From positions 1,612,001 through 1,676,000 of the forward strand of contig NZ_ATXB01000001.1 of the NCBI RefSeq assembly GCF_000421465.1: DNA of 64,000 nucleotides, written 5' to 3'. The DNA comes from Methylohalobius crimeensis 10Ki. Lineage in GTDB: Bacteria; Pseudomonadota; Gammaproteobacteria; Methylococcales; Methylothermaceae. Positions within the stretch are counted from its first letter, which is position 1. Every line of letters starts with the position of its first letter. The notes beneath the pieces are model-generated. The model saw only the letters and a list, made by a program, of their open reading frames with translations. It did not search any database and was not told the DNA's origin. The position numbers and the translations under genes were made by a program. Of the stretch, positions 1-64,000 are shown one piece after another.

Positions 1-2
1 AA

Positions 3-485
3 AGCGTGCGTAATCTGGGAACCCCGGTATTTCCCAAATCCTATTTTCGCAGTTTGAAAGACACTTTCGGCAAGATGTGCGAAATCCTGATGGTGGAATA
101 CCAAGGCGAGCCGGTGGCCGCGGTCATGAATTTTTATTTCCGCGACGAAGTGTTGCCTTATTACGGCGGAGGGTCCACCGCCGCGCGGCAATTGAAGGCG
201 AATGATTTCATGTATTGGGAGGTGATGCGGCGGGCGGTCGAGAAAGGGGTGAAAACCTTCGATTACGGCCGCAGCAAAAAAGGCACCGGTTCTTACCGTT
301 TCAAGACCCATTGGGGTTTCGAGCCCCAGCCGTTGCACTACGAATACGAATTGATCCGGGCCAAGGAACTGCCGGACATCAATCCCTTGAACCCCAAATA
401 CCGGCTGTTCATTCAAGCCTGGCAGAAACTCCCTTTGCCGGTCAGCAAACTGATCGGGCCCTGGTTGGCGCGGAGTCTCGGCTAG
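3..485 (+). CDS. FemAB-like XrtA/PEP-CTERM system protein, C-terminal part
   Basis: The 5' end lies outside the window; the frame is already open at base 3 and ends with TAG directly before the next ATG. The 160 visible residues match the second acyltransferase (GNAT-fold) half of FemAB-related proteins that accompany exosortase A: RNLGTPVF, then EYQGEPVAAVMNF, then FDYGRSKKGTGSYRFK and WGFEPQPLHYEY. Family members resemble enzymes that transfer aminoacyl groups to cell-wall precursors, but the substrate in XrtA loci is unknown. It is the first visible gene of a tightly packed operon with the XrtA sugar transferases, which supports the family call. Confidence 0.8.
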   Translation, partial: SVRNLGTPVFPKSYFRSLKDTFGKMCEILMVEYQGEPVAAVMNFYFRDEVLPYYGGGSTAARQLKANDFMYWEVMRRAVEKGVKTFDYGRSKKGTGSYRFKTHWGFEPQPLHYEYELIRAKELPDINPLNPKYRLFIQAWQKLPLPVSKLIGPWLARSLG

Positions 486-1877
486 ATGGCGAATCTTCTC
501 TACCTGACCCATCGAATTCCCTATCCGCCCAACAAGGGGGACAAGATTCGCTCTTTTCACTGGCTCAAGCATTTTGCCAGTCGGCATCAGGTGTATTTGG
601 GGACCTTCATCGACGATCCCCGGGACTGGCGGCACGCCGAAGCGGTGAAAAAATACAGCCGGGATGCTTTGATTCTAAATCTACCTCGGCGTTGGGCGAC
701 CTTGAAAAGCCTGACCGGTTTGTTGCGGGATCGGCCGCTGACCCTGCCGTATTATGCCAACGCGCGCATGGCCAATTGGGTCCGCGAGTTGGCGGATGCC
801 GGCAAAATCGATGCGGCCTTCGTATTCTCCTCCGCCATGGCCCAGTTCGTCGATCCGCGTTGGGAGTTGCCCAAAATCATCGATTACGTCGATGTGGATT
901 CGGACAAGTGGCGCCAATACGCCGCCAGCAAGCCGGTTTGGAGTCGCTGGATTTACCGTCGCGAAGGGGAGAAACTCCTGGCCTATGATCGACAAGTGGC
1001 GAAGTCGTTTGATCTCAATCTGTTCGTTTCGCCGGCCGAGGCGGAATTGTTTAAACGATTGGCCCCGGAGGCGACGGGCAAGGTGGATTACGTGGAAAAC
1101 GGCGTGGATCTGGAGTATTTCCAGGGCGGGCGCGAGTTTTCCTCGCCCTATCACCCCGGTGAACAGGTATTCGTTTTCACCGGCGCCATGGATTACTGGG
1201 CCAACATCGACGCGGTGCGCTGGTTCGCCGACCGGGTATTTCCCAAACTACTGCAATATCACGTGGAAGCCCGTTTCTACATCGTCGGCGCCCGTCCCGC
1301 CGAGGCGGTCAAGGCCCTCGGTCGCCGCGAGGGCGTCGTGGTGACCGGCGCGGTCGAAGATATCCGCCCCTATCTGGCCCATGCCCGCTTGGCGGTGGCG
1401 CCGCTACGGATCGCCCGAGGCATTCAGAACAAAGTGCTGGAGGCATGGGCCATGGGCAAGTCGGTGCTGGCTACCTCGATGGCCATGGACGGACTGGATC
1501 TTGGAGCTTGCTTTCCCGGGGTGGAGAGGCCGGGGGATGGCCTTCAGGGACGCCGTGAACCCTTCCCTGGGGGCTCCCCCCCACCCAACCCTCCCCCCAA
1601 TGGGGGGAGGGCAAGGGAGGGGGGGCGCGAACGCCCTTCAGGCCATCCCCCGGCCTCTTATCGGGCGTCAAAGACTGTTGGTAAACAGCCTCTTGCATCG
1701 AGTTTTTCCGTGGAGGTGGCCGACGACCCCGATGTCATGGCCGATCTGGCTATCCGGGCTTTGACCGAGCGGGATTTTTTGCCCCGATATTCCGCCGGCA
1801 ACCGGAGGTTTGTGGAAATGCGCTATAGTTGGGAAAGGCATCTGGAACGCTTGGACACACTTTTGGACGTGTTATGA
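486..1877 (+). CDS. XrtA-associated sugar transferase (TIGR03087-type), carrying an internal repeat
   Basis: GT4-type glycosyltransferase of the PEP-CTERM/exosortase A group, recognised by its start (THRIPYPPNKGDKIRSFHWL) and by the GT-B donor region with ENGVDLEYF and NKVLEAWAMGKSVLAT. It probably adds a sugar to a lipid-linked exopolysaccharide precursor at the inner membrane. After MDGLDL (about residue 337) come about 60 low-complexity Gly/Pro/Arg residues encoded by a palindromic repeat element (bases 1528-1655) before the normal C-terminus resumes at EVADDPDVMADLA. The frame stays open, so a protein with a surface insertion may still be made, but activity is uncertain. The stop overlaps the xrtA ATG (ATGA). 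Confidence 0.85.
   Translation: MANLLYLTHRIPYPPNKGDKIRSFHWLKHFASRHQVYLGTFIDDPRDWRHAEAVKKYSRDALILNLPRRWATLKSLTGLLRDRPLTLPYYANARMANWVRELADAGKIDAAFVFSSAMAQFVDPRWELPKIIDYVDVDSDKWRQYAASKPVWSRWIYRREGEKLLAYDRQVAKSFDLNLFVSPAEAELFKRLAPEATGKVDYVENGVDLEYFQGGREFSSPYHPGEQVFVFTGAMDYWANIDAVRWFADRVFPKLLQYHVEARFYIVGARPAEAVKALGRREGVVVTGAVEDIRPYLAHARLAVAPLRIARGIQNKVLEAWAMGKSVLATSMAMDGLDLGACFPGVERPGDGLQGRREPFPGGSPPPNPPPNGGRAREGGRERPSGHPPASYRASKTVGKQPLASSFSVEVADDPDVMADLAIRALTERDFLPRYSAGNRRFVEMRYSWERHLERLDTLLDVL
1528..1655. repeat. palindromic repeat element inside the XrtA sugar transferase gene
   Basis: The ends form an inverted repeat: GGCCGGGGGATGGCC at 1528-1542 pairs with its complement at 1641-1655. The middle is a GC-rich hairpin (CCCTCCCCCC, then AATG, then GGGGGGAGGG). 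About 80 bases of the core are nearly identical to the element at 56406-56541, so this is a dispersed family. The outer arms of the two copies differ in sequence although each copy is self-complementary. It carries no transposase, so it resembles a MITE or a large REP-like element. Confidence 0.8.
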
Positions 1878-3586
1878 ACACAACCCGTCTGAGCCGAAAT
1901 CGCGCATCGGAAATGGGGGTGGTTTCTCGAAACTGGCGAATCCCTCTGTTGGCGTTGGGAATCGGGGTGACGGTGCTGTTTGCCTTTTATTGGCGGACTT
2001 TTTACGCCATGGTCGAGATTTGGGAGCGCTCGGAAACCTTCGCCCACGGGTTTTTGATTTTTCCCATCAGTGCCTATCTGATCTGGCGCCGCCGACGAGA
2101 ATTGGGTGGATTGACTCCGCGGCCCGACTGGCGCGGGTTGCCGGTTTTGGCGGTCCTCGGATTCGGCTGGCTGCTGGCCAATGTGGTGGATGTTCGGGTG
2201 GTTCAGCAGTTCGCCTTCATCGCCATGTGGATTGCCCTGACCTGGAGCATTCTCGGTTGGAAGATCATCCGAGAAATCGTCTTCCCCTTGGGTTTCCTGT
2301 TTTTCGCCGTTCCCTTCGGCGAATTCCTGATCCCGCCGCTCATGGATTTCACCGCCGATTTCACCGTGATGATGATCGAACTGACCGGAATTCCGGTTTA
2401 TCGCGAGGGAACCTTTTTCAGTATTCCCTCGGGGGATTGGTCGGTGGTGGAAGGGTGCAGCGGCCTCAGGTATCTGATCGCCTCCATCACCGTCGGCTGT
2501 CTCTATGCCTATTTGAGTTATCGCTCTCTTTGGCGGCGCTTGGCGTTTGTCGGACTGGCGATTTTTTTCCCCGTTATCGCCAACGGTCTCAGGGCCTATA
2601 TGATCGTGATGATCGCTCATTTTTCCGATATGCAGCTGGCCTTGGGGGTGGACCACTACATCTATGGCTGGGTGTTTTTCGGCCTGGTGATGCTGTTGAT
2701 GTTCTGGATCGGTTCCTTTTGGCAGGAGGATGAACCGGAGAGGGGAAAATCGTCCGGACAGGCGGATAAGGGCGGACACGCAGGTTCGCCCCTACAAAGC
2801 ATAGACGGGGACGCGGAACCGCAGACCCGCATGCAAATGACAAATGTCGGAAGGGACCCGCAAATCCGCCCACACCCAAAAAACGTAGGGGCGGACCCCT
2901 GTGTCCGCCCTCCCTCCGGAGAGGTGAACCTAAAATCCCATGTGCTGATAGCCTGTATCGGTTTGTTCCTCCTGACGGTATGGCCCGTGCATGCCGCTTA
3001 TCTGCGCGATTTGGCTCTTTCGAAGACGGCACCGGTCGGCGTGTCCCTGCCGGAGGGGGAGAGTGTCTGGCGACGGGTCGAGGGGAACCTGACTTCCTGG
3101 GAACCGCGCTATCTGTATCCGGACGCCAAGGCCAAGGCGGTCTACACCGACGGGGAGCGGCAAGTTGAATTGTACGTTCTCTACTATCGCACCCAGGCCC
3201 AAGGCAAAGAGTTGGTCAATTCCCAGAACATTCTGATTCCGCAGAAGCATCCGGTTTGGAAAATGCCATGGGAGAAAACGCGGGAGGTGGTCTTATCGCA
3301 CAGAACTTTGCGGTTGCGCGAAGGGATCCTGGAGTCCGCCCGTCAAAAACTTCTGGTTTGGCGCTGGAACTGGGTGTCCGGAAGATTCACCGCCAACGAT
3401 CATTGGGCCAAATTGCTGGAAGCGCGCGACAAGCTATTGGGACATCCGCGGGATGCCGCCGGTATCGTGATGGCGGCCGAATACGGAGACACGCCTGAGC
3501 GGGCCGCCCAGATCTTGCGGGATTTTAGCGGCGAAATGCTGCCCGCGATCAGGCGGTCGTTGCAGAGAACGGCTCGGAATCGATAG
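1874..3586 (+). CDS. xrtA: exosortase A fused to EpsI domain
   Basis: Membrane transpeptidase-like enzyme predicted to cleave PEP-CTERM proteins. The ATG at 1874 overlaps the upstream stop and gives 570 residues. The N-terminal part is a multi-span exosortase with the catalytic triad visible: Cys195 in VVEGCSGLRY, Arg240 in NGLRAYM and His261 in DHYIYGW. From about residue 357 an EpsI-like periplasmic domain follows one more membrane helix (HVLIACIGLFLLTVWPVHAA), typical of exosortase A. The linker, about residues 300-346, is encoded by a repeat element (2770-2910) of exactly 47 codons. No PEP-CTERM substrate protein is seen in this window. Confidence 0.92.
   Translation: MNTTRLSRNRASEMGVVSRNWRIPLLALGIGVTVLFAFYWRTFYAMVEIWERSETFAHGFLIFPISAYLIWRRRRELGGLTPRPDWRGLPVLAVLGFGWLLANVVDVRVVQQFAFIAMWIALTWSILGWKIIREIVFPLGFLFFAVPFGEFLIPPLMDFTADFTVMMIELTGIPVYREGTFFSIPSGDWSVVEGCSGLRYLIASITVGCLYAYLSYRSLWRRLAFVGLAIFFPVIANGLRAYMIVMIAHFSDMQLALGVDHYIYGWVFFGLVMLLMFWIGSFWQEDEPERGKSSGQADKGGHAGSPLQSIDGDAEPQTRMQMTNVGRDPQIRPHPKNVGADPCVRPPSGEVNLKSHVLIACIGLFLLTVWPVHAAYLRDLALSKTAPVGVSLPEGESVWRRVEGNLTSWEPRYLYPDAKAKAVYTDGERQVELYVLYYRTQAQGKELVNSQNILIPQKHPVWKMPWEKTREVVLSHRTLRLREGILESARQKLLVWRWNWVSGRFTANDHWAKLLEARDKLLGHPRDAAGIVMAAEYGDTPERAAQILRDFSGEMLPAIRRSLQRTARNR
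2770..2910. repeat. 141-bp inverted-repeat element in frame within xrtA
   Basis: The left end (2770-2795, GGGCGGACAC...CGCCCCTAC) and the right end (2885-2910) are imperfect 26-bp inverted repeats differing at a few positions. The length is 141 bp, a multiple of three, and no stop codon arises, so exosortase and EpsI stay joined. The end motif GTAGGGGCGNAC resembles small non-coding inverted-repeat elements that I recall from many bacterial genomes. The translated segment (rich in Asp, Pro, Arg, Gln) has no domain character. Confidence 0.7.
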
Positions 3587-3589
3587 CTT

Positions 3590-4729
3590 ATGGCGCCCCC
3601 CCTAATCGTCCATGTCATACATCGCCTCGGCGTCGGTGGGCTGGAAAACGGATTGGTCAATCTGATCAACCATCTGCCGGAGGAAAAATACCGCCACGCC
3701 ATCGTTTGCCTGACCGAATCGGATGCTTTCAAGCAGCGTATCCGCCGTGAAGTGGAAATCTACGAACTCCATAAGCGGACGGGACAGGATATGGGGTTGT
3801 ACGACAAAATTTTTAAATTATTCAAGCAGCTTCGCCCGGCGATCGTGCATACTCGCAATCTGGCGACCCTCGAATGCCAGTTGCCCGCCTGGCTTGCGGG
3901 CGTCCCGATTCGAATCCACGGAGAGCACGGCTGGGATGTGTTCGATCCGGACGGAACCAACGTTAAATACCGATGGCTCCGGCGCGCATTCCGTCCTTTG
4001 ATTCATGCCTATATTCCGCTTTCCAGACAGTTGGAGGATTATTTGGTCACGCGGGTCAAAGTGACGCCGCGCAAGATTACTCGGATTTGCAACGGCGTAG
4101 ACACGGTTAAATTCCATCCGCCCAAGGCGGGCAGGGAGGCGATCCCGGGGTGCCCGTTCAGCGACCCGAATTCGGTTCGGATCGGCACCGTGGGTCGGAT
4201 GCACGGGGTCAAGGACCAGACGACTTTGGTCAAGGCGTTTATCCGGTTGTTGGAAAATCATCGCCCCGAACTGAAGGCGAAGGCACGGTTGATCGCGGTT
4301 GGCGACGGGCCTCTGCGGCAGGAGTGTATCGATCTTCTGGAACAGGCCGGGATGCAGAAGTCCGCCTGGTTGCCGGGGGAGCGCGGCGATATCCCGGCGA
4401 TTCTGCGCGGCTTGGATTTTTTCGTGCTTCCCTCCCGGGCGGAAGGAATTTCCAACACTATTTTGGAGGCGATGGCCACCGGTTTGCCGGTCATCGCCAC
4501 CGAGGCGGGGGGGAATCCGGAATTGGTGCGGCATGAAGTGAGCGGCACCTTGGTGCCGGTCGCCGATCCCGATGCGATGGCTGCGGTTTTGGTGCGTTAT
4601 GTGGAATCGGAAACGCTTCGCAGCCAATGTGGGGAAGCTGGATTGCAGCGTGTTCAGGCCGATTTCAGCTTGGCTGCCATGGTCGTCCAGTATCAGCGGA
4701 TTTATGACAATTGTTTAAGGATATCGTAA
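3590..4729 (+). CDS. XrtA-associated sugar transferase (TIGR03088-type)
   Basis: 379-residue GT4-family glycosyltransferase of the PEP-CTERM/XrtA group. The start IVHVIHRLGVGGLENGLVNL is diagnostic, followed by the GT-B donor half with RICNGVDTVKFHP, RIGTVGRMHGVKDQ and EGISNTILEAMATGLPVIAT. It should transfer an activated sugar onto the growing exopolysaccharide repeat unit on the cytoplasmic face. It begins 3 bp after xrtA and its TAA abuts the ATG of the amidotransferase, so the genes are probably co-transcribed and translationally coupled. No sequence anomalies are seen. Confidence 0.9.
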   Translation: MAPPLIVHVIHRLGVGGLENGLVNLINHLPEEKYRHAIVCLTESDAFKQRIRREVEIYELHKRTGQDMGLYDKIFKLFKQLRPAIVHTRNLATLECQLPAWLAGVPIRIHGEHGWDVFDPDGTNVKYRWLRRAFRPLIHAYIPLSRQLEDYLVTRVKVTPRKITRICNGVDTVKFHPPKAGREAIPGCPFSDPNSVRIGTVGRMHGVKDQTTLVKAFIRLLENHRPELKAKARLIAVGDGPLRQECIDLLEQAGMQKSAWLPGERGDIPAILRGLDFFVLPSRAEGISNTILEAMATGLPVIATEAGGNPELVRHEVSGTLVPVADPDAMAAVLVRYVESETLRSQCGEAGLQRVQADFSLAAMVVQYQRIYDNCLRIS

Positions 4730-6613
4730 ATGTGCGGCATTGTTGGATTGCTTGATCTCAAGGAGCGCCGGGAAGTCGACCGGGAACTGCTCGGCAGGAT
4801 GAATCAAACCCAATTCCATCGTGGTCCGGATGGGGAGGGAAGGCATGTGGAAGCGGGGGTGGGCCTTGCCCATCGGCGCTTGGCCATCATCGATCTGGCC
4901 GGCGGCGCCCAGCCGCTTTCCACCCCCGATGGCCGGGTGACGGTGACCTACAATGGCGAAATTTACAATTTTCCATCGTTGCGCCGTGAGCTGGAAGCGT
5001 TGGGGTATACCTTCCGCACCCATTGCGATACCGAGGTCATCGTCTATGCCTGGTTGGCATGGGGAGAGCGTTGCGTGGAGCGCCTTCGGGGCATGTTCGC
5101 CTTCGGTCTTTGGGATCGGGAGCGAAAAGTCCTGTTTCTGGCTCGCGACCGGCTGGGGATCAAGCCGCTTTATTATGCCGAAATGGAAAACGGCTGGCTC
5201 GGATTTTCCTCCGAACTCAAGGCGCTCAAGGTCCATCCCAAGTTCTCTCGCGAGCTCGATCCGCTGGCGCTGGAAGACTATTTCGCCTACGGTTACATTC
5301 CCGATCCGCGCACCATCTATCGTCGTGCTCACAAGCTGCCGCCGGGGCATTATCTGGTGATGCGGCAGGGAGAAGCCATGCCCGCGCCTAAGTGTTATTG
5401 GGACGTGCGTTTCGAACCCGGGGCGACTCTCAGCGAGTCGGAAGCGATGGAGGGAATGATCGAACGTCTTCGCGAGGCGGTGGAGGTCCGGCTGATCGCC
5501 GACGTCCCCTTGGGCGCCTTTCTATCCGGAGGGGTGGATTCCAGCGCGGTGGTGGCGATGATGGCCGGCCTGATGAAAGACCCCGTGGATGCCTGTTCCA
5601 TCGCCTTCGGCGACCCGGCCTTCAATGAAACCGAATACGCCCAGCATGTGGCTCGCCGCTACGGGGCTCGGCATCGAATCCAGCAGGTGGATCCGGAGGA
5701 GTTCTCCCTGATCGACCGGCTTTCCGGTCTCTATGACGAGCCTTACGCCGACAGTTCCGCGCTTCCCACCTACCGGGTATGCGAACTCGCCCGTCAGCAG
5801 GTGACCGTGGCCTTGTCGGGCGACGGTGGCGATGAAAACCTGGCCGGTTACCGCCGTTACCGCTGGCATGCGTATGAAGAGCGCATGCGTTCTTTGATGT
5901 CTTCGCCGATTCGTCGCCCTCTGTTCGGTACGCTTGGCAAGATTTATCCTAAAATGGATTGGGCGCCCAAGTTTTTGCGGGCCAAATCCACCTTGGAAGC
6001 GCTGGCGCGTGATTCCGTGGAAGGCTATTTCCACAGTATTTCGGTGATGGGGGACGGGCTGCGCCAGAATCTTTACAGCGGGCGATTCAAGAAACAATTA
6101 GACGGGTATCACGCGGTCGAGGTGCTGCGCCGGCATGGCGAAAACGCCCCCGAAAATCCTTTGTCCCGCGTTCAGTATTTGGATCTGAAAACCTATCTAC
6201 CCGGGGATATCCTCACCAAAGTGGATCGGGCGAGCATGGCGCACTCACTGGAGGTGCGCGTGCCGATTTTGGATCATCCGCTGGTGGAATGGATGGCCAC
6301 ATTGCCGCCGGATTACAAACTGCGGGGCCGGGAAGGCAAATATATTTTCAAAAAAGCGTTGGAGCCGCATTTGCCCGACGACGTCCTGTATCGCCCCAAA
6401 ATGGGATTTGCCGTTCCCTTGGCGGCTTGGTTCCGGGGTCCCCTTCGAGAGAAGGTGCGTTCTGCCCTTTTAGGTGAGAGAATGTTGGATTCGGGATGGT
6501 TCGACCCGGCATTTCTCCATACCATGGTCGATCAGCACCAAAGGGGATTGCGCGACTATAGCGCGCCGATTTGGTCGCTGCTGATGTTCGAGTCTTTTTT
6601 AAGGCAAGCTTGA
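4730..6613 (+). CDS. XrtA/PEP-CTERM system amidotransferase (asparagine synthase-like)
   Basis: 627 residues in two domains. The N-terminal class II glutaminase starts MCGIVGLL with the nucleophile Cys2 present. The C-terminal synthetase domain has the PP-loop LSGGVDSSA (about residue 265) and the SGDGGDENLAGY motif. It probably amidates a sugar acid or other carboxylate of the exopolysaccharide, using glutamine and ATP, rather than making asparagine, because this subfamily travels with exosortase A clusters. It is joined without a gap to the genes on both sides. Compare the divergent relative at 11416-13206, which has lost the nucleophile. Confidence 0.9.
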   Translation: MCGIVGLLDLKERREVDRELLGRMNQTQFHRGPDGEGRHVEAGVGLAHRRLAIIDLAGGAQPLSTPDGRVTVTYNGEIYNFPSLRRELEALGYTFRTHCDTEVIVYAWLAWGERCVERLRGMFAFGLWDRERKVLFLARDRLGIKPLYYAEMENGWLGFSSELKALKVHPKFSRELDPLALEDYFAYGYIPDPRTIYRRAHKLPPGHYLVMRQGEAMPAPKCYWDVRFEPGATLSESEAMEGMIERLREAVEVRLIADVPLGAFLSGGVDSSAVVAMMAGLMKDPVDACSIAFGDPAFNETEYAQHVARRYGARHRIQQVDPEEFSLIDRLSGLYDEPYADSSALPTYRVCELARQQVTVALSGDGGDENLAGYRRYRWHAYEERMRSLMSSPIRRPLFGTLGKIYPKMDWAPKFLRAKSTLEALARDSVEGYFHSISVMGDGLRQNLYSGRFKKQLDGYHAVEVLRRHGENAPENPLSRVQYLDLKTYLPGDILTKVDRASMAHSLEVRVPILDHPLVEWMATLPPDYKLRGREGKYIFKKALEPHLPDDVLYRPKMGFAVPLAAWFRGPLREKVRSALLGERMLDSGWFDPAFLHTMVDQHQRGLRDYSAPIWSLLMFESFLRQA

Positions 6614-7816
6614 ATGCGCATTCTCCATATCCTGGATCATTCGCTCCCTTTGCACAGCGGCTATACCTTTCGCACTTGCGCCATCCTCGGGCAGCAGCGG
6701 AAACTGGGGTTCGAGACGTTTCAGCTGACCTCTCCCAAACATCGAGGCAACGGGACGCCGATCGAGACGGTATCCGGTTTCGATTTTTACCGGACGCCTT
6801 CCTTGTCTTCCTGGTTGAGTCGTCTGCCGCTGATCGACCAATGGGCGGTGGTGCGCGCCCTGGAAAAACGGCTCGATGAGTTGATCCCACAGCTTAAGCC
6901 GGACGTCCTCCACGCCCATTCTCCGGCTTTGAACGGTTGGGCGGCGATTCGGGCCGGACGGCGCCATCGCCTGCCGGTGGTGTACGAATGCCGGGCTTTC
7001 TGGGAAGACGCGGCGGTCGATCACGGCACCGCAAGGGAAGGCGGATTGCGTTACCGGCTTACCCGGGCCTTGGAAACCCATGTGTTTCGCCGTGCCGATG
7101 CGGTGACCACCATCTGTGAAGGGCTCAAGCGGGATATCGCCTCTCGCGGCATTGCCGAAAGCAAAATCACGGTGATTCCCAATGCGGTGGACGTTTCCCG
7201 CTTTCCTTTCGGACGTAAGCCGGATCAGGCGCTTCGCCACGACCTTGGGCTGGAAGGAAAAACCGTGTTGGGTTTTATCGGTTCATTCTATGCCTATGAG
7301 GGATTGGTGTTGTTACTGGAGGCGCTCCCCAAAATTCTGGCCTACCAACCCGACGCGCGATTGCTGTTGGTGGGCGGAGGTCCCCAAGCGGAGATACTCC
7401 GGGCTGCCAGTCGCACGCTCGGGGTAGAAGAAGCCGTGATTTTCACCGCCAGGGTACCGCACGATCGAGTACAGCAATACTACGATTTGGTGGATATCTT
7501 CGTTTATCCCCGTCTCCCCATGCGCTTGACCGAATTGGTCACGCCGTTGAAGCCATTGGAAGCCATGGCCCAGGGCAAACTTGTCCTCGCATCGGACGTG
7601 GGCGGTCACCGGGAATTGATCCGGTCGGGAGAAAACGGCCTATTATTTAGAGCAGGAGATACGGGCGCTTTGGCCAATGCCGTCTTAGAGGCTATGGAAC
7701 GAAAGAAAACCTGGTCAATCATTTTGGAAGCCGGACGCCGTTTCGTAGAGAATGAGCGCAACTGGGAAGCGAGCGTTTCACGATATTGCAAGGTGTATCA
7801 GTCGCTTAAAAAATAA
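6614..7816 (+). CDS. XrtA-associated glycosyltransferase (TIGR04063-type)
   Basis: 400-residue GT4-family enzyme. The N-terminus ILHILDHSLPLHSGYTFR and the SPKHRG segment are hallmarks of the third sugar transferase class of PEP-CTERM/XrtA loci. The donor half includes VIPNAVDVSRFPF, LGFIGSFYAYEGL and PLKPLEAMAQGKLVLASDVGG. The start codon follows the amidotransferase stop directly. It likely adds another residue to the same repeat unit as the two upstream transferases. After this gene the strictly packed XrtA core ends and more variable genes begin. Confidence 0.9.
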   Translation: MRILHILDHSLPLHSGYTFRTCAILGQQRKLGFETFQLTSPKHRGNGTPIETVSGFDFYRTPSLSSWLSRLPLIDQWAVVRALEKRLDELIPQLKPDVLHAHSPALNGWAAIRAGRRHRLPVVYECRAFWEDAAVDHGTAREGGLRYRLTRALETHVFRRADAVTTICEGLKRDIASRGIAESKITVIPNAVDVSRFPFGRKPDQALRHDLGLEGKTVLGFIGSFYAYEGLVLLLEALPKILAYQPDARLLLVGGGPQAEILRAASRTLGVEEAVIFTARVPHDRVQQYYDLVDIFVYPRLPMRLTELVTPLKPLEAMAQGKLVLASDVGGHRELIRSGENGLLFRAGDTGALANAVLEAMERKKTWSIILEAGRRFVENERNWEASVSRYCKVYQSLKK

Positions 7817-7875
7817 GGGGCGAGCCGATATGTTTGTAGGTCACAGAAAATTGGTCTTGGCGATAGGTCCGGTTT

Positions 7876-8712
7876 ATGAAAAGCGCTGATTTCATTTCTA
7901 AAATATATGAACGCTATGATCGATGGCTCCTGCTCGCACGTAAGCCAATCTTCCAATGGATCCAAAGAATGGATCAACAACAAGCTCGCGTTTTATTCGT
8001 CGCCGGAGTGCAGCGATCCGGGACTAATATGTTAATGGATGTCTTGGAACGAAGTCTCCAAACCGAGGTATTTCATGAACGGGATCCACGAGCATTTGTA
8101 AATTATCACTTGCGCGATATCCCTCATATTCAAGAACTTGTTAAACGTTCTCGGGCCGAAGTGGTGGTTTTGAAATGTTTAATGGAGTCGCAGAAATTGA
8201 GAGATTTGTTGGCGACGTTTCCGCAAAGCAGGGGAGTATGGATGTTTCGCCACTACAACGATGTGGTGAATTCGATGATTAAATCATTTCGCAATCAGGC
8301 GGCCCAAGTAAAACGAATTGCTCGGGACAAAAACTCGGACGGCTGGTTGGGAGAACAGATGTCGGATGAAACTCACAATTTGGTTGTGCGCCTGACCCGG
8401 AGCGAGTTGGATGATGCCAATGCAGCCGCGATTCAATGGTATTTTCGCAATATTCGATTTTTCGAGCAGGACTTTGCTGACGATCAACGGGTCGAATTGG
8501 TTCACTATGATACCTTGGTGAAACGGCCTGAAGAAGAAGTACAGCGATTATTTACGGCACATCATTTGAAATTTTCCAAAAGCATCACAAAATTTATCAA
8601 TTCGCGTTCCATCTGCCTCCATAATGCTCCCACGTTGAGACAAGATGTCACTGATATTTGCGATCAGCTATACACTCGATTATTGGGGGCCTATAAGGCC
8701 CAGTCGTTTTGA
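7876..8712 (+). CDS. sulfotransferase-family protein
   Basis: 278 residues. A P-loop for the 5'-phosphosulfate of PAPS is visible near residue 40 (VAGVQRSGTNMLMD), followed by an FHERDPRAF segment and a conserved Arg/Ser region (WMFRHYNDVVNSMIKSF) like the 3'-phosphate binding part of PAPS sulfotransferases. A role in sulfating the exopolysaccharide is an inference from position in the cluster. The codon use is somewhat more AT-rich than upstream. It sits 59 bp after the XrtA glycosyltransferase and about 165 bp before the next gene. Confidence 0.7.
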   Translation: MKSADFISKIYERYDRWLLLARKPIFQWIQRMDQQQARVLFVAGVQRSGTNMLMDVLERSLQTEVFHERDPRAFVNYHLRDIPHIQELVKRSRAEVVVLKCLMESQKLRDLLATFPQSRGVWMFRHYNDVVNSMIKSFRNQAAQVKRIARDKNSDGWLGEQMSDETHNLVVRLTRSELDDANAAAIQWYFRNIRFFEQDFADDQRVELVHYDTLVKRPEEEVQRLFTAHHLKFSKSITKFINSRSICLHNAPTLRQDVTDICDQLYTRLLGAYKAQSF

Positions 8713-8879
8713 AGCTGTCTTCAATCTTTCCGGATTCGGTAAGGACAGGCCTCCAACTGAATTCCAGGCTAAGAAACTAGAAGGCCGGGGTGGATTGGGT
8801 GCGTCATAGACGGGGCAAAACATTCAAAACCATCTCATGAAGGTCTGAGTTGTAGGAATTTTTGGATGATTTTAAGATA

Positions 8880-10088
8880 ATGAGCCGTAAGCCACCTAGT
8901 ATCCTGGTTTTATCCAGTTTATTTCCTTCATCGGCCCGCCCTCAAGCCGGGCTGTTCATCCGCGAGCGGATGTTTCGGGTGGCTGAGAAATTGCCTCTAC
9001 AAGTGATTTCTCCCCAGCCTTGGTTTCCGGGTCAAGCATTGATCCGATGGATGCGACCGCATTTTCGCCCCCCGGCTCCCGCTTTTCAGAAACAGCAGGG
9101 GATTTCCGTTTACTATCCCAAGTTTATTTCCGTTCCAGGCTATTTCAAGGGGTGGGACGGGTTTTTCATGGCTGCAGCGTGCGGGCCTTTACTTAAAAGA
9201 ATACAGAAAACTTCGGGGTTTGATTTGATCGACGCCCATTTTGCTTATCCGGACGGCTATGCCGCTGTTCAATTGGGTCGGCGTTTCAACGTCCCGGTTA
9301 CCGTCACTTTGCGAGGTACCGAAGTCCCCTTGTCCAGAGATCCGATTCGGCGCGAAAAGATTTTAAAGGCGCTCGACGGGGCCAGCCGGGTGTTTTCGGT
9401 TTCCGAATCGCTGAAAAACCATGCGGTGTCGATGGGGGTGGAAGCGGAGAAGATCGAAGTGGTGGGTAATGGTGTGGATACCGAAAAGTTTTATCCCTTG
9501 CCCCGTGATAAAGCACGCCGGGAATTGAAGATTCCGCAAAATGCACAGGTTCTGATCACCGTGGGGGCACTGGTGCCGCGCAAAGGGCAGCAACGGGTTA
9601 TCGAAATTTTGCCGTTTTTATTGCGGAAATATCCCGATTTGCTGTACTTGGTGGTGGGCGGCGCTAGTCCGGAAGGGGATATGACCGAATCATTGCAGGC
9701 GCAGGTGATGCGGTTGGGGCTGGAAAAGCATGTGCGTTTTTTGGGACCGCTGCCGCCGGAAAGGCTGAAACGCTCTCTTTCGGCAGCCGATGTGTTCGTT
9801 CTAGCTACTGCCAACGAAGGCTGGGCCAACGTTTTTCTGGAGGCGATGGCTTGTGGCCTGCCGGTTATCACCACGGAGGTAGGGGGGAATCGAGAGGTGG
9901 TCTGTCGGGATGATCTGGGCACCATAATTCCATTGAGCGACGCCGATGCGCTGAAGAGAGCCATAGATGGAGCCATGCGGAAGAAATGGAACCGTGATGC
10001 GCTTATTGCCTATGCCGCTGATAACGACTGGAATAAACGGGTTGTTCAATTGGTGCGGATGTTCAACGAATTGACGGGAGGCGAATGA
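8880..10088 (+). CDS. glycosyltransferase family 4
   Basis: About 402 residues. GT-B fold signatures: SLFPSSARPQAGLFIRERM at the start (colanic acid transferase-like N-terminus), HAFAYPDGYAA-like acceptor region (DAHFAYPDGYAA), VVGNGVDTEKFYP, GALVPRKGQ and NEGWANVFLEAMACGLPVI. I prefer the ATG at 8880; a TTG at 8862 is also in frame, with TAGGA upstream, and cannot be excluded. The end overlaps the ATG of the O-ligase. It probably takes part in repeat-unit assembly; the specific sugar is unknown. Confidence 0.85.
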   Translation: MSRKPPSILVLSSLFPSSARPQAGLFIRERMFRVAEKLPLQVISPQPWFPGQALIRWMRPHFRPPAPAFQKQQGISVYYPKFISVPGYFKGWDGFFMAAACGPLLKRIQKTSGFDLIDAHFAYPDGYAAVQLGRRFNVPVTVTLRGTEVPLSRDPIRREKILKALDGASRVFSVSESLKNHAVSMGVEAEKIEVVGNGVDTEKFYPLPRDKARRELKIPQNAQVLITVGALVPRKGQQRVIEILPFLLRKYPDLLYLVVGGASPEGDMTESLQAQVMRLGLEKHVRFLGPLPPERLKRSLSAADVFVLATANEGWANVFLEAMACGLPVITTEVGGNREVVCRDDLGTIIPLSDADALKRAIDGAMRKKWNRDALIAYAADNDWNKRVVQLVRMFNELTGGE

Positions 10089-11419
10089 TGGGGTTGCCCT
10101 TGCGTGACGTTTTCGTCACTTTGGTTGTCTTTGCTTCCCTGCCGTTCATTTTAAAGCGGCCGGAAATCGGAATTCTGATGTGGGCATGGTTGGGTTATTT
10201 GAATCCGCATAAGCTTTCCTGGGAATTCGCTCATGATTTCCCTTATGCTCAAATCGTTGCTTTGACGACGATGTTTGCTCTGTTGCTCTCGAAAGAGCCC
10301 AAGAAAATCCCGTGGACGGCAGAGACGATCCTATTGCTCGTTTTTACATTGTGGATGTTTGTAACCACTTTGTTCTCTCTGTTTCCCGATCTGGCTTGGG
10401 AGCAGTGGGACAAGGTTTGGAAAATCCAACTGATGACTTTCGTGAGCATGATGATCATGACTACCCGCTGGCGGATTCTGGCTTGGGTATGGGTGATAGC
10501 GCTATCTTTAGGCTTCTATGGATTCAAAGGAGGGGTTTTTACGATACTGACGGGCGGTGCGTATGCTGTTTATGGTCCGGAAGGGACTTTTATCGGTGGG
10601 AACAATGAAATCGGTTTGGCGTTGATTATGACGATTCCACTGCTGCGTTACTGTCAATTGAACGTCGAAAAAATGTGGGTCAAGCACCTGCTTTTGATGG
10701 GCATACTTTTGTGTTTAATTGCGGTGGTGGGTACCCAATCTCGGGGTGCTTTTTTGGGTGTCGCGGCAATGTCGCTGTTTTTGATCAGAAACAGCCGTCA
10801 TACCTGGACCCTTCTCCTTTTTTTGCTGATCGCACTTCCGCTTATTTATGTCTTCATGCCCGAACCCTGGCATGAGCGAATGGCAAGTATTAAGAACTTT
10901 GAACAAGATGCTTCCGCCATGGGACGAATCAACTCTTGGTGGATGGCTTTCTATCTGGCCAAGGATCAATTTTTCGGTGGCGGATTCGAGTGCTTTAAAG
11001 CGCCTACGTTTGCCATGTATGCACCTATTCCGGGAGATGTTCACGATGCCCACAGTATTTACTTCGAAGTGCTGGGAGAGCATGGTTTCATCGGCTTGGC
11101 TTTGTTTTTAGCCATCGGGTACAGCGCTTGGCGCAGTTGTCGATGGATAATGCGGAAAACCAAAAAACGGGAAGACCTGAAGTGGATTTACGATCTTGCT
11201 TCTATGCTCCAGGTCAGTTTAGTCGGGTACGCCGCTTCCGGAGCGTTTTTGGGTCTGGCTTATTTCGACCTTTATTACAATTTGATTGCGCTGATTGTGT
11301 TGGCCAAGGTGATCGCACGAAAGGAATTGCTAGAGCAACCGGTAGAGGAGCGTGAATCCGGAACGGTTCCGAAAGTGCGTCCTTTCATAGTGGGGGTGCG
11401 ACGCGAAGGGCATCCTTAA
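10085..11419 (+). CDS. XrtA-associated O-ligase/polymerase (TIGR03097-type)
   Basis: 444-residue polytopic inner-membrane protein of the Wzy/WaaL superfamily; the N-terminus (PFILKRPEIGILMWAWLGYL, then NPHKLSWEFA) is typical of the putative O-glycosylation ligase tied to exosortase A. About ten hydrophobic spans are visible, with a large periplasmic loop near residues 255-340 (PEPWHERMASI, DVHDAHSIYFEVLGEHG). It may polymerise or transfer the glycan to protein or lipid. The start overlaps the preceding stop, and the end overlaps the convergent asparagine-synthetase-like gene by 4 bp. Confidence 0.88.
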   Translation: MMGLPLRDVFVTLVVFASLPFILKRPEIGILMWAWLGYLNPHKLSWEFAHDFPYAQIVALTTMFALLLSKEPKKIPWTAETILLLVFTLWMFVTTLFSLFPDLAWEQWDKVWKIQLMTFVSMMIMTTRWRILAWVWVIALSLGFYGFKGGVFTILTGGAYAVYGPEGTFIGGNNEIGLALIMTIPLLRYCQLNVEKMWVKHLLLMGILLCLIAVVGTQSRGAFLGVAAMSLFLIRNSRHTWTLLLFLLIALPLIYVFMPEPWHERMASIKNFEQDASAMGRINSWWMAFYLAKDQFFGGGFECFKAPTFAMYAPIPGDVHDAHSIYFEVLGEHGFIGLALFLAIGYSAWRSCRWIMRKTKKREDLKWIYDLASMLQVSLVGYAASGAFLGLAYFDLYYNLIALIVLAKVIARKELLEQPVEERESGTVPKVRPFIVGVRREGHP

Positions 11420-13206
11420 TGGTGCTCAAACCATTGAGCCCACATCATCAGGATCCAAATTATCACCCCGTAATAGGAAGCATGCCGGCTTTGATGGGCT
11501 TGTTTCAGGTTGTGCAAATAGTTTTTTCGGATAATTCCGGAAAGCGAGCGGTGTTCCAGGCTCGTATAGGCGAGTTCCTGGAGTTTGGAGTCCGATTGCA
11601 ACCATACGCCGAACGGAAGGCCGAATCCATGCTTCCTTTTATTAAGAGTTTCGGGAGGGAGAAAGTCCTGCCAGGTCCGGCGATAAAAAGAGCGCAGTTC
11701 GAAGCCGCGCATTAGCAGGCGGTCGGGAATTCGGGGAGCTGCACGAATCAACGGATCCTGCAGCATGGGATAGTTGACGTCCATTCCGGACAAATGACAC
11801 ATGCGATTGACTTTGCGCAAATCGTTATCGGCCAGGGTGATTTTCCAGTCCAGCCAAAGCATGCACTTGAGCATGGTTGCGTCGGGGCGGCGATAGATTT
11901 CCTGCAAGTGCTCCAGGGGCCAACCGGAATTGACGGAAGCTAAGAACTCGGATTCGAAGACCTCGGCAAGCGGAGTGCGATGGAGAAAATTATAGGTTTC
12001 CATGCGTTCCGGCATGGGAACTTTTGCTTGATCCACATAGCTTTTGACCTTGCCCATGAAAGGAGGATTCAAAGCGACAAAAGGCTCGATCATGCGGTTC
12101 CGCAACCAATGGGGAAGCCGTTCGTACCAAGCGAATAATGCTTGTTTGGCATAACGGGCGTTGCCGGCAAATAGTTCGTCGCCGCCGTCGCCGGCCAGTA
12201 GATGCGTTTTCCCGTGATCGCGGGCGAGCCGGGCGCAGTAGTAGGTGGGGACGGCGGAGGCGTTGCCGAACGGCTCGTCGTAGAATGCGGCGATTTTCGG
12301 GACAGCTGCCACGACATCTTGCGGTGTGACGTAATATTCGTGCAAAGGGACGCCGAAATGGCGTGCGCTGGCCCGAGCGTATTCCATTTCATCATAGCCT
12401 TCGGCGGCAAAGCCGATGGAAAAGGCTTCGGCGGAATCGGGTGCCAGTTCCTTGAACAAGCCAGTGACGGTAGAGCTGTCCAGGCCACCGCTCAGAAAGG
12501 CGCCAGTGGTGGCGGGATGCTCAAGGCTAAGATCGACCGATCGTTTGAGAGCGTTGCGCAAGGCCAGCGCCAACTCCGGTTCAGCACGAGAATCGTTCTG
12601 AAAGCAGGGTTGCCAGTAAAATCCGCTTTCCAGCTTCCCGTCGCGACAACGAAGATATTGCCCCGGAAGCAGTTTGTGGATATCTCGATAAATCGACAAA
12701 GGGGCCGGGATCATATGAAAATACAAGTAGGCGAACAGCGCCTGAGGATCGGATTCAGCGTCAATAGTGGGGTGGCGTCGCAGGGTCCCGAGATCATCGG
12801 CAAACAAGAGTCCTCCGGGAACTTGAGCGTAGGCAAGAGGAGCGACACCCATTCTGTCGATGGCAAGCAGTCCCTCCCCGTGTTCTCGATCATAGAGCGC
12901 CAGGGCGAAGCTGCCGCCGATTTGTTCCAATGTCGCGAGCCCTTTTTCCTCGTACAAACGAGCCAACAGAGAGGCATCGCCATCCCGGGCAGCCTTCGTC
13001 GCCAGATCGGAGGTTTGCCAACGAGGATGACCGGTTATGAGTGCGCTGATCGGCCCGGCGGATCCGGTTCGACCAGCCTGGGCCGAGGCCAATGCGAACT
13101 CTTGGTGAATATTATGTTCGGGCCGTTCTCCCAGCATGGCGTTAAGCACTTCAACTGGGCTAAGCTTGGAAGAATTGGAACCGAACCATCCGGCGATATC
13201 GTACAT
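11416..13206 (-). CDS. asparagine synthetase-like protein lacking the Cys2 nucleophile
   Basis: 596 residues on the opposite strand to its neighbours. The domain plan is that of AsnB: a glutaminase-like N-terminus (MYDIAGWFG, where functional enzymes start MCGIAG), then a synthetase domain with FLSGGLDSSTVTG (PP-loop) and LLAGDGGDELFAGN. Residue 2 is Tyr (TAC), one base from Cys (TGC), so glutamine hydrolysis at the usual site should be lost; free ammonia or another nucleophile would be needed. A polysaccharide-modifying amide synthetase is more likely than asparagine synthesis. Only 29 bp separate it from the divergent sulfotransferase gene, so promoters would overlap. Confidence 0.82.
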   Translation of the reverse strand: MYDIAGWFGSNSSKLSPVEVLNAMLGERPEHNIHQEFALASAQAGRTGSAGPISALITGHPRWQTSDLATKAARDGDASLLARLYEEKGLATLEQIGGSFALALYDREHGEGLLAIDRMGVAPLAYAQVPGGLLFADDLGTLRRHPTIDAESDPQALFAYLYFHMIPAPLSIYRDIHKLLPGQYLRCRDGKLESGFYWQPCFQNDSRAEPELALALRNALKRSVDLSLEHPATTGAFLSGGLDSSTVTGLFKELAPDSAEAFSIGFAAEGYDEMEYARASARHFGVPLHEYYVTPQDVVAAVPKIAAFYDEPFGNASAVPTYYCARLARDHGKTHLLAGDGGDELFAGNARYAKQALFAWYERLPHWLRNRMIEPFVALNPPFMGKVKSYVDQAKVPMPERMETYNFLHRTPLAEVFESEFLASVNSGWPLEHLQEIYRRPDATMLKCMLWLDWKITLADNDLRKVNRMCHLSGMDVNYPMLQDPLIRAAPRIPDRLLMRGFELRSFYRRTWQDFLPPETLNKRKHGFGLPFGVWLQSDSKLQELAYTSLEHRSLSGIIRKNYLHNLKQAHQSRHASYYGVIIWILMMWAQWFEHH

Positions 13207-13235
13207 CGGGTAATCCTTTTCAATAGGGGAGTTTC

Positions 13236-14156
13236 ATGAGGGAGCTTGAAGAGAAAGTGTATAAGACAGTGGCATATTATCAAGCCAAAGCGTTGCATAT
13301 AGCCCGCGGAATATGGTTCGATGTGGCCGCCCCAATCGTCAAACAACCGGTATTCGTCGTCGGCTGCAGCCGTGCCGGCACCACATTGGTCTACAAAACG
13401 CTTTCCGAATCCTCCCGACTGGGATCCTTGCAGAAGGAAACTCACGATTTTTGGGCGAACTTGCATCCCCCCGAGGAACGTCACTGGGACAGTCATGGCG
13501 TCCCGCCGGAATGCGCCGCCGAGAGTGATCGGCGGCAAGTGGCCCGGCTTTTTTATAGTCGCACCGGACAATGCCGTTTCGTCGACAAGAACAACCAAAA
13601 TGGTTTATCCATTCCCTATTTGCTACGCTTGTTTCCCGATGCGTTTTTCGTCTACGTCAAACGTAATCCCGGTGACAACATTCATTCTTTAATCGAAGGA
13701 TGGAAGCGGGCGGAAGTCTTCGGGACCTGGTCCGATCGGCTGCCGGAAAGGGTGAATATAGAAGCCGGTCGCTTTCAGCGTTGGTGTTTTTTTCTGCCCC
13801 TCGGCTGGCGCGCCTATCGGGATACCTCCATCGAAGAGGTCTGTGCGTTTCAGTACCGGGAAATGAATGCCTCCATTCTGGAGGCTCGTTCTTTGGTAGC
13901 CCAGGACCGTTGGTGCGAGTTGTTCTACGAGGATATTCTCGATGATCCGATAGAGGCTTTTTCCACCGTTTTTGCTCATTGCCGGGTTCCGTTCGACGAC
14001 CATCTGCGGCGGCATTCCGGGGAGGTGCTGCAAAAACCTTATAATGCCTTTTCCAGGATCGGAAAGGATAAATGGAAAGCGACCCTCAACCGGGAAAAGA
14101 TCGAGCGAGTATTGCCAACTGTACAAACCGTCGCCGGAAAGATGGGCTATTCGTAA
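13236..14156 (+). CDS. sulfotransferase-family protein
   Basis: 306 residues with a clear PAPS-binding P-loop near residue 36 (VVGCSRAGTTLVYKTL) and a downstream FVYVKRNPGDNIHSLIEGW segment fitting the 3'-phosphate loop. A GGGGAG ribosome site lies 4 bp before the ATG. It probably sulfates a glycan of this locus (inference). A decayed second copy of its last 57 codons lies at 15494-15667 (the protein ends GKMGYS here and ERMGY there). The stop overlaps the start of the next glycosyltransferase (TAATG). Confidence 0.75.
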   Translation: MRELEEKVYKTVAYYQAKALHIARGIWFDVAAPIVKQPVFVVGCSRAGTTLVYKTLSESSRLGSLQKETHDFWANLHPPEERHWDSHGVPPECAAESDRRQVARLFYSRTGQCRFVDKNNQNGLSIPYLLRLFPDAFFVYVKRNPGDNIHSLIEGWKRAEVFGTWSDRLPERVNIEAGRFQRWCFFLPLGWRAYRDTSIEEVCAFQYREMNASILEARSLVAQDRWCELFYEDILDDPIEAFSTVFAHCRVPFDDHLRRHSGEVLQKPYNAFSRIGKDKWKATLNREKIERVLPTVQTVAGKMGYS

Positions 14157-15247
14157 TGAGGAAAATAAAAATTTGCTATCTATCCGAAAGTGCGGGAGAT
14201 TGGGGCGGAGCCAGTCGAGTGCTGTTTACCAATCTAAAGAATTTAGATAAAGAGAGATTTGAGCCATGGGTGCTTTTACCGAAAGAAGGTCCCATTGTAA
14301 ATGATTTGGATCGCTGGGGGGTAAACTATCACTTCTGGGGGAAGCTGACCGAACCGGTCGATTACGGCTTTTATCTCAAAAATTGTTTCCGGTTCGCCCT
14401 CTTTCTCAGGAAGCATCGGTTTGAAATTGTGCATTCCAATCACATTTATTGGCGTTCGGCCGAAATTCTCGCCGCGAAGCTTATGAAGGTGCCGATCGTC
14501 ACTCATTATCACGTAGTCGTCAGGAAAGCGGGTCCCTTTGTCAAGCTGTCTCGCTTAATCATAGCGAATTCCAACTATACCGCTCGGGCATCCAAGCCGG
14601 ATCAAGTAAGCAAAAAAGTCATCTACAATCCGATCGAATTGGACCGATTTGATCGAGGGCATCCCATTCGGCGTGAATTGGGTGTTGAGGAGGACGATAC
14701 GGTTGTTTCCTTCATTGGCCAAATTAAAAAAATCAAGGGAGTGGATTCATTCATTCGGATGGCGAAGGAGCTGAGTCTGCGAAAGCCCGGGACAAAGTTT
14801 CTAATCGTTGGGGAATGCAGACGAGGACAGGGCGATTATACCGAGCAAGCATTGCTTGCCGAGATCGGAGGACACCCCGACATCCTTTACCTGGGCCGGC
14901 GAGAGGATGTGGAAAATATCTACCATAGTTCCGATATTCTGGTCATGCCATCGCGCTGGGACGAACCTTTCGGGTTGATCAATATCGAGGCGGGGGCCTG
15001 CCGTAAGCCGATCGTGAGTACTCGCGTGGGAGGGATACCGGAAATCATCGAACATGGCCGCAACGGGTTCTTGGTGGAAAGAGCTGATATGCATGCCCTC
15101 CTAGACAGAGTCATGCAGCTGATTGACGATCCCGATCTGCGCCGCCGGATGGGGCAGACAGGAAGAGAAAAAGTGGAACGGGAATTTACGACCAAACCCG
15201 TTAGAGAGCTGGAGCAAACCTATCTGGAACTGTTGGCTCATGGATAG
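14156..15247 (+). CDS. glycosyltransferase family 4
   Basis: 363 residues from the ATG at 14156, which shares a base with the previous stop. The N-terminus ICYLSESAGDWGGASRVLF and the donor domain (VIYNPIELDRFDRG, VSFIGQIKKIKGVDSF, PSRWDEPFGLINIEAGACRKPIV) are those of GT4 enzymes. An earlier in-frame start inside the sulfotransferase is unlikely, because the 28 extra residues lack family character. The sugar and linkage are unknown. It is translationally coupled to the sulfotransferase. Confidence 0.87.
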   Translation: MRKIKICYLSESAGDWGGASRVLFTNLKNLDKERFEPWVLLPKEGPIVNDLDRWGVNYHFWGKLTEPVDYGFYLKNCFRFALFLRKHRFEIVHSNHIYWRSAEILAAKLMKVPIVTHYHVVVRKAGPFVKLSRLIIANSNYTARASKPDQVSKKVIYNPIELDRFDRGHPIRRELGVEEDDTVVSFIGQIKKIKGVDSFIRMAKELSLRKPGTKFLIVGECRRGQGDYTEQALLAEIGGHPDILYLGRREDVENIYHSSDILVMPSRWDEPFGLINIEAGACRKPIVSTRVGGIPEIIEHGRNGFLVERADMHALLDRVMQLIDDPDLRRRMGQTGREKVEREFTTKPVRELEQTYLELLAHG

Positions 15248-15257
15248 CAAGGTGGAG

Positions 15258-15299
15258 ATGAAGATACTTTTCTCTCATCGTGCCGACGGAATGACTTGA
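15258..15299 (+). pseudogene. 5' stub of a lost glycosyltransferase gene
   Basis: A good ribosome site (AAGGTGGAG) precedes an ATG encoding MKILFSHRADGMT followed by a stop. ILFSHR at the extreme N-terminus is a common opening of GT4 glycosyltransferases, so this may be the surviving start of a deleted gene. The match is short, so the call is tentative; its position at the head of two further remnants supports it. Confidence 0.4.
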
Positions 15300-15302
15300 T
15301 AA

Positions 15303-15470
15303 ATGGCGATCCTGGACCATTTATCATCAAAATGCCGCTCTGCAGCGCCAAGAATCAAAAGCGCTCGAGGACCGACCCTGGCTTTTCCGGTCCTGATCAT
15401 CGAAAGCGACGATTGGGGGCCGGGATCCGATGAAGAAGCCCGGGCATTGGATGCCGTTCGCGCCCTGTAA
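15303..15470 (+). pseudogene. truncated paralogue of the NodB-like gene (N-terminal fragment)
   Basis: An ATG-started frame of 55 codons ends at TAA. Its last 29 residues (FPVLIIESDDWGPGSDE, then EARALDAVRAL) are nearly the same as residues 17-44 of the intact protein at 16279-17322 (YPVLIIESDDWGPGSDE, then QSHALEAIRAV). The rest of the gene is missing. Together with the next remnant this marks an old duplicated block that has collapsed by deletion. Confidence 0.8.
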
Positions 15471-15493
15471 AAAAATTTAAGGATCGAAACCGT

Positions 15494-15667
15494 TGTCAGC
15501 TACCCTTCGATGCGCATTTGCGCCGCCACTGCGGGGAGGTCCTGCAAAATCCTTACAATGCCTTTTCGAAAGTCGGCAGGGATAAATGGAAGACGAGTGC
15601 CAATCGGGAAAAAATCGAAGGAGTCTTGCCGAAAGTGCAAGCGGTTGCCGAGCGGATGGGGTATTGA
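15494..15667 (+). pseudogene. sulfotransferase C-terminal fragment (paralogue of 13236-14156)
   Basis: 57 codons plus stop: CQLPFDAHLRRHCGEVLQNP, then YNAFSKVGRDKWKT and VQAVAERMGY. The intact upstream gene ends CRVPFDDHLRRHSGEVLQKP, YNAFSRIGKDKWKA and VQTVAGKMGYS. Homology begins abruptly at the Cys and there is no start or P-loop, so the 5' four-fifths is gone. The divergence is moderate, so the duplication is not recent. Confidence 0.85.
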
Positions 15668-15707
15668 TAACCTACTATTATATAACACCTTTGTGGAGAC
15701 CGCTTCA

Positions 15708-16271
15708 ATGGTTGCCAATCTGCATGAAAAACGCTGGACCTACAAGGACTACCTTCGCCTTGAGGATAACAGACGTTATGAAATCATTGAAGGAGAATTA
15801 CGCGACATGACTCCCGCCCCCTCCATAGAACATCAATGGTGTTCCCGCAATCTGGAGTTTCTGCTCTTGGAATATGCGCGCCGCCACCAATGGGGATACG
15901 TATTCGATGCCCCCGTTGACGTGATCCTGGACGAAGCAAACGTGGTCCAGCCGGATATCGTTCTGGTCAGAGAAGCGCGCCGGGATATCATCCGGGAGCG
16001 GGGCATCTTCGGAGCACCCGATGGGGTAGTGGAAATCATCTCACCTTCCTCGGTCCATTACGACTACATAGTGAAGAAGGAGCTGTACGAAGGCTTCGGG
16101 GTGGCCGAATACTGGATCGTCGATCCGGCCAATCGCTCGGTTGAAGTGCTGGGGCTGGAGGAAGGGCATTATCGATCGGTCTGTTTTGTCAGCGAAGCGG
16201 GGGAAGTGACATCCCAACTCTTGGCGGAGTTTAAACTAAGTCATCAGGCAATTTTCGAGCGGGGCATGTAG
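15708..16271 (+). CDS. Uma2-family (DUF820) PD-(D/E)XK nuclease-fold protein
   Basis: 187 residues from the ATG at 15708. Family hallmarks: YEIIEGELRDMTPAPS near residue 25, VVQPDIVLVRE near 83, GVVEIISPSS near 105 and AEYWIVDPANRSVEVL near 140. These give the D...E-x-S/K arrangement of the PD-(D/E)XK fold. The cellular role of Uma2 proteins is not established; many are scattered as orphan genes in multicellular or methylotrophic bacteria. It sits between decayed gene fragments and a NodB-like gene and is probably a passenger rather than part of glycan synthesis. Confidence 0.8.
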   Translation: MVANLHEKRWTYKDYLRLEDNRRYEIIEGELRDMTPAPSIEHQWCSRNLEFLLLEYARRHQWGYVFDAPVDVILDEANVVQPDIVLVREARRDIIRERGIFGAPDGVVEIISPSSVHYDYIVKKELYEGFGVAEYWIVDPANRSVEVLGLEEGHYRSVCFVSEAGEVTSQLLAEFKLSHQAIFERGM

Positions 16272-16278
16272 TAGCCAG

Positions 16279-17322
16279 ATGGGATTGCGGGGACGTTTTC
16301 ATGCCGCCCGGGCACCGGTCTTGAAGTATCCGGTTCTGATCATCGAAAGCGACGATTGGGGACCGGGATCCGACGAACAATCCCATGCGTTGGAAGCCAT
16401 TCGCGCCGTATTAGTGAAGCATAGGGACAAAACTGATCGACATCCGGTCATGACCATCGGGGTACTGCTTTCAATTCCCGATGCCGAGGCCATCGTGGCC
16501 TCCGACCGTTATCACTTCCGGTCTCTTCAAGAATCCCGATATCGCTCCATCGTTGAAACCCTTATGGCAGGGGAGAGAGAAGGAGTGTTCGATCTTCAGT
16601 TGCACGGAATGGCCCATTTCTGGCCGGCCAATTTCATGGCGGCTCGGAATCGAGAGAAAGCGGTCGCCAGTTGGTTGTCGGAGGACGGTTGGCGGACGGA
16701 AAGGTTGCCCGCTTGGCTGCAGAGCCGGTGGATCGATGCCGCCTCGCTTCCTTCCCGATCCCTGCCCGTCGATCAGATTCGCTCGGCGGTGCGAGAAGAA
16801 GTTGAATGTTTCGAACACTGTTTCGGCCGCCGACCCCAAGTGGTGGTCCCTCCTACTTTCGTTTGGGATGCTCAGGTGGAAAAAATCTATGCCGATGCCG
16901 GGATAAAGGTCCTGATTACGCCGGGACGACGTTATGCGGGACGGGACCGGGAAGGCCGCTTGACCGCACCGGAGCGAAGTTTTTTCGATGGCGAGCTTCT
17001 CTCCTGCGGATTGCGGGCGTTGGTGCGGGATGTATATTTCGAGCCTTCCCTCGGCCATCGATCCGACCAAATATTCGAAGCCATTGCCAGAAAATGGCGG
17101 CGGGGCCAACCGGCCTTATTGGAAACCCACCGCTTCAATTTCCTGGACGGCCAACTCAACTCATCGCTTGACGCACTCGAGGCGCTGTTAGAAGGGGCGT
17201 TGACACGATTCCCTGATATACGCTTCATGTCTTCTTATCAACTGGCCACAGGCATAACGGATTTCCCTTCTGTTTCGCCTCTGCATCGCATTCGAACTGC
17301 CTGGAGGCGATTGCGTTCATGA
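16279..17322 (+). CDS. NodB-like polysaccharide deacetylase-superfamily protein
   Basis: 347 residues. The NodB fold is suggested by LIIESDDWGPGSD (Asp25-Asp26 as the metal/base pair), DLQLHGMAHFWP (His109 and His113 as metal ligands), VVPPTFVWDAQ and a late LLETHRFNF. The arrangement matches carbohydrate esterase/deacetylase-like proteins, but the motifs deviate from classic TFDDG/SHTxxH, so the substrate may be unusual. No signal peptide is seen, implying a cytoplasmic location. It overlaps the downstream GT2 by ATGA. A truncated paralogue lies at 15303-15470. Confidence 0.6.
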   Translation: MGLRGRFHAARAPVLKYPVLIIESDDWGPGSDEQSHALEAIRAVLVKHRDKTDRHPVMTIGVLLSIPDAEAIVASDRYHFRSLQESRYRSIVETLMAGEREGVFDLQLHGMAHFWPANFMAARNREKAVASWLSEDGWRTERLPAWLQSRWIDAASLPSRSLPVDQIRSAVREEVECFEHCFGRRPQVVVPPTFVWDAQVEKIYADAGIKVLITPGRRYAGRDREGRLTAPERSFFDGELLSCGLRALVRDVYFEPSLGHRSDQIFEAIARKWRRGQPALLETHRFNFLDGQLNSSLDALEALLEGALTRFPDIRFMSSYQLATGITDFPSVSPLHRIRTAWRRLRS

Positions 17323-18248
17323 CCGATAAGCTCGATATCTCCGTCGTCATTGCGGTCTATAACGGCGAAAAAACCTTGGCCCGGGCGATCGATTCCGTGC
17401 TTGAACAAACCCATCCCGCCCGGGAAATCATCGTGGTCGACGACGGTTCCACCGACGCCACCGCCGGGATTGCCGCCGCCTACGGGCCGCCGGTGTTTCT
17501 ATTGCAACAGCCCAATCGAGGCGTTTCGGCGGCTCGCAATGCGGGGGTCGAAGCCGCGCAAGGAGAATGGATCGCCTTTTTGGATGCCGACGATTATTAC
17601 TATCCGCAGCGATTAGGACTGACCGCCGAGCTGATTGCCGAATATCCTGAAGTGGATTTCGTTACCGCCGACTTCGATTTTCGTGACGAAAACGATCGGC
17701 GGTTGCGTCGTTCCATGGACTCCACCGTTTTGGGGAAAAAACTATTGAAGCGAGGCGATGACCGTTTCGTGCTGATGGAAGCGAGCGATTTCGGCGATTT
17801 TATCGAAGATCATTTCGGCGATACCCATACCCTGACCTTGCCCAAAGAAACATTTATGGACTTGGGCGGCTACCCGGATGGCTTTGCCGTTTGCGAGGAT
17901 GTCCATTTGCTGATCCGTCTCTGTACGCGCAGCTGCATGGCCGGTGTGGTCAAAACCCCGGTAGCCGCCTATGTGATCCACCCTCACAGCGCCACCCGCT
18001 CCCAGCCGCTCCGGGCTCAGCGCCAGACGGTAGCGGCCTGGTGTTCTTTGAAACCTCTGCTAGCGAAGTCGTCGCCTGCGCTTAAGGGCGGCTTCCGAAA
18101 CGGCCTCCGACGGGCCCGCTTCAATCTGGCAGTGGCGCTGCTGCGGTCGGCCAGAGGCAAGGAAGCATTGCAAGCGGTGCTACCATTACTATTTGAGGCG
18201 CCTTCCATAAGCAGTCTGAAAATCATCGCTTCGGTATTGAAAGGATGA
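17319..18248 (+). CDS. glycosyltransferase family 2
   Basis: 309 residues. GT-A fold with ISVVIAVYNGEKTLARAI, then IIVVDDGSTDAT, then WIAFLDADDYYYPQRL, whose DAD is the metal-binding DXD motif. The C-terminal third is helical without clear membrane spans. It starts within the stop of the NodB-like gene and ends over the start of the next GT4, so the three are translationally coupled and probably act on the same glycan. Confidence 0.87.
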   Translation: MTDKLDISVVIAVYNGEKTLARAIDSVLEQTHPAREIIVVDDGSTDATAGIAAAYGPPVFLLQQPNRGVSAARNAGVEAAQGEWIAFLDADDYYYPQRLGLTAELIAEYPEVDFVTADFDFRDENDRRLRRSMDSTVLGKKLLKRGDDRFVLMEASDFGDFIEDHFGDTHTLTLPKETFMDLGGYPDGFAVCEDVHLLIRLCTRSCMAGVVKTPVAAYVIHPHSATRSQPLRAQRQTVAAWCSLKPLLAKSSPALKGGFRNGLRRARFNLAVALLRSARGKEALQAVLPLLFEAPSISSLKIIASVLKG

Positions 18249-19384
18249 GAAAAACCGGTCTGCTAGTCATCACCGAGCTATTTTTGCCGACCAAGGGGGG
18301 AACGGCGGTCTGGTTCGATGAAGTGTATCGGCGCCTGGGGGGGGAAGATATTCATATCGTCACCGCGGAAGTGCCCGGGTCGGAGGAACACGACCGCAAC
18401 CACCCCAACACCGTCCATCGGCTCCGCTTGGAGCGTTATCCCTGGCTCAAGCCCGAATCGCTGGCGATGTACGGCAAGCTGTTTTTCAAGTCCGTGCAAG
18501 TGGCATGGGCGTATCCGATTGCCGCGGTTCATGTCGGGCGCGTGTTGCCCGAAGGTTTGGTCGGCTGGGCCGTGGCGCGTTTATTCCGCAAACCCTTGCT
18601 GATCTACGCGCACGGGGAAGAGATCACCACCTGGCGCCAACCGGCCAAATTCAAAGCCATGGCCTTCACCTACCGTCATGCCGACCGAGTGATCGCCAAT
18701 AGCCGTTTCACCCGCAACGAGTTGCGCAAGTTGGGGGTGGCGGAAGAGAAAATCGTCAGCATCTCGCCGGGGGTGGATCTCGAGCGTTTTCGGCCGGGAC
18801 TCCCGACCGAAGACTTGTTTCGGCGATTGCGGTTGAATTCCGATACGCCCCTGATTCTGTCGGTGGGCAGATTATCGCGGCGCAAGGGATTCGATCAGGT
18901 GATCCGGGCCTTGCCGTCGGTGCTGGCACAGGTGCCGGAAGTCCGTTACGCTCTCATCGGCATCGGCGAGGACGAGTCCTACCTCAAGCGCCTGGCCGAG
19001 GAAACAGGCGTTGCCGAGCGTGTTCATTTTCTCGGTCATGTGCCCATGGAAGAGTTGCCGCGCTGGTACAACGCTTGCCGCGTGTTCGCCATGCCCAACC
19101 GGGAAATCGACGGCGACAACGAAGGATTCGGAATGGTATATCTGGAAGCCGGGGCCTGCGGGAAACCGTCTCTTGCCGGCAATGCCGGCGGTACCGGCGA
19201 TGCGGTTCGAGACGGCGTGACCGGTCGAAGGGTGGATGGAGAGTCGGTGGAAGAGGTCGCCGAGGGGCTGATTGCCTTGCTCAAGTGTCCGGCCGAACTG
19301 GGCGAAACCGCTTACCAAAGTGTCCGCCGCGAGCATGCATGGTCGAGGGTAGCGAAAAAAACCCGCGCGCTAAGTGATGATTAA
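18245..19384 (+). CDS. glycosyltransferase family 4
   Basis: 379 residues. N-terminus LVITELFLPTKGGTAVWFDE, then the donor half SISPGVDLERFRPG, LSVGRLSRRKGFDQV and DNEGFGMVYLEAGACGKPSL. This resembles GT4 enzymes of exopolysaccharide loci such as mannosyl or phosphatidylinositol-type transferases, but the specificity cannot be read. It is the last + strand gene of the first glycan block. Its end overlaps by 15 bp the convergent sulfatase-fold gene. Confidence 0.86.
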   Translation: MRKTGLLVITELFLPTKGGTAVWFDEVYRRLGGEDIHIVTAEVPGSEEHDRNHPNTVHRLRLERYPWLKPESLAMYGKLFFKSVQVAWAYPIAAVHVGRVLPEGLVGWAVARLFRKPLLIYAHGEEITTWRQPAKFKAMAFTYRHADRVIANSRFTRNELRKLGVAEEKIVSISPGVDLERFRPGLPTEDLFRRLRLNSDTPLILSVGRLSRRKGFDQVIRALPSVLAQVPEVRYALIGIGEDESYLKRLAEETGVAERVHFLGHVPMEELPRWYNACRVFAMPNREIDGDNEGFGMVYLEAGACGKPSLAGNAGGTGDAVRDGVTGRRVDGESVEEVAEGLIALLKCPAELGETAYQSVRREHAWSRVAKKTRALSDD

Positions 19385-21433
19385 TTTTTCCGATTGTGCT
19401 GTTTTGAGATAAGTCCGTAGTTCTTCTACGACTTCGGGAAAATGATCCGCAACGTCCTCGTGACATCCGGGGTCGGTATTCATGTCAAACAGCAGGTAAC
19501 GAGGGGTGTCGTTGAGAGCCAGACGCACCAACTTCCACTGCCGCCGGCACACGGCAATATCCCGGGCGCGTTCAATTTGGCCAAGATATTCCGGCTTGAT
19601 GGCCAAGGTGCCGGTGGATTTGTCCGGAATGTGGAGTAGATCCACGATATCCGGATAGAAAAGATGCCGGGGGTGGATGGCGGGATGGCGGGTCAGCCAG
19701 AGACCGGTTTTGAAGCACGCGGTCAAGTCGATGTTCGGTAGCTTGCCTTGCAGAAGGTTTACCAGAGATTGGCCTTCCATGGTTGGAGGCGGAGTGATGC
19801 CGCACCGATCCAGCAAGGTCGGGGCAATGTCCACTGCCCGAGTAATTTCATCAACGATCCCTCGTCCTTTCTGTTCGGGGTCGTAGATCAACACGGGTAT
19901 CCGGTTGCTCTGTTCCCCGATTGCGCTGTTGCCCTGTCCCCAAGTACCATGCTCGAACAATTCCATGCCATGATCGCTGAAGATAACCACCACCGTGTTG
20001 CGGTCGAGGCCGCATTGTGTGAGATGGTGGAAAACCGCCCGCACTTCGTCGTCGAAGCGCCGCACGCAACCATCATACAGATCGACCACCTGATCCAAGT
20101 CGAAAGCTTGTCGAGGCTCCCGTTGACTGCGAATGATTTCGAACGGATCGGTCAAGCGCGCCATGGCGAACAAGGAAGCGCCATGGTAGTGCGGATCGGC
20201 GAACAGCCGGTAATACGGATATTCGCTGCCGAACGGGGGATGACAAGAGGCCAAATATAATGTCAGGCAAAACGGTTGTTTTTTCCCTCCCAGGGCGGAA
20301 AGGCGGCGGCGGGCGATGCGTCCTAAGTGGGATGTTAAAGGGACGCCCGCCAAAAAATACAATTCGGGCAAGAAGACCCGCCCGAAGCGGTTATGCGTGA
20401 AACAGCTTAAAAATAATCGTAGTTCCTTCGGTCCCTGACGGATCAGATAGCGAAAATTCCACTGGTCCTTGGGCATCAGCTTCTTTTGGAAACCGAAGGA
20501 AAACTTGCCCAGGTCACTGCCCGACCAATCGGAAATGGCTTCCGTATGATAACCCTGTTCGGCCAGGATTTCCGGAAACGCCTTAACGGGAAGCGTGATT
20601 TGATGGTCTCCGATGTAATTGAATTTGATTCCATGGAATTCCGGGGCGCATCCGGTGAAAAGTGTGGCCAGGCTCGGCGCGGTTCGAGCGATGGGCGTAT
20701 AACAGTGAGAAAAGAGTGTTCCGCGAGTAGAGAGTGCTTTGAGAAAAGGTGCCGCGTTGCGGGAGTAATCCAGAAGCCGATCGGCACGCAGCGTGTCGCA
20801 ACCGATCAGAAGCAAATTGGGCGGCCCCGCCTCATTCTGGCGGCTCGGCCGCGGACGGGCGGGTAGCGGCACCGAGGCAAGCAACCACGGTACTACCCAA
20901 ATGCTCAAGCCTATGGCGAGAAATCCTTGGGTTTCACTGGGATTCTCCCCCAGTCCATATAAAAAGAGACCTAAATAGATGGCGACGAGAAAAAGCATGG
21001 ACCAGCGCAAGCGGCTGACGGTCAATTTTTTCCAAAAGGGATGAAGCCGGCGGATATCGTAGGAAAATGACATCATCAGGCTGGCCGGGATATGAAGCAA
21101 ATGGCGTAAAAATTGAAACCACGTAAGCCCTCCGATAGCGCCGGTGCCCGCCAGCAAGAAACCGACGTAGGAAGCGTTCCCCTCTCCGGAAAAAACCCAG
21201 GCCAGATAGAGAATCTGACCGAATCCGGCGAGCCAGAAGAGGATCAGGAAGCTCCAAAAAGCCAAACGAAGCACGCAATAAACCGTATACAGACGAAAGT
21301 GCGAGGCGATTTCCTCGCGAATTTGCGGTCCGGTTCGGCTGAAGTTGCGAAGGGAAAGCCAGAGTAACAAACTCGCGCCCACCAACCCCAAAAGGCCGTC
21401 GGCAATCAAGGCCTTGATAATCGCCTGATTCAT
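19370..21433 (-). CDS. membrane sulfatase/phosphotransferase-fold protein (alkaline phosphatase superfamily)
   Basis: 687 residues from the ATG at 21433. The N-terminal 190 residues hold about five membrane spans, followed by a periplasmic sulfatase-fold domain: LLIGCDTLRADRL (Asp213 as metal ligand), YTPIARTAPSLATLFTG, and later IFSDHGMELFEHGTWGQG. In true sulfatases the segment reads C/S-x-P-S-R; here Thr251 takes the nucleophile place and Leu replaces Arg. A Thr nucleophile is known in LtaS and phosphoethanolamine transferases, so phospho-substituent transfer or hydrolysis on a glycan is a plausible alternative. The start overlaps the stop of the upstream GT2 (ATGA). Confidence 0.75.
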   Translation of the reverse strand: MNQAIIKALIADGLLGLVGASLLLWLSLRNFSRTGPQIREEIASHFRLYTVYCVLRLAFWSFLILFWLAGFGQILYLAWVFSGEGNASYVGFLLAGTGAIGGLTWFQFLRHLLHIPASLMMSFSYDIRRLHPFWKKLTVSRLRWSMLFLVAIYLGLFLYGLGENPSETQGFLAIGLSIWVVPWLLASVPLPARPRPSRQNEAGPPNLLLIGCDTLRADRLLDYSRNAAPFLKALSTRGTLFSHCYTPIARTAPSLATLFTGCAPEFHGIKFNYIGDHQITLPVKAFPEILAEQGYHTEAISDWSGSDLGKFSFGFQKKLMPKDQWNFRYLIRQGPKELRLFLSCFTHNRFGRVFLPELYFLAGVPLTSHLGRIARRRLSALGGKKQPFCLTLYLASCHPPFGSEYPYYRLFADPHYHGASLFAMARLTDPFEIIRSQREPRQAFDLDQVVDLYDGCVRRFDDEVRAVFHHLTQCGLDRNTVVVIFSDHGMELFEHGTWGQGNSAIGEQSNRIPVLIYDPEQKGRGIVDEITRAVDIAPTLLDRCGITPPPTMEGQSLVNLLQGKLPNIDLTACFKTGLWLTRHPAIHPRHLFYPDIVDLLHIPDKSTGTLAIKPEYLGQIERARDIAVCRRQWKLVRLALNDTPRYLLFDMNTDPGCHEDVADHFPEVVEELRTYLKTAQSEKLIIT

Positions 21434-22350
21434 AGCCAGTAAGCGCTCAGTTCGCCCAGAGACGCGGCGGTACGGACCAGATAAAAGCGTTTTTCGGGCC
21501 AATAAAGGGAGAATAAGGAACGCCAAGCATGTTCGGCGACTTTGCGGTACAGATATTTAGGCGGAAGGCGACGAATTTCCTTATCGGATCCATTTTGTAT
21601 CCGATAACGGACCACGGTTTGAGAGCGCTTGTAAGCTTTATGAATGATGTATCCTAAACGCAGTCGTTCCATATCCACATAATGATACTGCAACATTTCG
21701 GGTGTGTAGCGCAGTCGGCAGCCGGCCTTCAAGGCTCGGAGCACGAATTCGCTGTCTTCGCTGCCACCGAGATCGTGCCCCTTGGGACCCAGTTCGGCGG
21801 AAAATCCGCCGACGGAATCGATCACCTCCTTTCGGATCGCCAAGTTGCCGCCGCCGGGGAGAGGACCTTCGGTACCGATCCAACGCCCTTCCTTGCCCTG
21901 ATCGTAACGGGGAACCGGCAAGGGATAGATGGGAAAAAAGTTTTCCTCGTGGACCCACGCCGGTTCCTCGCCGGTCCAGTCGGGAAGAATTCTGCCGCAT
22001 ACGAGATCGGTATCGGGAAATGTGCGAAAACCTTCGGCAACGGCGAGCGGATAGTCGGTATCGACGCGATGATCGTCGTCCACGAACGCGACGATCCCGC
22101 TATCGACCGCGGCAAGTCCGGTGTTGAGGGCGTGGGATTTGCCCGGCCTCGGCTCTTCCATAAACTTCAGGGGGATATGCATTTTTTCTTGATACGCATA
22201 GAGAAGGGAAAGCGTATCATCGTGGCAGGCATTGGCCACGACCAGGATTTGACAGTCTTGACGGGGATAATGGGCTCTGTTCAGGTGATCGAGGGTACGG
22301 GCCAATAATTCGCTTCGGTTGTGAGTGCAGATGATGATCGTCAAGCGCAT
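21430..22350 (-). CDS. glycosyltransferase family 2
   Basis: 306 residues from the ATG at 22350, chosen because the family core starts at once (LTIIICTHNRSELLARTLDHL without its last residue). In-frame starts at 22368 (ATG) and 22383 (TTG) exist. Motifs: GKSHALNTGLAAV, VAFVDDDHRVD (DXD-type) and GGFSAELGPKGHDLGGSED. This resembles transferases of the succinoglycan or WsaE type. It is translationally coupled to the membrane sulfatase-fold gene downstream. A 250-bp gap with no recognisable gene separates it from the next upstream gene. Confidence 0.85.
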   Translation of the reverse strand: MRLTIIICTHNRSELLARTLDHLNRAHYPRQDCQILVVANACHDDTLSLLYAYQEKMHIPLKFMEEPRPGKSHALNTGLAAVDSGIVAFVDDDHRVDTDYPLAVAEGFRTFPDTDLVCGRILPDWTGEEPAWVHEENFFPIYPLPVPRYDQGKEGRWIGTEGPLPGGGNLAIRKEVIDSVGGFSAELGPKGHDLGGSEDSEFVLRALKAGCRLRYTPEMLQYHYVDMERLRLGYIIHKAYKRSQTVVRYRIQNGSDKEIRRLPPKYLYRKVAEHAWRSLFSLYWPEKRFYLVRTAASLGELSAYWL

Positions 22351-22603
22351 TACAAACTCAAATGCCATGAGCTGATAGGGCAATTATAGCGAAAGGAGTC
22401 AGGCGCACACATACAGGGGACCGAAATACGGAAAGCATCGTGATCCCCGTATGGAATACATGAATGGGAATCCCAACTGAGCGGGACTGAACTTGTCGAA
22501 CTCAGGACCTTTTCATTTTACCAGGATCTCGATCCGGAGGCATTCTGGCAGGCCGACCCGTTCTTATAAATTTCCGTTTATACCTCCGAGACCCAACGAG
22601 GGA

Positions 22604-23608
22604 TCAGAGACCGGCAATCAGGATGATTCGGTATTTCAAGGAATCCATGCTTTCCATGAAGAAAGTCGTGCGCTCTGAATCCAGGGGGGTTGGTTTCGAT
22701 CGTTGGCGTTTCAAGTACCAAACACCGTAGTACTTACCCATGTTTTGCCAGATGCTCATTAAATAGCGGACGAAGGCGTCTTCCACGGTGGCGCGATCGT
22801 TTCTGAAAGCGGCGTAAACGAAGCGGGCAATTTTCCCGAGCCTGCTCCGCAATGCCCAGTAACAGCGTTTAATCGATATTTTTTCTTTATTTCGTTCAAA
22901 AAACGCGGGAAATCTTGCCTGCATCAAGTTCGTCCCCATGCCCATCCGGAACCGTTGCCGCAACAGCGCTTTCAAGTCGGGTTCACCCGGTTCCTCCACC
23001 ACGCAATCGGGACAAAAAACAATCTTGTAGTCGGTGAGTATCAGGAGACGGTAACAAATCTCCACGTCTGCTCCCTTGAAAAAACTTTCTTCGAACGCTC
23101 CGATTTCCTCGAACACCTTGCGGCGGAAGGACGCGTTCGCACCGTCGGCGAACGGCAAGTGGGGCAACTGACGCCGGGAGAATGCATGTAGGGGCGACAT
23201 ATAGCGATTTCTTTCCTGGAAGCGCAGAGCAAGGTTGGAGTGCGTGGGCAACATTTCGATTTCGCCGGCGACGCAACCCACATCCGGATTTTCAAAGCAT
23301 TGCACGACCTTGGACACCCAATTTCTTCGCGGGCGGCAACTGACGTCCGTGGTTAAAATGATTTCCCCCCTTGCCCGGGCCAGCCCCGCATTCAATGCCC
23401 GGCTTCGTCCACGCTCGCGCCGAACGACGGTAAAAACCCCTAATTCGTTTAAGCGTTCGACAGTATCGTCCGTGGAACCGTTGTCGGCGACGATGATTTC
23501 CATGCGATCGGCCGGATAGTCCTGGGCGCGCAAGGCTGCGATGCAGTCGGAAACCTCGTGTGCACAATTCAATGCCGGAATGACGATGGATACGAAGGGC
23601 ATCTCCAT
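22604..23608 (-). CDS. glycosyltransferase family 2
   Basis: 334 residues from the ATG at 23608, preceded by AAGGTG; a GTG three codons earlier is an alternative. Motifs: FVSIVIPALNCAHEV, IIVADNGSTDDTVERL, GRSRALNAGLARARGE, ILTTDVSCRP (metal-site region) and FADGANASFRRKVFEEIGAF. These are of the kind seen in exopolysaccharide transferases such as ExoA. The C-terminal part is basic and helical. The gene stands 46 bp or more from both neighbours rather than overlapping them. Confidence 0.83.
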   Translation of the reverse strand: MEMPFVSIVIPALNCAHEVSDCIAALRAQDYPADRMEIIVADNGSTDDTVERLNELGVFTVVRRERGRSRALNAGLARARGEIILTTDVSCRPRRNWVSKVVQCFENPDVGCVAGEIEMLPTHSNLALRFQERNRYMSPLHAFSRRQLPHLPFADGANASFRRKVFEEIGAFEESFFKGADVEICYRLLILTDYKIVFCPDCVVEEPGEPDLKALLRQRFRMGMGTNLMQARFPAFFERNKEKISIKRCYWALRSRLGKIARFVYAAFRNDRATVEDAFVRYLMSIWQNMGKYYGVWYLKRQRSKPTPLDSERTTFFMESMDSLKYRIILIAGL

Positions 23609-23662
23609 GTCTAACACCTTTTTTGCCTTATGTTGGGAATGTCCAAGAATTTCTGCAGGGGG

Positions 23663-24451
23663 CTAACGTTGCCGCAAACCGCGTCCAAGGCGAATGCCCA
23701 GCCGCCCTGCGTAATAAGTAAACGGCTTGACCCTCGAAGCCTCGTTGGTGCCGAATTCGATCTTCTGGCGGAATTCCCAGAGCCGATCCGTCCCGAATAC
23801 GTCGATTCGCCGAATCTGGAAAGGGTCCTCGCTCGATCGGTTGAAACCGGAAAGCGTGGAACACGCCGAGCGGTAACCGGCCCGCTCGACCATATCTCGC
23901 ACGGATCGATTGAATCGACCGTAGGGATAGGCGAAATGACTAACTCGGGTTTGCAACAATTCTTCCAGCTCGTTCTTGCTGCGGCTGATTTCGGTTTCGG
24001 CCTGCTCCGGTTGTATTTCCGTCAGGCGTGCATGGGTTCTTGTGTGGCTGCCGATGGCCATGCCTTCCTCGGCGAGCAGGCGAAGCTGAGCGGCCGAAAG
24101 CAGTGCGCGACGGGGAAACCGGCTGTGCCGCATCCATTCATTGGTCCGGCCCGTGTATCCCGAGACCGGGAACAGGGTAGCGGGGATGCCGCGTTCCTGC
24201 AAAATCGGCCAGGCATGTTCCAAAACCCCCACGAAACCGTCGTCGAACGTGATATGCACCGCCTTGTCGGGGATTCGGCCGCCTTCGATCATGGGAGACA
24301 CGATCGCCTCCATGCCGACGGGCCGGTAGCCCGCTTGCTTAAGCCAATCCATTTGGCGGCGGAATTCCCCGGGAGCAACGCAGAAGCGTCTCTCCCGAGC
24401 GGTGGACGGCGTGTCCACCTGATGATACATGAGGATCAGGGCGCGGCTCAT
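23663..24451 (-). CDS. polysaccharide deacetylase family protein
   Basis: 262 residues. Canonical NodB motifs: LMYHQVD at the start, AVHITFDDGFVG (Asp-Asp, near residue 70), AIGSHTRTHARL (His-His metal ligands, near 135) and FAYPYGRFN (near 174). It should remove N- or O-acetyl groups from a polysaccharide using a divalent metal. There is no signal peptide, which is common in XrtA-type loci. The start overlaps the stop of the upstream beta-propeller gene (ATGA-type), placing it in the same operon. Confidence 0.9.
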   Translation of the reverse strand: MSRALILMYHQVDTPSTARERRFCVAPGEFRRQMDWLKQAGYRPVGMEAIVSPMIEGGRIPDKAVHITFDDGFVGVLEHAWPILQERGIPATLFPVSGYTGRTNEWMRHSRFPRRALLSAAQLRLLAEEGMAIGSHTRTHARLTEIQPEQAETEISRSKNELEELLQTRVSHFAYPYGRFNRSVRDMVERAGYRSACSTLSGFNRSSEDPFQIRRIDVFGTDRLWEFRQKIEFGTNEASRVKPFTYYAGRLGIRLGRGLRQR

Positions 24452-25731
24452 CGGGTCATGCTTTCCACATCGACGACATACATCTGACGGGTCCCATCAT
24501 GCACCGAGTCGATGCATACCTGCCGGCCGTCGCGGCTCCAGCGGGGGTGCAGATCGCAGCGGATCTCCCCCCACCAGCGCGATTTGGGCGAATACAAGCG
24601 TGCCAAATCAATGCGCCTGCCGCCATCGGCGCGCACCAGCATCAAGGTACGCATCTGATGCCTATCTGGATAAGTATCGTTCAGTACCCAGCGCCCGTCC
24701 GGCGAAAACGTGCAATGGCCGTCTTCCTGAAGCATATCCTCCCCGAAGGTGTGGAACTCCCGATTCGCATGGTTGAGCAGCAAGAATCGGGCGGAAGCAT
24801 TGGGCCGTTTGGCCCACACCAGAAGGGTGTCGTCATCCCGCCAGTCGTAATGGGAGATAAATCCGGTATCCAGCAGACAGGTGAGATCGGAGCCGTCGGG
24901 ACGGCAGATATAGAGGCGCACTTCCCAATGCTTGGCGTCCCGGTGCCAAAGATGGAAAAAGGCAATCCGCTTACCGGTGCGTGAGGGCTGGATATGGTTG
25001 ATGTAATGCCAGGCGTCCGTCATGGAAGGCTTGGGGTCGCGGCCGGCAAGCTCCGCGAGGGAGATTTTCAGTTCCGCTTTCCCGGAAGACAGGTCCAAGC
25101 GCCACAGGCCGTCATTTTCCGGTTTGAGGTCGGCGGCGAAGTCGTCGCACCCGCCCGCATACCCGTATCCGGGGCGGTGTACGGCCAGCCTGGCAAAGTT
25201 GAGGCTGAACCCGCTGCGGCCGTCCGGCAAGAGGGCGTACAGAGGGCGCTCGTAAACTTTTTGCTCCCGTCCTTCCGTATCGCGTACGACACCCACGAAT
25301 TTGTCTTCCCGTCGGTCGTTGTGGACGAAGAGACGCTCCGGATCGGCCGGATGCCATTGCGCCATGGCGCCCTGTTGCCAGTTCCAGGCCAGGGTATCGG
25401 CGAGGGGGAGGAAGCGGTCTTTGTCCGCGCGATCGACCAGGCCGATGACCAGTCGGTCGTCCGCGGAAGGCGCTCGATCGTTGAAGGCCGCCTCGTGGGC
25501 GAGAAGATACCGGCCCGATGCGTTCCAGGGGGATTTGTCGTAATAACCGAAAAAATGATGGTTGGGTCCTTTCGTGACGGGTTCGACCGGATCGGACGCA
25601 CGGCCGAAATGCAGCCATCGATAAATGTCCGAATGGTTTTCCCGGCATTCGTTTTCCACCCATTGTTCCAGTCGATGACGCATGCGCCACGGGACAAGCG
25701 AAGAGGCGAGCAGTCGGCGATAGAGGTTCAT
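24448..25731 (-). CDS. TolB-like beta-propeller protein of glycan locus
   Basis: 427 residues from the ATG at 25731, which overlaps the stop of the upstream GT2. Repeated blades of the WD40/PD40 type are visible: GPNHHFFGYYDKSPWNASG, QWHPADPERLFVHND, DGHCTFSPDGRWVLNDTYP and LHPRWSRDGRQVCIDS. Similar proteins include oligogalacturonate-lyase-like and TolB-like propellers. There is no signal peptide. Enzymatic activity (lyase) or glycan binding is possible; I cannot assign it. It is coupled to the deacetylase, so it probably acts on the same polymer. Confidence 0.7.
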   Translation of the reverse strand: MNLYRRLLASSLVPWRMRHRLEQWVENECRENHSDIYRWLHFGRASDPVEPVTKGPNHHFFGYYDKSPWNASGRYLLAHEAAFNDRAPSADDRLVIGLVDRADKDRFLPLADTLAWNWQQGAMAQWHPADPERLFVHNDRREDKFVGVVRDTEGREQKVYERPLYALLPDGRSGFSLNFARLAVHRPGYGYAGGCDDFAADLKPENDGLWRLDLSSGKAELKISLAELAGRDPKPSMTDAWHYINHIQPSRTGKRIAFFHLWHRDAKHWEVRLYICRPDGSDLTCLLDTGFISHYDWRDDDTLLVWAKRPNASARFLLLNHANREFHTFGEDMLQEDGHCTFSPDGRWVLNDTYPDRHQMRTLMLVRADGGRRIDLARLYSPKSRWWGEIRCDLHPRWSRDGRQVCIDSVHDGTRQMYVVDVESMTR

Positions 25732-26681
25732 GCGGGACGATCCCTTCGGGTGACGAGCCAAATATAAAGGGGTTCCGGCAGCAAAGCCGGCAGCAGATAT
25801 TTCAGGTCCTTAAGCTGCCAGCCGCCCCTGAACAGGGACATGCGGAAGATGCGGCGAGCGGATACCAGATCCCGTTTCCAGAAATTGTCATAACCGCGAC
25901 TCAGCAGACCGCCGTCCACCAGTTCCCGCAACCGGTTCCGCTCCAGATGGCGAACCCGCTCGGGGTGCTCGCGGATGAACTTGCGCTTCACCAACCAACT
26001 GTTCTTTGCCTGCCGCCATTGGGTGGAAGTGATTTGGCCGGAGGTATGGTGCCGGTAAAAGGCCAACACTTCGGGCACCCGCCGGATGGGGCGAGGCTCG
26101 GCGATTCGGAGCCAGAGATCGTAGTCCATGCAGGTGGGCAGGGTCAGGTCGAAGCCGCCCGCCTGGTCGATCGCGGTCCGCCTGACCAGCGCCGCGTGGA
26201 TGGGCCAAGGCGCCGCGGCGCGCAGGAAACGTACGGTTTTGTCTTCCAGTTCGTAATCCGGAGGGCTGTGCGGTTCCCCGCGTCCTCCGGTCAGCCCGAC
26301 ATTTTGCCAACCGCAGTAGGCTACGACTGTTTCCGAATGTTCGGCGAGAGCGGCGTGCAGTTTTTCCAGACAATCTCGAGTCCACCAATCGTCAGCATCC
26401 AGGAAGGCGACGTACTCTCCCTTGGCATGTCGAAGTCCCTGATTGCGCGCGGGATAAGGTCCGGCATGATCCTGGAAAAATTGACGGATGCGTCCGGGAA
26501 ATTCCTCCGCCAAGCGCTGAACGATTTTCACCGAGCCGTCGGTGGAACCGTCGTCCACCAGGATCAGCTCCACGTTTGGATAGCTTTGCTCCATCACGCA
26601 GCGCACCGATTCCTCCACATAGGAAGCGGCGTTGAAGCAGGGCATGATTACGGAGATTTTGGGCTTATAATTCTGATTCAT
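25728..26681 (-). CDS. glycosyltransferase family 2
   Basis: 317 residues. KISVIMPCFNAASYVEESV, ELILVDDGSTDGSVKI, ARNQGLRHAKGEYVAF and FLDADDWWTRDCL (DXD) give a clear GT-A enzyme. It initiates at an ATG that lies inside the ancestral 3' end of the hicA reading frame. A short decayed copy of its first 11 codons lies at 27143-27238. It is coupled downstream with the beta-propeller protein. Confidence 0.87.
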   Translation of the reverse strand: MNQNYKPKISVIMPCFNAASYVEESVRCVMEQSYPNVELILVDDGSTDGSVKIVQRLAEEFPGRIRQFFQDHAGPYPARNQGLRHAKGEYVAFLDADDWWTRDCLEKLHAALAEHSETVVAYCGWQNVGLTGGRGEPHSPPDYELEDKTVRFLRAAAPWPIHAALVRRTAIDQAGGFDLTLPTCMDYDLWLRIAEPRPIRRVPEVLAFYRHHTSGQITSTQWRQAKNSWLVKRKFIREHPERVRHLERNRLRELVDGGLLSRGYDNFWKRDLVSARRIFRMSLFRGGWQLKDLKYLLPALLPEPLYIWLVTRRDRPA

Positions 26682-26699
26682 CGATTTCCGAAATCTTCA

Positions 26700-26870
26700 T
26701 CAAATGCTTTTGCAAACCGATTTTAAGGGAGAATTTCCATGAACCGGAACTGAGATCCGAATAGGGCTGTCCGCCTTGGCGTAGATATGATGGCTCCCGG
26801 TTATCCGCTTCAGTTGCCAGCCTTTTGCTTGCAAAACTTGGCAAAATCTTTTGCCACTGACCGCTTTCAA
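26700..26870 (-). CDS. hicA: HicA-type mRNA interferase toxin, C-terminally frameshifted
   Basis: Starts at a TTG that overlaps the hicB stop. Translation gives [18 protein letters not shown], then [14 protein letters not shown] (with the catalytic His of the GSHH motif) and [12 protein letters not shown], followed by SVCKSI and a stop. HicA proteins normally continue [18 protein letters not shown]; that sequence is present here in the next frame. A run of four A's (26725-26728 region) where five are expected explains the shift. With the extra base the gene would end at 26665. The dsRBD-like core is intact, so activity may be reduced rather than lost; a sequencing error is the other option. 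Confidence 0.8.
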
Positions 26871-27070
26871 ACCGCGATCTCCAGGATTTTATCCTTTTCG
26901 GTCAAAGAAACCTCTTCCATGTCCACGGAAAGACAACCTTCCACGGCGTCATAGAGATTGCATAATAATTCCTCAAACGTCTCTCCCTGGGTGGCACAAC
27001 CCGGGATTGACGGAACTTCTGCCCAAAAACCGCCTTCTTCAGCTTGGTGGACCACAACTTTTAATTTCAT
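26867..27070 (-). CDS. hicB: HicB-family antitoxin
   Basis: 67 residues from the ATG at 27070. The sequence [20 protein letters not shown], then [16 protein letters not shown], is the typical HicB partial RNase H-like domain that binds HicA. It lacks an added helix-turn-helix domain, so it is the short form. The stop overlaps the start of hicA. The pair sits within the glycan locus between glycosyltransferase genes. Confidence 0.9.
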
Positions 27071-27142
27071 GAGAATGTCCTCGTTCTTTTTCAAAAACTT
27101 GCACACGACACGAGTGCCGGCCGAGTTCGCTTGTCTGGGTAA

Positions 27143-27238
27143 TCATGCCTCGGCATGGTTCTTCAGAAATAGCTTAGCACCCAAAAACGGAAAAACATGG
27201 GTGGTGGCGTTGAAGCAGGGCATGATGACGGAGATCAT
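27143..27238 (-). pseudogene. 5' fragment of a GT2 glycosyltransferase
   Basis: An ATG overlapping the stop of the MqsA-type gene starts MISVIMPCFNATTHVFP and stops after 31 codons. The first eleven codons are almost identical in DNA to the start of the intact GT2 gene at 25728-26681 (KISVIMPCFNAA). The remainder has no family character, so only the promoter-proximal tip of a second copy has survived. Confidence 0.7.
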
Positions 27239-27459
27239 GCTGCCCATCGCAGGATCTCGATTTCCGTTCCTTTATGCCGGGATTCCTCTGCCAGTGTCAA
27301 AATCCGGTCGGTGATTTCCTCTGAAAGGTAGTATTCACCGCAGTTGTCACAAATATCAGCCGGTACATTCTTAATGATGATCGTGACTCCCTTCCCCTCC
27401 AGGGTGACCGTAGTACGCCCGGAGTGGAGTACGCCTGTTTTGCAGATGACACATTTCAT
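27235..27459 (-). CDS. MqsA-type (YgiT zinc finger) antitoxin-like protein
   Basis: 74 residues with two CxxC pairs, MKCVICKTGVLH and ICDNCGEYY, separated by a beta-rich segment (RTTVTLEGKGVTIIIKNVP). This is the YgiT-type zinc finger of MqsA-like antitoxins, without the C-terminal HTH of full-length MqsA. It lies directly after the DUF4258 gene (the start is 1 bp past its stop), the standard partner arrangement. It may bind and neutralise the DUF4258 protein. Confidence 0.82.
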   Translation of the reverse strand: MKCVICKTGVLHSGRTTVTLEGKGVTIIIKNVPADICDNCGEYYLSEEITDRILTLAEESRHKGTEIEILRWAA

Positions 27460-27744
27460 TTACGTCCTCCTGGTCTTGAAGTCGGCGGACCAGATCGAAG
27501 GGTCCGGTGGATAAGCGGTGACGACAAAGCAGATACGACTTTCCCAATCTTTGGCCACGACAACGTGGATGGGTCGTCCTTCGATCCATCCGAGTAACAA
27601 ACGACTGGGATATGGATGGTCATCAGGGTATTCTGTGATGGGCACACCATGTTCTATCACATTCAAGACTTCGTCTTTGGACAATCCCCGTTCGAACATA
27701 CGGGTTAGGGCATGGCCGCTGAAGCGTACTGCTGTACAATCCAT
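27460..27744 (-). CDS. DUF4258 protein, putative toxin partner
   Basis: 94 residues from the ATG at 27744; an ATG at 27771 would add nine residues and overlap the preceding glycosyltransferase. The family signature is VRFSGHALTRMFERGLSKDE, then VLNVIEHG and IHVVVAKDWESRICFVVTAYPP. This is the RelE-like or BrnT-like small fold commonly paired with a YgiT zinc-finger protein. RNase activity is inferred from that pairing and not demonstrated for the family as far as I recall. Confidence 0.8.
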   Translation of the reverse strand: MDCTAVRFSGHALTRMFERGLSKDEVLNVIEHGVPITEYPDDHPYPSRLLLGWIEGRPIHVVVAKDWESRICFVVTAYPPDPSIWSADFKTRRT

Positions 27745-27748
27745 AAAT

Positions 27749-28918
27749 TTAAAGTCTAGCACTCCCGGCATAGAATGGAAGCGCTGGCTTCACCACCCGT
27801 TCCCAGGAAAATCCGCGCGCAAACTCGCGGCAGGCTTCGCGTTCGAAGCGGGTCTCGCCGCACAAGAAAGACGCCAGGGCCGTGGCGATGGCTTTGGTTT
27901 CGGGCGTTTCCACGAAAAAGCCGCTTTCACCTTCGGCCACCGCTTCCGCGGCGCCGGCCAGTCTTGCGGCCAGCGAAGGGACACCGCAAGCGGCGGCTTC
28001 CAGGTAAACCAAGCCGAATCCCTCGTGACTGGTGGGTAAAATCGACGAGGTCAAAATAAATAAATCGGATTGACGCAGTTTTTCCCGCAAATCTTCTCGA
28101 TCCATGCGACCGGCGAAGGAGACCCGATTTTGGAGGTTCAGCGATTTCGTCAACGCCTCCAGTTCCGACTTTTCTCGGCCATCGCCGACAATGGTGTAGT
28201 GAAATTCGTATTGCCTCAGATCGGCCAAGGCGTGCAGTACCCGGTGGATGTTTTTGCGAGGTTCGGACAATCGGGTGATGCTGATCAGCCGGATCGGTCT
28301 GTGACGGTCTGCGTCGCATAACGGCAGCGAAAGAAAAAAAGGGTCGACCCCCACCAATGCGGGCAAGGTTTTGCCGCGGCAAGCGGGGATTGTTTCCAGC
28401 AGGACCTTTTCCGTGTAGTGGCTGTTGGTCAGGATACAGGCGGCTTTCGGCAGCCAGCGTCGGAGCTTGGCGGTGGTGTCCATCCGCCATGCGTTTTCCA
28501 TTCGGCGCCAGGGGACTTCCCAACGCCAAAAAGGTCCGAATCGATAAAGGGCCGGTGCGCTCACCGGAAAGTAGGCGCGGAGAAAATCATTGCCGTGTAC
28601 CGAAACGACGACGGGTTTTTCCGTTTCTTCGGCCATCCAGGCATACGCGGCATTCATCGCATGCCAGGCATCGATGCCGCGGTCTTTCAGCAGGGTTCGA
28701 TCCAGCACCCGGCGCAACTTCAATTCGGGGCGGATTTCAATCCTCGGCGGATGAATTTCCCCTTCGGGATGGCGCTTGGTGAAGAGGGTCACCGGATAGC
28801 CCCGATCGGAAAGCGCGCGGGCGTAACCTAGGGCGTAGTTCTCGACGCCGCCGATGTCGGGGGGGAATTCGGGGGATACGATACCGATGGATGGAAAATT
28901 CATAATTATTTTTTTCAA
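27749..28918 (-). CDS. glycosyltransferase family 4
   Basis: 389 residues. IGIVSPEFPPDIGGVENYAL at the N-terminus, with the donor half LTNSHYTEKVLLE, ISITRLSEPRKNIHRVL, YTIVGDGREKSELE and HEGFGLVYLEAAACGVPSLA. The start overlaps the stop of the upstream GT2 (ATGA). It is the first gene after the toxin-antitoxin patch and belongs to the same co-directional operon as the GT2 pair. Confidence 0.87.
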   Translation of the reverse strand: MKKIIMNFPSIGIVSPEFPPDIGGVENYALGYARALSDRGYPVTLFTKRHPEGEIHPPRIEIRPELKLRRVLDRTLLKDRGIDAWHAMNAAYAWMAEETEKPVVVSVHGNDFLRAYFPVSAPALYRFGPFWRWEVPWRRMENAWRMDTTAKLRRWLPKAACILTNSHYTEKVLLETIPACRGKTLPALVGVDPFFLSLPLCDADRHRPIRLISITRLSEPRKNIHRVLHALADLRQYEFHYTIVGDGREKSELEALTKSLNLQNRVSFAGRMDREDLREKLRQSDLFILTSSILPTSHEGFGLVYLEAAACGVPSLAARLAGAAEAVAEGESGFFVETPETKAIATALASFLCGETRFEREACREFARGFSWERVVKPALPFYAGSARL

Positions 28919-29919
28919 TTATTTTTTTTCCAGTGTTCTTGTAGCAACCAAATACTTGGAGGGCACTCGCCGAAGCGACGGAAAATATAATCCCTTATTC
29001 CAATCCTAACCGCTTTTTGTCTGGGATTTTGCCATATTGAAAGGTTTTCAAGTAAGTGCCAGTAAAAGTGTTTTGCTCGTTGTTCAGAACCTAGATAAGA
29101 AAAACTCATTTTTGGAAAAAATTGCCTGAGAGAACGAAAAATTAGTTTTTTCCACATTCCCATGCTTAAGTTTTTCTCTGCAAACAAAAGATGATTGCGG
29201 AAACTATAATACAAACGCATGGGAGAGGACTCGCTCCCAAAGGAGCTCGCGATTTTGTGCCATAGTCGAGCTTTTGGGACAATCAAACAAATATAGCCTG
29301 CTTTCCGTGCTCGAAAACACCAGTCAGACTCTTCACGTACTAGGAAGAATCGTTCATCAAATAGTCCAATATTAATTAATGCTTCTGATTTGATAAAAAA
29401 TGCCGCTCCGATAACCCCAGAAGCTTCGTATGCTTGTTTTTTTTCAAGTGTTGTATGTGGTTGTCCTTGTTTGTATTGAGAAAACAAAATCCTTTTTCGA
29501 TCAAAAAACTCCCCTGCGGTCCATATTATCTTTGGTTGGTCCATTTCGTAAACCACCGGCCCTAAAACTGCAGCATTAGGATGATTTTTGGAAGCTTCCA
29601 CCAAATAAGTTAGAGTGTCGGTTTCAAGTTTGGTGTCGTTATTGAGGATGAAAACAAATTCCGTTCCCTGATTCAGGGCGTAGCGTATCCCCACGTTATT
29701 TCCTCCGGCATAGCCCAGGTTACTTCCCGTCTCGATCAGATGAACTTTATTGAAACGCTCCCGAATAGCTTCTGCCGAACCATCCTCGGAACCGTTATCC
29801 ACTACGACCACTTTGAAGTTTGGATAATCCACTCGGTAAACAGAATCCAGGCATTCCAGAGTGTCGTCCTTACCGTTCCAGTTGAGAACAACGATAAAAA
29901 TCTTTGGGTGGACAGTCAC
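28915..29919 (-). CDS. glycosyltransferase family 2 (rhamnosyltransferase-like)
   Basis: 334 residues from a GTG. IFIVVLNWNGKDDTLECLDS, VVVVDNGSEDGS, GYAGGNNVGIRYAL, FILNNDTKLETDTL and FDERFFLVREESDWCFRA are those of GT2 enzymes of the WcaA/RfbN type. It shares strong similarity over about 245 residues with the next upstream gene (29934-30989), so the two arose by tandem duplication. Its C-terminus, unlike its sister's, looks like a normal GT2 tail. The DNA of this copy is more AT-rich than that of the sister. Confidence 0.86.
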   Translation of the reverse strand: MTVHPKIFIVVLNWNGKDDTLECLDSVYRVDYPNFKVVVVDNGSEDGSAEAIRERFNKVHLIETGSNLGYAGGNNVGIRYALNQGTEFVFILNNDTKLETDTLTYLVEASKNHPNAAVLGPVVYEMDQPKIIWTAGEFFDRKRILFSQYKQGQPHTTLEKKQAYEASGVIGAAFFIKSEALINIGLFDERFFLVREESDWCFRARKAGYICLIVPKARLWHKIASSFGSESSPMRLYYSFRNHLLFAEKNLSMGMWKKLIFRSLRQFFPKMSFSYLGSEQRAKHFYWHLLENLSIWQNPRQKAVRIGIRDYIFRRFGECPPSIWLLQEHWKKNN

Positions 29920-29933
29920 TTACAATAATCTCT

Positions 29934-30989
29934 TTAGTTTGGTAATCGCCACGTCAAGTGGCGCTCATATAAATGTTTAAAATAATTGGTTAATCGGTGC
30001 GAAAGTCTAATTTTTCTGGGGGGCAAACCAGCAAGGTGCTCTAAAGTTGAATCGAGTATCAGTTTAACGGCAGGCAGAGAATAGTTGTGTTTGATAAAAT
30101 CGTATCCACTTTTGGCAATCCGGTTATAAAGTTCGAAGCTATCCAACAACGCGCAGACCTGGCTTGCAAAGGATTCTGCATCGTCACCTATAAGGAGATC
30201 TCTGCCGACTACGACTCCGAAGCCTTCTGCCCGCTTGGGTAAGTTTTGCTCAGCGAACAAAAGTCGGTTGCGGGTGCTGAAGTAGGTCCTCAAAGGGGAG
30301 GATTCACTGCCGAAGGCGCTTCCCACTTTGTGCCACACGCTCGCCTGGGGAACGATCAGGCAGGAGTAACCGGCCCTGCGGGCACGAAAGCACCAGTCCG
30401 ACTCCTCATAGACCAGGAAATACCGCTCGTCGAACAGGCCGATGTCTCGAAGGGCGGAAGATCTTGTAAAAAAGGCCGCTCCAGTCACCCAATCTACCGT
30501 ACGACCGTCATCCTTATTTAAAACCGTTTCGGATTCTCCTTGTCTCAGGTGCACGCAGGTAAAGCCTTCACCAAAAGCTTCGCCAGCAGTCCAAATGGTC
30601 TCCGGCCGCTCCATTTCGTAAATCACGGGTCCCAAGACGGCGGCCTCCGGGTGTTTTTCCGCCGCCTGGACCAAGTGGGTTAAAACATCAGGGGCGACGG
30701 TGGTGTCGTTGTTGAGAACGAAAATATAATCGGCCTTATTATTCAAAGCATACTGAATACCAACATTATTTCCTCCGGCATAACCAAGATTTTTCCCGGT
30801 TTCGATCAGGTGAGCTTGGGGAAAAGCCTTGCGAATAGCTGGCACTGAATCGTCAGTCGAACCATTGTCCACCACGACGACATCGAAGTTGGGGTAGTCG
30901 ATTTTGAAAACAGAATCCAGGCAGGCAAGGGTGTCGTCCCGACCGTTCCAGTTGAGGATGATGATGGAAACTTTAGGTGGGGCGTTCAT
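29934..30989 (-). CDS. GT2 glycosyltransferase with a GT4-like C-terminal tail (chimera)
   Basis: 351 residues. Residues 1-250 are a full GT2 domain (SIIILNWNGRDDTLACLDS, VLNNDTTVAPDVL, FDERYFLVYEESDWCFRA). From about residue 254 the sequence changes to EGFGVVVGRDLLIGDDAESF, ASQVCALLDSFELYNRIA and YDFIKHNYSLPAVKLILD, which is the extreme C-terminus of a GT4/GT-B transferase. No GT4 catalytic core is present. It looks like an in-frame fusion of a GT2 gene with the 3' end of a lost GT4 gene. Its start overlaps the end of the upstream GT4 by 17 bp. Confidence 0.8.
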   Translation of the reverse strand: MNAPPKVSIIILNWNGRDDTLACLDSVFKIDYPNFDVVVVDNGSTDDSVPAIRKAFPQAHLIETGKNLGYAGGNNVGIQYALNNKADYIFVLNNDTTVAPDVLTHLVQAAEKHPEAAVLGPVIYEMERPETIWTAGEAFGEGFTCVHLRQGESETVLNKDDGRTVDWVTGAAFFTRSSALRDIGLFDERYFLVYEESDWCFRARRAGYSCLIVPQASVWHKVGSAFGSESSPLRTYFSTRNRLLFAEQNLPKRAEGFGVVVGRDLLIGDDAESFASQVCALLDSFELYNRIAKSGYDFIKHNYSLPAVKLILDSTLEHLAGLPPRKIRLSHRLTNYFKHLYERHLTWRLPN

Positions 30990-32148
30990 AGGTTCGAATC
31001 GCTTCTTCTATGATTTCGCTAATTTGATGGGCGTAAGTTTCAACCGTAAATTCCTTCTCTACCCGAAGGCGTCCTGCCTCACCAAAACGTCGGGCCAAGT
31101 CGGGTTGGTTCAAAAGTTTGAGCATGGCTTCTGCAATGGCTTGAGGATTTTTGGGTTCGACGATAAAACCTGTTTCCTCATCTGCGACTACCTCCTCCGG
31201 ACCGCCGCAGCGGGTGGCTACCACAGGCTTATAACTGGCCATTGCCTCGATGAGAGTAAGGCCGAAGCTTTCCTGTAAAGAAGTGGATACATGCACCTTG
31301 GCGGCGGCCAGGAGATTAGCCACGTCACTGCGGAAACCCAAGATATGGAAACAGTCATTCAAACGTGCTTGTTTAAGTAGGTCGCGAATATTTTTCTCAA
31401 GTACCGGATCGTTAGTGCTCCCGGCAAGAAGAAAATGCACATCCGGTCTTTGTCGGTGGATCATGACAGCGGCGCGTGCGAAGTCTATAGGGGACTTTCT
31501 TTTAGAAATACCACCGACGAAGGTAACTAATGACGCGTTCTGGGGGATGCCTAACTCCATATACACCCGCTTACCGTCGCCACTACGGAATGCTGCTAAA
31601 TTAACTCCATTAGAAACGGTGCGGACTTTTTCGGATCCATGAAATCGATTATCGGCCAAGGCCTTGGAGGGGGTAATGATACGGTCAGATAAGCTCAAGG
31701 TAATGCGATCGATCCAAGTGGTAGGAAAATAACAGCGCAGATCGGCATTGCCACGTAAATGCTCGTGAATATGCCAAACATGGGGGATGCCGGCACGGCG
31801 GGCGGCCAAGGCGCCCTCTAGAATCGTGGAGGTATTGGTATAAACCAGGTCGATTTTCTCACGTTCAATCAAGCTAAGTAGAGACCACAGGCGGTTGCGT
31901 AGACCGGGAAGATACTTGAACGGATGATTCCATGATGCGCGGTGGCGCGAGGGAATCCAACGGTCCAAAAAGCGGACCATATAATAAACGTTTTCCTGTT
32001 TAAGTTTTTCTTCCATCGGTCCACGCCAGGGAAGCACGATAAGGGGCTTGAAGCGATTGAGATCGAGGTGGGTGACCAGTTCCAAAAGACATCGCTCGGC
32101 GCCTTTGAGATCGTTGTCATGAGAGAGAAATAACACCTTAACCTGCAT
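30973..32148 (-). CDS. glycosyltransferase family 4
   Basis: 391 residues. VLFLSHDNDLKGAERCLLEL, HVWHIHEHLRGNADLR, RTVSNGVNLAAFRSGDG, FVGGISKRKSPIDFARA and QESFGLTLIEAMASYKPVVA give the GT4 pattern. It overlaps both neighbours by 11-17 bp, so it is firmly within the operon. The base composition is intermediate between the GC-rich downstream and AT-rich upstream genes. Confidence 0.87.
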   Translation of the reverse strand: MQVKVLFLSHDNDLKGAERCLLELVTHLDLNRFKPLIVLPWRGPMEEKLKQENVYYMVRFLDRWIPSRHRASWNHPFKYLPGLRNRLWSLLSLIEREKIDLVYTNTSTILEGALAARRAGIPHVWHIHEHLRGNADLRCYFPTTWIDRITLSLSDRIITPSKALADNRFHGSEKVRTVSNGVNLAAFRSGDGKRVYMELGIPQNASLVTFVGGISKRKSPIDFARAAVMIHRQRPDVHFLLAGSTNDPVLEKNIRDLLKQARLNDCFHILGFRSDVANLLAAAKVHVSTSLQESFGLTLIEAMASYKPVVATRCGGPEEVVADEETGFIVEPKNPQAIAEAMLKLLNQPDLARRFGEAGRLRVEKEFTVETYAHQISEIIEEAIRTYERPT

Positions 32149-33475
32149 GGATATTAGTTAATATATCAGTTAATATGTTATCCAATTTTTTGGTCAATAC
32201 ACGCCTGTGATAATCCCTGGTTTCGGGGCGTTCAACATGAAAAGGGAGTTTATTCTGTTTCCATAAGCTATAAATTAAAATAATTTGATTTTCGATTGAG
32301 CAAGTATCATTAATATCTGCTACGAATACATTGTTTTTTATTTTTTCGAAAAAATAAAACGTTGCGCTGTCCAAAGAGCATAAAACTAGAATTGGTTTCC
32401 CAATAGCGATATATTCGAAAATTTTGCCCGCGTAACTTCTTTTTTCTTTTTCTCCTGTTATCAGTACTAGGACATCAGAACATTTAAGACTCTCTAAGTT
32501 TTCTAGATGGGAAATATATCCATGCAATTTAATCCAGGACTTATCTAAAATAGGTTTGTAAAGTTCTGACTGATATCCGATTATGTTAAAAACAATCTCT
32601 TCGCCAATTTTATCTGTATTTATTAAATTTGAAATGGCATTAACTAGTGTTAAAGGAGACCTTTCCTTTGGAAGAACTCCGGAAAACGTTAAATTTAGAA
32701 CACCTGATGAACGCTGTAGATGGCTTTCAATATTCTCTATAACGTGACCATTGGTTAAGGTCATAAAGTCATCTATGCATCTATTTATTTGACGTGCTGT
32801 ATCGCGCCCAATAAATGGAGTAGTAGCAAGGATCTTATTTGGTTGTGATAAAGTAATTTTTTCAAGGATCAAGTCAATACGTTTATAAAGTATAGAAGGA
32901 TATTTTTTTAATGGACTTAACGTCCACTCATCTCTCAAATCAGCGACCCACGGTATACCTCTGCTTTTTGCTAATAAACACCCGGCAAGATGTGTTGTGG
33001 GGGGAGGTGATGTTGAAAATATAATATCCGGTTGGTCGGATTTAATAATGTGATATCCATGCCATAAAAGTCTTGGTAAGCAACCAATAAGATCATCTGG
33101 GATATTCAAGATTCTTATGATCGGGCGAAATGAGGTTCTTGTGATTTTTGATATTTTATTGTTGATTTTCCATGCCAATGGAATTTTGGAAAAAAAACTG
33201 GCGATCTTACGGTCGATTTTGGTGCACCAATTGTATAAAGATTGATTGGCTTTTGGATCATTTACACGTATAACTTTAGTGCTTTCATGAACATGATCTA
33301 ATAGTGATGTGTCATGTATGAAATAATCGTCTGCTTCTGTTGTGAGCACCACGCATTGCCAACCAAGCTCGCTTAAGTATTTAGAGAAAAATAAAGGGCG
33401 CTGTACGCCGCTCCCCCCATGAGGGGGGAAGCATTGAGTTATTATCAGGATTTTTTTCTTTTTAATATCGCGCAT
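32138..33475 (-). CDS. glycosyltransferase (GT4-like), AT-rich
   Basis: 445 residues. The start KILIITQCFPPHGGSGVQRP resembles GT4 enzymes of the WbuB type, with IPWVADLRDEWTLSPLKKYP, NLTFSGVLPKERSPLTLVNA and AGKIFEYIAIGKPILVLC in the donor half. The DNA is distinctly AT-rich (Lys, Asn and Ile codons abound) compared with most of the window, which suggests acquisition from another genome together with the methyltransferase and the wzt 3' half. The reading frame is complete and undamaged. Confidence 0.8.
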   Translation of the reverse strand: MRDIKKKKILIITQCFPPHGGSGVQRPLFFSKYLSELGWQCVVLTTEADDYFIHDTSLLDHVHESTKVIRVNDPKANQSLYNWCTKIDRKIASFFSKIPLAWKINNKISKITRTSFRPIIRILNIPDDLIGCLPRLLWHGYHIIKSDQPDIIFSTSPPPTTHLAGCLLAKSRGIPWVADLRDEWTLSPLKKYPSILYKRIDLILEKITLSQPNKILATTPFIGRDTARQINRCIDDFMTLTNGHVIENIESHLQRSSGVLNLTFSGVLPKERSPLTLVNAISNLINTDKIGEEIVFNIIGYQSELYKPILDKSWIKLHGYISHLENLESLKCSDVLVLITGEKEKRSYAGKIFEYIAIGKPILVLCSLDSATFYFFEKIKNNVFVADINDTCSIENQIILIYSLWKQNKLPFHVERPETRDYHRRVLTKKLDNILTDILTNIHAG

Positions 33476-34239
33476 TGGTGTCCTTGTTGAATCGTCTCTA
33501 GATCGAAATCATGATATTGATTCATCCATTGATCTACAATTTCCTTTTCCTCCTGGCGGCAGTAATCATCTAATACAATTACTGCATTATCTGAAATATA
33601 GTTGTAAATTATTGGAAGGGCGGGAAGTCTTGCGTGTTTACATGTATTTGCCGGCGGTCCATCAACAATAATTAAATCGGGTCTATTATCTATTAATGAT
33701 TTCGGTAGGTTTTTATAGTAAACAAATTCTTTGTTTGATAAATTAATTTTTTCTAGTGGTAGATGTATAAAATCTATATCGTTGTTTAAATTATTTAATT
33801 TAGCATTAACTTTTGTAGCTTCTAAGTATTTTATATCATGGTCTATTGCAATATGCTTGGGTGAGTAGCCAAGTATTTTTGCGATCTTTCCTATTAAAAT
33901 TGTTGAGCTGCCTGAACCAATTTCCAATATGCACTTTGGTTTATGTATTGATAAGTGCTGTACGATAAACTTGGCAAGATGGCTATCTATTGACCAGTCT
34001 CCAAAAAAGACAGGATAGTTTAAATCCAAAGCTAATAATGATGAACTGTTTTGGATCTCAACCGATTTTTCATGAATTAGGTTTGCTAGATTATCCTGTT
34101 TGGCCGTTGCTTTTAGTAGTTTGCTTTCTATTTTTTCAAAACGCCTATCTTGATCACAAAATCTATATTTAAGCTTCAGGCCTATGTATATTTGTATACT
34201 GATTAAAATGATAAGTAATATAAATATTATCCAAAACAT
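33445..34239 (-). CDS. membrane-anchored class I SAM methyltransferase-like protein
   Basis: 264 residues. An N-terminal membrane anchor (IIFILLIILISIQIYIGL) is followed by a short coiled region and a Rossmann methyltransferase core: KCILEIGSGSSTILIGKIA (motif I, near residue 103), HIAIDHDIKYLEAT (acidic ribose contact) and PDLIIVDGPP (motif IV-like, near 190). The class resembles glycan O-methyltransferases beside ABC-exported polysaccharides, where terminal methylation can stop chain growth; that role is inferred. It is AT-rich and overlaps both neighbouring genes. Confidence 0.78.
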   Translation of the reverse strand: MFWIIFILLIILISIQIYIGLKLKYRFCDQDRRFEKIESKLLKATAKQDNLANLIHEKSVEIQNSSSLLALDLNYPVFFGDWSIDSHLAKFIVQHLSIHKPKCILEIGSGSSTILIGKIAKILGYSPKHIAIDHDIKYLEATKVNAKLNNLNNDIDFIHLPLEKINLSNKEFVYYKNLPKSLIDNRPDLIIVDGPPANTCKHARLPALPIIYNYISDNAVIVLDDYCRQEEKEIVDQWMNQYHDFDLETIQQGHQCAILKRKKS

Positions 34240-35516
34240 TGACTGTTTTCCCTTGAGGATGCATCAAAACTTTTTATAGTATTGTTTTCTTGCCCAAAAT
34301 GCCATTCTGTTTGTATATGAACTATGCCTAGTTGAGGCAAATGTGACTTTGGTACTTCGTTTGCATTAACTGTGAATGTAGATAACATTTCACCATAAAA
34401 AAGCTCGCGTGGAGTACTGTCAAGAATACCTAGTCTTAACGCATATACTCCAGGCATAAGCGGAAGATAGGGTATATGGCATTCAAATATATTCATTCCA
34501 GCAGTAATGTCAGGGCGATCGGAAATGTGACCATTACCCATCGAGGATATATAAAAAAAGTCGGTAGTATGGAATCCAAAAATTATTTCAGGTTTTCGAA
34601 CCGACCGCTTGGCAGTAAATGTACAACGAATATTTACCGGGCTCCCCATTGGGATTTCCGTTATCTCCTCCCCATATTGATCATATAAAGCTAGAGAATT
34701 TAACTCTATTTCTCCAGTTTTACGGATGTGTCTGCTGTCAGCTTGATGAGCGACAAGTTGTGCTGAAATTTTTTCGTTACTTTGTTGATAGAACTGTTCA
34801 CACACCGTGGTTTTATGTCCATCTATTAGGATCTTTCCATGATCAAGGAGAATCGCACGACTACAGAGACGTTCAATTTGACGAATATTGTGACTTACAA
34901 TTAATACAGTCTTTCCTTGTCGGCTGATCATCTCTTCCATCCGGTCAAAACACTTCCTCTGAAACGCCAGGTCTCCTACTGCCAAAACTTCGTCGATAAT
35001 CAAAATCTCCGCGTCTAAACTGGTGGCGATAGAGAATCCCAATTTAACTTTCATTCCTGAGCTATAACGCTTCACCGGTGTGTCGATGAATTGCTCCAGT
35101 TCGGAAAATTCGATGATCTCATCCAATTTCCGGCGGATGACTTTCTTGGGAATCCCCAGGATGGAGGCGTTGAGATAAATGTTCTCTCGCCCGGTCAGTT
35201 CCGGGTTGATGCCGGCGCCCACCTCGATCAAGGGGGCGACGCTGCCGTGTACCGCCACCTTGCCAGATGTGGGCTTGGTGACTTGGGCCAAGACCTTGAG
35301 CAGGGTGGACTTGCCCGCGCCGTTGTGGCCGATGATGCCGACCACTTCCCCTTCCTCGATGGTGAAGTTGACATCGTCCAGTGCTAGGAATCGTTCGCGT
35401 TGAGCGCGGGGTTTTCGCCGCACCCAGTTGAAGGCGTTGGTCAGGTTGTCCTTGATTCCGGTAATCGCGCCCAGGCGGTATTCCTTGGTCAGGTGTTCGA
35501 CTTCGATGATTGGCAT
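34227..35516 (-). CDS. wzt: ABC transporter ATP-binding protein with Wzt-type C-terminal domain
   Basis: 429 residues. Walker A GIIGHNGAGKSTLLKVLA (near residue 62), signature RYSSGMKVKLGFSIA (near 152), Walker B AEILIIDEVLAVGD (near 170) and the H-loop in VLIVSHNIRQIERL. After about residue 250 comes a beta-sandwich domain of the Wzt C-terminal type that reads the export signal of the polysaccharide. Base composition shifts from GC-rich in the 5' 500-550 bp to AT-rich in the rest, as if the substrate-reading half had been exchanged with the AT-rich neighbours. It should pair with the permease at 36636-37454. Confidence 0.92.
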   Translation of the reverse strand: MPIIEVEHLTKEYRLGAITGIKDNLTNAFNWVRRKPRAQRERFLALDDVNFTIEEGEVVGIIGHNGAGKSTLLKVLAQVTKPTSGKVAVHGSVAPLIEVGAGINPELTGRENIYLNASILGIPKKVIRRKLDEIIEFSELEQFIDTPVKRYSSGMKVKLGFSIATSLDAEILIIDEVLAVGDLAFQRKCFDRMEEMISRQGKTVLIVSHNIRQIERLCSRAILLDHGKILIDGHKTTVCEQFYQQSNEKISAQLVAHQADSRHIRKTGEIELNSLALYDQYGEEITEIPMGSPVNIRCTFTAKRSVRKPEIIFGFHTTDFFYISSMGNGHISDRPDITAGMNIFECHIPYLPLMPGVYALRLGILDSTPRELFYGEMLSTFTVNANEVPKSHLPQLGIVHIQTEWHFGQENNTIKSFDASSRENSQCFG

Positions 35517-35797
35517 GGACTGTCCAAAGTTATTGCTGTGAAAAATGGGAGGTGGTTGAGTACGTCGACTTTTAAACCTAGCAGGTTTCGCAATTCCAAG
35601 CGGATTGCACCAATGTCCATCAAGGTCGTTTCCGGGGTGGTGTCCACCAGCAAGTCCAAGTCGCTATCTTCGCGATCGTTGCCCTTTAAGACTGAACCGA
35701 AGATTCTTGCGTTCGCAGCATGATGTCTGGCAACAATCTGCCGAATGGCCTTTCTGTGCTGTTCCAACGCTTTGGATGGTCGGAGGGGCATATGCAT
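35489..35797 (-). CDS. MNT-type nucleotidyltransferase (MntA-like), possibly 3'-truncated
   Basis: 102 residues. The minimal nucleotidyltransferase motif is ARIFGSVLKGNDREDSDLDL, near residues 30-50, with the paired Asp metal ligands. Up to LLGLKVDVLNHL it follows the family; the last 20 residues are unlike usual MNT ends and run 28 bp into the wzt start, so the gene may have been cut at the wzt junction. MNT proteins typically neutralise HEPN toxins by AMPylation. The nearest HEPN gene is at 35959-36348. Confidence 0.72.
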   Translation of the reverse strand: MHMPLRPSKALEQHRKAIRQIVARHHAANARIFGSVLKGNDREDSDLDLLVDTTPETTLMDIGAIRLELRNLLGLKVDVLNHLPFFTAITLDSPCQSSKSNT

Positions 35798-35958
35798 GGT
35801 TTTACGTAATTTTTGCCGGCTTCGTGGGTAATGTGTTCTTTGATTCGTTTTAGTTGATCGTTGAGCTGATACGACCTCAGCACCGGATTTTATTCGGGCT
35901 ATGTTGAATATAGTTTAATTTTTCCGCCAGCAGCTGCCAATGCATGGTCTCCCCATTT

Positions 35959-36348
35959 TTACCTTTGTTGTCCAACCGATTTCAAGTTCCATAGCAAGCG
36001 CTTCATCGGAGGCAAGAACTCCGGAAGCCGGCTGTAGACGGATAAGGCGTTTTGAGCATCATAGGTATGGGACATGCGGTTTCTTGCCGCCAGCATAGCT
36101 AGCAAATGGCCTCCTTCATCGATCCATTCCTGTTGAAAGGCCGTTTTAAGGCAGGCTTTGGGAGAGCGGCATTCCAGGCCGAGATCGGCGGCGACGATTT
36201 TGACTGTCTTCCAGGCGAGTTCGAAACAAAATTCGAAATATTGGATGCATCCGGCTTTGATGAGATCGCTATCGGCAGGTTCCTGAAGCGCCGCTTCCAG
36301 TTGAGCGAGGGCGCTTTCGAAGTCTTCGAGAATTTTGTCAGGCTGCAT
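35959..36348 (-). CDS. HEPN-domain protein, HI0074 family
   Basis: 129 residues from the ATG at 36348, with GAAGGA about 9 bp upstream. Helical HEPN protein: ILEDFESALAQLEAALQEP, YFEFCFELAWKTVKIVAADL and the R-x4-H RNase motif in ARNRMSHTYD. It was formerly called nucleotidyltransferase substrate-binding protein and works with an MNT partner. Its ATG lies within the ancestral end of the upstream MNT gene, which is now cut short by a stop codon. Confidence 0.85.
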   Translation of the reverse strand: MQPDKILEDFESALAQLEAALQEPADSDLIKAGCIQYFEFCFELAWKTVKIVAADLGLECRSPKACLKTAFQQEWIDEGGHLLAMLAARNRMSHTYDAQNALSVYSRLPEFLPPMKRLLWNLKSVGQQR

Positions 36349-36412
36349 AAAGTAATCGTCCTTCACGCAATGCTTCGTCTCTGAGCCTGGATGAGGCCCG
36401 GTTCAGATCCAC

Positions 36413-36646
36413 TCAATCGATTCGATACAGGGTAGGCAGGTTTTCCAACTCCTCCTCGATGGCGTAAAACGCCTTCAACGATATCGGTCGGTCGCCGATG
36501 ATCCCTATGTCGAAATCCGAGCGCTCCCCGGCCTTGCCCGTCGCTCGCGACCCGAACAAAAGGATTTTATAGCCCTGCAGCCGGCTTCGGTGACCTTCGA
36601 AGACTTGCCTGAGCAGGGTTGGAATTCGCTCTTCGTTAGATGACAT
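36413..36646 (-). pseudogene. MNT nucleotidyltransferase (HI0073 family) truncated by a TGA
   Basis: 77 residues, with ILLFGSRATGKAGERSDFDI (the MNT metal site) and ENLPTLYRID before TGA. Reading through the TGA gives VDLNRASSRLRDEALREG and RLLYAA, ending in a stop that overlaps the ATG of the HEPN gene, exactly the length and coupling expected of HI0073-type proteins. The TGA replaces the Trp (TGG) found in such ...RIDWVD... sequences. The start overlaps the end of wzm by 11 bp. The nucleotidyltransferase core is retained, so residual function is possible. Confidence 0.75.
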
Positions 36647-37454
36647 CGGCGAACCAGTTTTCCGCGCGTTTGAAATAGAGATAACTGATCGGCAGGACGA
36701 TGGCGGTTACGATGGCGCCGGGGATGAGGGTGGTCCAATCCGGAGGTAAGCCTTTCAGTAGTACTCGTTGGAAAGCGTCGATGATGCCGGCGAGGGGGTT
36801 ACACAAGTACAAGGTGTAAAGTCTTTCCGACCACTCGCCTGCGGCGTGCTCTATCAGGAGCTTTTGCTTGACCAGGTCCAGAGGATAGATGATAGGAGAA
36901 GCGTACATCATCAGGGATAGCGCCACCGGCAAGGCGGCGCTGACGTCGCGGTAATAGACGTTCATGGCGGCGCCGAAGAAGCTGACCGTGAGTGCGACGA
37001 CCATGGTGTAAAGGATGATTGCCGGTACCCATATCGCGTGAATACTGGGAACCATCTGATAATAGATCATCAGTCCGGCCAAAATTAGAAAGCTGATACA
37101 CAGTTCCACGGTTTTGGTGACCATGGCGGTCAAGGGGAAGATTTCCCTTGGAAAGTAGATCTTCTTGACCAGCGCGGCGTTGCTCGTGACGCTCCCCACG
37201 CCTTCCGAGGCGGATTCCTGGAAGAAAATCCAAGGCATCAGTGCGGCGAAGGTGAGAACGGGATAGGGTACGTCCCCCGATTCGATGCCGACAAGGCTGC
37301 GTACGAGGGTGAATATTAGCATTAACATCACAGGTTTGAGCACTGACCAGAGGAGTCCGAGATAAGCCTGCTTATAGCGGACGATGATATTTTTCCACGC
37401 CAGGGCGGCGATGAGTTCCCGGTAGTTGTAGAGATTTTTGGCGACTGTCAGCAT
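36636..37454 (-). CDS. wzm: ABC-2 type polysaccharide export permease
   Basis: 272 residues with six predicted membrane spans. The N-terminus ELIALAW-type motif (LIAALAWKNIIVRYKQAYLG) and LGLLWSVLKPVMLMLIFTLV are classic for Wzm/KpsM permeases; later MYASPIIYPLDLV and LYLCNPLAGIIDAFQRVLL. It forms the channel for a lipid-linked polysaccharide powered by wzt at 34227-35516. Unusually, three MNT/HEPN genes separate the two transporter genes. The start lies 4 bp after the end of a decayed methyltransferase gene. Confidence 0.92.
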   Translation of the reverse strand: MLTVAKNLYNYRELIAALAWKNIIVRYKQAYLGLLWSVLKPVMLMLIFTLVRSLVGIESGDVPYPVLTFAALMPWIFFQESASEGVGSVTSNAALVKKIYFPREIFPLTAMVTKTVELCISFLILAGLMIYYQMVPSIHAIWVPAIILYTMVVALTVSFFGAAMNVYYRDVSAALPVALSLMMYASPIIYPLDLVKQKLLIEHAAGEWSERLYTLYLCNPLAGIIDAFQRVLLKGLPPDWTTLIPGAIVTAIVLPISYLYFKRAENWFADVI

Positions 37455-37511
37455 GGCTTATCCTTCTTTTCGGATATGGTACTTCCAATGGCATTTTTCA
37501 TGAGGGCTCGG

Positions 37512-38811
37512 CCTGACTGCCTGACAAAACTCATTTTTCCATGCAAAATCAGTCATGTAGTGGAGTCAGGGATACAAAAGGTATATTGCCAAGGTAATTC
37601 CTCCATCCAGCGCGAACGATCCGAGGCCGTAGGCACGGGAGCGGGGTCGTCGGCGGAAGGCAACCACAACCGATCGATAAGCGCCTTCCCGCAAGCCAGG
37701 GCATGGTGGATCCAGTTCCAGCCGATACGGGCATAGCTCAAGCCCCGACACCAATGCGGATCGACGGTTCTACGCTGCCCCTCGGCTACCACTGCCGTCC
37801 CCTGACAGGTCACGATCCAGGTGGCCACCGCCATCACAAAGCACAGCCGATCCAAGACCTCGGCTTGCCGAAGCCGGGAAGACGCCCATTGAAACCCATT
37901 GGATTTATGGTCCAGAAACCCTTCCTCGATGGCAAAACGCTTGCCGTAATCGGCGAGGGTCGTTTCATCGGTCCATTCATCGCTCAGGATCAGCCAGGGT
38001 TCCTTGGCGCCTTTTTCCCAACCCACGGCCACGTTCACCGCTTCATGCACCTTCCAGAGATAAACAGTGTGGTAATAACGCACCTGGCCGGCATCCACGC
38101 ACCACTTCAGCGGGCGGTAACCAGCGCCGCTCCATCGCCAAGCCGGCGTATTGCGCTTCATCCGAATCCGGCAGTGCCAATCCGGTGTCCGTTTGATCCA
38201 GCGCACCAACTGCAGATGACAAAATCCACGATCGGCCAGCAAAATCACCTCAAAACCTTTCAGGCGGGAGACACTTTGCGCCAGAACCGAGCGGTAGACC
38301 TGAAAGGCCACGCTGGCACTGGGTTGCCGTTTCACCTTCCAGGCCACCGGAATCGCCCGACCCCGATACACCAACGCCACTTGAATCACACAGAAACTAT
38401 TCCATAGCATCGTCGTATCCAAGGCCACGTATACGCGGCGTTCCTCGCCCGTCGGTAACCACCCTTTCAACAGCCCCGCATACACCTCATTCACATCGAT
38501 CCGTCCGTTACTCAACCAACGCCGGAATCGCCGCTCAATGCTTTGGGCATAGCGGGCGCGGCTGTCCACATACACCACCCACCGGCTCAAACCGATGCCC
38601 CCACTCAACAACAATCCTGCGATCATCCAAGCGACCGTCGAAAGATGTCGCATATCTCGCCACGGCGCTTGTTTCAAAACCTGGGTTACCGTAACGTACA
38701 TCCGTGTGGAAGGGTTGTTCATGGGCAATTTCGTCCTTTATCAATCATCATCTCGGACGATCTACCCTACAATCCTTCCGCGCCCTCCGCGAGTTTTGTC
38801 AGGCAGCCAGG
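37512..38811 (-). mobile_element. IS4-family insertion sequence, 1300 bp
   Basis: The ends are 21-bp inverted repeats: CCTGACTGCCTGACAAAACT at the left (37512 on) and its complement with one mismatch at the right (to 38811). A 7-bp target duplication GGCTCGG flanks it at 37505-37511 and 38812-38818. One transposase gene fills the element. The intact repeats, target duplication and open transposase frame suggest a fairly recent insertion. It landed in a gene that seems already to have been damaged. Confidence 0.9.
37553..38722 (-). CDS. IS4-family transposase
   Basis: 389 residues from the ATG at 38722. DDE-type catalytic residues: Asp in YVALDTTMLWN, Asp in ILLADRGFCHL, and the diagnostic IS4 signature Y-x2-R-x3-E-x6-K in YGKRFAIEEGFLDHK. 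The fold between the second Asp and the Glu holds a beta-rich insertion as in Tn5-type transposases. The protein is uninterrupted, so the element may be active. Confidence 0.92.
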   Translation of the reverse strand: MNNPSTRMYVTVTQVLKQAPWRDMRHLSTVAWMIAGLLLSGGIGLSRWVVYVDSRARYAQSIERRFRRWLSNGRIDVNEVYAGLLKGWLPTGEERRVYVALDTTMLWNSFCVIQVALVYRGRAIPVAWKVKRQPSASVAFQVYRSVLAQSVSRLKGFEVILLADRGFCHLQLVRWIKRTPDWHCRIRMKRNTPAWRWSGAGYRPLKWCVDAGQVRYYHTVYLWKVHEAVNVAVGWEKGAKEPWLILSDEWTDETTLADYGKRFAIEEGFLDHKSNGFQWASSRLRQAEVLDRLCFVMAVATWIVTCQGTAVVAEGQRRTVDPHWCRGLSYARIGWNWIHHALACGKALIDRLWLPSADDPAPVPTASDRSRWMEELPWQYTFCIPDSTT

Positions 38812-38993
38812 GGCTCGGCTTTTCCGGTTTACCGGAAAAGAATTCGTCGATTGCTTTGGAGGCCCCTGTAAAGCCCCATGCCCGATGGAGACTCCGCATT
38901 CGACAATGTCGCCGTCGATGGATTTTCGATTTTGAAACCGACTGAATGAAAAGCGGTTTTGATGAGATTCTTTAAGAGGGATCTTCCAAGAGG

Positions 38994-40397
38994 TCATATA
39001 GCAGTTTCCCCGCTCACTTGGCTCACGACGTAACGATATTTACCCGATTTTTCAGGTGATATGTAGTCGGTGTATTTTAGCGTTATGGTTGTGTTTTCTC
39101 CCAGTCGTTGTTTCAGTTTGTTCTGAATGCGCGTCGCGTTTTCCTGTTTCCATGAACGGGGTTCTGTAACCATCAGGACCAGCAAATGTTTGAAGTCCGT
39201 TTGGACGATTTTGAATTGCTTCACCCCCGGCGTTTCCCTAAGTACGTAAATGAGCGCTAAAGCGTGCATGACGGTACCGTCGGAGCGTACGATCAAGTCG
39301 GTGCTGCGTCCCTCAACTTCGTCCAGTACTTCCAAGCCTCTTGCTTGCCGGCAAGATTCCCGACTACGCCGGGCCCGGTCCCCGGTGCGATAGCGGATGA
39401 AAGGCTGAACTTCGGAGGCCAGATTGGTGATGACCACTTCACCGAGCTCTCCTTCTGGAACGGGGTTTCCGCGGTCGTCCAGAATTTCTACCAAAATCCA
39501 TTCGGAATTGATCAGCATCTGGCCGGTAGGCGACTCGAGGGCAATGAGACCGGCATCTCGCGCACCGTATTCATTGGCAACCGGCGCATTGAAAATTCTG
39601 CCGATCAGTTCGCGTTGATGAGGATAGAGAGGTTCGCCGGTAGTGTAGATGACTTTTAATGAGGAAAGATCCGGGATGCGGCCGCGTCGTTCGGAGTGCT
39701 CGGCAAGAAGGGACAGGCTGCTGGCATAGCCGTAGAGGGTTTTGGGCCGGAAACGTTCGAGTTCGTCGAGATACCTGTCCATGTGCTGGGGAGACATGGC
39801 GAAAGCATTGAACAGTCGTTGATTGCAAAGTCGATCACGGAGGGACTTGATCCAGTCGGTGCGGTTGAGTTCGGTGGGGGCGCCCCAAAGAAAGGCTTCG
39901 CGATCACCTACGTCAACGCCCCACCAACGTCGTGCCCGGATTCTACAGGCGGCGTCAGCTGCCTGGCGTTTGCGGCCGAAATAAAAGATCAAGGGTTCTC
40001 CGGTAGATCCGCCAGTGTTATAAGGGAATATTCCTCCTGGAGCGTGACGCCATACTATTTCGCGGCCGTGTTGACGAGCGTCTTGCTTGGTCATCAAGGG
40101 AAGTTGGCGGAATTTGTCCCAGGTCAAGTCTTTCGGATCAATGCCGGCGGCTTGCATTCGTTGGCCATGCCAGGGGCAATGGGCCTCGGCGGATTGAAGA
40201 AGTTGCTTGAGGCGTTGCAGTTGAAGCGCCTCCAGCTGATTGCGAGAAAGGTATTGGGTTTTTTCCAACTCGGCCAGGTAGGGAAAAGTCGGTCTGCCAA
40301 GCAGGAACTCGTGGCCCCGGTATATTTGTCGGTGTAAAGCAGATGGCAGGATGCAAGCGCTTGCTTTGGCCGTCAGTTCGGAAATTATCACACGCAC
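38994..40397 (-). CDS. CapK/PaaK-like AMP-forming ligase family protein
   Basis: 467 residues from a GTG. Adenylate-forming motifs: PYNTGGSTGEPLIFYFGRK (P-loop, near residue 125), VANEYGARDAGLIALES and GEVVITNLASEVQPFIRYRT (near 330), ending in a phenylacetate-CoA ligase-like C-terminal domain (EKSGKYRYV). Such CapK relatives are common in capsule and exopolysaccharide loci, where they may activate an acyl or amino acid for attachment to sugar; the substrate is unknown. Its stop overlaps the start of the decayed TylF-like gene. Confidence 0.82.
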   Translation of the reverse strand: MRVIISELTAKASACILPSALHRQIYRGHEFLLGRPTFPYLAELEKTQYLSRNQLEALQLQRLKQLLQSAEAHCPWHGQRMQAAGIDPKDLTWDKFRQLPLMTKQDARQHGREIVWRHAPGGIFPYNTGGSTGEPLIFYFGRKRQAADAACRIRARRWWGVDVGDREAFLWGAPTELNRTDWIKSLRDRLCNQRLFNAFAMSPQHMDRYLDELERFRPKTLYGYASSLSLLAEHSERRGRIPDLSSLKVIYTTGEPLYPHQRELIGRIFNAPVANEYGARDAGLIALESPTGQMLINSEWILVEILDDRGNPVPEGELGEVVITNLASEVQPFIRYRTGDRARRSRESCRQARGLEVLDEVEGRSTDLIVRSDGTVMHALALIYVLRETPGVKQFKIVQTDFKHLLVLMVTEPRSWKQENATRIQNKLKQRLGENTTITLKYTDYISPEKSGKYRYVVSQVSGETAI

Positions 40398-40412
40398 CTC
40401 GGCAGATGAAAA

Positions 40413-41498
40413 TTAATAATATTTTTTGATGTCCAGGGTGTTGAGGATGGACTTTAATTTATGGATATCGACGCTAAAGTCTGAAAACCTTCCCTCACCA
40501 TCCGAAGTTAAGTAATGGTAATCGTGATCTAACGATTTGGATAAAAAGAAATAATGAGGGGTAATGGTAGGTTCCGGATGCAGTTCGATGATCGAGGCGT
40601 TTTTGGAAAAAATGATATTGGTCAAACCGGCGCCGTGCGGCGCTATGATGATATCGGCATCGTAAAAGAGTTCGATTTGATCGGAAATCGCAAGGTCTTC
40701 AAGAATATACGGTTTGAATCCGAAAGGCTCGATAATATTCAATACTTCCGTTTCATTTTTGATTTTTCTATTTCCCGCGGCATGTTTCCTGGAAACAAAG
40801 ATCCTGTTCTTTTTTTTGCGGCTTCTATTTGGAGTAAACCGGGAAACGAAGAAATCCAAATAAAAATCGGGTAGATAGCCGCAAAAAGGTCGTGACATGA
40901 ATGAATTTAATATGAGCTCGTCGGTTTTGTATATTTTTTTGTGCGAAACATACTCAAAATGAATGTTCTTGGGGAGGATTTTAGGTAAAAAATATTCTTC
41001 CCATGGTTGAAGCTTTCCTGGGACCAGAAGTTTGATGCGACATCCTTGATATTCGTGTAGTAACAAGTATAGTCTGGGAATGGTATCGATTAACGTGTGA
41101 TAATAATTGTTGGCGGAAGACCTGAAAATATTGGATGGTCCAGTTATTATTTTTTCCGATGGGAAATATAAATATCTCCAATAAAATTGATGATGCAGGG
41201 GTCTATCCGGGTGCTCTCCATGGGTGTTGTCGGACTCGAGTAGTATGGTTCTGTATTTGTTGAGGACGACATTCAGGTAAGAATAATAATAATAACCCTG
41301 AAGAGTGACCGAGAAAAGATCCGGTGGATCATAGTGTTCCACCTGAAGGTGTTTTGCCTCTTCCCTGAAAGGCATGAAAGTGAATTCCGGACAAGGGATT
41401 TTTCGGGTTCGAATGAATTTTTCGTGCTTTATATTGTTTTGATGCTCCAAATAATCTCCTCTTACCAATCGGTTCAGTATCCAGTCGGGCAGTTTCAT
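40413..41498 (-). CDS. glycosyltransferase family 61 protein
   Basis: 361 residues. The GT61 (DUF563) core is visible: [37 protein letters not shown], and [20 protein letters not shown] followed by [18 protein letters not shown]. The family includes xylosyl- and GlcNAc-transferases; an adjacent UDP-xylose synthase gene makes xylose a reasonable but unproven donor. The DNA is AT-rich relative to the CapK-like gene. The start overlaps the stop of the UDP-xylose synthase gene. Confidence 0.85.
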
Positions 41499-42448
41499 AA
41501 GCCGGTTTTTTCGCTTTTAAGCAATGCATCAAAGTAGTGAATTGTTTTTTCAAGACCGACTTCGAGTGAAGTGATGGGCGACCATTCTAAAATATTTTTA
41601 GCCAGGTCGATATTAGGCTGACGTTGGATTGGGTCGTCTTGGGGCAAGGGTTTATTGGTTATTTTTGATTTTGACCCGGTAATGTCGATGATTAGATCGG
41701 AAAGTTCCTTGATGGTAATTTCTTGCGGGTTTCCGAGATTGATGGGACCGGGACCGGAATCGACTTGCATGAATTTAATGAAGGCCTGAATCATGTCGTC
41801 AACGTAGCAAAATGACCTTGTTTGCGACCCTTCACCATACAAAGTTATGGGGCTGTTTGTTAAAGCTTGAATGATGAAATTGGATATCACTCTTCCATCA
41901 TTCATGGCCATGTTCGGTCCATAAGTATTAAATATTCGAGCCACCTTAATATCTAGATGATGTTGGCGGTAATAATCAAAGAATAATGTCTCGGCACACC
42001 GCTTTCCTTCGTCATAGCAAGCTCTAACGCCTATCGGATTTGTGTGTCCCCAGTATTCTTCCATCTGGGGATGAATTTCAGGATCCCCGTAAACTTCGCT
42101 GGTTGACGCCTGGAATATTTTGGCTTTAACCCTTTTGGCCAGTCCCAGCATGTTGATCGCACCGTGCACGCTTGTCTTGGTGGTTTGCACGGGATCGAAT
42201 TGATAATGAATGGGCGAGGCAGGGCAGGCTAGGTTATAAATATGGTCCACTTCAACATAAAGCGGGAAGGTGATGTCATGTCTGAGAATTTCAAAAAAAG
42301 GATTATCCAGTATGTCCAATAAATTTTTTTTCGATCCGGTATAGAAATTATCAACGCATAGTACATCATAACCGCATTCTAAGAGATTCCTGCAAAGATT
42401 GGACCCCAAGAAACCGGCGCCACCTGTAACCAAGACCTGTTCGTTCAT
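41495..42448 (-). CDS. UDP-glucuronate decarboxylase (UDP-xylose synthase)-like SDR
   Basis: 317 residues of the extended short-chain dehydrogenase family. NAD site [15 protein letters not shown] at the start, then [20 protein letters not shown] (typical of Uxs), [15 protein letters not shown], catalytic Tyr-x3-Lys in [12 protein letters not shown], and [20 protein letters not shown]. It should convert UDP-glucuronate to UDP-xylose in the cytoplasm, supplying a donor for the transferases nearby. It overlaps the GT61 gene downstream, which is the likely consumer. Confidence 0.9.
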
Positions 42449-42506
42449 GTTTGAAGTCCCTGTTCATCGCTGTATTTAAAAATGAGGCGCATTCAATTTT
42501 TTGGTG

Positions 42507-43127
42507 CTATTTAATTGCTGTTGGTTGATTTGTTTTCTTGCCAACCTCTTTTATTTTGTTTTTTATATATTTTTTTTGGCGATCGTTCATTTTAAGCTTT
42601 AGGGTGTATTTGAGTGTTTTCTCTGCATTGTCATATTGTTCGGTTTTAATAAACGCTTTTGCAAGCTCTACATAGGCCGGTAAATATCGCTGGTTTTTGC
42701 GAATTGCCTTGAGATATTCGTTAATCGCTTCGTGGTGTCTTCCAGCTTCAAATAAAAAATCAGCGTATTCTTTTAATAAATATGGTACAAGCGGATGGTT
42801 AGGGTTTTTGCCTTCTGCACCTTTTACCGCGGTATTTATTTTATAAGCAAGGCGTAAAAGGCAGGCCTGTCTATCGTCTTTGTGATACTTTATGCAGATA
42901 TGATGTTTTACCTTGGCCTCACAGAAATGATTCATGCCTGGAATATCCCGATGATATTTTCTATAGGTTTTGTTGTTGTTAAGATTAGACGCGCGGCAGA
43001 AAGGCGGTATCGGTTCCGGGGTATACATCGATGTCCAATGTCCCTGGATCGCTTCCGGCCAGGGAGGCAGTGCCCAGGAGGGGTTGCTGATGCCCCCTAT
43101 GATTATTAACGCTAGAACCCTCAACAT
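42507..43127 (-). CDS. exported TPR-like protein
   Basis: 206 residues. The N-terminus MLRVLALIIIGGISNPSWA is a signal peptide with a cleavage site after SWA. The mature part has several Cys residues (PPFCRASN, HFCEAKVKHHICI, QACLLRL) and then about three tetratricopeptide-like helices: YADFLFEAGRHHEAINEYLK, LPAYVELAKAFIKTEQYDNA and EKTLKYTLKLKMNDRQKKYI. A periplasmic scaffold for glycan assembly or export is possible. It is the first gene of the long - strand block, so a promoter is expected just upstream. Confidence 0.7.
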   Translation of the reverse strand: MLRVLALIIIGGISNPSWALPPWPEAIQGHWTSMYTPEPIPPFCRASNLNNNKTYRKYHRDIPGMNHFCEAKVKHHICIKYHKDDRQACLLRLAYKINTAVKGAEGKNPNHPLVPYLLKEYADFLFEAGRHHEAINEYLKAIRKNQRYLPAYVELAKAFIKTEQYDNAEKTLKYTLKLKMNDRQKKYIKNKIKEVGKKTNQPTAIK

Positions 43128-43354
43128 TGTTTTGCTCCGCTCATTTCCAGTAGATTCCTAATGTCGTATTTCGTTGCGTTACTTATTTTGCAATTACTCG
43201 GCAGGCGGCGTTGTTGATCATACGTTTAAGGCTGTCATTGACATGTCCCGCGGTTTCTTTCCTCACACGATTTCGTGTCCGCCTGTATCTGAATTGTCGT
43301 CTTATGAATTGGTGCGGCTTAGTGTCATGCGTGCTTGAGGGACTATCATGAGAC

Positions 43355-43382
43355 TTGTTTTTGTGAGTTTCGTGTCTATAAT
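43355..43382 (+). promoter_or_regulatory. sigma70-type promoter of tRNA-Gly
   Basis: TTGTTT at 43355-43360 and a perfect TATAAT at 43377-43382 are separated by 16 bp. The tRNA begins 13 bp after the -10 box, fitting a short leader. Upstream, from 43128 to 43354, I see no gene. Confidence 0.7.
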
Positions 43383-43395
43383 CGAAAATCTCTTC

Positions 43396-43469
43396 GCGGG
43401 TGTAGTTCAGTGGTAGAACCCGAGATTCCCATTCTCGTGACGGGGGTTCGATTCCCCTCACCCGCTCCA
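43396..43469 (+). tRNA. tRNA-Gly (anticodon CCC)
   Basis: A complete 74-base cloverleaf: acceptor GCGGGTG pairs with CACCCGC, the discriminator is T, and CCA is encoded at 43467-43469. The anticodon stem CGAGA/TCTCG encloses TTCCCAT, giving anticodon CCC at 43428-43430. The T arm GGGGGTTCGATTCCCCT-type sequence is standard. The gene reads GGG codons. It borders the RNA-ligase region. Confidence 0.95.
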
Positions 43470-43477
43470 ATTCGCAT

Positions 43478-43762
43478 CTAAAAATCCTCCATCGAGCAAG
43501 CTCCGCCGCCGCAGCACGCCGCCGGCATCGTCTGGCCGCAGGCACCATTGCCGCAAGCCGGCTCCGGGTTTCTCAGACTATGGCTGGAGACCACGTTGCC
43601 CCCGGTGATGAGTTTTTCCACCGGCGCGTCTTCGGGCGTGTCGCCCGGCGAGATGTTCGCCTGCCGGCACAACTCTCCCCACGTGGCGATCTTGGTTTGC
43701 ATGCCGTGGCGAACCTCGACGATGCGCTGATTGGCTTGGCACCGATAATCGTAAGTGGGCAT
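43478..43762 (-). CDS. FmdB-type zinc ribbon protein
   Basis: 94 residues. MPTYDYRCQANQRIVEVRHG is the N-terminal zinc-ribbon signature of the FmdB/regulatory family, although the second CxxC pair is not in the usual place; the C-terminus is Cys-rich (PACGNGACGQTMPAACCGGG). Function unknown; members often occur beside translation or methylotrophy genes. It is transcribed toward the tRNA-Gly gene and is divergent from the PIN-domain gene, 80 bp away. Confidence 0.8.
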   Translation of the reverse strand: MPTYDYRCQANQRIVEVRHGMQTKIATWGELCRQANISPGDTPEDAPVEKLITGGNVVSSHSLRNPEPACGNGACGQTMPAACCGGGACSMEDF

Positions 43763-43842
43763 AAAATCCTCTCAATCCAGAGTATAGTTATAGTCAATAT
43801 ATAGCGGCTTGCACCCTGGAATACAAGCGGAGAGTGATCGCG

Positions 43843-44427
43843 ATGGATAGTTTCGTCCTGGACACCAGTATCTTCACCAACCCCGACGTTTACGGTCAAT
43901 TCGGCGAGTCGCCGAAGGCGGCGATGGATGCCTTCCTGCACTTGGCGCGCCGCAGCGGCGTAAGATTGTACATGCCCAGCTCGGTCTACGATGAATTGTG
44001 TCTCATCAAAGGCGATGACATTCCGCCGGAGTTCGAGGCGGTGGTGCGCATCCGTTCGCCGCGCCGCTTCAATATGATGGTGCCCGCCGGGATTCTGTAT
44101 GAATTCATCGAGGAGGTGCGCGCGCGCATCGATCGGGGGCTGCGAATCGCCGAGGAGCACGCCAAGATGGTGTGGGACAGAGTCGAACCCGAAGGGCAGG
44201 GAAAGGTTATTAACCGCCTGCGCGGTCGCTACCGGGAGGCGCTAAGACAAGGTATCATCGACAGCCGCGAGGACATGGACGTGCTGCTTCTGGCCTACGA
44301 AATGGACGGCATTCTGCTGTCGGCCGATCAGGGGCTTCGCAAGTGGGCCGATAAGGTGGGGGTGAAGATCATCCGTCCCGATCATCTGCTGCAGGTGATG
44401 GAAACCTTGGTGGAGTATGGCGGTTGA
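43843..44427 (+). CDS. RNA ligase partner protein (PIN-domain, TIGR03875-type)
   Basis: 194 residues from the ATG at 43843, preceded by GGAGAG at a good distance; a GTG three codons upstream is an alternative. PIN-nuclease acidic residues: Asp7 in [15 protein letters not shown], Glu in [12 protein letters not shown], and Asp residues in [16 protein letters not shown] and [12 protein letters not shown]. This family co-occurs with the Pab1020-type RNA ligase, which is present here at 46413-47531. It probably cleaves or binds an RNA that the ligase later seals; that is unproven. Confidence 0.88.
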
Positions 44428-44430
44428 GGG

Positions 44431-44862
44431 TTATTTCAGAAAGGTGATCACGAAGAACACCGCGGTGACCGTCAGCCCCAGCGACCAGAACATGAATCGG
44501 TCCAGACGCCGGATTACTAGCTGAAAATTCTGCTCGATCCGTTCGAAGCGATTGTCGACTTGCTCGAAGCGCTTGTTCATTTGGTCGGTTAGTAATTCCA
44601 AACGCTTATCGACTTGTTCAAAACGCTTTTCCATTTGCTCGGTCAGCATTTCAAAACGCTTGTCCACTTGCTCGAAGCGCTTTTCCATGAGGTGGAAGCC
44701 TTGTTCCATCAGTTCCCGCTGATGCTTGAGCTCTTCCTCCACCCGTACGATGCGTTCGCGCAAATCCAGTTCGTAGTCGCGTTGCAGGACGCGGAATTTT
44801 TCTTCCACGATCCTTTCGACCAGTTCGCGAATTTGATCCGAGTTTTCCTCTGGCAAGGCCAT
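44431..44862 (-). CDS. coiled-coil membrane-anchored protein (DUF1640-like)
   Basis: 143 residues. Nearly all of the chain is helical coiled coil, with three tandem 18-residue repeats near residues 59-110 (MEKRFEQVDKRFEMLTEQ, MEKRFEQVDKRLELLTDQ, MNKRFEQVDNRFERIEQ). A single C-terminal membrane span (FWSLGLTVTAVFFVITFL) would anchor it with a cytoplasmic or periplasmic rod. Similar small CCDC90/DUF1640-like proteins are widespread with no fixed role. It is convergent with the PIN gene, 3 bp apart. Confidence 0.72.
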   Translation of the reverse strand: MALPEENSDQIRELVERIVEEKFRVLQRDYELDLRERIVRVEEELKHQRELMEQGFHLMEKRFEQVDKRFEMLTEQMEKRFEQVDKRLELLTDQMNKRFEQVDNRFERIEQNFQLVIRRLDRFMFWSLGLTVTAVFFVITFLK

Positions 44863-44901
44863 GGTGGGTTAGCCGGTCTCTGATAGTTGATTATTATTAT
44901 A

Positions 44902-45010
44902 CCACCCTCACCCTGGCCCTCTCCCGCCAGCGGGAGAGGGGGTAATGATGTTTGGGTACCCAAGTCGTGTTCCTTCTCCCGCTGGCGGGAGAAGGCTAGG
45001 ATGAGGGTGG
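44902..45010. repeat. inverted-repeat element with two perfect hairpins
   Basis: Outer ends CCACCCTCA and TGAGGGTGG are complementary (44902-44910 and 45002-45010). Inside lie two palindromes, CCCTCTCCCGC-CA-GCGGGAGAGGG (44917-44940) and CCTTCTCCCGC-TG-GCGGGAGAAGG (44972-44995). The same hairpin occurs once at 56608-56630. The element fills the gap between the coiled-coil and beta-helix genes and may double as a terminator or mRNA stabiliser. Confidence 0.75.
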
Positions 45011-45038
45011 TTCAAAACAGGCATTTCCTATTGATCTC

Positions 45039-46400
45039 CTACCGATTGCCACATACGGGGCCAGGCCGCCGCTCGAGCGCCGGCCGCCATCCTGGGTTCA
45101 CACCGGCTCCGGCATAGGCGCCCCGGTAGGTCCCATCGCGATGCGTGCCGTTGAAATCGCAGCGCGACCGGGGGTAGTCGGCAAGTTCCCGCCAGTCGAT
45201 GGGCTCCGATCGAAGCTTGCCACGGATTGGATAGAAATCCAATTGCCCCAGCGGGCCGTTGGGGTAAACGAGGTGATCTTTTGCGGCGTTGAAGGAAGCC
45301 GTGATATTGCGAGACTGTTGGCCGCCTTGCAAAGGCGTTTCCGAAAATACCGCGTTGGCGATGACCTTCTGATCCTTGTTTTTCTGATCTTCTTTGTAGA
45401 GTATCCGGATGCCTTTCCAGGGATTCAGCACCGTATTGAAAAAAATCCGTACCTTGCGGGGAATGTCGTTGTGAGGCTGGATGGCCACCGCGGGGAACTG
45501 GGGTGCGTGGGTGTTGAAAAATAGGTTGTTGTAGAGGGCGATATTGCCTTCCCCCTGGAACAGGGCTTCGGTGGGGTTCTGGTAAAAGAAGTTTCCATAG
45601 ATCAGATAGCGATCATGGCGCCCGGGGCCCTCGAGAGGAAGATGGCCCACCAGCACGTTGGGGCGCGCCGCCGGCCCCGTGGAGCTGTCCGGCCCTTTGC
45701 TGAACACGTTGTAGCGGATGGTCGTGCTGCGCCGATTTTGGGGAATGCCGGGAATCTCCGGCCTCCGGTTCTGGTGCTTGATTTGCAGATTGTAGCCCAT
45801 GGTGTGCATGACCAGGTTCCCCTCGATGAGCCCGCCGATGAACGGGTCGCTCCCATCGGAGTTGCCCAAGTACATACCGGTGCCGGCGCCGTCGATGACG
45901 TTGCCGCGTATGATCCAATCCCAGGTCGGACATTTGGTGGAGATGCCCACCATTTGCTGGTTTCGGCCCAGACCGTGGATGTGCAGATTTTCCAGCGTAA
46001 TATGGTGGGCGAACCGCCCCGATGCCCGGACCGCGTTCACCAGTTCGCCGCGCCCGTCGAGCTCCAGGTTCCGCAGGGTAACAAAGCTCGAATCTCGGAG
46101 AACGACCATATCCTGACGGGGCTGTGCGAAGAATACCACGCCGACGCGAGATCGGCCCTCGATCACAATCGGCTTGCCCCGAGTGCCGTGCATATTTTGG
46201 AGCCGCAGTCCTCGGCGGTATTCGCCGGGGGCCAGTTTCAGGGTGTCGCCGGGGGCGAGTTTTGTAATGGCGGCGACGTAGTTGCGGGGCGTCGCGGCGT
46301 AGCGGGCTGGCCAGCCGCCGCCGGAGACGCAAAAGAGCATTACGGCGGCGAGCAGGCAGGCCGGAGATCTTCGAATTTTAGGGTTGCGCTGAGGGATCAT
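45039..46400 (-). CDS. exported parallel beta-helix protein
   Basis: 453 residues. An N-terminal hydrophobic segment (ACLLAAVMLFCVSGGGWPA) is a likely signal peptide. Then comes a pectate-lyase-like right-handed helix: DTLKLAPGEYRRGLRLQN, KPIVIEGRSRVGVVF, SSFVTLRNLELDGRG, HHITLENLHIHGLG and IIRGNVIDGAGTGMYLGNS. The best guess is a periplasmic or outer-surface polysaccharide-binding or -cleaving protein (alginate epimerase or lyase-like), but no catalytic set is evident. It lies between the RNA ligase and its PIN partner and is probably unrelated to them. Confidence 0.72.
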   Translation of the reverse strand: MIPQRNPKIRRSPACLLAAVMLFCVSGGGWPARYAATPRNYVAAITKLAPGDTLKLAPGEYRRGLRLQNMHGTRGKPIVIEGRSRVGVVFFAQPRQDMVVLRDSSFVTLRNLELDGRGELVNAVRASGRFAHHITLENLHIHGLGRNQQMVGISTKCPTWDWIIRGNVIDGAGTGMYLGNSDGSDPFIGGLIEGNLVMHTMGYNLQIKHQNRRPEIPGIPQNRRSTTIRYNVFSKGPDSSTGPAARPNVLVGHLPLEGPGRHDRYLIYGNFFYQNPTEALFQGEGNIALYNNLFFNTHAPQFPAVAIQPHNDIPRKVRIFFNTVLNPWKGIRILYKEDQKNKDQKVIANAVFSETPLQGGQQSRNITASFNAAKDHLVYPNGPLGQLDFYPIRGKLRSEPIDWRELADYPRSRCDFNGTHRDGTYRGAYAGAGVNPGWRPALERRPGPVCGNR

Positions 46401-46412
46401 CGGATGGTTGTT

Positions 46413-47531
46413 TCAATCGAACACCATCTTGCCCGCGAGCAGGTCTCCCAACATTCCGGTCAGAGCGGGGTAAACGCGCTCGAATTCCAGCAGCCAATAG
46501 CCGTCTTCCCGGCGCAGGTCGCGGCGGATGATCTGGACGCTGCGGCTGGCGCGATGGAGGTGCTTGAACAGCATTTCGGCGTTTTCCTTGTTTCGAAAGC
46601 GGCAACGAAAGTGTTTGCTCACGTGGTGGGTTCGGCGATAGCGGGTCATCGCCGCGCCCAGTCCATCGAGGAAAGCGCCCCCCAAGGCCTGTTTCAATTC
46701 AGGGGTGGGGGGGAGGTCGTGTTCCTCGATGAACAAACCCAAACGCAGCAGGCGATTGGTGAAATAGTGGGGAGGCAGGTCGAGCAGATTGTCGCTGGTG
46801 GCCTGGATGTCGTCGATGTTGCTGTTGCCGGTGACGTACTTGGCGCGGTGGTCGCGGGGCGAATCCTCCTTGAACACCAGCCCTTCGCGCCATTCTTCGT
46901 GGAGGCGGAGAATCACCGCGCTGATTTGTTCGATCTCGTCGATTTGGAAATAGCCGTGCCGAGGGGCCGGGGGCAGGCCGTACCGGTCAAGGTACGCTTG
47001 TTTTTCCCGGTAAGGCAGAAAGCCGGCTTTTCCCCGGGTCATCAGATCGAACACGAACAGTTGCACGTCCTCCGCGACGAAAGGCGGCGTGCTTTCCAGA
47101 TAGGGATTGTCGGGACCGGCCACTTCGGCGCAAACGACTTTATCCGGTTCCGCTTGGAAAATATCCAGCGGCATCAAATCCCCCAGGCGGTCGGTGGTGA
47201 AGGGGCAGACGAAACCGCCGCGGGTGAGGGCGACGACTTGATCGCCGATTCGGGCGATGCGGACGTTGTAGCCGTTGATTTTTTCCTCGGCCCAGAAAGG
47301 TCTTTTGAAATGGGCCTTGAGGCCTGCCTCGAGGGCGAACACGCGGCCGATGTGCGGGTAGCCGTCAATGACCGTTTCGCCGAATACGGCGGTGCCGCGG
47401 GGAATATGCTTCCAATCGTCGACGTAATGACAGTAGTCCAGTCCCTGGAAGCGCTTGGCAAGCGCCTTCTTTTTGCGTTTGGCCTCGGGAATGTGGGCCA
47501 GGATATCGGCGGCGGTGGGCGATTGGGACAT
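46413..47531 (-). CDS. ATP-dependent RNA ligase, Pab1020/Rnl3 family
   Basis: 372 residues. Nucleotidyltransferase motif I FWAEEKINGYNVR has Lys84 as the AMP-accepting residue; motif III-like QLFVFDLMTRG, motif IV EGLVFKEDS and motif V AKYVTGNSN follow in order. The extra C-terminal domain (KHFRCRFRNKENAEMLFKHL) is that of homodimeric archaeal-type RNA ligases (TIGR01209), which seal or circularise RNA. It is rare in Gammaproteobacteria to my knowledge, suggesting transfer. Its PIN partner is 2 kb away. A decayed copy of its 5' end lies at 50510-50586. Confidence 0.88.
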   Translation of the reverse strand: MSQSPTAADILAHIPEAKRKKKALAKRFQGLDYCHYVDDWKHIPRGTAVFGETVIDGYPHIGRVFALEAGLKAHFKRPFWAEEKINGYNVRIARIGDQVVALTRGGFVCPFTTDRLGDLMPLDIFQAEPDKVVCAEVAGPDNPYLESTPPFVAEDVQLFVFDLMTRGKAGFLPYREKQAYLDRYGLPPAPRHGYFQIDEIEQISAVILRLHEEWREGLVFKEDSPRDHRAKYVTGNSNIDDIQATSDNLLDLPPHYFTNRLLRLGLFIEEHDLPPTPELKQALGGAFLDGLGAAMTRYRRTHHVSKHFRCRFRNKENAEMLFKHLHRASRSVQIIRRDLRREDGYWLLEFERVYPALTGMLGDLLAGKMVFD

Positions 47532-47615
47532 GATCGGGTACAGTCCGTCCGTTTACGGCATTGTAACGTGCAGAAAATCTCCTGACCATGATCAGCCGAA
47601 TCGGCGGCGGTATTG
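47501..47615. repeat. direct repeat A (ligase 5' end and ykgJ-like start)
   Basis: This stretch covers the start of the RNA ligase gene, the divergent gap, and a decayed start of a ykgJ-like frame (ATG at 47588, with MISRIGGGIVSYCLG, then stop). It aligns with 50556-50670 over its whole length with scattered substitutions, for example ATGTCGGCGGC at 50558 against ATATCGGCGGC, and GGCATTGTA in both. In copy A the ligase is intact and ykgJ is dead; in copy B the reverse holds. Confidence 0.75.
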
Positions 47616-47631
47616 TTTCCTATTGCCTCGG

Positions 47632-48882
47632 CTAGGAAGAATCAAACAACCGACGGATTGCGGCGATAAGATCTCTATGAATCATTTCATAGTGAAGACG
47701 CGCCTGGTTTTGACTCTTCAGATGCTGATCGATGTTGGTCCGAGTCAGTTGAATGCCGGGCTTAGTTAAGGAATCATCGACCTTGCATCCAAAATCTCTC
47801 AGCATGGTTTGAAGTATCAATTGCCCTAACTCATCCCGGTAATGTGCCGGCTCCCAAAACCATTTTAGCTCCTTCACAAGGTCCCCCGTGGGCGGGGGCT
47901 TCTCCGTTGTATATCTATTGAAATTGGAAAAATCCCAGAGAGTTGCCTGGTATTCTTGAGTGACCAATCTGACAATAAGCTGCTTCCATCGCTCGAACAA
48001 GGGCCAATGTCCCGATTGCCGAATCAGTTCTAAATATTCAGCGTGGTAAGGATTGATGAATACAATGGCCCGGGCGTCCCGAGCGTTTAGCCAGTGCAAT
48101 ATATGCTTTAACGCTTCAAGGGGACGAGACCAGTCGTGTTTGCCCTCCATTAAACCCCAATTCCTTTTTAATCGATTAGCCAGCTGTTGCTTTTTTTGTG
48201 CAAAAAGGACGCCTTGGCCTTCGGTATGAATGATATTTCGATAGTATCCCTCCGCCGGATTGAAGCCTTCGGCTGTTCGGGTAACCGCGTAAGGAGTATT
48301 TTGGGACCCTAGGGTTTTAATGCTGTCACTCAGTGCTGTCAAGGAGATAAGACTATTACGATAGTCCACAAATTTCGCCAGTCCATAATCCGGGTTCCTG
48401 TCGCCTTCTGCGGTAACTAGAAGTCTTTTTTCCTGCGGCGACCTCCGGGGTGGCCATTGCATGGGGTTGACGAGGCTATCTGCAGGGACTAGAAAATCCA
48501 AAAAATCGATGCCTATGAAAACAAAAAGGGGTGAGGTTCCCGAAATAGCATGCTGCAAGTAACGGGCCTGCATATACATGTCGGTGCCCGGAAAAGTCAA
48601 GCTGTAGACTTTGCCGAGTTTCCGTAGACATTCATGGCGCGGGTTCAGACCCATCTCCGGGCGCGAATTACCGATAATAAGTATTTCGGGTTGTCGTCGA
48701 ATCACCTGATAGGGTTTAAAAAGATAGGAGCGATTAGCCGCCGCGGGTTTGTCGTCGTTGAATCCATCAATTCTTATTGTTTCTATCAAGCCATAAGGAT
48801 CTACCAAGTAATTCAGGACGCCAATGCCAACGAGGCAAAGGCAAACCGTCAGTAGCCAGGTGATTAGATACGACTTTGTCAT
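47632..48882 (-). CDS. SGNH/AlgJ-like membrane-anchored protein, acyltransferase partner
   Basis: 416 residues with an N-terminal membrane anchor (LITWLLTVCLCLVGIGVLNY) and a periplasmic domain. ILIIGNSRPEMGLNP fits the Ser-containing block I of SGNH hydrolases, though in the GNS form with an unusual spacing; later LTFPGTDMYMQARYL and WFWEPAHYRDELGQLIL carry a Trp/His pair like the catalytic Asp/His block. Such proteins work with MBOAT O-acyltransferases to acetylate exported polysaccharides. It follows the MBOAT gene by 5 bp. Confidence 0.75.
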   Translation of the reverse strand: MTKSYLITWLLTVCLCLVGIGVLNYLVDPYGLIETIRIDGFNDDKPAAANRSYLFKPYQVIRRQPEILIIGNSRPEMGLNPRHECLRKLGKVYSLTFPGTDMYMQARYLQHAISGTSPLFVFIGIDFLDFLVPADSLVNPMQWPPRRSPQEKRLLVTAEGDRNPDYGLAKFVDYRNSLISLTALSDSIKTLGSQNTPYAVTRTAEGFNPAEGYYRNIIHTEGQGVLFAQKKQQLANRLKRNWGLMEGKHDWSRPLEALKHILHWLNARDARAIVFINPYHAEYLELIRQSGHWPLFERWKQLIVRLVTQEYQATLWDFSNFNRYTTEKPPPTGDLVKELKWFWEPAHYRDELGQLILQTMLRDFGCKVDDSLTKPGIQLTRTNIDQHLKSQNQARLHYEMIHRDLIAAIRRLFDSS

Positions 48883-48887
48883 TCGAA

Positions 48888-50450
48888 TTAAAACTGAAAA
48901 TAGAGAAATTCAGAGACTTCGGAAAGGGTCAAAATGCCCAGAACTGTCACAACGCCCGTGGCAACTGCCCATGATATACTTGGTTTCCACAACCAAAGAT
49001 TCCGGGGTGGGGTTCGTTTATCCTGGCGAAAGCTGAAGTTTGGGTCGTAGCCACTCAACCACTCCTGAGTATTCGGAAAAAACAAGGCGATTATTCCCGT
49101 CACAATGATCCATGACCAGGCCTTTACGAATTGGCTGCCTCCGCCCAAAGTGGGTTCCACACCCCAGCTTTCCAGCAAGTCAGCGGCGGATCCAAGACGC
49201 ACGACGATCGCGTTCGGTAAGCTTACCCCATGCACACCGGACATGCCTGATAAAAGCGTCATGGCGCTCGGCAAGTCGGCGGAACGAAAGAAAACCCAGC
49301 CCACCACCACTGCGAAAAAGGTCAGTAGCCAAGAGACCGTTTGACCAAATCTTGCCAAAATTGTGTTGGGTTTGTTCGGAAAAAGCTTGAATTTGTGCCA
49401 GACATGATTTACGAACAAATAAAATCCATGCAATCCGCCCCACACCACGAAAGTCCAGCCCGCTCCGTGCCACAGCCCCCCTAACAGCATCGTCACCATT
49501 AAATTGAGATAACGGCGCGCGGAACCATTGCGATTACCACCGAGGGGAATATAAAGATAATCGCGTAAAAAGCGAGAAAGCGTAATATGCCAACGCCTCC
49601 AAAATTCGATGATGCTGGTTGCCTTATATGGAGAATTGAAATTAAGCGGCAAAACGATTCCGAACATGCGAGCACCTCCAATGGCCATATCCGAATACCC
49701 TGAAAAATCGAAATACAACTGCATGGTATAGGCCAAGGCTCCGCTCCAGGCCGTCAGTAAGGAAATAGCCCCGCCAGTTCGGGCGTCATCAAATACAGGC
49801 GAAGCATAGGCGGCTACACCGTCAGCCAAAACCCCCTTTTTAAATAAACCAATAGAAAAAATCGTGATTCCAATTGCCAGATTTTTTGAGCACAGGACGT
49901 TCAAGGTCCGGCGCATGAATTGCGGCAGCATTTCTTGGTGATGCACAATAGGTCCCGCAATGAGTTGAGGGAAAAACGTTACGAACAGTGAGTAATGAAG
50001 AAATCTTTGCTCGCGTGCAACCCCCCGAAATGCATCCACTAAATAGGCAATCTGTTGAAATGTAAAAAATGATATTGCCAGCGGCAGGAAAATTTCAGGC
50101 ATGTGGAGTTTGGATCCCGTGAGAGCATTGATGTTAGTTATAAAAAAATTGGCATACTTATAATAGCCAAGCAAAGCCAGGTTCAGACAAATTCCAAGCG
50201 TCAGGAATAATCTCCTGGATTTCTCGTTGCCTAAAGGGTCTGACAATATCTTTCCTATTGTATAGTTTGCTAATATGGAAAATATTATCAATCCCAAATA
50301 AGCAGGGTTCCACCATCCGTAAAAAAAGAGGGAAGCAATTACTAACCACCCTAGCGCTAGCTCTTTATTGAACCTCCTAAGCAATAAGATAAATACCAAT
50401 AAGGTCAGTGGGAAAAATGCAAAGATGAACTGGTAGGAATTGAATAACAT
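48888..50450 (-). CDS. MBOAT-family O-acyltransferase (AlgI-like)
   Basis: 520 residues with about eleven membrane spans. Family hallmarks: YTIGKILSD, YLVDAFRG, the RRWHITLSRFLRDYLYIPLGG block and the catalytic His in LGGLWHGAGWTFVVWGGLHG. It passes acyl (usually acetyl) groups across the inner membrane to a polysaccharide, probably together with the SGNH protein encoded next. The cassette has a base composition different from the ligase and repeats on both sides, consistent with insertion as a unit. Confidence 0.92.
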   Translation of the reverse strand: MLFNSYQFIFAFFPLTLLVFILLLRRFNKELALGWLVIASLFFYGWWNPAYLGLIIFSILANYTIGKILSDPLGNEKSRRLFLTLGICLNLALLGYYKYANFFITNINALTGSKLHMPEIFLPLAISFFTFQQIAYLVDAFRGVAREQRFLHYSLFVTFFPQLIAGPIVHHQEMLPQFMRRTLNVLCSKNLAIGITIFSIGLFKKGVLADGVAAYASPVFDDARTGGAISLLTAWSGALAYTMQLYFDFSGYSDMAIGGARMFGIVLPLNFNSPYKATSIIEFWRRWHITLSRFLRDYLYIPLGGNRNGSARRYLNLMVTMLLGGLWHGAGWTFVVWGGLHGFYLFVNHVWHKFKLFPNKPNTILARFGQTVSWLLTFFAVVVGWVFFRSADLPSAMTLLSGMSGVHGVSLPNAIVVRLGSAADLLESWGVEPTLGGGSQFVKAWSWIIVTGIIALFFPNTQEWLSGYDPNFSFRQDKRTPPRNLWLWKPSISWAVATGVVTVLGILTLSEVSEFLYFQF

Positions 50451-50509
50451 GGTCTCAGGCTCAACTATTGTGGATAATTCTTTGCACCCCTATCCACTTA
50501 TGGTGTCCA

Positions 50510-50586
50510 ATCCCCTGGCCGTTTGGTGATGAAAGGGCAGAAGTAACCGCCGGCAGGATGTCGGCGGCGATGGGCAATTGGTGCAT
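50510..50586 (-). pseudogene. RNA ligase fragment with internal deletion
   Basis: The ATG at 50586 starts MHQLPIAADILP, matching MSQSPTAADILA at the start of the intact ligase. A shift of frame then gives GGYFCPFITKRPGDWTP, matching GGFVCPFTTDRLGDLMP from about residue 105 of that ligase. About 90 codons between the two are missing, and no more of the gene follows. It lies opposite the intact ykgJ gene. Confidence 0.75.
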
Positions 50587-50670
50587 GAGCGGGTAGAATC
50601 CATCCGTTTTTGGCATTGTAGCTTGAGGATATTCCTATGACCATGACCTGTCGGTTCGGCTGCGGCGCCT
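50556..50670. repeat. direct repeat B flanking the acetylation cassette
   Basis: Second copy of the sequence at 47501-47615, in the same orientation, about 3.05 kb away. It spans the ligase remnant start, the spacer with GGCATTGTAG, and the real start of ykgJ (ATGACC...TGCGGC). The SGNH/MBOAT genes lie exactly between copies A and B. Confidence 0.75.
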
Positions 50671-50894
50671 GCTGCATCGCACCTTCCATATCCAGTCCGA
50701 TTCCGGGCATGCCCGAGGGCAAGCCCGCCGGGGTGCGTTGCGTGCAGCTCACCGACGATTGGCGTTGCCGTTTGTTCGGCATGCCGGAGCGGCCGGCGGT
50801 TTGCGAACGATTTCAGGCGGATTCGCAGATATGCGGTGACAATCGGGGGGAAGCGCTATGGCAATTGGAAATGCTTGAAACTTTAACGAAATAA
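50637..50894 (+). CDS. YkgJ-family cysteine cluster protein
   Basis: 85 residues. The pattern is CRFGCGACC-IAPSISSPIP, then GVRCVQLTDDWRCRLFG, then RPAVCERFQADSQICGD; it is the family set of Cys residues thought to bind zinc or an Fe-S centre. A second in-frame ATG two codons on (50643) is equally possible. Function unknown. A decayed counterpart of its first codons is at 47588-47635, next to the intact RNA ligase, so ykgJ and the ligase were probably once divergent neighbours. Confidence 0.82.
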   Translation: MTMTCRFGCGACCIAPSISSPIPGMPEGKPAGVRCVQLTDDWRCRLFGMPERPAVCERFQADSQICGDNRGEALWQLEMLETLTK

Positions 50895-51062
50895 GGGACT
50901 GGCTTTATCCACCGCGTCCAAGTCGTCGCGGGGAATGAGGGCGGCTTGGCTGGAGTCGTGGTTATACCGGGTTCCCACTGGATTCAGGCGGTGGCGGAAA
51001 TGGATTTCAGGAAAACCTTGAGGTAGCTTGAATTGCTTCAAAAATTTTAGGGATGGGATTCA

Positions 51063-51482
51063 ATGTTAGATCTCGGTAGTCTGGAAAAAGCATTACATAT
51101 TTATCGGAAGGTGGCGAGCAAAGCCCAAGATGCCACCTTCATGGACAAGTTGGACAAGATTGCCCGGCAGGCGGTTCGCGCCGGAGCGATCCAGCATTTC
51201 GAGTTCAGCTATGAACTGTGCTGGAAGTCGATGCGCCGCTGGTTGGAGCAGAATTTGGGGCGCTCTTACGTGGATGGCGTTTCCCGGCGCGAGTTGTTTA
51301 GGTTGGCCGCCGAGCACCAGTTGATTGAAAGTGTGGATCGCTGGATGTTTTATCACCGGGCGCGCAACTTGACCTCCCATACTTATCACGAAGAAACGGC
51401 TTGGGAGGTATTTAACGTTGCGGTTGACTTCATAACGGACGCCGAAGCGCTTTTAGCTGCTCTCAAGCAACGCAATGATTGA
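51063..51482 (+). CDS. HEPN-domain protein, HI0074 family
   Basis: 139 residues. Helical, with GAIQHFEFSYELCWKSMRRW and the R-x4-H ribonuclease motif in HRARNLTSHTYHEE. Paralogous to the protein at 35959-36348. The downstream MNT gene overlaps its end by 8 bp; here HEPN precedes MNT, the opposite of the order in the wzm/wzt module. Probably a toxin or regulator held in check by AMPylation by the MNT partner, as shown for related MNT/HEPN pairs. Confidence 0.87.
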   Translation: MLDLGSLEKALHIYRKVASKAQDATFMDKLDKIARQAVRAGAIQHFEFSYELCWKSMRRWLEQNLGRSYVDGVSRRELFRLAAEHQLIESVDRWMFYHRARNLTSHTYHEETAWEVFNVAVDFITDAEALLAALKQRND

Positions 51483-51769
51483 TTTGACAGCGGCGCAGTT
51501 GGACATTGTGCGTCGCATTTTGGCGGCCCATGTCCCCGAATGCGAAGTTTGGGCGTTCGGTTCCCGGGTAACCGGAAAGGCTCGGCCTTATTCGGACTTG
51601 GATCTGGCGGTCAAATGCGCCAAGCCGCTTTCCTTGCAGCGCTTGTTTCGGCTTCAAGATGCCTTCGAGGAATCGACGCTGCCGTTTCGAGTCGATGTGG
51701 CCGATTGGCAGCGTCTTTCCGATGGCTTTCGCGAGCGGCTGGCAAGCGAAGGCGCGCGGCTTTGGCCGC

Positions 51770-51795
<26 letters not shown>
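51475..51795 (+). CDS. MNT-type nucleotidyltransferase, HI0073-like
   Basis: 106 residues. [20 protein letters not shown], then DLAV, gives the G-S-x10-D-x-D catalytic motif. The end ([20 protein letters not shown]) retains the Trp that is a stop codon in the homologue at 36413-36646. It is the expected antitoxin for the HEPN protein just upstream. Its 3' end overlaps the convergent ettA gene by 26 bp. Confidence 0.87.
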
Positions 51796-53434
<1,639 letters not shown>

Positions 53435-53558
53435 AAGATGACGCGATGGGTTGAGTATTCAAAAATCCATTGTACTCGATTTTACTGGCTGCGAAGACGG
53501 CCAAGCCTTAGAATAAAACGATTTTTAGCCTGTATATCTGGACGGGTGGAGGAATTTT

Positions 53559-54815
53559 ATGTTCAGCAAAGGTATGGAGATTGCCGGTTTCGACGAGGAG
53601 TTGTGGGGGGCGATTCAAGCCGAGCAGCGACGCCAGGAAGATCATGTGGAATTGATCGCTTCCGAAAATTACGCCAGCCCCCGGGTGCTCGAGGCCCAAG
53701 GATCGGTGCTCACCAACAAATACGCCGAAGGCTATCCCGGCAAGCGTTACTACGGCGGCTGCGAGTACGTGGACGTCGCCGAGACCCTGGCCATGGAGCG
53801 TGCCAAGGCCCTGTTCGGGGCGGATTACGCCAACGTGCAGCCTCATTCCGGCTCCCAGGCCAATCAGGCGGTCTATTTGGCCCTTCTGCAGCCGGGGGAT
53901 ACGATTCTGGGAATGAGTTTGGCCCACGGCGGGCATTTGACCCACGGCGCCAAAGTGAACTTGTCCGGCAAGCTCTTCAACGCCGTTCAGTACGGTATCC
54001 GCAGCGATACCGGCGAGATCGACTACGATCAGGTGGCGGAACTGGCCGCGGAGTACAAACCGAAAATGATCGTAGCCGGCTTTTCCGCCTATTCCCGGGT
54101 GGTGGATTGGGAAAAGTTCCGCGCCATCGCCGATTCGGTGGGCGCCTGGTTGATGGTGGATATGGCGCACGTGGCGGGCTTGGTGGCCGCCGGGGTTTAT
54201 CCCAATCCGGTGCCCTTCGCCGATGTGACCACCACCACCACTCACAAGACTTTGCGCGGTCCCCGCGGCGGTTTGATCTTGGCCAAGGCCAATCCGGAAG
54301 TGGAGAAAAAGCTCAATTCCACAGTGTTCCCCGGCATCCAGGGCGGCCCCTTGATGCATGTGATCGCCGCCAAGGCGGTGGCATTGAAGGAGGCGATGAG
54401 CGCCGATTTCCGCGATTACCAAGGGCAGGTGGTGGAGAATGCGCGCGCCATGGCCGCCGCCTTCGCGGAGCGCGGCTACCGGATCGTCTCCGGCGGTACC
54501 GACAATCATCTATTCTTGGTGGACCTGATAGGCAAGGGGATTACCGGCAAACAGGCCGAAGCCGTCTTGGGAAAAGCCCATGTCACCGTCAACAAGAACG
54601 CGGTTCCCAACGATCCCCAGTCGCCCTTCGTGACCAGCGGCGTTCGGCTCGGTACACCCGCGGCGACCACGCGTGGATTCGGGGTCAAAGAATGCCGGGA
54701 ATTGGCCGGCTGGATGTGCGATGTGTTGGACGACATCGATAACGAGGCGACGATCGAGCGAGTCAAGGATCAGGTGGTGCAACTCTGTCGGCGTTTTCCG
54801 GTCTACGGAAGTTAA
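53559..54815 (+). CDS. glyA: serine hydroxymethyltransferase
   Basis: 418 residues. It interconverts serine plus tetrahydrofolate with glycine plus methylene-THF, the main one-carbon source and, in serine-cycle methylotrophs, an assimilation enzyme. The PLP lysine lies in [16 protein letters not shown] (near residue 228), with [16 protein letters not shown] and [16 protein letters not shown]-type ([18 protein letters not shown]) substrate segments. A GGAGG-like site (GGTGGAGGA) precedes the ATG. The gene is 9 bp from nrdR, as in many Gammaproteobacteria. Confidence 0.97.
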
Positions 54816-54824
54816 ACCCAATCG

Positions 54825-55277
54825 ATGTATTGTCCATTTTGCAATACCCCCGATACCCGCGTGATCGATACGCGCCTGACCTCGGACGGAAAGGTTCGGC
54901 GGCGGCGGGAGTGTGTCCGATGCAAGGAGCGATTCACCACTTATGAAACCGTGGAATTGAATCTTCCCCGGGTGGTCAAGCGCGACGGCCGCCGGGAAAT
55001 GTTCGACGAGACGAAGTTGCGGGGCGGGTTGATGCGGGCCTTGGAAAAGCGGCCGGTGGAAAGCGAGCGGATCGACGCCAGCGTGCAGCACATCAAACAG
55101 GCTTTGATGCGCCGCGGGGAGCGCGAGATCCCTTCGCGCCTGCTGGGCGAGATGGTGATGGAAGAGCTGAAGCGCTTGGACCGGGTCGCCTACGTCCGTT
55201 TCGCCTCGGTCTATCGCAGTTTCGAGGATGTGAGCGAATTCAGGGCGGTGATCGAGGGATTGGAAAAAGGCGCTTGA
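54825..55277 (+). CDS. nrdR: transcriptional repressor NrdR
   Basis: 150 residues. N-terminal zinc ribbon [17 protein letters not shown] with the second Cys pair in [16 protein letters not shown], then an ATP-cone domain ([19 protein letters not shown]). It senses dATP/ATP and represses ribonucleotide reductase genes at NrdR boxes. It is the first gene of the riboflavin-nusB operon, and its stop overlaps the ribD ATG (GCTTGATGA), indicating coupling. Confidence 0.96.
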
Positions 55278-56380
55278 TGACCCAGCGTTCCGACGATTAC
55301 GTCCACATGGGCCGGGCCTTGCGTTTGGCCGAGCGCGGTTGGTATACCACCGATCCCAACCCCCGCGTCGGCTGCGTGCTGGTGCGCGACGGGGAAGTGG
55401 TGGGGGAAGGTTGGCACCGCCGCGCCGGGGAACCCCACGCCGAGATTTTGGCCTTGCAAGCGGCGGGGAAAAAAGCCCGCGGCGCCGATTGCTACATCAC
55501 CCTGGAACCGTGTTGTCACCACGGCCGCACGCCGCCTTGCAGCGAAGCCTTGATTCAAGCCGGTGTGCGCCGGGCGGTGGTGGCCATGATCGATCCCAAC
55601 CCCCGGGTGGCCGGTCAGGGATTGGCTCAGTTGCGCGCCGCCGGCGTCGAGACCTGTTGCGGCGTGCTGGAAGCCGAAGCCCGTCGCTTGAACCGGGGGT
55701 TTTGTCGGCGGATGGAATCCGGCTATCCGTGGGTCATCGCCAAGCTGGCTGCGAGCCTGGACGGTCGCACCGCATTGGCTTCCGGCGAGAGCCGTTGGAT
55801 CACCTCCGCCGAGGCGCGGCGCGACGTGCACCGCCTGAGGGCGGCCAGTTCCGCTATTTTGACCGGCATCGAGACGGTATTGGCGGACGATCCGGCGCTG
55901 ACCGCGCGCTTGGAGACTGAAGAAGAAGTCTCTCAGCCGCTGCGGGTGGTGCTGGATTCCGCCTTGAGGATGCCGCCCACGGCGCGGATGCTCGAGCTGC
56001 CGGGCCATACCGTGGTGGCCACCGTGACCGGAGACGCCGGGCGGCGCGCCCGCCTGGAGGAGGCCGGGGCGGAGGTGGCGGTATTGCCGCCGGATACCGA
56101 TGGACGAGTGGATTTGACCGCCTTGCTGGCGAGCTTGGGCCGCCGCGAGATCAACCAAGTGCTGGTGGAAGCCGGGTCCAGGCTCAACGGCGCCTTGGCG
56201 GAAAAGCGGCTGGTGGACGACTGGGTGGTCTATCTGGCGCCCACCCTGTTGGGCGATACCGGGCGGGGGTTGTTTCATTTGCCTGGCATCCGGACCATGC
56301 GCGACCGGATCGATCTTCGGTTGAGCGATGTCCGCCGCATCGGCCCGGATCTTCGCATCCGTTTGACCTTAAAGGAATAA
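55274..56380 (+). CDS. ribD: bifunctional diaminohydroxyphosphoribosylaminopyrimidine deaminase / 5-amino-6-(5-phosphoribosylamino)uracil reductase
   Basis: 368 residues, usual length. The deaminase domain has the zinc site [14 protein letters not shown] and [17 protein letters not shown]. The reductase domain follows from about residue 150 with [32 protein letters not shown] and [20 protein letters not shown]. It catalyses the second and third steps of riboflavin synthesis. A 340-bp gap containing repeats separates it from ribE. Confidence 0.96.
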
Positions 56381-56405
56381 TCATTTGGTTTGCTGTTTTT
56401 TGAAA

Positions 56406-56541
56406 AGGATGGCCGGGACTCGCCTTCCGGGACGCCGTAAACCCGTCCCTGGGGGCTTCCCCCCACCCAACCCTCCCCCCAACGGGGGGAGGGCAAGGGA
56501 GGGGGGAAGCAAACGCCTTTCAGGCGAGTCCCGGCCATCCT
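56406..56541. repeat. 136-bp palindromic repeat element between ribD and ribE
   Basis: Perfect 19-bp terminal inverted repeats, AGGATGGCCGGGACTCGCC at 56406-56424 and its complement at 56523-56541. The core contains the same GC-rich hairpin (CCCTCCCCCC AACG GGGGGGAGGG) as the element at 1528-1655 inside the XrtA transferase gene. Non-coding here, and of MITE or REP type. Transcription of the rib operon would run through it. Confidence 0.85.
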
Positions 56542-56607
56542 CTGGCGGTTCAATCAGCGTCTGTTTCAAATCTCGTGTGAGGTTCAGGGTAATCGCGATG
56601 CTATTAT

Positions 56608-56630
56608 CTCTCTCCCGCTGGCGGGAGAGG
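56608..56630. repeat. CTCCCGCTGGCGGGAG hairpin
   Basis: Single copy of the hairpin found twice at 44917-44995, here between the larger palindrome and ribE. Apart from these two repeats, the interval 56381-56720 holds nothing I recognise; no FMN riboswitch consensus is visible. Confidence 0.65.
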
Positions 56631-56720
56631 GTGGATCTAATGAGAGGAAAATGCCTTTTAAGTCATTTCCGGACGGAGAGGGGGTTAAGGCGATGTCGTA
56701 CTTTGTAGGCGGTCTCTGAA

Positions 56721-57368
56721 ATGTTTACCGGTATAATACAAGCGATCGGCAAAATCGAAGCCATCGACCCGAAAGGCGGCGACGTTCGTTTGACCGTGGG
56801 TTCGGGCAAGCTGCCCCTGGATCAGGTGCAATTGGGCGACAGCATCGCCGTCGGCGGCGTTTGTCTGACAGCCGTTTCCCTTTCCGAGCGTGCGTTCGTC
56901 GCCGACGTTTCCCGGGAGACCCTGGGTCACACCGTCTTGGGAGAGGTTCGGGCAGGGGCGGCGGTGAATTTGGAATTGGCCATGACGCCCCGGACTCGCT
57001 TCGGCGGCCACATCGTCTCCGGCCACGTGGATGGGGTCGGAATCGTCACCGCCCGCTGGAGCGACGGCCGGTCGGTCCGTTTTCGGATCGAGGCGCCGTC
57101 GGAATTGGCGCGCTATATCGCCGCCAAGGGATCGATCTGCGTGGACGGCATCAGCTTGACCGTCAACCGGGTGGAAGGGGCCGCGTTCGAAGTCAACATC
57201 GTTCCCCATACCCTGGCCGAGACCACCTTGGGGGCAACCGATAAGGGCGCCCGGGTGAATTTGGAGGTGGACGTGATCGCCCGTTATCTGGAGCGCTTGG
57301 TTTTGGGGGAAAAAGCCGCGGAGACCGGCGTCGACTTGGAATTGCTGAAACGCAGTGGATTTGTATGA
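56721..57368 (+). CDS. ribE: riboflavin synthase alpha subunit
   Basis: 215 residues. It starts MFTGIIQAIGKIEAIDPKGG and has two homologous lumazine-binding barrels, the second at GHIVSGHVDGVGIVTARW; the site residues are in DGISLTVN and HTLAETTLG. It dismutates two lumazines into riboflavin and the pyrimidinedione. Standard length. It is separated from the next gene by 81 bp with a GCGCACTTTAGTGCGC hairpin. Confidence 0.96.
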   Translation: MFTGIIQAIGKIEAIDPKGGDVRLTVGSGKLPLDQVQLGDSIAVGGVCLTAVSLSERAFVADVSRETLGHTVLGEVRAGAAVNLELAMTPRTRFGGHIVSGHVDGVGIVTARWSDGRSVRFRIEAPSELARYIAAKGSICVDGISLTVNRVEGAAFEVNIVPHTLAETTLGATDKGARVNLEVDVIARYLERLVLGEKAAETGVDLELLKRSGFV

Positions 57369-57449
57369 ATTTGTTATGACAAATTATCAGGACAGAGAAT
57401 TTGCACGCACTTTAGTGCGCCCGCAGGGTGGCGTACAGGGAGGTGCGCC

Positions 57450-58550
57450 ATGAACACGATTGAGGAAATTATCGCCGATATGCGCCAGGGGCGCATGGTC
57501 GTCATCATGGACGACGAGGCGCGCGAGAATGAAGGGGATTTGATTCTGGCCGCCAGTTTCACCCGGCCCGAGGACATCAACTTCATGGCCCGCTACGCGC
57601 GCGGCTTGATTTGCCTGACTTTGCCGCGGGAGCGCTGTCAGCAGCTGCGTCTGCCGCTGATGGTGACCGAAAATCAAACCCCCTACCGGACCAATTTCAC
57701 CGTTTCGGTCGACGCCGCCGAGGGGATCACCACCGGGATTTCCGCCGCCGACCGGGCGCGCACCATCCAGGTGGCGGTCGCTCCCGATGCCAAGCCGTCG
57801 GATCTGGTCCAGCCCGGGCATATTTTTCCGTTAATGGCCCATCCGGGCGGCGTGCTGAGCCGTGCCGGCCACACCGAGGCCGGCTGCGATCTGGCCCGCC
57901 TGGCGGGCTTGGAGGAGGCGGCGGTGATCGTCGAGATTCTCAACGAGGACGGTTCCATGGCGCGGCGTCCCCAGTTGGAGCAATTCGCCCGCGAACACGG
58001 CCTCAAGATCGGCACCATCGCCGATCTGATTCGCTACCGCTTGGAAAATGAAAAGACCGTCGAGCAGGTGAGCGAATGCCGCTTCCCGACCGAATACGGG
58101 GATTTCCGCTTGATCGCCTTTCAGGATGGCGTCGATAATAAATTGCATTTGGCCCTGATCATGGGGGACGTGGCCGGCGACGAGCCGGTTCTGGTGCGCG
58201 TCCACGCCCGCAATTTGCTCAGCGATCTGTTGGCTTCCAAGCGCGAGCCCGGCATGCCCCTGCGTTACGCCATGCGGCGCATCGCCGAGGAGGGCCGCGG
58301 CATTTTGGTGGTGATTCGCAACGAGGAGGATACCCAATCCCTGGTGGAAAAAATCCATCGTTATCATTTACAGGACAATCGAGTGGATATGCCGCCCGAA
58401 GAATTTCCGGACGATTGGCGTACTACCGGCACCGGCGCCCAGATATTGGCCGAACTGGGGGTGCATAAACTCCGGGTGTTGGGAACGCCGAAAAAATTCA
58501 AGGGACTGCCGGGCTTCGGCCTGGAAGTGGTCGAATATGTGGAGACTTGA
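57450..58550 (+). CDS. ribB: 3,4-dihydroxy-2-butanone-4-phosphate synthase with degenerate GTP cyclohydrolase II domain
   Basis: 366 residues. The RibB half (residues 1-205) is intact: [16 protein letters not shown] with the acidic metal site, and [20 protein letters not shown]. The second half resembles RibA in length and fold, but the segment that should carry C-x10-C-x-C reads [20 protein letters not shown], with no Cys, and the GQEGRGIGL-type loop reads [11 protein letters not shown]. So it makes the four-carbon unit but cannot open GTP. This RibBX-like form is known in proteobacteria; a separate ribA must be elsewhere. Confidence 0.9.
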
Positions 58551-58556
58551 TTAACC

Positions 58557-59036
58557 ATGCGTGACATTCAAACCTTCGAAGGAAATCTGAACGCGGCCGG
58601 CATGCGCTTTTGCCTGGTCGTTTCCCGCTTTAACGGATTCATCGTCGAACAACTTCGGCAGGGAGCCATCGACGCCTTGCTGCGCCACGGTGCGGAGCTG
58701 TCCGCCCTTCAGGAAGTCAAGGTGCCCGGTGCATTCGAGTTGCCGCTGGCCATCGAGGCGGTGGCCAGGCGCGGCGCGGTGGATGCGGTGATTGCCCTGG
58801 GAACGGTGATCCGGGGGGCGACGCCTCATTTCGATTACGTCGCCGGCGAATGCGTCAAGGGAACGGCGCAGGTCTCCCTTCAACATCGAATTCCGGTGGC
58901 CTTCGGCGTTCTCACCACCGATACCATCGAGCAGGCCGTCGAGCGGGCCGGTACCAAAGCCGGGAACAAGGGGTTCGAGGCGGCGATGACGGCGATCGAA
59001 ATGGTGGATCTCATACGGAGATTGGATAACGCGTGA
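58557..59036 (+). CDS. ribH: 6,7-dimethyl-8-ribityllumazine synthase
   Basis: 159 residues. It condenses the butanone phosphate with the ribitylaminouracil. Motifs: [16 protein letters not shown] (start of strand 1), [29 protein letters not shown] with the catalytic His, and [16 protein letters not shown]. It forms an icosahedral or decameric particle in other species. It starts 6 bp after ribB; its stop overlaps the nusB ATG region. Confidence 0.96.
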
Positions 59037-59509
59037 TGGAAAAATCTTCTCCAGAGAAAAGAACCAAAGCGACCCGGAGCGGGGCGCGCCGCTGCGCCTT
59101 GCAAGCTTTGTATCAATGGCAGGTGACCGGATTTTCGCCCGCCCAGATCGAGCGTCAGTTCCTGGAGGAAATGGCCGATGGCGGGGCGCGGCTCCCGTAT
59201 TTTGCCGAGATTCTCCACGGCGTGACCGACCATTGCGAAGCGATCGACGCAGCGCTCGGTCGATTTACCGACCGCCCGGTGGCGGAAATCGATCCCATCG
59301 AACGCGCGATTCTCAGGGTGGGGGCGTACGAATTACTGTACCGTCGGGAAGTGCCCTATCGGGCGGTCCTGAACGAGGCGATCAATTTGGGCAAGGCCTT
59401 CGGAGGCACCCACAAAAGCTATAAATACGTCAACGGGGTACTGGATAAACTCGCCCATGAAGTGCGGGCCGAGGAAGTGGCCGCCGCCCGACGACAAAAA
59501 TTGGCTTGA
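59033..59509 (+). CDS. nusB: transcription antitermination factor NusB
   Basis: 158 residues. [19 protein letters not shown] at the N-terminus and the helical core [35 protein letters not shown] and [18 protein letters not shown] are standard. It binds boxA RNA with S10 for rRNA antitermination. It overlaps ribH by 4 bp. A C-terminal extension ([11 protein letters not shown]) runs to just before the thiL start. Confidence 0.96.
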
Positions 59510-59513
59510 TCGC

Positions 59514-60458
59514 TTGGACGAATTCGATCTCATCCGACGTTTTTTCACCCGTTCTCCGCTACGCGGCCAAACCCGACTGGGGGTCGGCGACGACGCCGCG
59601 CTTTTGGTTGCACCCCCGGGCCAAGCGCTGGCCGCCAGCGTCGATACGCTGGTCTCGGGCGTCCATTTTTTTCCGGACGTGGACCCGGTCAGCCTGGGGC
59701 ATAAGGCGTTGGCGGTCAACTTGAGCGATTTGGCGGCGATGGGCGCCGAACCGGCGTGGGTTTTACTGGCCCTGACCCTCCCCGAGGCGGATTCGGATTG
59801 GCTGGAAGGGTTCGCCCGCGGTTGGTTCGAGTTGGCCGAATCTTACAAGGTCGATCTGGTCGGCGGCGATACCACCCGGGGGCCTCTGGCGATCACCGTC
59901 CAGGCCTTGGGGTGGGTGCCCGAGGGAAAGGCGTTGCGGCGGTCGGCGGCGCGACCGGGAGATTGGATCTGCGTCAGCGGCCCTTTGGGAGACGCCGGCT
60001 TGGGGCTGAAGATGCTCCAAGGAGAGGTGGCTTGGCGGGACGAAAGCGCCATTGAGCGTTTGCTGCGGCCCGTGCCGCGCGTGGCGTTAGGGGTGGCATT
60101 AAGAGAATTGGCCCATGCCTGTATCGATATTTCCGACGGGCTGGCCCAGGATCTCGGCCATGTGCTTTCCGCGAGCGGGGCGGGGGCGATCGTCGATTGG
60201 TCGGCGCTGCCCGTGTCGGCGGCGGTGCGGGATTATATGGAGGACACCGGGGATTGGCGATTGCCGCTATGCGGCGGCGATGATTATGAATTGTGTTTTA
60301 CCGTGTCTCCCCAGAAAAGTGCGGAATTGGAACGAAGCTTGCAAAAGAATAATCTGACATGGCATCGTATAGGCACGATAGAACAACAACAAGGGTTGCG
60401 ATTGCGGAAAGGGAAGCGTTTGATCGATTTTTCCTCCGCAGGTTATCGCCATTTCTAA
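59514..60458 (+). CDS. thiL: thiamine-monophosphate kinase
   Basis: 314 residues from the TTG at 59514, chosen because the family starts M-x-EF-x-LI (here MDEFDLIRRFF); a longer frame would overlap nusB by 50 bp without homology. Motifs: GVGDDAALLVAP, VDTLVSGVHFFPDVDP, ALAVNLSDLAAMGAEPAW and ISDGLAQDLGHVLSASG. It phosphorylates thiamine-P to the active diphosphate. The last 45 codons are more AT-rich than the rest. Confidence 0.94.
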   Translation: MDEFDLIRRFFTRSPLRGQTRLGVGDDAALLVAPPGQALAASVDTLVSGVHFFPDVDPVSLGHKALAVNLSDLAAMGAEPAWVLLALTLPEADSDWLEGFARGWFELAESYKVDLVGGDTTRGPLAITVQALGWVPEGKALRRSAARPGDWICVSGPLGDAGLGLKMLQGEVAWRDESAIERLLRPVPRVALGVALRELAHACIDISDGLAQDLGHVLSASGAGAIVDWSALPVSAAVRDYMEDTGDWRLPLCGGDDYELCFTVSPQKSAELERSLQKNNLTWHRIGTIEQQQGLRLRKGKRLIDFSSAGYRHF

Positions 60459-60459
60459 T

Positions 60460-60966
60460 ATGACCAATATAGCTTTGACGTTCAAGTGGTCCCGTTGGGA
60501 TCATATGCTCGCGCTGGGGTTTGGGGCCGGTTTGTCGCCGGTGGCGCCGGGTACGGTGGGAACGCTGGTGGCGATGCCTTTATACTGGGGGCTCAAGTCG
60601 ATCGATCCGGAGTTGTATTTGGCGGCCATCGTTTTGGGCTTGGTGGCCGGGGTGTACGTTTGCAGCCGGGTCGCTCACGATCTGGGCCAAGACGATCACC
60701 CCGCGATCGTGTGGGACGAAGTGATCGGGTATTGGGTCGCCATGCTCGGAGCGCCCCTCACATGGCAATACATGCTGCTTGGCTTCGTCCTGTTCCGCTT
60801 GCTGGATATTTGGAAACCCGGGCCGATCGCTTGGGTCGAGAAAAAGACCCCCGGCGGGCTCGGGGTGATGCTGGACGACTTGCTCGCGGGCGTCGTGGCG
60901 GCTTTGGGATTGAACTTTTTGGCGTTTTTATCGACCAACTATTTCGATTTATACGCATCGCCCTAA
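60460..60966 (+). CDS. pgpA: phosphatidylglycerophosphatase A
   Basis: 168 residues. The start site is set by the ATG just 1 bp after the thiL stop. Motifs: LGFGAGLSPVAPGTVGTLVA, HPAIVWDEVIGYWVAM and RLLDIWKPGPIAWVEKK, with several membrane-buried segments. It dephosphorylates phosphatidylglycerol-phosphate in the inner membrane. It ends the nrdR-pgpA gene run, as in E. coli-type genomes. Confidence 0.95.
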   Translation: MTNIALTFKWSRWDHMLALGFGAGLSPVAPGTVGTLVAMPLYWGLKSIDPELYLAAIVLGLVAGVYVCSRVAHDLGQDDHPAIVWDEVIGYWVAMLGAPLTWQYMLLGFVLFRLLDIWKPGPIAWVEKKTPGGLGVMLDDLLAGVVAALGLNFLAFLSTNYFDLYASP

Positions 60967-60994
60967 TTGAAATGCCAGGAGTTGAATATGGCCA

Positions 60995-61023
60995 TTGCAA
61001 AGGCGGGCGGATGTTTGTATAAT
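60995..61023 (+). promoter_or_regulatory. sigma70-type promoter of initiator tRNA gene
   Basis: TTGCAA at 60995-61000 and TATAAT at 61018-61023 with 17 bp between, an almost ideal promoter, 13 bp before the tRNA. It likely drives the tRNA and, through read-through, rimP-nusA-infB. Confidence 0.8.
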
Positions 61024-61036
61024 GACTTTTATCGAT

Positions 61037-61116
<80 letters not shown>

Positions 61117-61117
61117 C

Positions 61118-61141
61118 AGCCCCCGTAAGCGGGGCTTTTTA
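61118..61141 (+). terminator. rho-independent terminator after the initiator tRNA
   Basis: Stem AGCCCC / GGGGCT with a short loop, followed directly by TTTTT. It begins 4 bp after the CCA end. Confidence 0.75.
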
Positions 61142-61166
61142 TTTTGCGCAGGATGCGAAGAACAAC

Positions 61167-61191
61167 AAAATGGGCCTTGGGCCCATTTTTT
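61167..61191. terminator. second hairpin terminator or attenuator before rimP
   Basis: A perfect 10-bp stem AAAATGGGCC / GGCCCATTTT with a 3-base loop and T-run on the + side (A-run on the other strand), so it could act in both directions. It lies 26 bp before the rimP ATG, so rimP-nusA-infB transcription depends on read-through of two hairpins or on a start after this one. Confidence 0.65.
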
Positions 61192-61217
61192 ATGGCCGAG
61201 AGTTTCATCGAATTTTT

Positions 61218-61697
61218 ATGAGCAGGGTGTCAGATCAATTAAGCGAATTGCTGGCGCCGGTGGTTACCGGCCTGGGATACGAGTTGATCGGGATCGAATG
61301 GGATTCCGACAGCCGCGGACATCGGGTCATGCGCATCTATATCGATGCCGAGGATGGAATCACCGTCGACGATTGCGAACGGGTCAGCAACCAGGTGAGC
61401 GCACTATTGGATGTAGAGGATCCGGTCTCCGGAAGTTATCTGCTGGAGGTTTCCTCCCCGGGAATCGACCGTCCCTTGTTTACCTTGGACCATTTCCGCC
61501 GTTTCGTCGATCAAGCCGTAAAGCTCAGGCTCAGACAACCGCGGGACGGCCAGCGTCGCTTCAAAGGGGTGATCGCCGGCACCGAGGACGATTGCTTGAT
61601 TCTCAGAACCGACGGCGGCGATGAGATCGCCCTCCCGATTGACAACATTGATAAAGCCCGCTTGGTGCCCGATTACAAAGCGATACTGAAAGGATAA
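61218..61697 (+). CDS. rimP: ribosome maturation factor RimP
   Basis: 159 residues from the ATG at 61218. [59 protein letters not shown] and ADDILLR-type end are standard for this 30S assembly factor. An in-frame ATG at 61170 lies in the terminator hairpin and is rejected. It is followed after 5 bp by nusA. Confidence 0.94.
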
Positions 61698-61702
61698 AGC
61701 CG

Positions 61703-63214
61703 ATGACAAACAAAGAGATTCTACGTGTTGTCGACGTGGTTTCCCACGAAAAGGACATCGACAAGGAGACCATTTTTCAAGCCCTGGAAACCGCCCTGGC
61801 CACCGCCACGACCAAGAAGCGCGAAGGCGGAATCGATGTGCGGGTGGAGATCGATCGGGAAACGGGCGAGTACAAAACTTTCCGTCGCTGGCAAGTGGTG
61901 GAATCGGATCAGTTGGAAGATCCGGAGCGGGAAATAATCCTGGAAGAAGCTCGCGATATCGACCCGGAGTCCGAGCTGGGGGGATACGTGGAGCGTCCCA
62001 TCGAATCCATCGCCTTCGGCCGGATCGCCGCGCAAACCGCCAAGCAGGTCATCGTGCAGAAGGTGCGCGAAGCGGAGCGGCGCAAAGTCGTGGAAGCGTA
62101 TAAGGACCGGGTCGGGCAATTGGTCACCGGAGTGGTCAAACGGACCGAGCGGGGCAACGTTTATTTGGATTTGGGCGAAAACGCGGAAGCCTTGATCCCC
62201 CGCGAGGAAACCATTGCTCACGAATCTTTCCGAATCGGGGATCGGGTGCGCGGTTATCTTAAGGAAGTCCGCGAGGAAGGCCGCGGTCCTCAGTTGATCG
62301 TCAGCCGCACCGCGCCGGAACTGTTGATCGAGCTGTTCCGGCTGGAAGTGCCGGAAATCGGCGAGGATGTGATCGAAATCAAGGGGGCCGCCCGCGAGCC
62401 CGGCGTGCGGGCCAAGCTGGCGGTGAAAAGCAATGACCCGCGCCTGGATCCGATCGGCGCTTGCATCGGCATGCGCGGCTCTCGGGTGCAGGCGGTTTCC
62501 AACGAACTCAACGGGGAACGGGTCGATATCATCCTCTGGGATGAAAACGAAGCCCAATTTGTCATCAATGCGATGGCGCCGGCCGATATCGTTTCCATCG
62601 TGGTGGACGAGGACGCCCATGCCATGGATATCGCGGTAGCCGACGAAAATCTGTCCCAGGCGATCGGTCGGGGCGGGCAAAACGTGCGCTTGGCGAGCCT
62701 GCTGACCGGTTGGGAGCTGAATGTGATGTCGGCATCGGAAATGGAGGAAAAACACCGCTCCGAGTCGGAATTGATCAAACAAAAATTCATGGAGCAACTG
62801 GATATCGACGAGGATCTTTCCGATGCGCTCGTCCAGGAAGGATTTACTTCCCTGGAGGAATTGGCCTACGTACCGGCCAAGGAACTGTTGGGGATCGAAG
62901 CCTTCGACGAGGAGTTGGTGGACGAGTTGCGCAAGCGTGCCCGCGATGCCTTGCTGTTGAAGGCGATCGCCTCCGAGGAGCAGGCCGATGCCACCCAAGC
63001 GCCGGAACCCGAATTGCTGGCATTGGAAGGCATGAGCGAAGCGCTGGCGCATCAATTGGCGAAAACCGGCGTCGTCTCCGTGGACGATCTGGCCGAAATG
63101 TCGGTGGACGAACTGCGGGAAGTCAATGCCGGTCTGGACGAGGATAAGGCCGCGCAATTGATCATGAAGGCGCGTGAACCGTGGTTCGCGGAGCAAAGTC
63201 AGGCAGGTGAGTAA
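61703..63214 (+). CDS. nusA: transcription termination/antitermination protein NusA
   Basis: 503 residues, standard length. N-terminal RNAP-binding domain ([20 protein letters not shown]), S1 domain ([20 protein letters not shown]), KH domains ([20 protein letters not shown] and [20 protein letters not shown]) and two C-terminal acidic helical repeats ([20 protein letters not shown]). It modulates pausing, termination and rRNA antitermination with NusB. The gene order metY-rimP-nusA-infB is conserved. Confidence 0.97.
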
Positions 63215-63231
63215 AAAGGGGGTGAGAATAT

Positions 63232-64000
63232 ATGAGTGAAGTGACCGTTAGACAATTGGCCGATACCATCGGTATTCCACCGGAACGCCTGCTGAGTCAA
63301 TTGACCGAAGCCGGCCTGCCTAAAAGCGATGCCAATGATATTTTGAACGATGACGAAAAGGTGCGCTTATTGGCGTATCTGCGCCAGAGTCACGGCAAGG
63401 GCGACACGGATGAAACCGCGGAACCGCGCCGGGTGACGCTGAAGCGCCGGGAAGTCAAAGAGCTTCGTCAAGGTCGGGTACCGGGGCGCGGAACCAAGAC
63501 CGTCAGCGTGGAGGTGCGCAAACGCCGCACCTATGTCAAGCGCAGCGCGGTCAGCGGCTTGACGCCGGAGCAGGTGGAGGCGGAAAAGGCCCGCCAGGCA
63601 TTGGAGGAGCAACGCCGCCAGGAGGCCCTGGAAGAAGACAAACGCCGCGAGGAAGCCGAAGCCGCCCGTCGCGCCGAGGAAGACAAGCGCCGCGAGGAAG
63701 AGTTGCGTCGTCGACAGGAAGCCGAGGAGCAGGTCCGCCGCGAAGCGGAGGAGGCGGCGCGCCGCGAGGAAAAAGCGGCCAAAGAGGCGGCTGAGGTCGA
63801 AGCCAAGGAAAAAGCGCCCGTCGAGACGGCGCCTCCCGCGGAAAAGCCGGCGCCTTCCCGCAAAGCCCGGGAAGAGAAAAAGGCGAAGAAAAAGGAACGC
63901 CCCGAACGCAAAAAGCTGGAGGCTTCGGAGAAGGTATTGGCCGCCAAGGCGCGCCGCAAGAAAAAGGCGAAGGCCGAAAAGCCGCGTCCGCCGGTCACTC
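63232..64000 (+). CDS. infB: translation initiation factor IF-2, N-terminal part
   Basis: The ATG at 63232 follows a strong GGGGGTGAG ribosome site; the gene runs off the window end. The 256 visible residues start MSEVTVRQLADTIGIPPERL (IF2-N domain), then KRREVKELRQGR-type basic region and a long charged helix rich in Glu, Arg and Ala (EEDKRREEAEAARRAEEDKR), then a Lys-rich stretch. The GTPase and fMet-tRNA binding domains are outside the window. It works with the initiator tRNA gene found upstream. Confidence 0.94.
   Translation, partial: MSEVTVRQLADTIGIPPERLLSQLTEAGLPKSDANDILNDDEKVRLLAYLRQSHGKGDTDETAEPRRVTLKRREVKELRQGRVPGRGTKTVSVEVRKRRTYVKRSAVSGLTPEQVEAEKARQALEEQRRQEALEEDKRREEAEAARRAEEDKRREEELRRRQEAEEQVRREAEEAARREEKAAKEAAEVEAKEKAPVETAPPAEKPAPSRKAREEKKAKKKERPERKKLEASEKVLAAKARRKKKAKAEKPRPPVT

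Follow-up and report, generated by a model that had tools for sequence, protein, structure and literature searches.

Promoter capture by tandem duplication was reportedly described by Li and Bock in 2019. Genes acquired by horizontal transfer need a promoter, and it is known to be difficult to obtain one while leaving the resident genes unbroken. One described route to activating such genes is promoter capture by tandem duplication. Both points are made in the available part of PMC11111574. The locus analysed here resembles promoter capture as presented there, in that a duplicated native promoter-like element fronts an acquired gene. The events of PMC11111574, however, are laboratory events under selection, whereas this is an old natural locus and its mechanism is inferred from sequence.

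Tandem duplication is likewise tied to incoming DNA in the transformation-induced merodiploids of Streptococcus pneumoniae, going by the accessible text of PMC3784515. Those duplications measure ~100 to 900 kb and involve donor fragments that are partly repeated in the chromosome; here ~450 bp survives, and transformation would be a guess. The closest relatives of the genes themselves are the acyltransferase pairs PatA/PatB and DltB/DltD (PMC12148441, available part). Common to all of these are the gene pair, the MBOAT histidines, the FXYXXF motif and an SGNH fold with a serine and a histidine. Unlike those pairs, the SGNH partner here has no sequence match in Pfam, NCBIfam or PDB at the thresholds used.

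The window is a stretch of 64,000 nt from the methane-oxidising bacterium Methylohalobius crimeensis 10Ki, positions 1,612,001-1,676,000 of the forward strand of NZ_ATXB01000001.1 (GCF_000421465.1). Within it, a cassette of two genes, MBOAT and SGNH, lies between two copies of a junction of an RNA ligase gene and ykgJ. We think it probable, with appreciable doubt, that this junction was duplicated, that a horizontally acquired operon ended up between the copies, and that the operon is expressed from the duplicated ligase promoter. Promoter duplication accompanying the horizontal acquisition is likely. Events of this kind are already known, and the locus is a natural instance of one and not a new system. 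It adds an example and leaves the general picture unchanged. Among the titles listed by literature searches, none concerns this locus. The two junction copies, the remnants and the cassette-free site in relatives have all been kept, which makes the steps readable and testable.

The proposal is favoured because the repeat scores above shuffled sequence, the cassette-free site is present in 7/9 relatives and the cassette in 0/9, and the copies are sisters. The GC3 of the cassette, the promoter-like element in both copies, the MBOAT-SGNH order and the kept catalytic and shuttle motifs favour it further. It is weakened by a promoter scan that is weak alone, an ambiguous spacing, point decay that is not reciprocal, low GC3 elsewhere and a weak MBOAT ribosome-binding site.

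Two copies of the ligase/ykgJ junction

A repeat finder locates two ungapped direct repeats of 112 nt, at 47499-47610 (copy 1) and 50554-50665 (copy 2). These are 3055 bp apart and 77% identical. Their local alignment score of 120 compares with a mean of 29.6 (sd 4.5) and a maximum of 53 in 300 first-order Markov shuffles, which bears out the imperfect direct repeats of ~115 bp claimed by the first-pass annotation. Copy 1 consists of the ligase start, the intergenic stretch and 23 nt of ykgJ, beginning with its conserved ATG.

At each copy one of the two genes, ligase or ykgJ, is intact and the redundant other half is a remnant. Adjoining copy 1 is an intact RNA ligase of the TIGR01209 family, on the minus strand at 46413-47531 (NCBIfam TIGR01209 334.1 bits, cut-off 136.9; Pfam RNA_ligase and Lig_C). 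The intact ykgJ, of the CxxCxxCC family, is at copy 2 on the plus strand (50637-50894; Pfam PF03692 30.9 bits, cut-off 23) and is 67-74% identical to that of 7 congeners.

It had been noted that the ligase of copy 2 is a fragment next to an intact ykgJ. This is correct, and the fragment extends further than had been recognised, by a minus-strand piece at 50491-50552. That piece aligns with 47162-47220 of the ligase at a score of 55 with 45 identities, where 500 shuffles reach a maximum of 40. Eight ligases were tested, and the best match is the genome's own, at 55 versus 26-42 for the ligases of 7 congeners. With this extra piece, copy 2 is a ligase remnant without its inner 278 bp (47221-47498).

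The ykgJ remnant in copy 1, on the plus strand at 47588-47635, was delimited from sequence and alignment, and its similarity is clear only to 47610. The gene ykgJ has two ATGs. The first (50637) corresponds to CTG in copy 1, while the one that is common to 9/9 junctions is kept there at 47588-47590. From this ATG the frame reaches a TAG at 47633-47635 after 15 codons, and the aligned N-terminal positions no longer carry cysteine codons. The earlier picture of copy 1, an intact ligase with a dead ykgJ start, is right about the ligase. It is too simple for the ykgJ start: the conserved ATG survives, and it is the frame behind it that is shut.

The cassette fits closely between the copies, as had been claimed. 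Only 21 bp separate copy 1 from the SGNH stop (47632-47634), and 40 bp separate the ligase remnant from the MBOAT ATG (50448-50450). This means that MBOAT and SGNH occupy the whole space between the junction copies.

Searching the own genome with 50480-50680 (maximum E 10) gave 33 matches, which are the query itself and 32 others with E of at least 0.05, and no further junction copy. The sensitivity of this search is low, given that copy 1 is absent from the matches and that copy 2 is absent when a larger query is used. A search that is blind to 77% identity over 112 bp proves little about further copies. For the neighbouring inserts at 44431-46412 and 50895-51769 the same mechanism was considered and rejected: six comparisons with gene ends (partner gene, ligase, ykgJ and ABC-F) all stay below the maximum of 200 shuffles.

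The cassette-free locus and the age of the copies

The genus sample is ten genomes, including that of M. crimeensis 10Ki; ykgJ was searched for in these ten, and the ligase, MBOAT and SGNH in 61 genomes that include them. The first-pass annotation had suggested looking in relatives without MBOAT for an uninterrupted divergent ligase-ykgJ pair. Such an adjacent pair, with no cassette, is present in 7/9 congeners, although the contig of G005 ends within the ligase. In G001 the ligase adjoins ABC-F and ykgJ has no match, and G006 has no match to either gene. MBOAT and SGNH are found in 0/9 congeners (E 0.001). In the ancestral locus the ligase (minus strand) and ykgJ (plus strand) diverged from a common intergenic region of ~50 bp.

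The gene order in G002 (partner gene, ligase, ykgJ, ABC-F, glyA) is that of the window minus the extra genes. Past ykgJ, 12-20 kb of G003, G007 and G009 contain no match to the tested window proteins, so the ABC-F side varies across the genus.

Around the junctions of the 7 congeners, nothing convincing as a second copy was found within 4-40 kb (G005 4.0 kb; G004 5.0 kb; G007 and G008 20 kb; G002, G003 and G009 40 kb). The native junction of G002 is split by a stretch boundary, and its score of 218 is that native copy. Other G002 scores of 31, 35 and 37 are slightly above the maxima (30, 33, 33) of just 15 shuffles, and one G007 score (36) equals the shuffle maximum.

A piece of at least 47162-47610 was duplicated in the own lineage or in a near-relative donor, and MBOAT-SGNH is now located between the copies. 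Besides the cassette-free pairs in relatives, this earlier suggestion of a duplicated junction is supported by the copies themselves: they are 77% identical to each other, versus at most 61% for either copy against the junctions of 7 congeners. In a tree of the junctions (112 columns) the copies are sisters in 98% of 200 bootstraps, which places the duplication in the own lineage or a near relative. The stem measures 0.68, and the branches are 0.255 for copy 1 and 0.040 for copy 2, or 0.30 between the copies. On this short alignment, the duplication would postdate the split from the congeners examined, yet would be old enough for heavy divergence.

Insertion of the cassette first and duplication later was considered and rejected by reasoning, since a simple tandem duplication would then copy the cassette or leave one gene broken.

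The copies were called reciprocal by the first-pass annotation. This is true of gene truncation, where each copy has lost a different gene, and not of point decay. The copies differ in 26 columns, of which the congeners decide 24 (two are ties), and in 17 of these they side with copy 2 (p 0.064). Within the ligase part of the repeat they side with copy 2 at 4 of 5 columns, even though its ligase is the dead one. Simple decay of this part of copy 2 should make the congeners side with copy 1; the opposite is seen, in a small sample. The agreement with copy 2 may mean that copy 1 has changed faster, or that copy 2 has stayed in use.

The longer branch of copy 1 and the apparent nearness of copy 2 to the congeners also fit another history, in which one junction is native and the other was imported with its neighbouring gene from a related species. 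That would make the copies xenologs, which is very improbable. No junction is closer to either copy than the other copy is, and the two intact genes are about equally distant from most congeners, at 67-71% identity for the ligase and 73-74% for ykgJ. Setting aside a piece of 61 residues in G005, G008 is lowest for both genes, at 63% and 67%.

The MBOAT and SGNH genes

The first cassette gene encodes an MBOAT O-acyltransferase on the minus strand, at 48888-50450 (Pfam PF03062 114.1 bits, cut-off 27). It matches DltB in sequence at E 1.5e-26. Its His288, His328 and Tyr517 are invariant in 30/30 aligned sequences, the window's own included. The protein ends in FLYFQF, an instance of the C-terminal FXYXXF motif that is found in 29/29 MBOAT homologs examined. 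FXYXXF is the C-terminal acyl-shuttle motif of PatA and DltX, according to the available part of PMC12148441.

The second gene, also on the minus strand, is at 47632-48882. With no sequence-family match to go by, the class of its protein follows from the predicted fold (model pLDDT 91.6), which is an SGNH fold like that of DltD. Comparison of the model with DltD gives Z 13.3 and an rmsd of 4.8 over 258 aligned residues, and with PatB Z 11.2 and an rmsd of 4.6 over 186. DltD is also the best Foldseek match (E 1.7e-4), with a modest TM of 0.40. Ser73, Asp317 and His347, which are candidate triad residues, are invariant in 19 sequences, as is His280; the usual DxxH reads ExxH.

An MBOAT gene is located upstream of the SGNH gene, on the same strand and within 0.8 kb, at 15/15 order-level and 11/13 class-level loci. 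For the other 2/13, no MBOAT was found within the stretch examined. These counts omit L060-L063, four second matches of genomes already counted. By sequence match and predicted fold, the cassette is an ordinary MBOAT-SGNH acyltransferase pair. Going by the known families, MBOAT and SGNH would take an acyl group, probably acetyl, out of the cytoplasm and attach it to an extracytoplasmic polymer. The transfer would run through the tyrosine at the MBOAT C-terminus and the SGNH serine. Polysaccharide genes at the left of the window might make the acceptor polymer.

The same loci bear on how the cassette came to be where it is. It could have arrived in a single event, on DNA that itself carried a ligase/ykgJ junction, either by crossover of a circle or on a transforming fragment bridging sister chromosomes. 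Such an event would leave direct repeats bracketing the insert, as is seen, and interchromatid integration of a donor fragment has been modelled for tandem duplication in the pneumococcus (PMC3784515, accessible text). No donor was found, however: a match to the ligase or to ykgJ is present at 0/13 class-level and 0/15 order-level SGNH loci, in 2.7-4.2 kb of each. Also, the edges of 21 and 40 bp are too tight for an integrase or an insertion sequence. A single event accounts for the layout about as well as duplication followed by arrival of the cassette, and we regard it as somewhat unlikely. Such an event differs from the favoured history only in the sequence of steps, and the promoter reading can stand alongside it.

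A recent plasmid source was rejected: searching with the MBOAT protein, relatives were found on 136 of 72,556 plasmid records, all below 60% identity.

The cassette genes have a GC content of 0.46-0.48 and a GC3 of 0.51, versus a GC3 of 0.74-0.82 for the ligase, the beta-helix gene, ABC-F and glyA. Three PaaK-like/polysaccharide genes at 38994-42448 are likewise low (GC3 0.45-0.57), so low GC3 is not peculiar to the cassette.

The promoter-like element and the 41-codon frame

In the favoured history, the duplication would have provided spare DNA that could take up the cassette while the ligase and ykgJ stayed whole. It would also have placed a second copy of the ligase promoter and of the ligase start region directly upstream of MBOAT and in its orientation. 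The promoter in copy 2 would then express the MBOAT-SGNH operon, while that in copy 1 would still drive the ligase.

The candidate promoter was found by a consensus scan. On the minus strand, both copies read TGGTCA-17-TACAAT, at 47560-47588 in copy 1 (toward the ligase) and at 50615-50643 in copy 2 (toward MBOAT-SGNH). ATTGTA and ACCATG are 19 nt apart in 9/9 junctions, these being seven congeners and the two copies. Read on the minus strand, this is TGGTNN-17-TACAAT, a sigma-70-like arrangement that points toward the ligase and whose -35 box overlaps the start of ykgJ. The scan reports 8 sites versus 4.1 expected (sd 1.9), including a similar one inside MBOAT (49118-49090). It is therefore the conservation, and not the scan, that is the evidence for the element. 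The fixed distance to the ykgJ ATG could be due in part to a start signal of that gene. New here is that the junction contains this element, promoter-like in its sequence and directed at the ligase. Through the duplication a copy of it lies upstream of MBOAT-SGNH, with copy 1 staying with the ligase.

It is also quite possible, though we doubt it, that the cassette uses a promoter of its own and that the duplicated ligase promoter is idle for it, a neutral scar. The consensus match is weak by itself. On the other hand, the element in copy 2 is intact and correctly oriented. There are just 40 bp between the MBOAT ATG and the ligase remnant, and the scan for sigma-70-type sites found no other on the minus strand between 50099 and 50614.

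The duplicated ligase ATG (50586-50584) opens a minus-strand frame of 41 codons, at 50461-50586, which stops 10 nt short of the MBOAT ATG and might serve as a leader. A joint reading, which is tentative and on balance unlikely, would have copy 2 kept for its use, serving ykgJ one way and the acylation operon the other. Its ligase start region would be a translated leader of 41 codons coupling to a weakly initiated MBOAT, and copy 1 would serve the ligase alone. If true, the locus would be a natural fossil of the capture of a promoter and a translation start by junction duplication.

Pairing between the anti-Shine-Dalgarno sequence and the 20 nt ahead of MBOAT amounts to -2.8 kcal/mol, a weak ribosome-binding site, so coupling or another start signal is needed. 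Translational coupling of the 41-codon frame to MBOAT would be possible. Ahead of the ligase start, the same calculation over 20 nt gives -5.7 kcal/mol in both copies.

The RNA ligase partner gene and its neighbours

The PIN gene at 43834-44427 belongs to the RNA ligase partner family (TIGR03875), and is here taken to be HARP, which PMC12153264 describes as a protein-only RNase P with a link to this ligase. Partner gene and ligase are convergent in 58 of the 80 named loci. In the window, however, the partner gene and the ligase (46413-47531, minus strand) are 2 kb apart.

Between them lie a coiled-coil gene (44431-44862) and a beta-helix gene (45039-46400). The same gap is also filled in two congeners, with roughly 0.9 kb in G008 and 10 kb in G001. 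A repeat search found three 54-bp repeats inside the coiled-coil gene (44542-44703), and also, between the two genes, an inverted repeat at 44901-45011 with 40-nt arms, 90% complementary, around a 31-nt spacer.

Similarity across congeners

Identity of the partner protein reaches 85% with G008, versus 76-79% with the other six congeners compared. Conversely, G008 gives the lowest congener identity for the PaaK-like protein (53%), and the lowest among full-length matches for the ligase (63%). The partner gene may thus have been exchanged.

The ykgJ and ABC-F side

Family models place an HI0074 / MntA-like nucleotidyltransferase pair at 51063-51795, between ykgJ (50637-50894, plus strand) and the ABC-F gene, with the MntA match below the model cut-off. 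Where the window has this pair, G002 has a gap of about 11 bp. A search of the G001 genome (loci L080 / L085) for ykgJ gave no match; there, the ligase directly adjoins ABC-F.

Some 9 kb away from the direct repeats of the ligase/ykgJ junction, the polysaccharide region contains a transposase gene (DDE_Tnp_1, 37553-38728).
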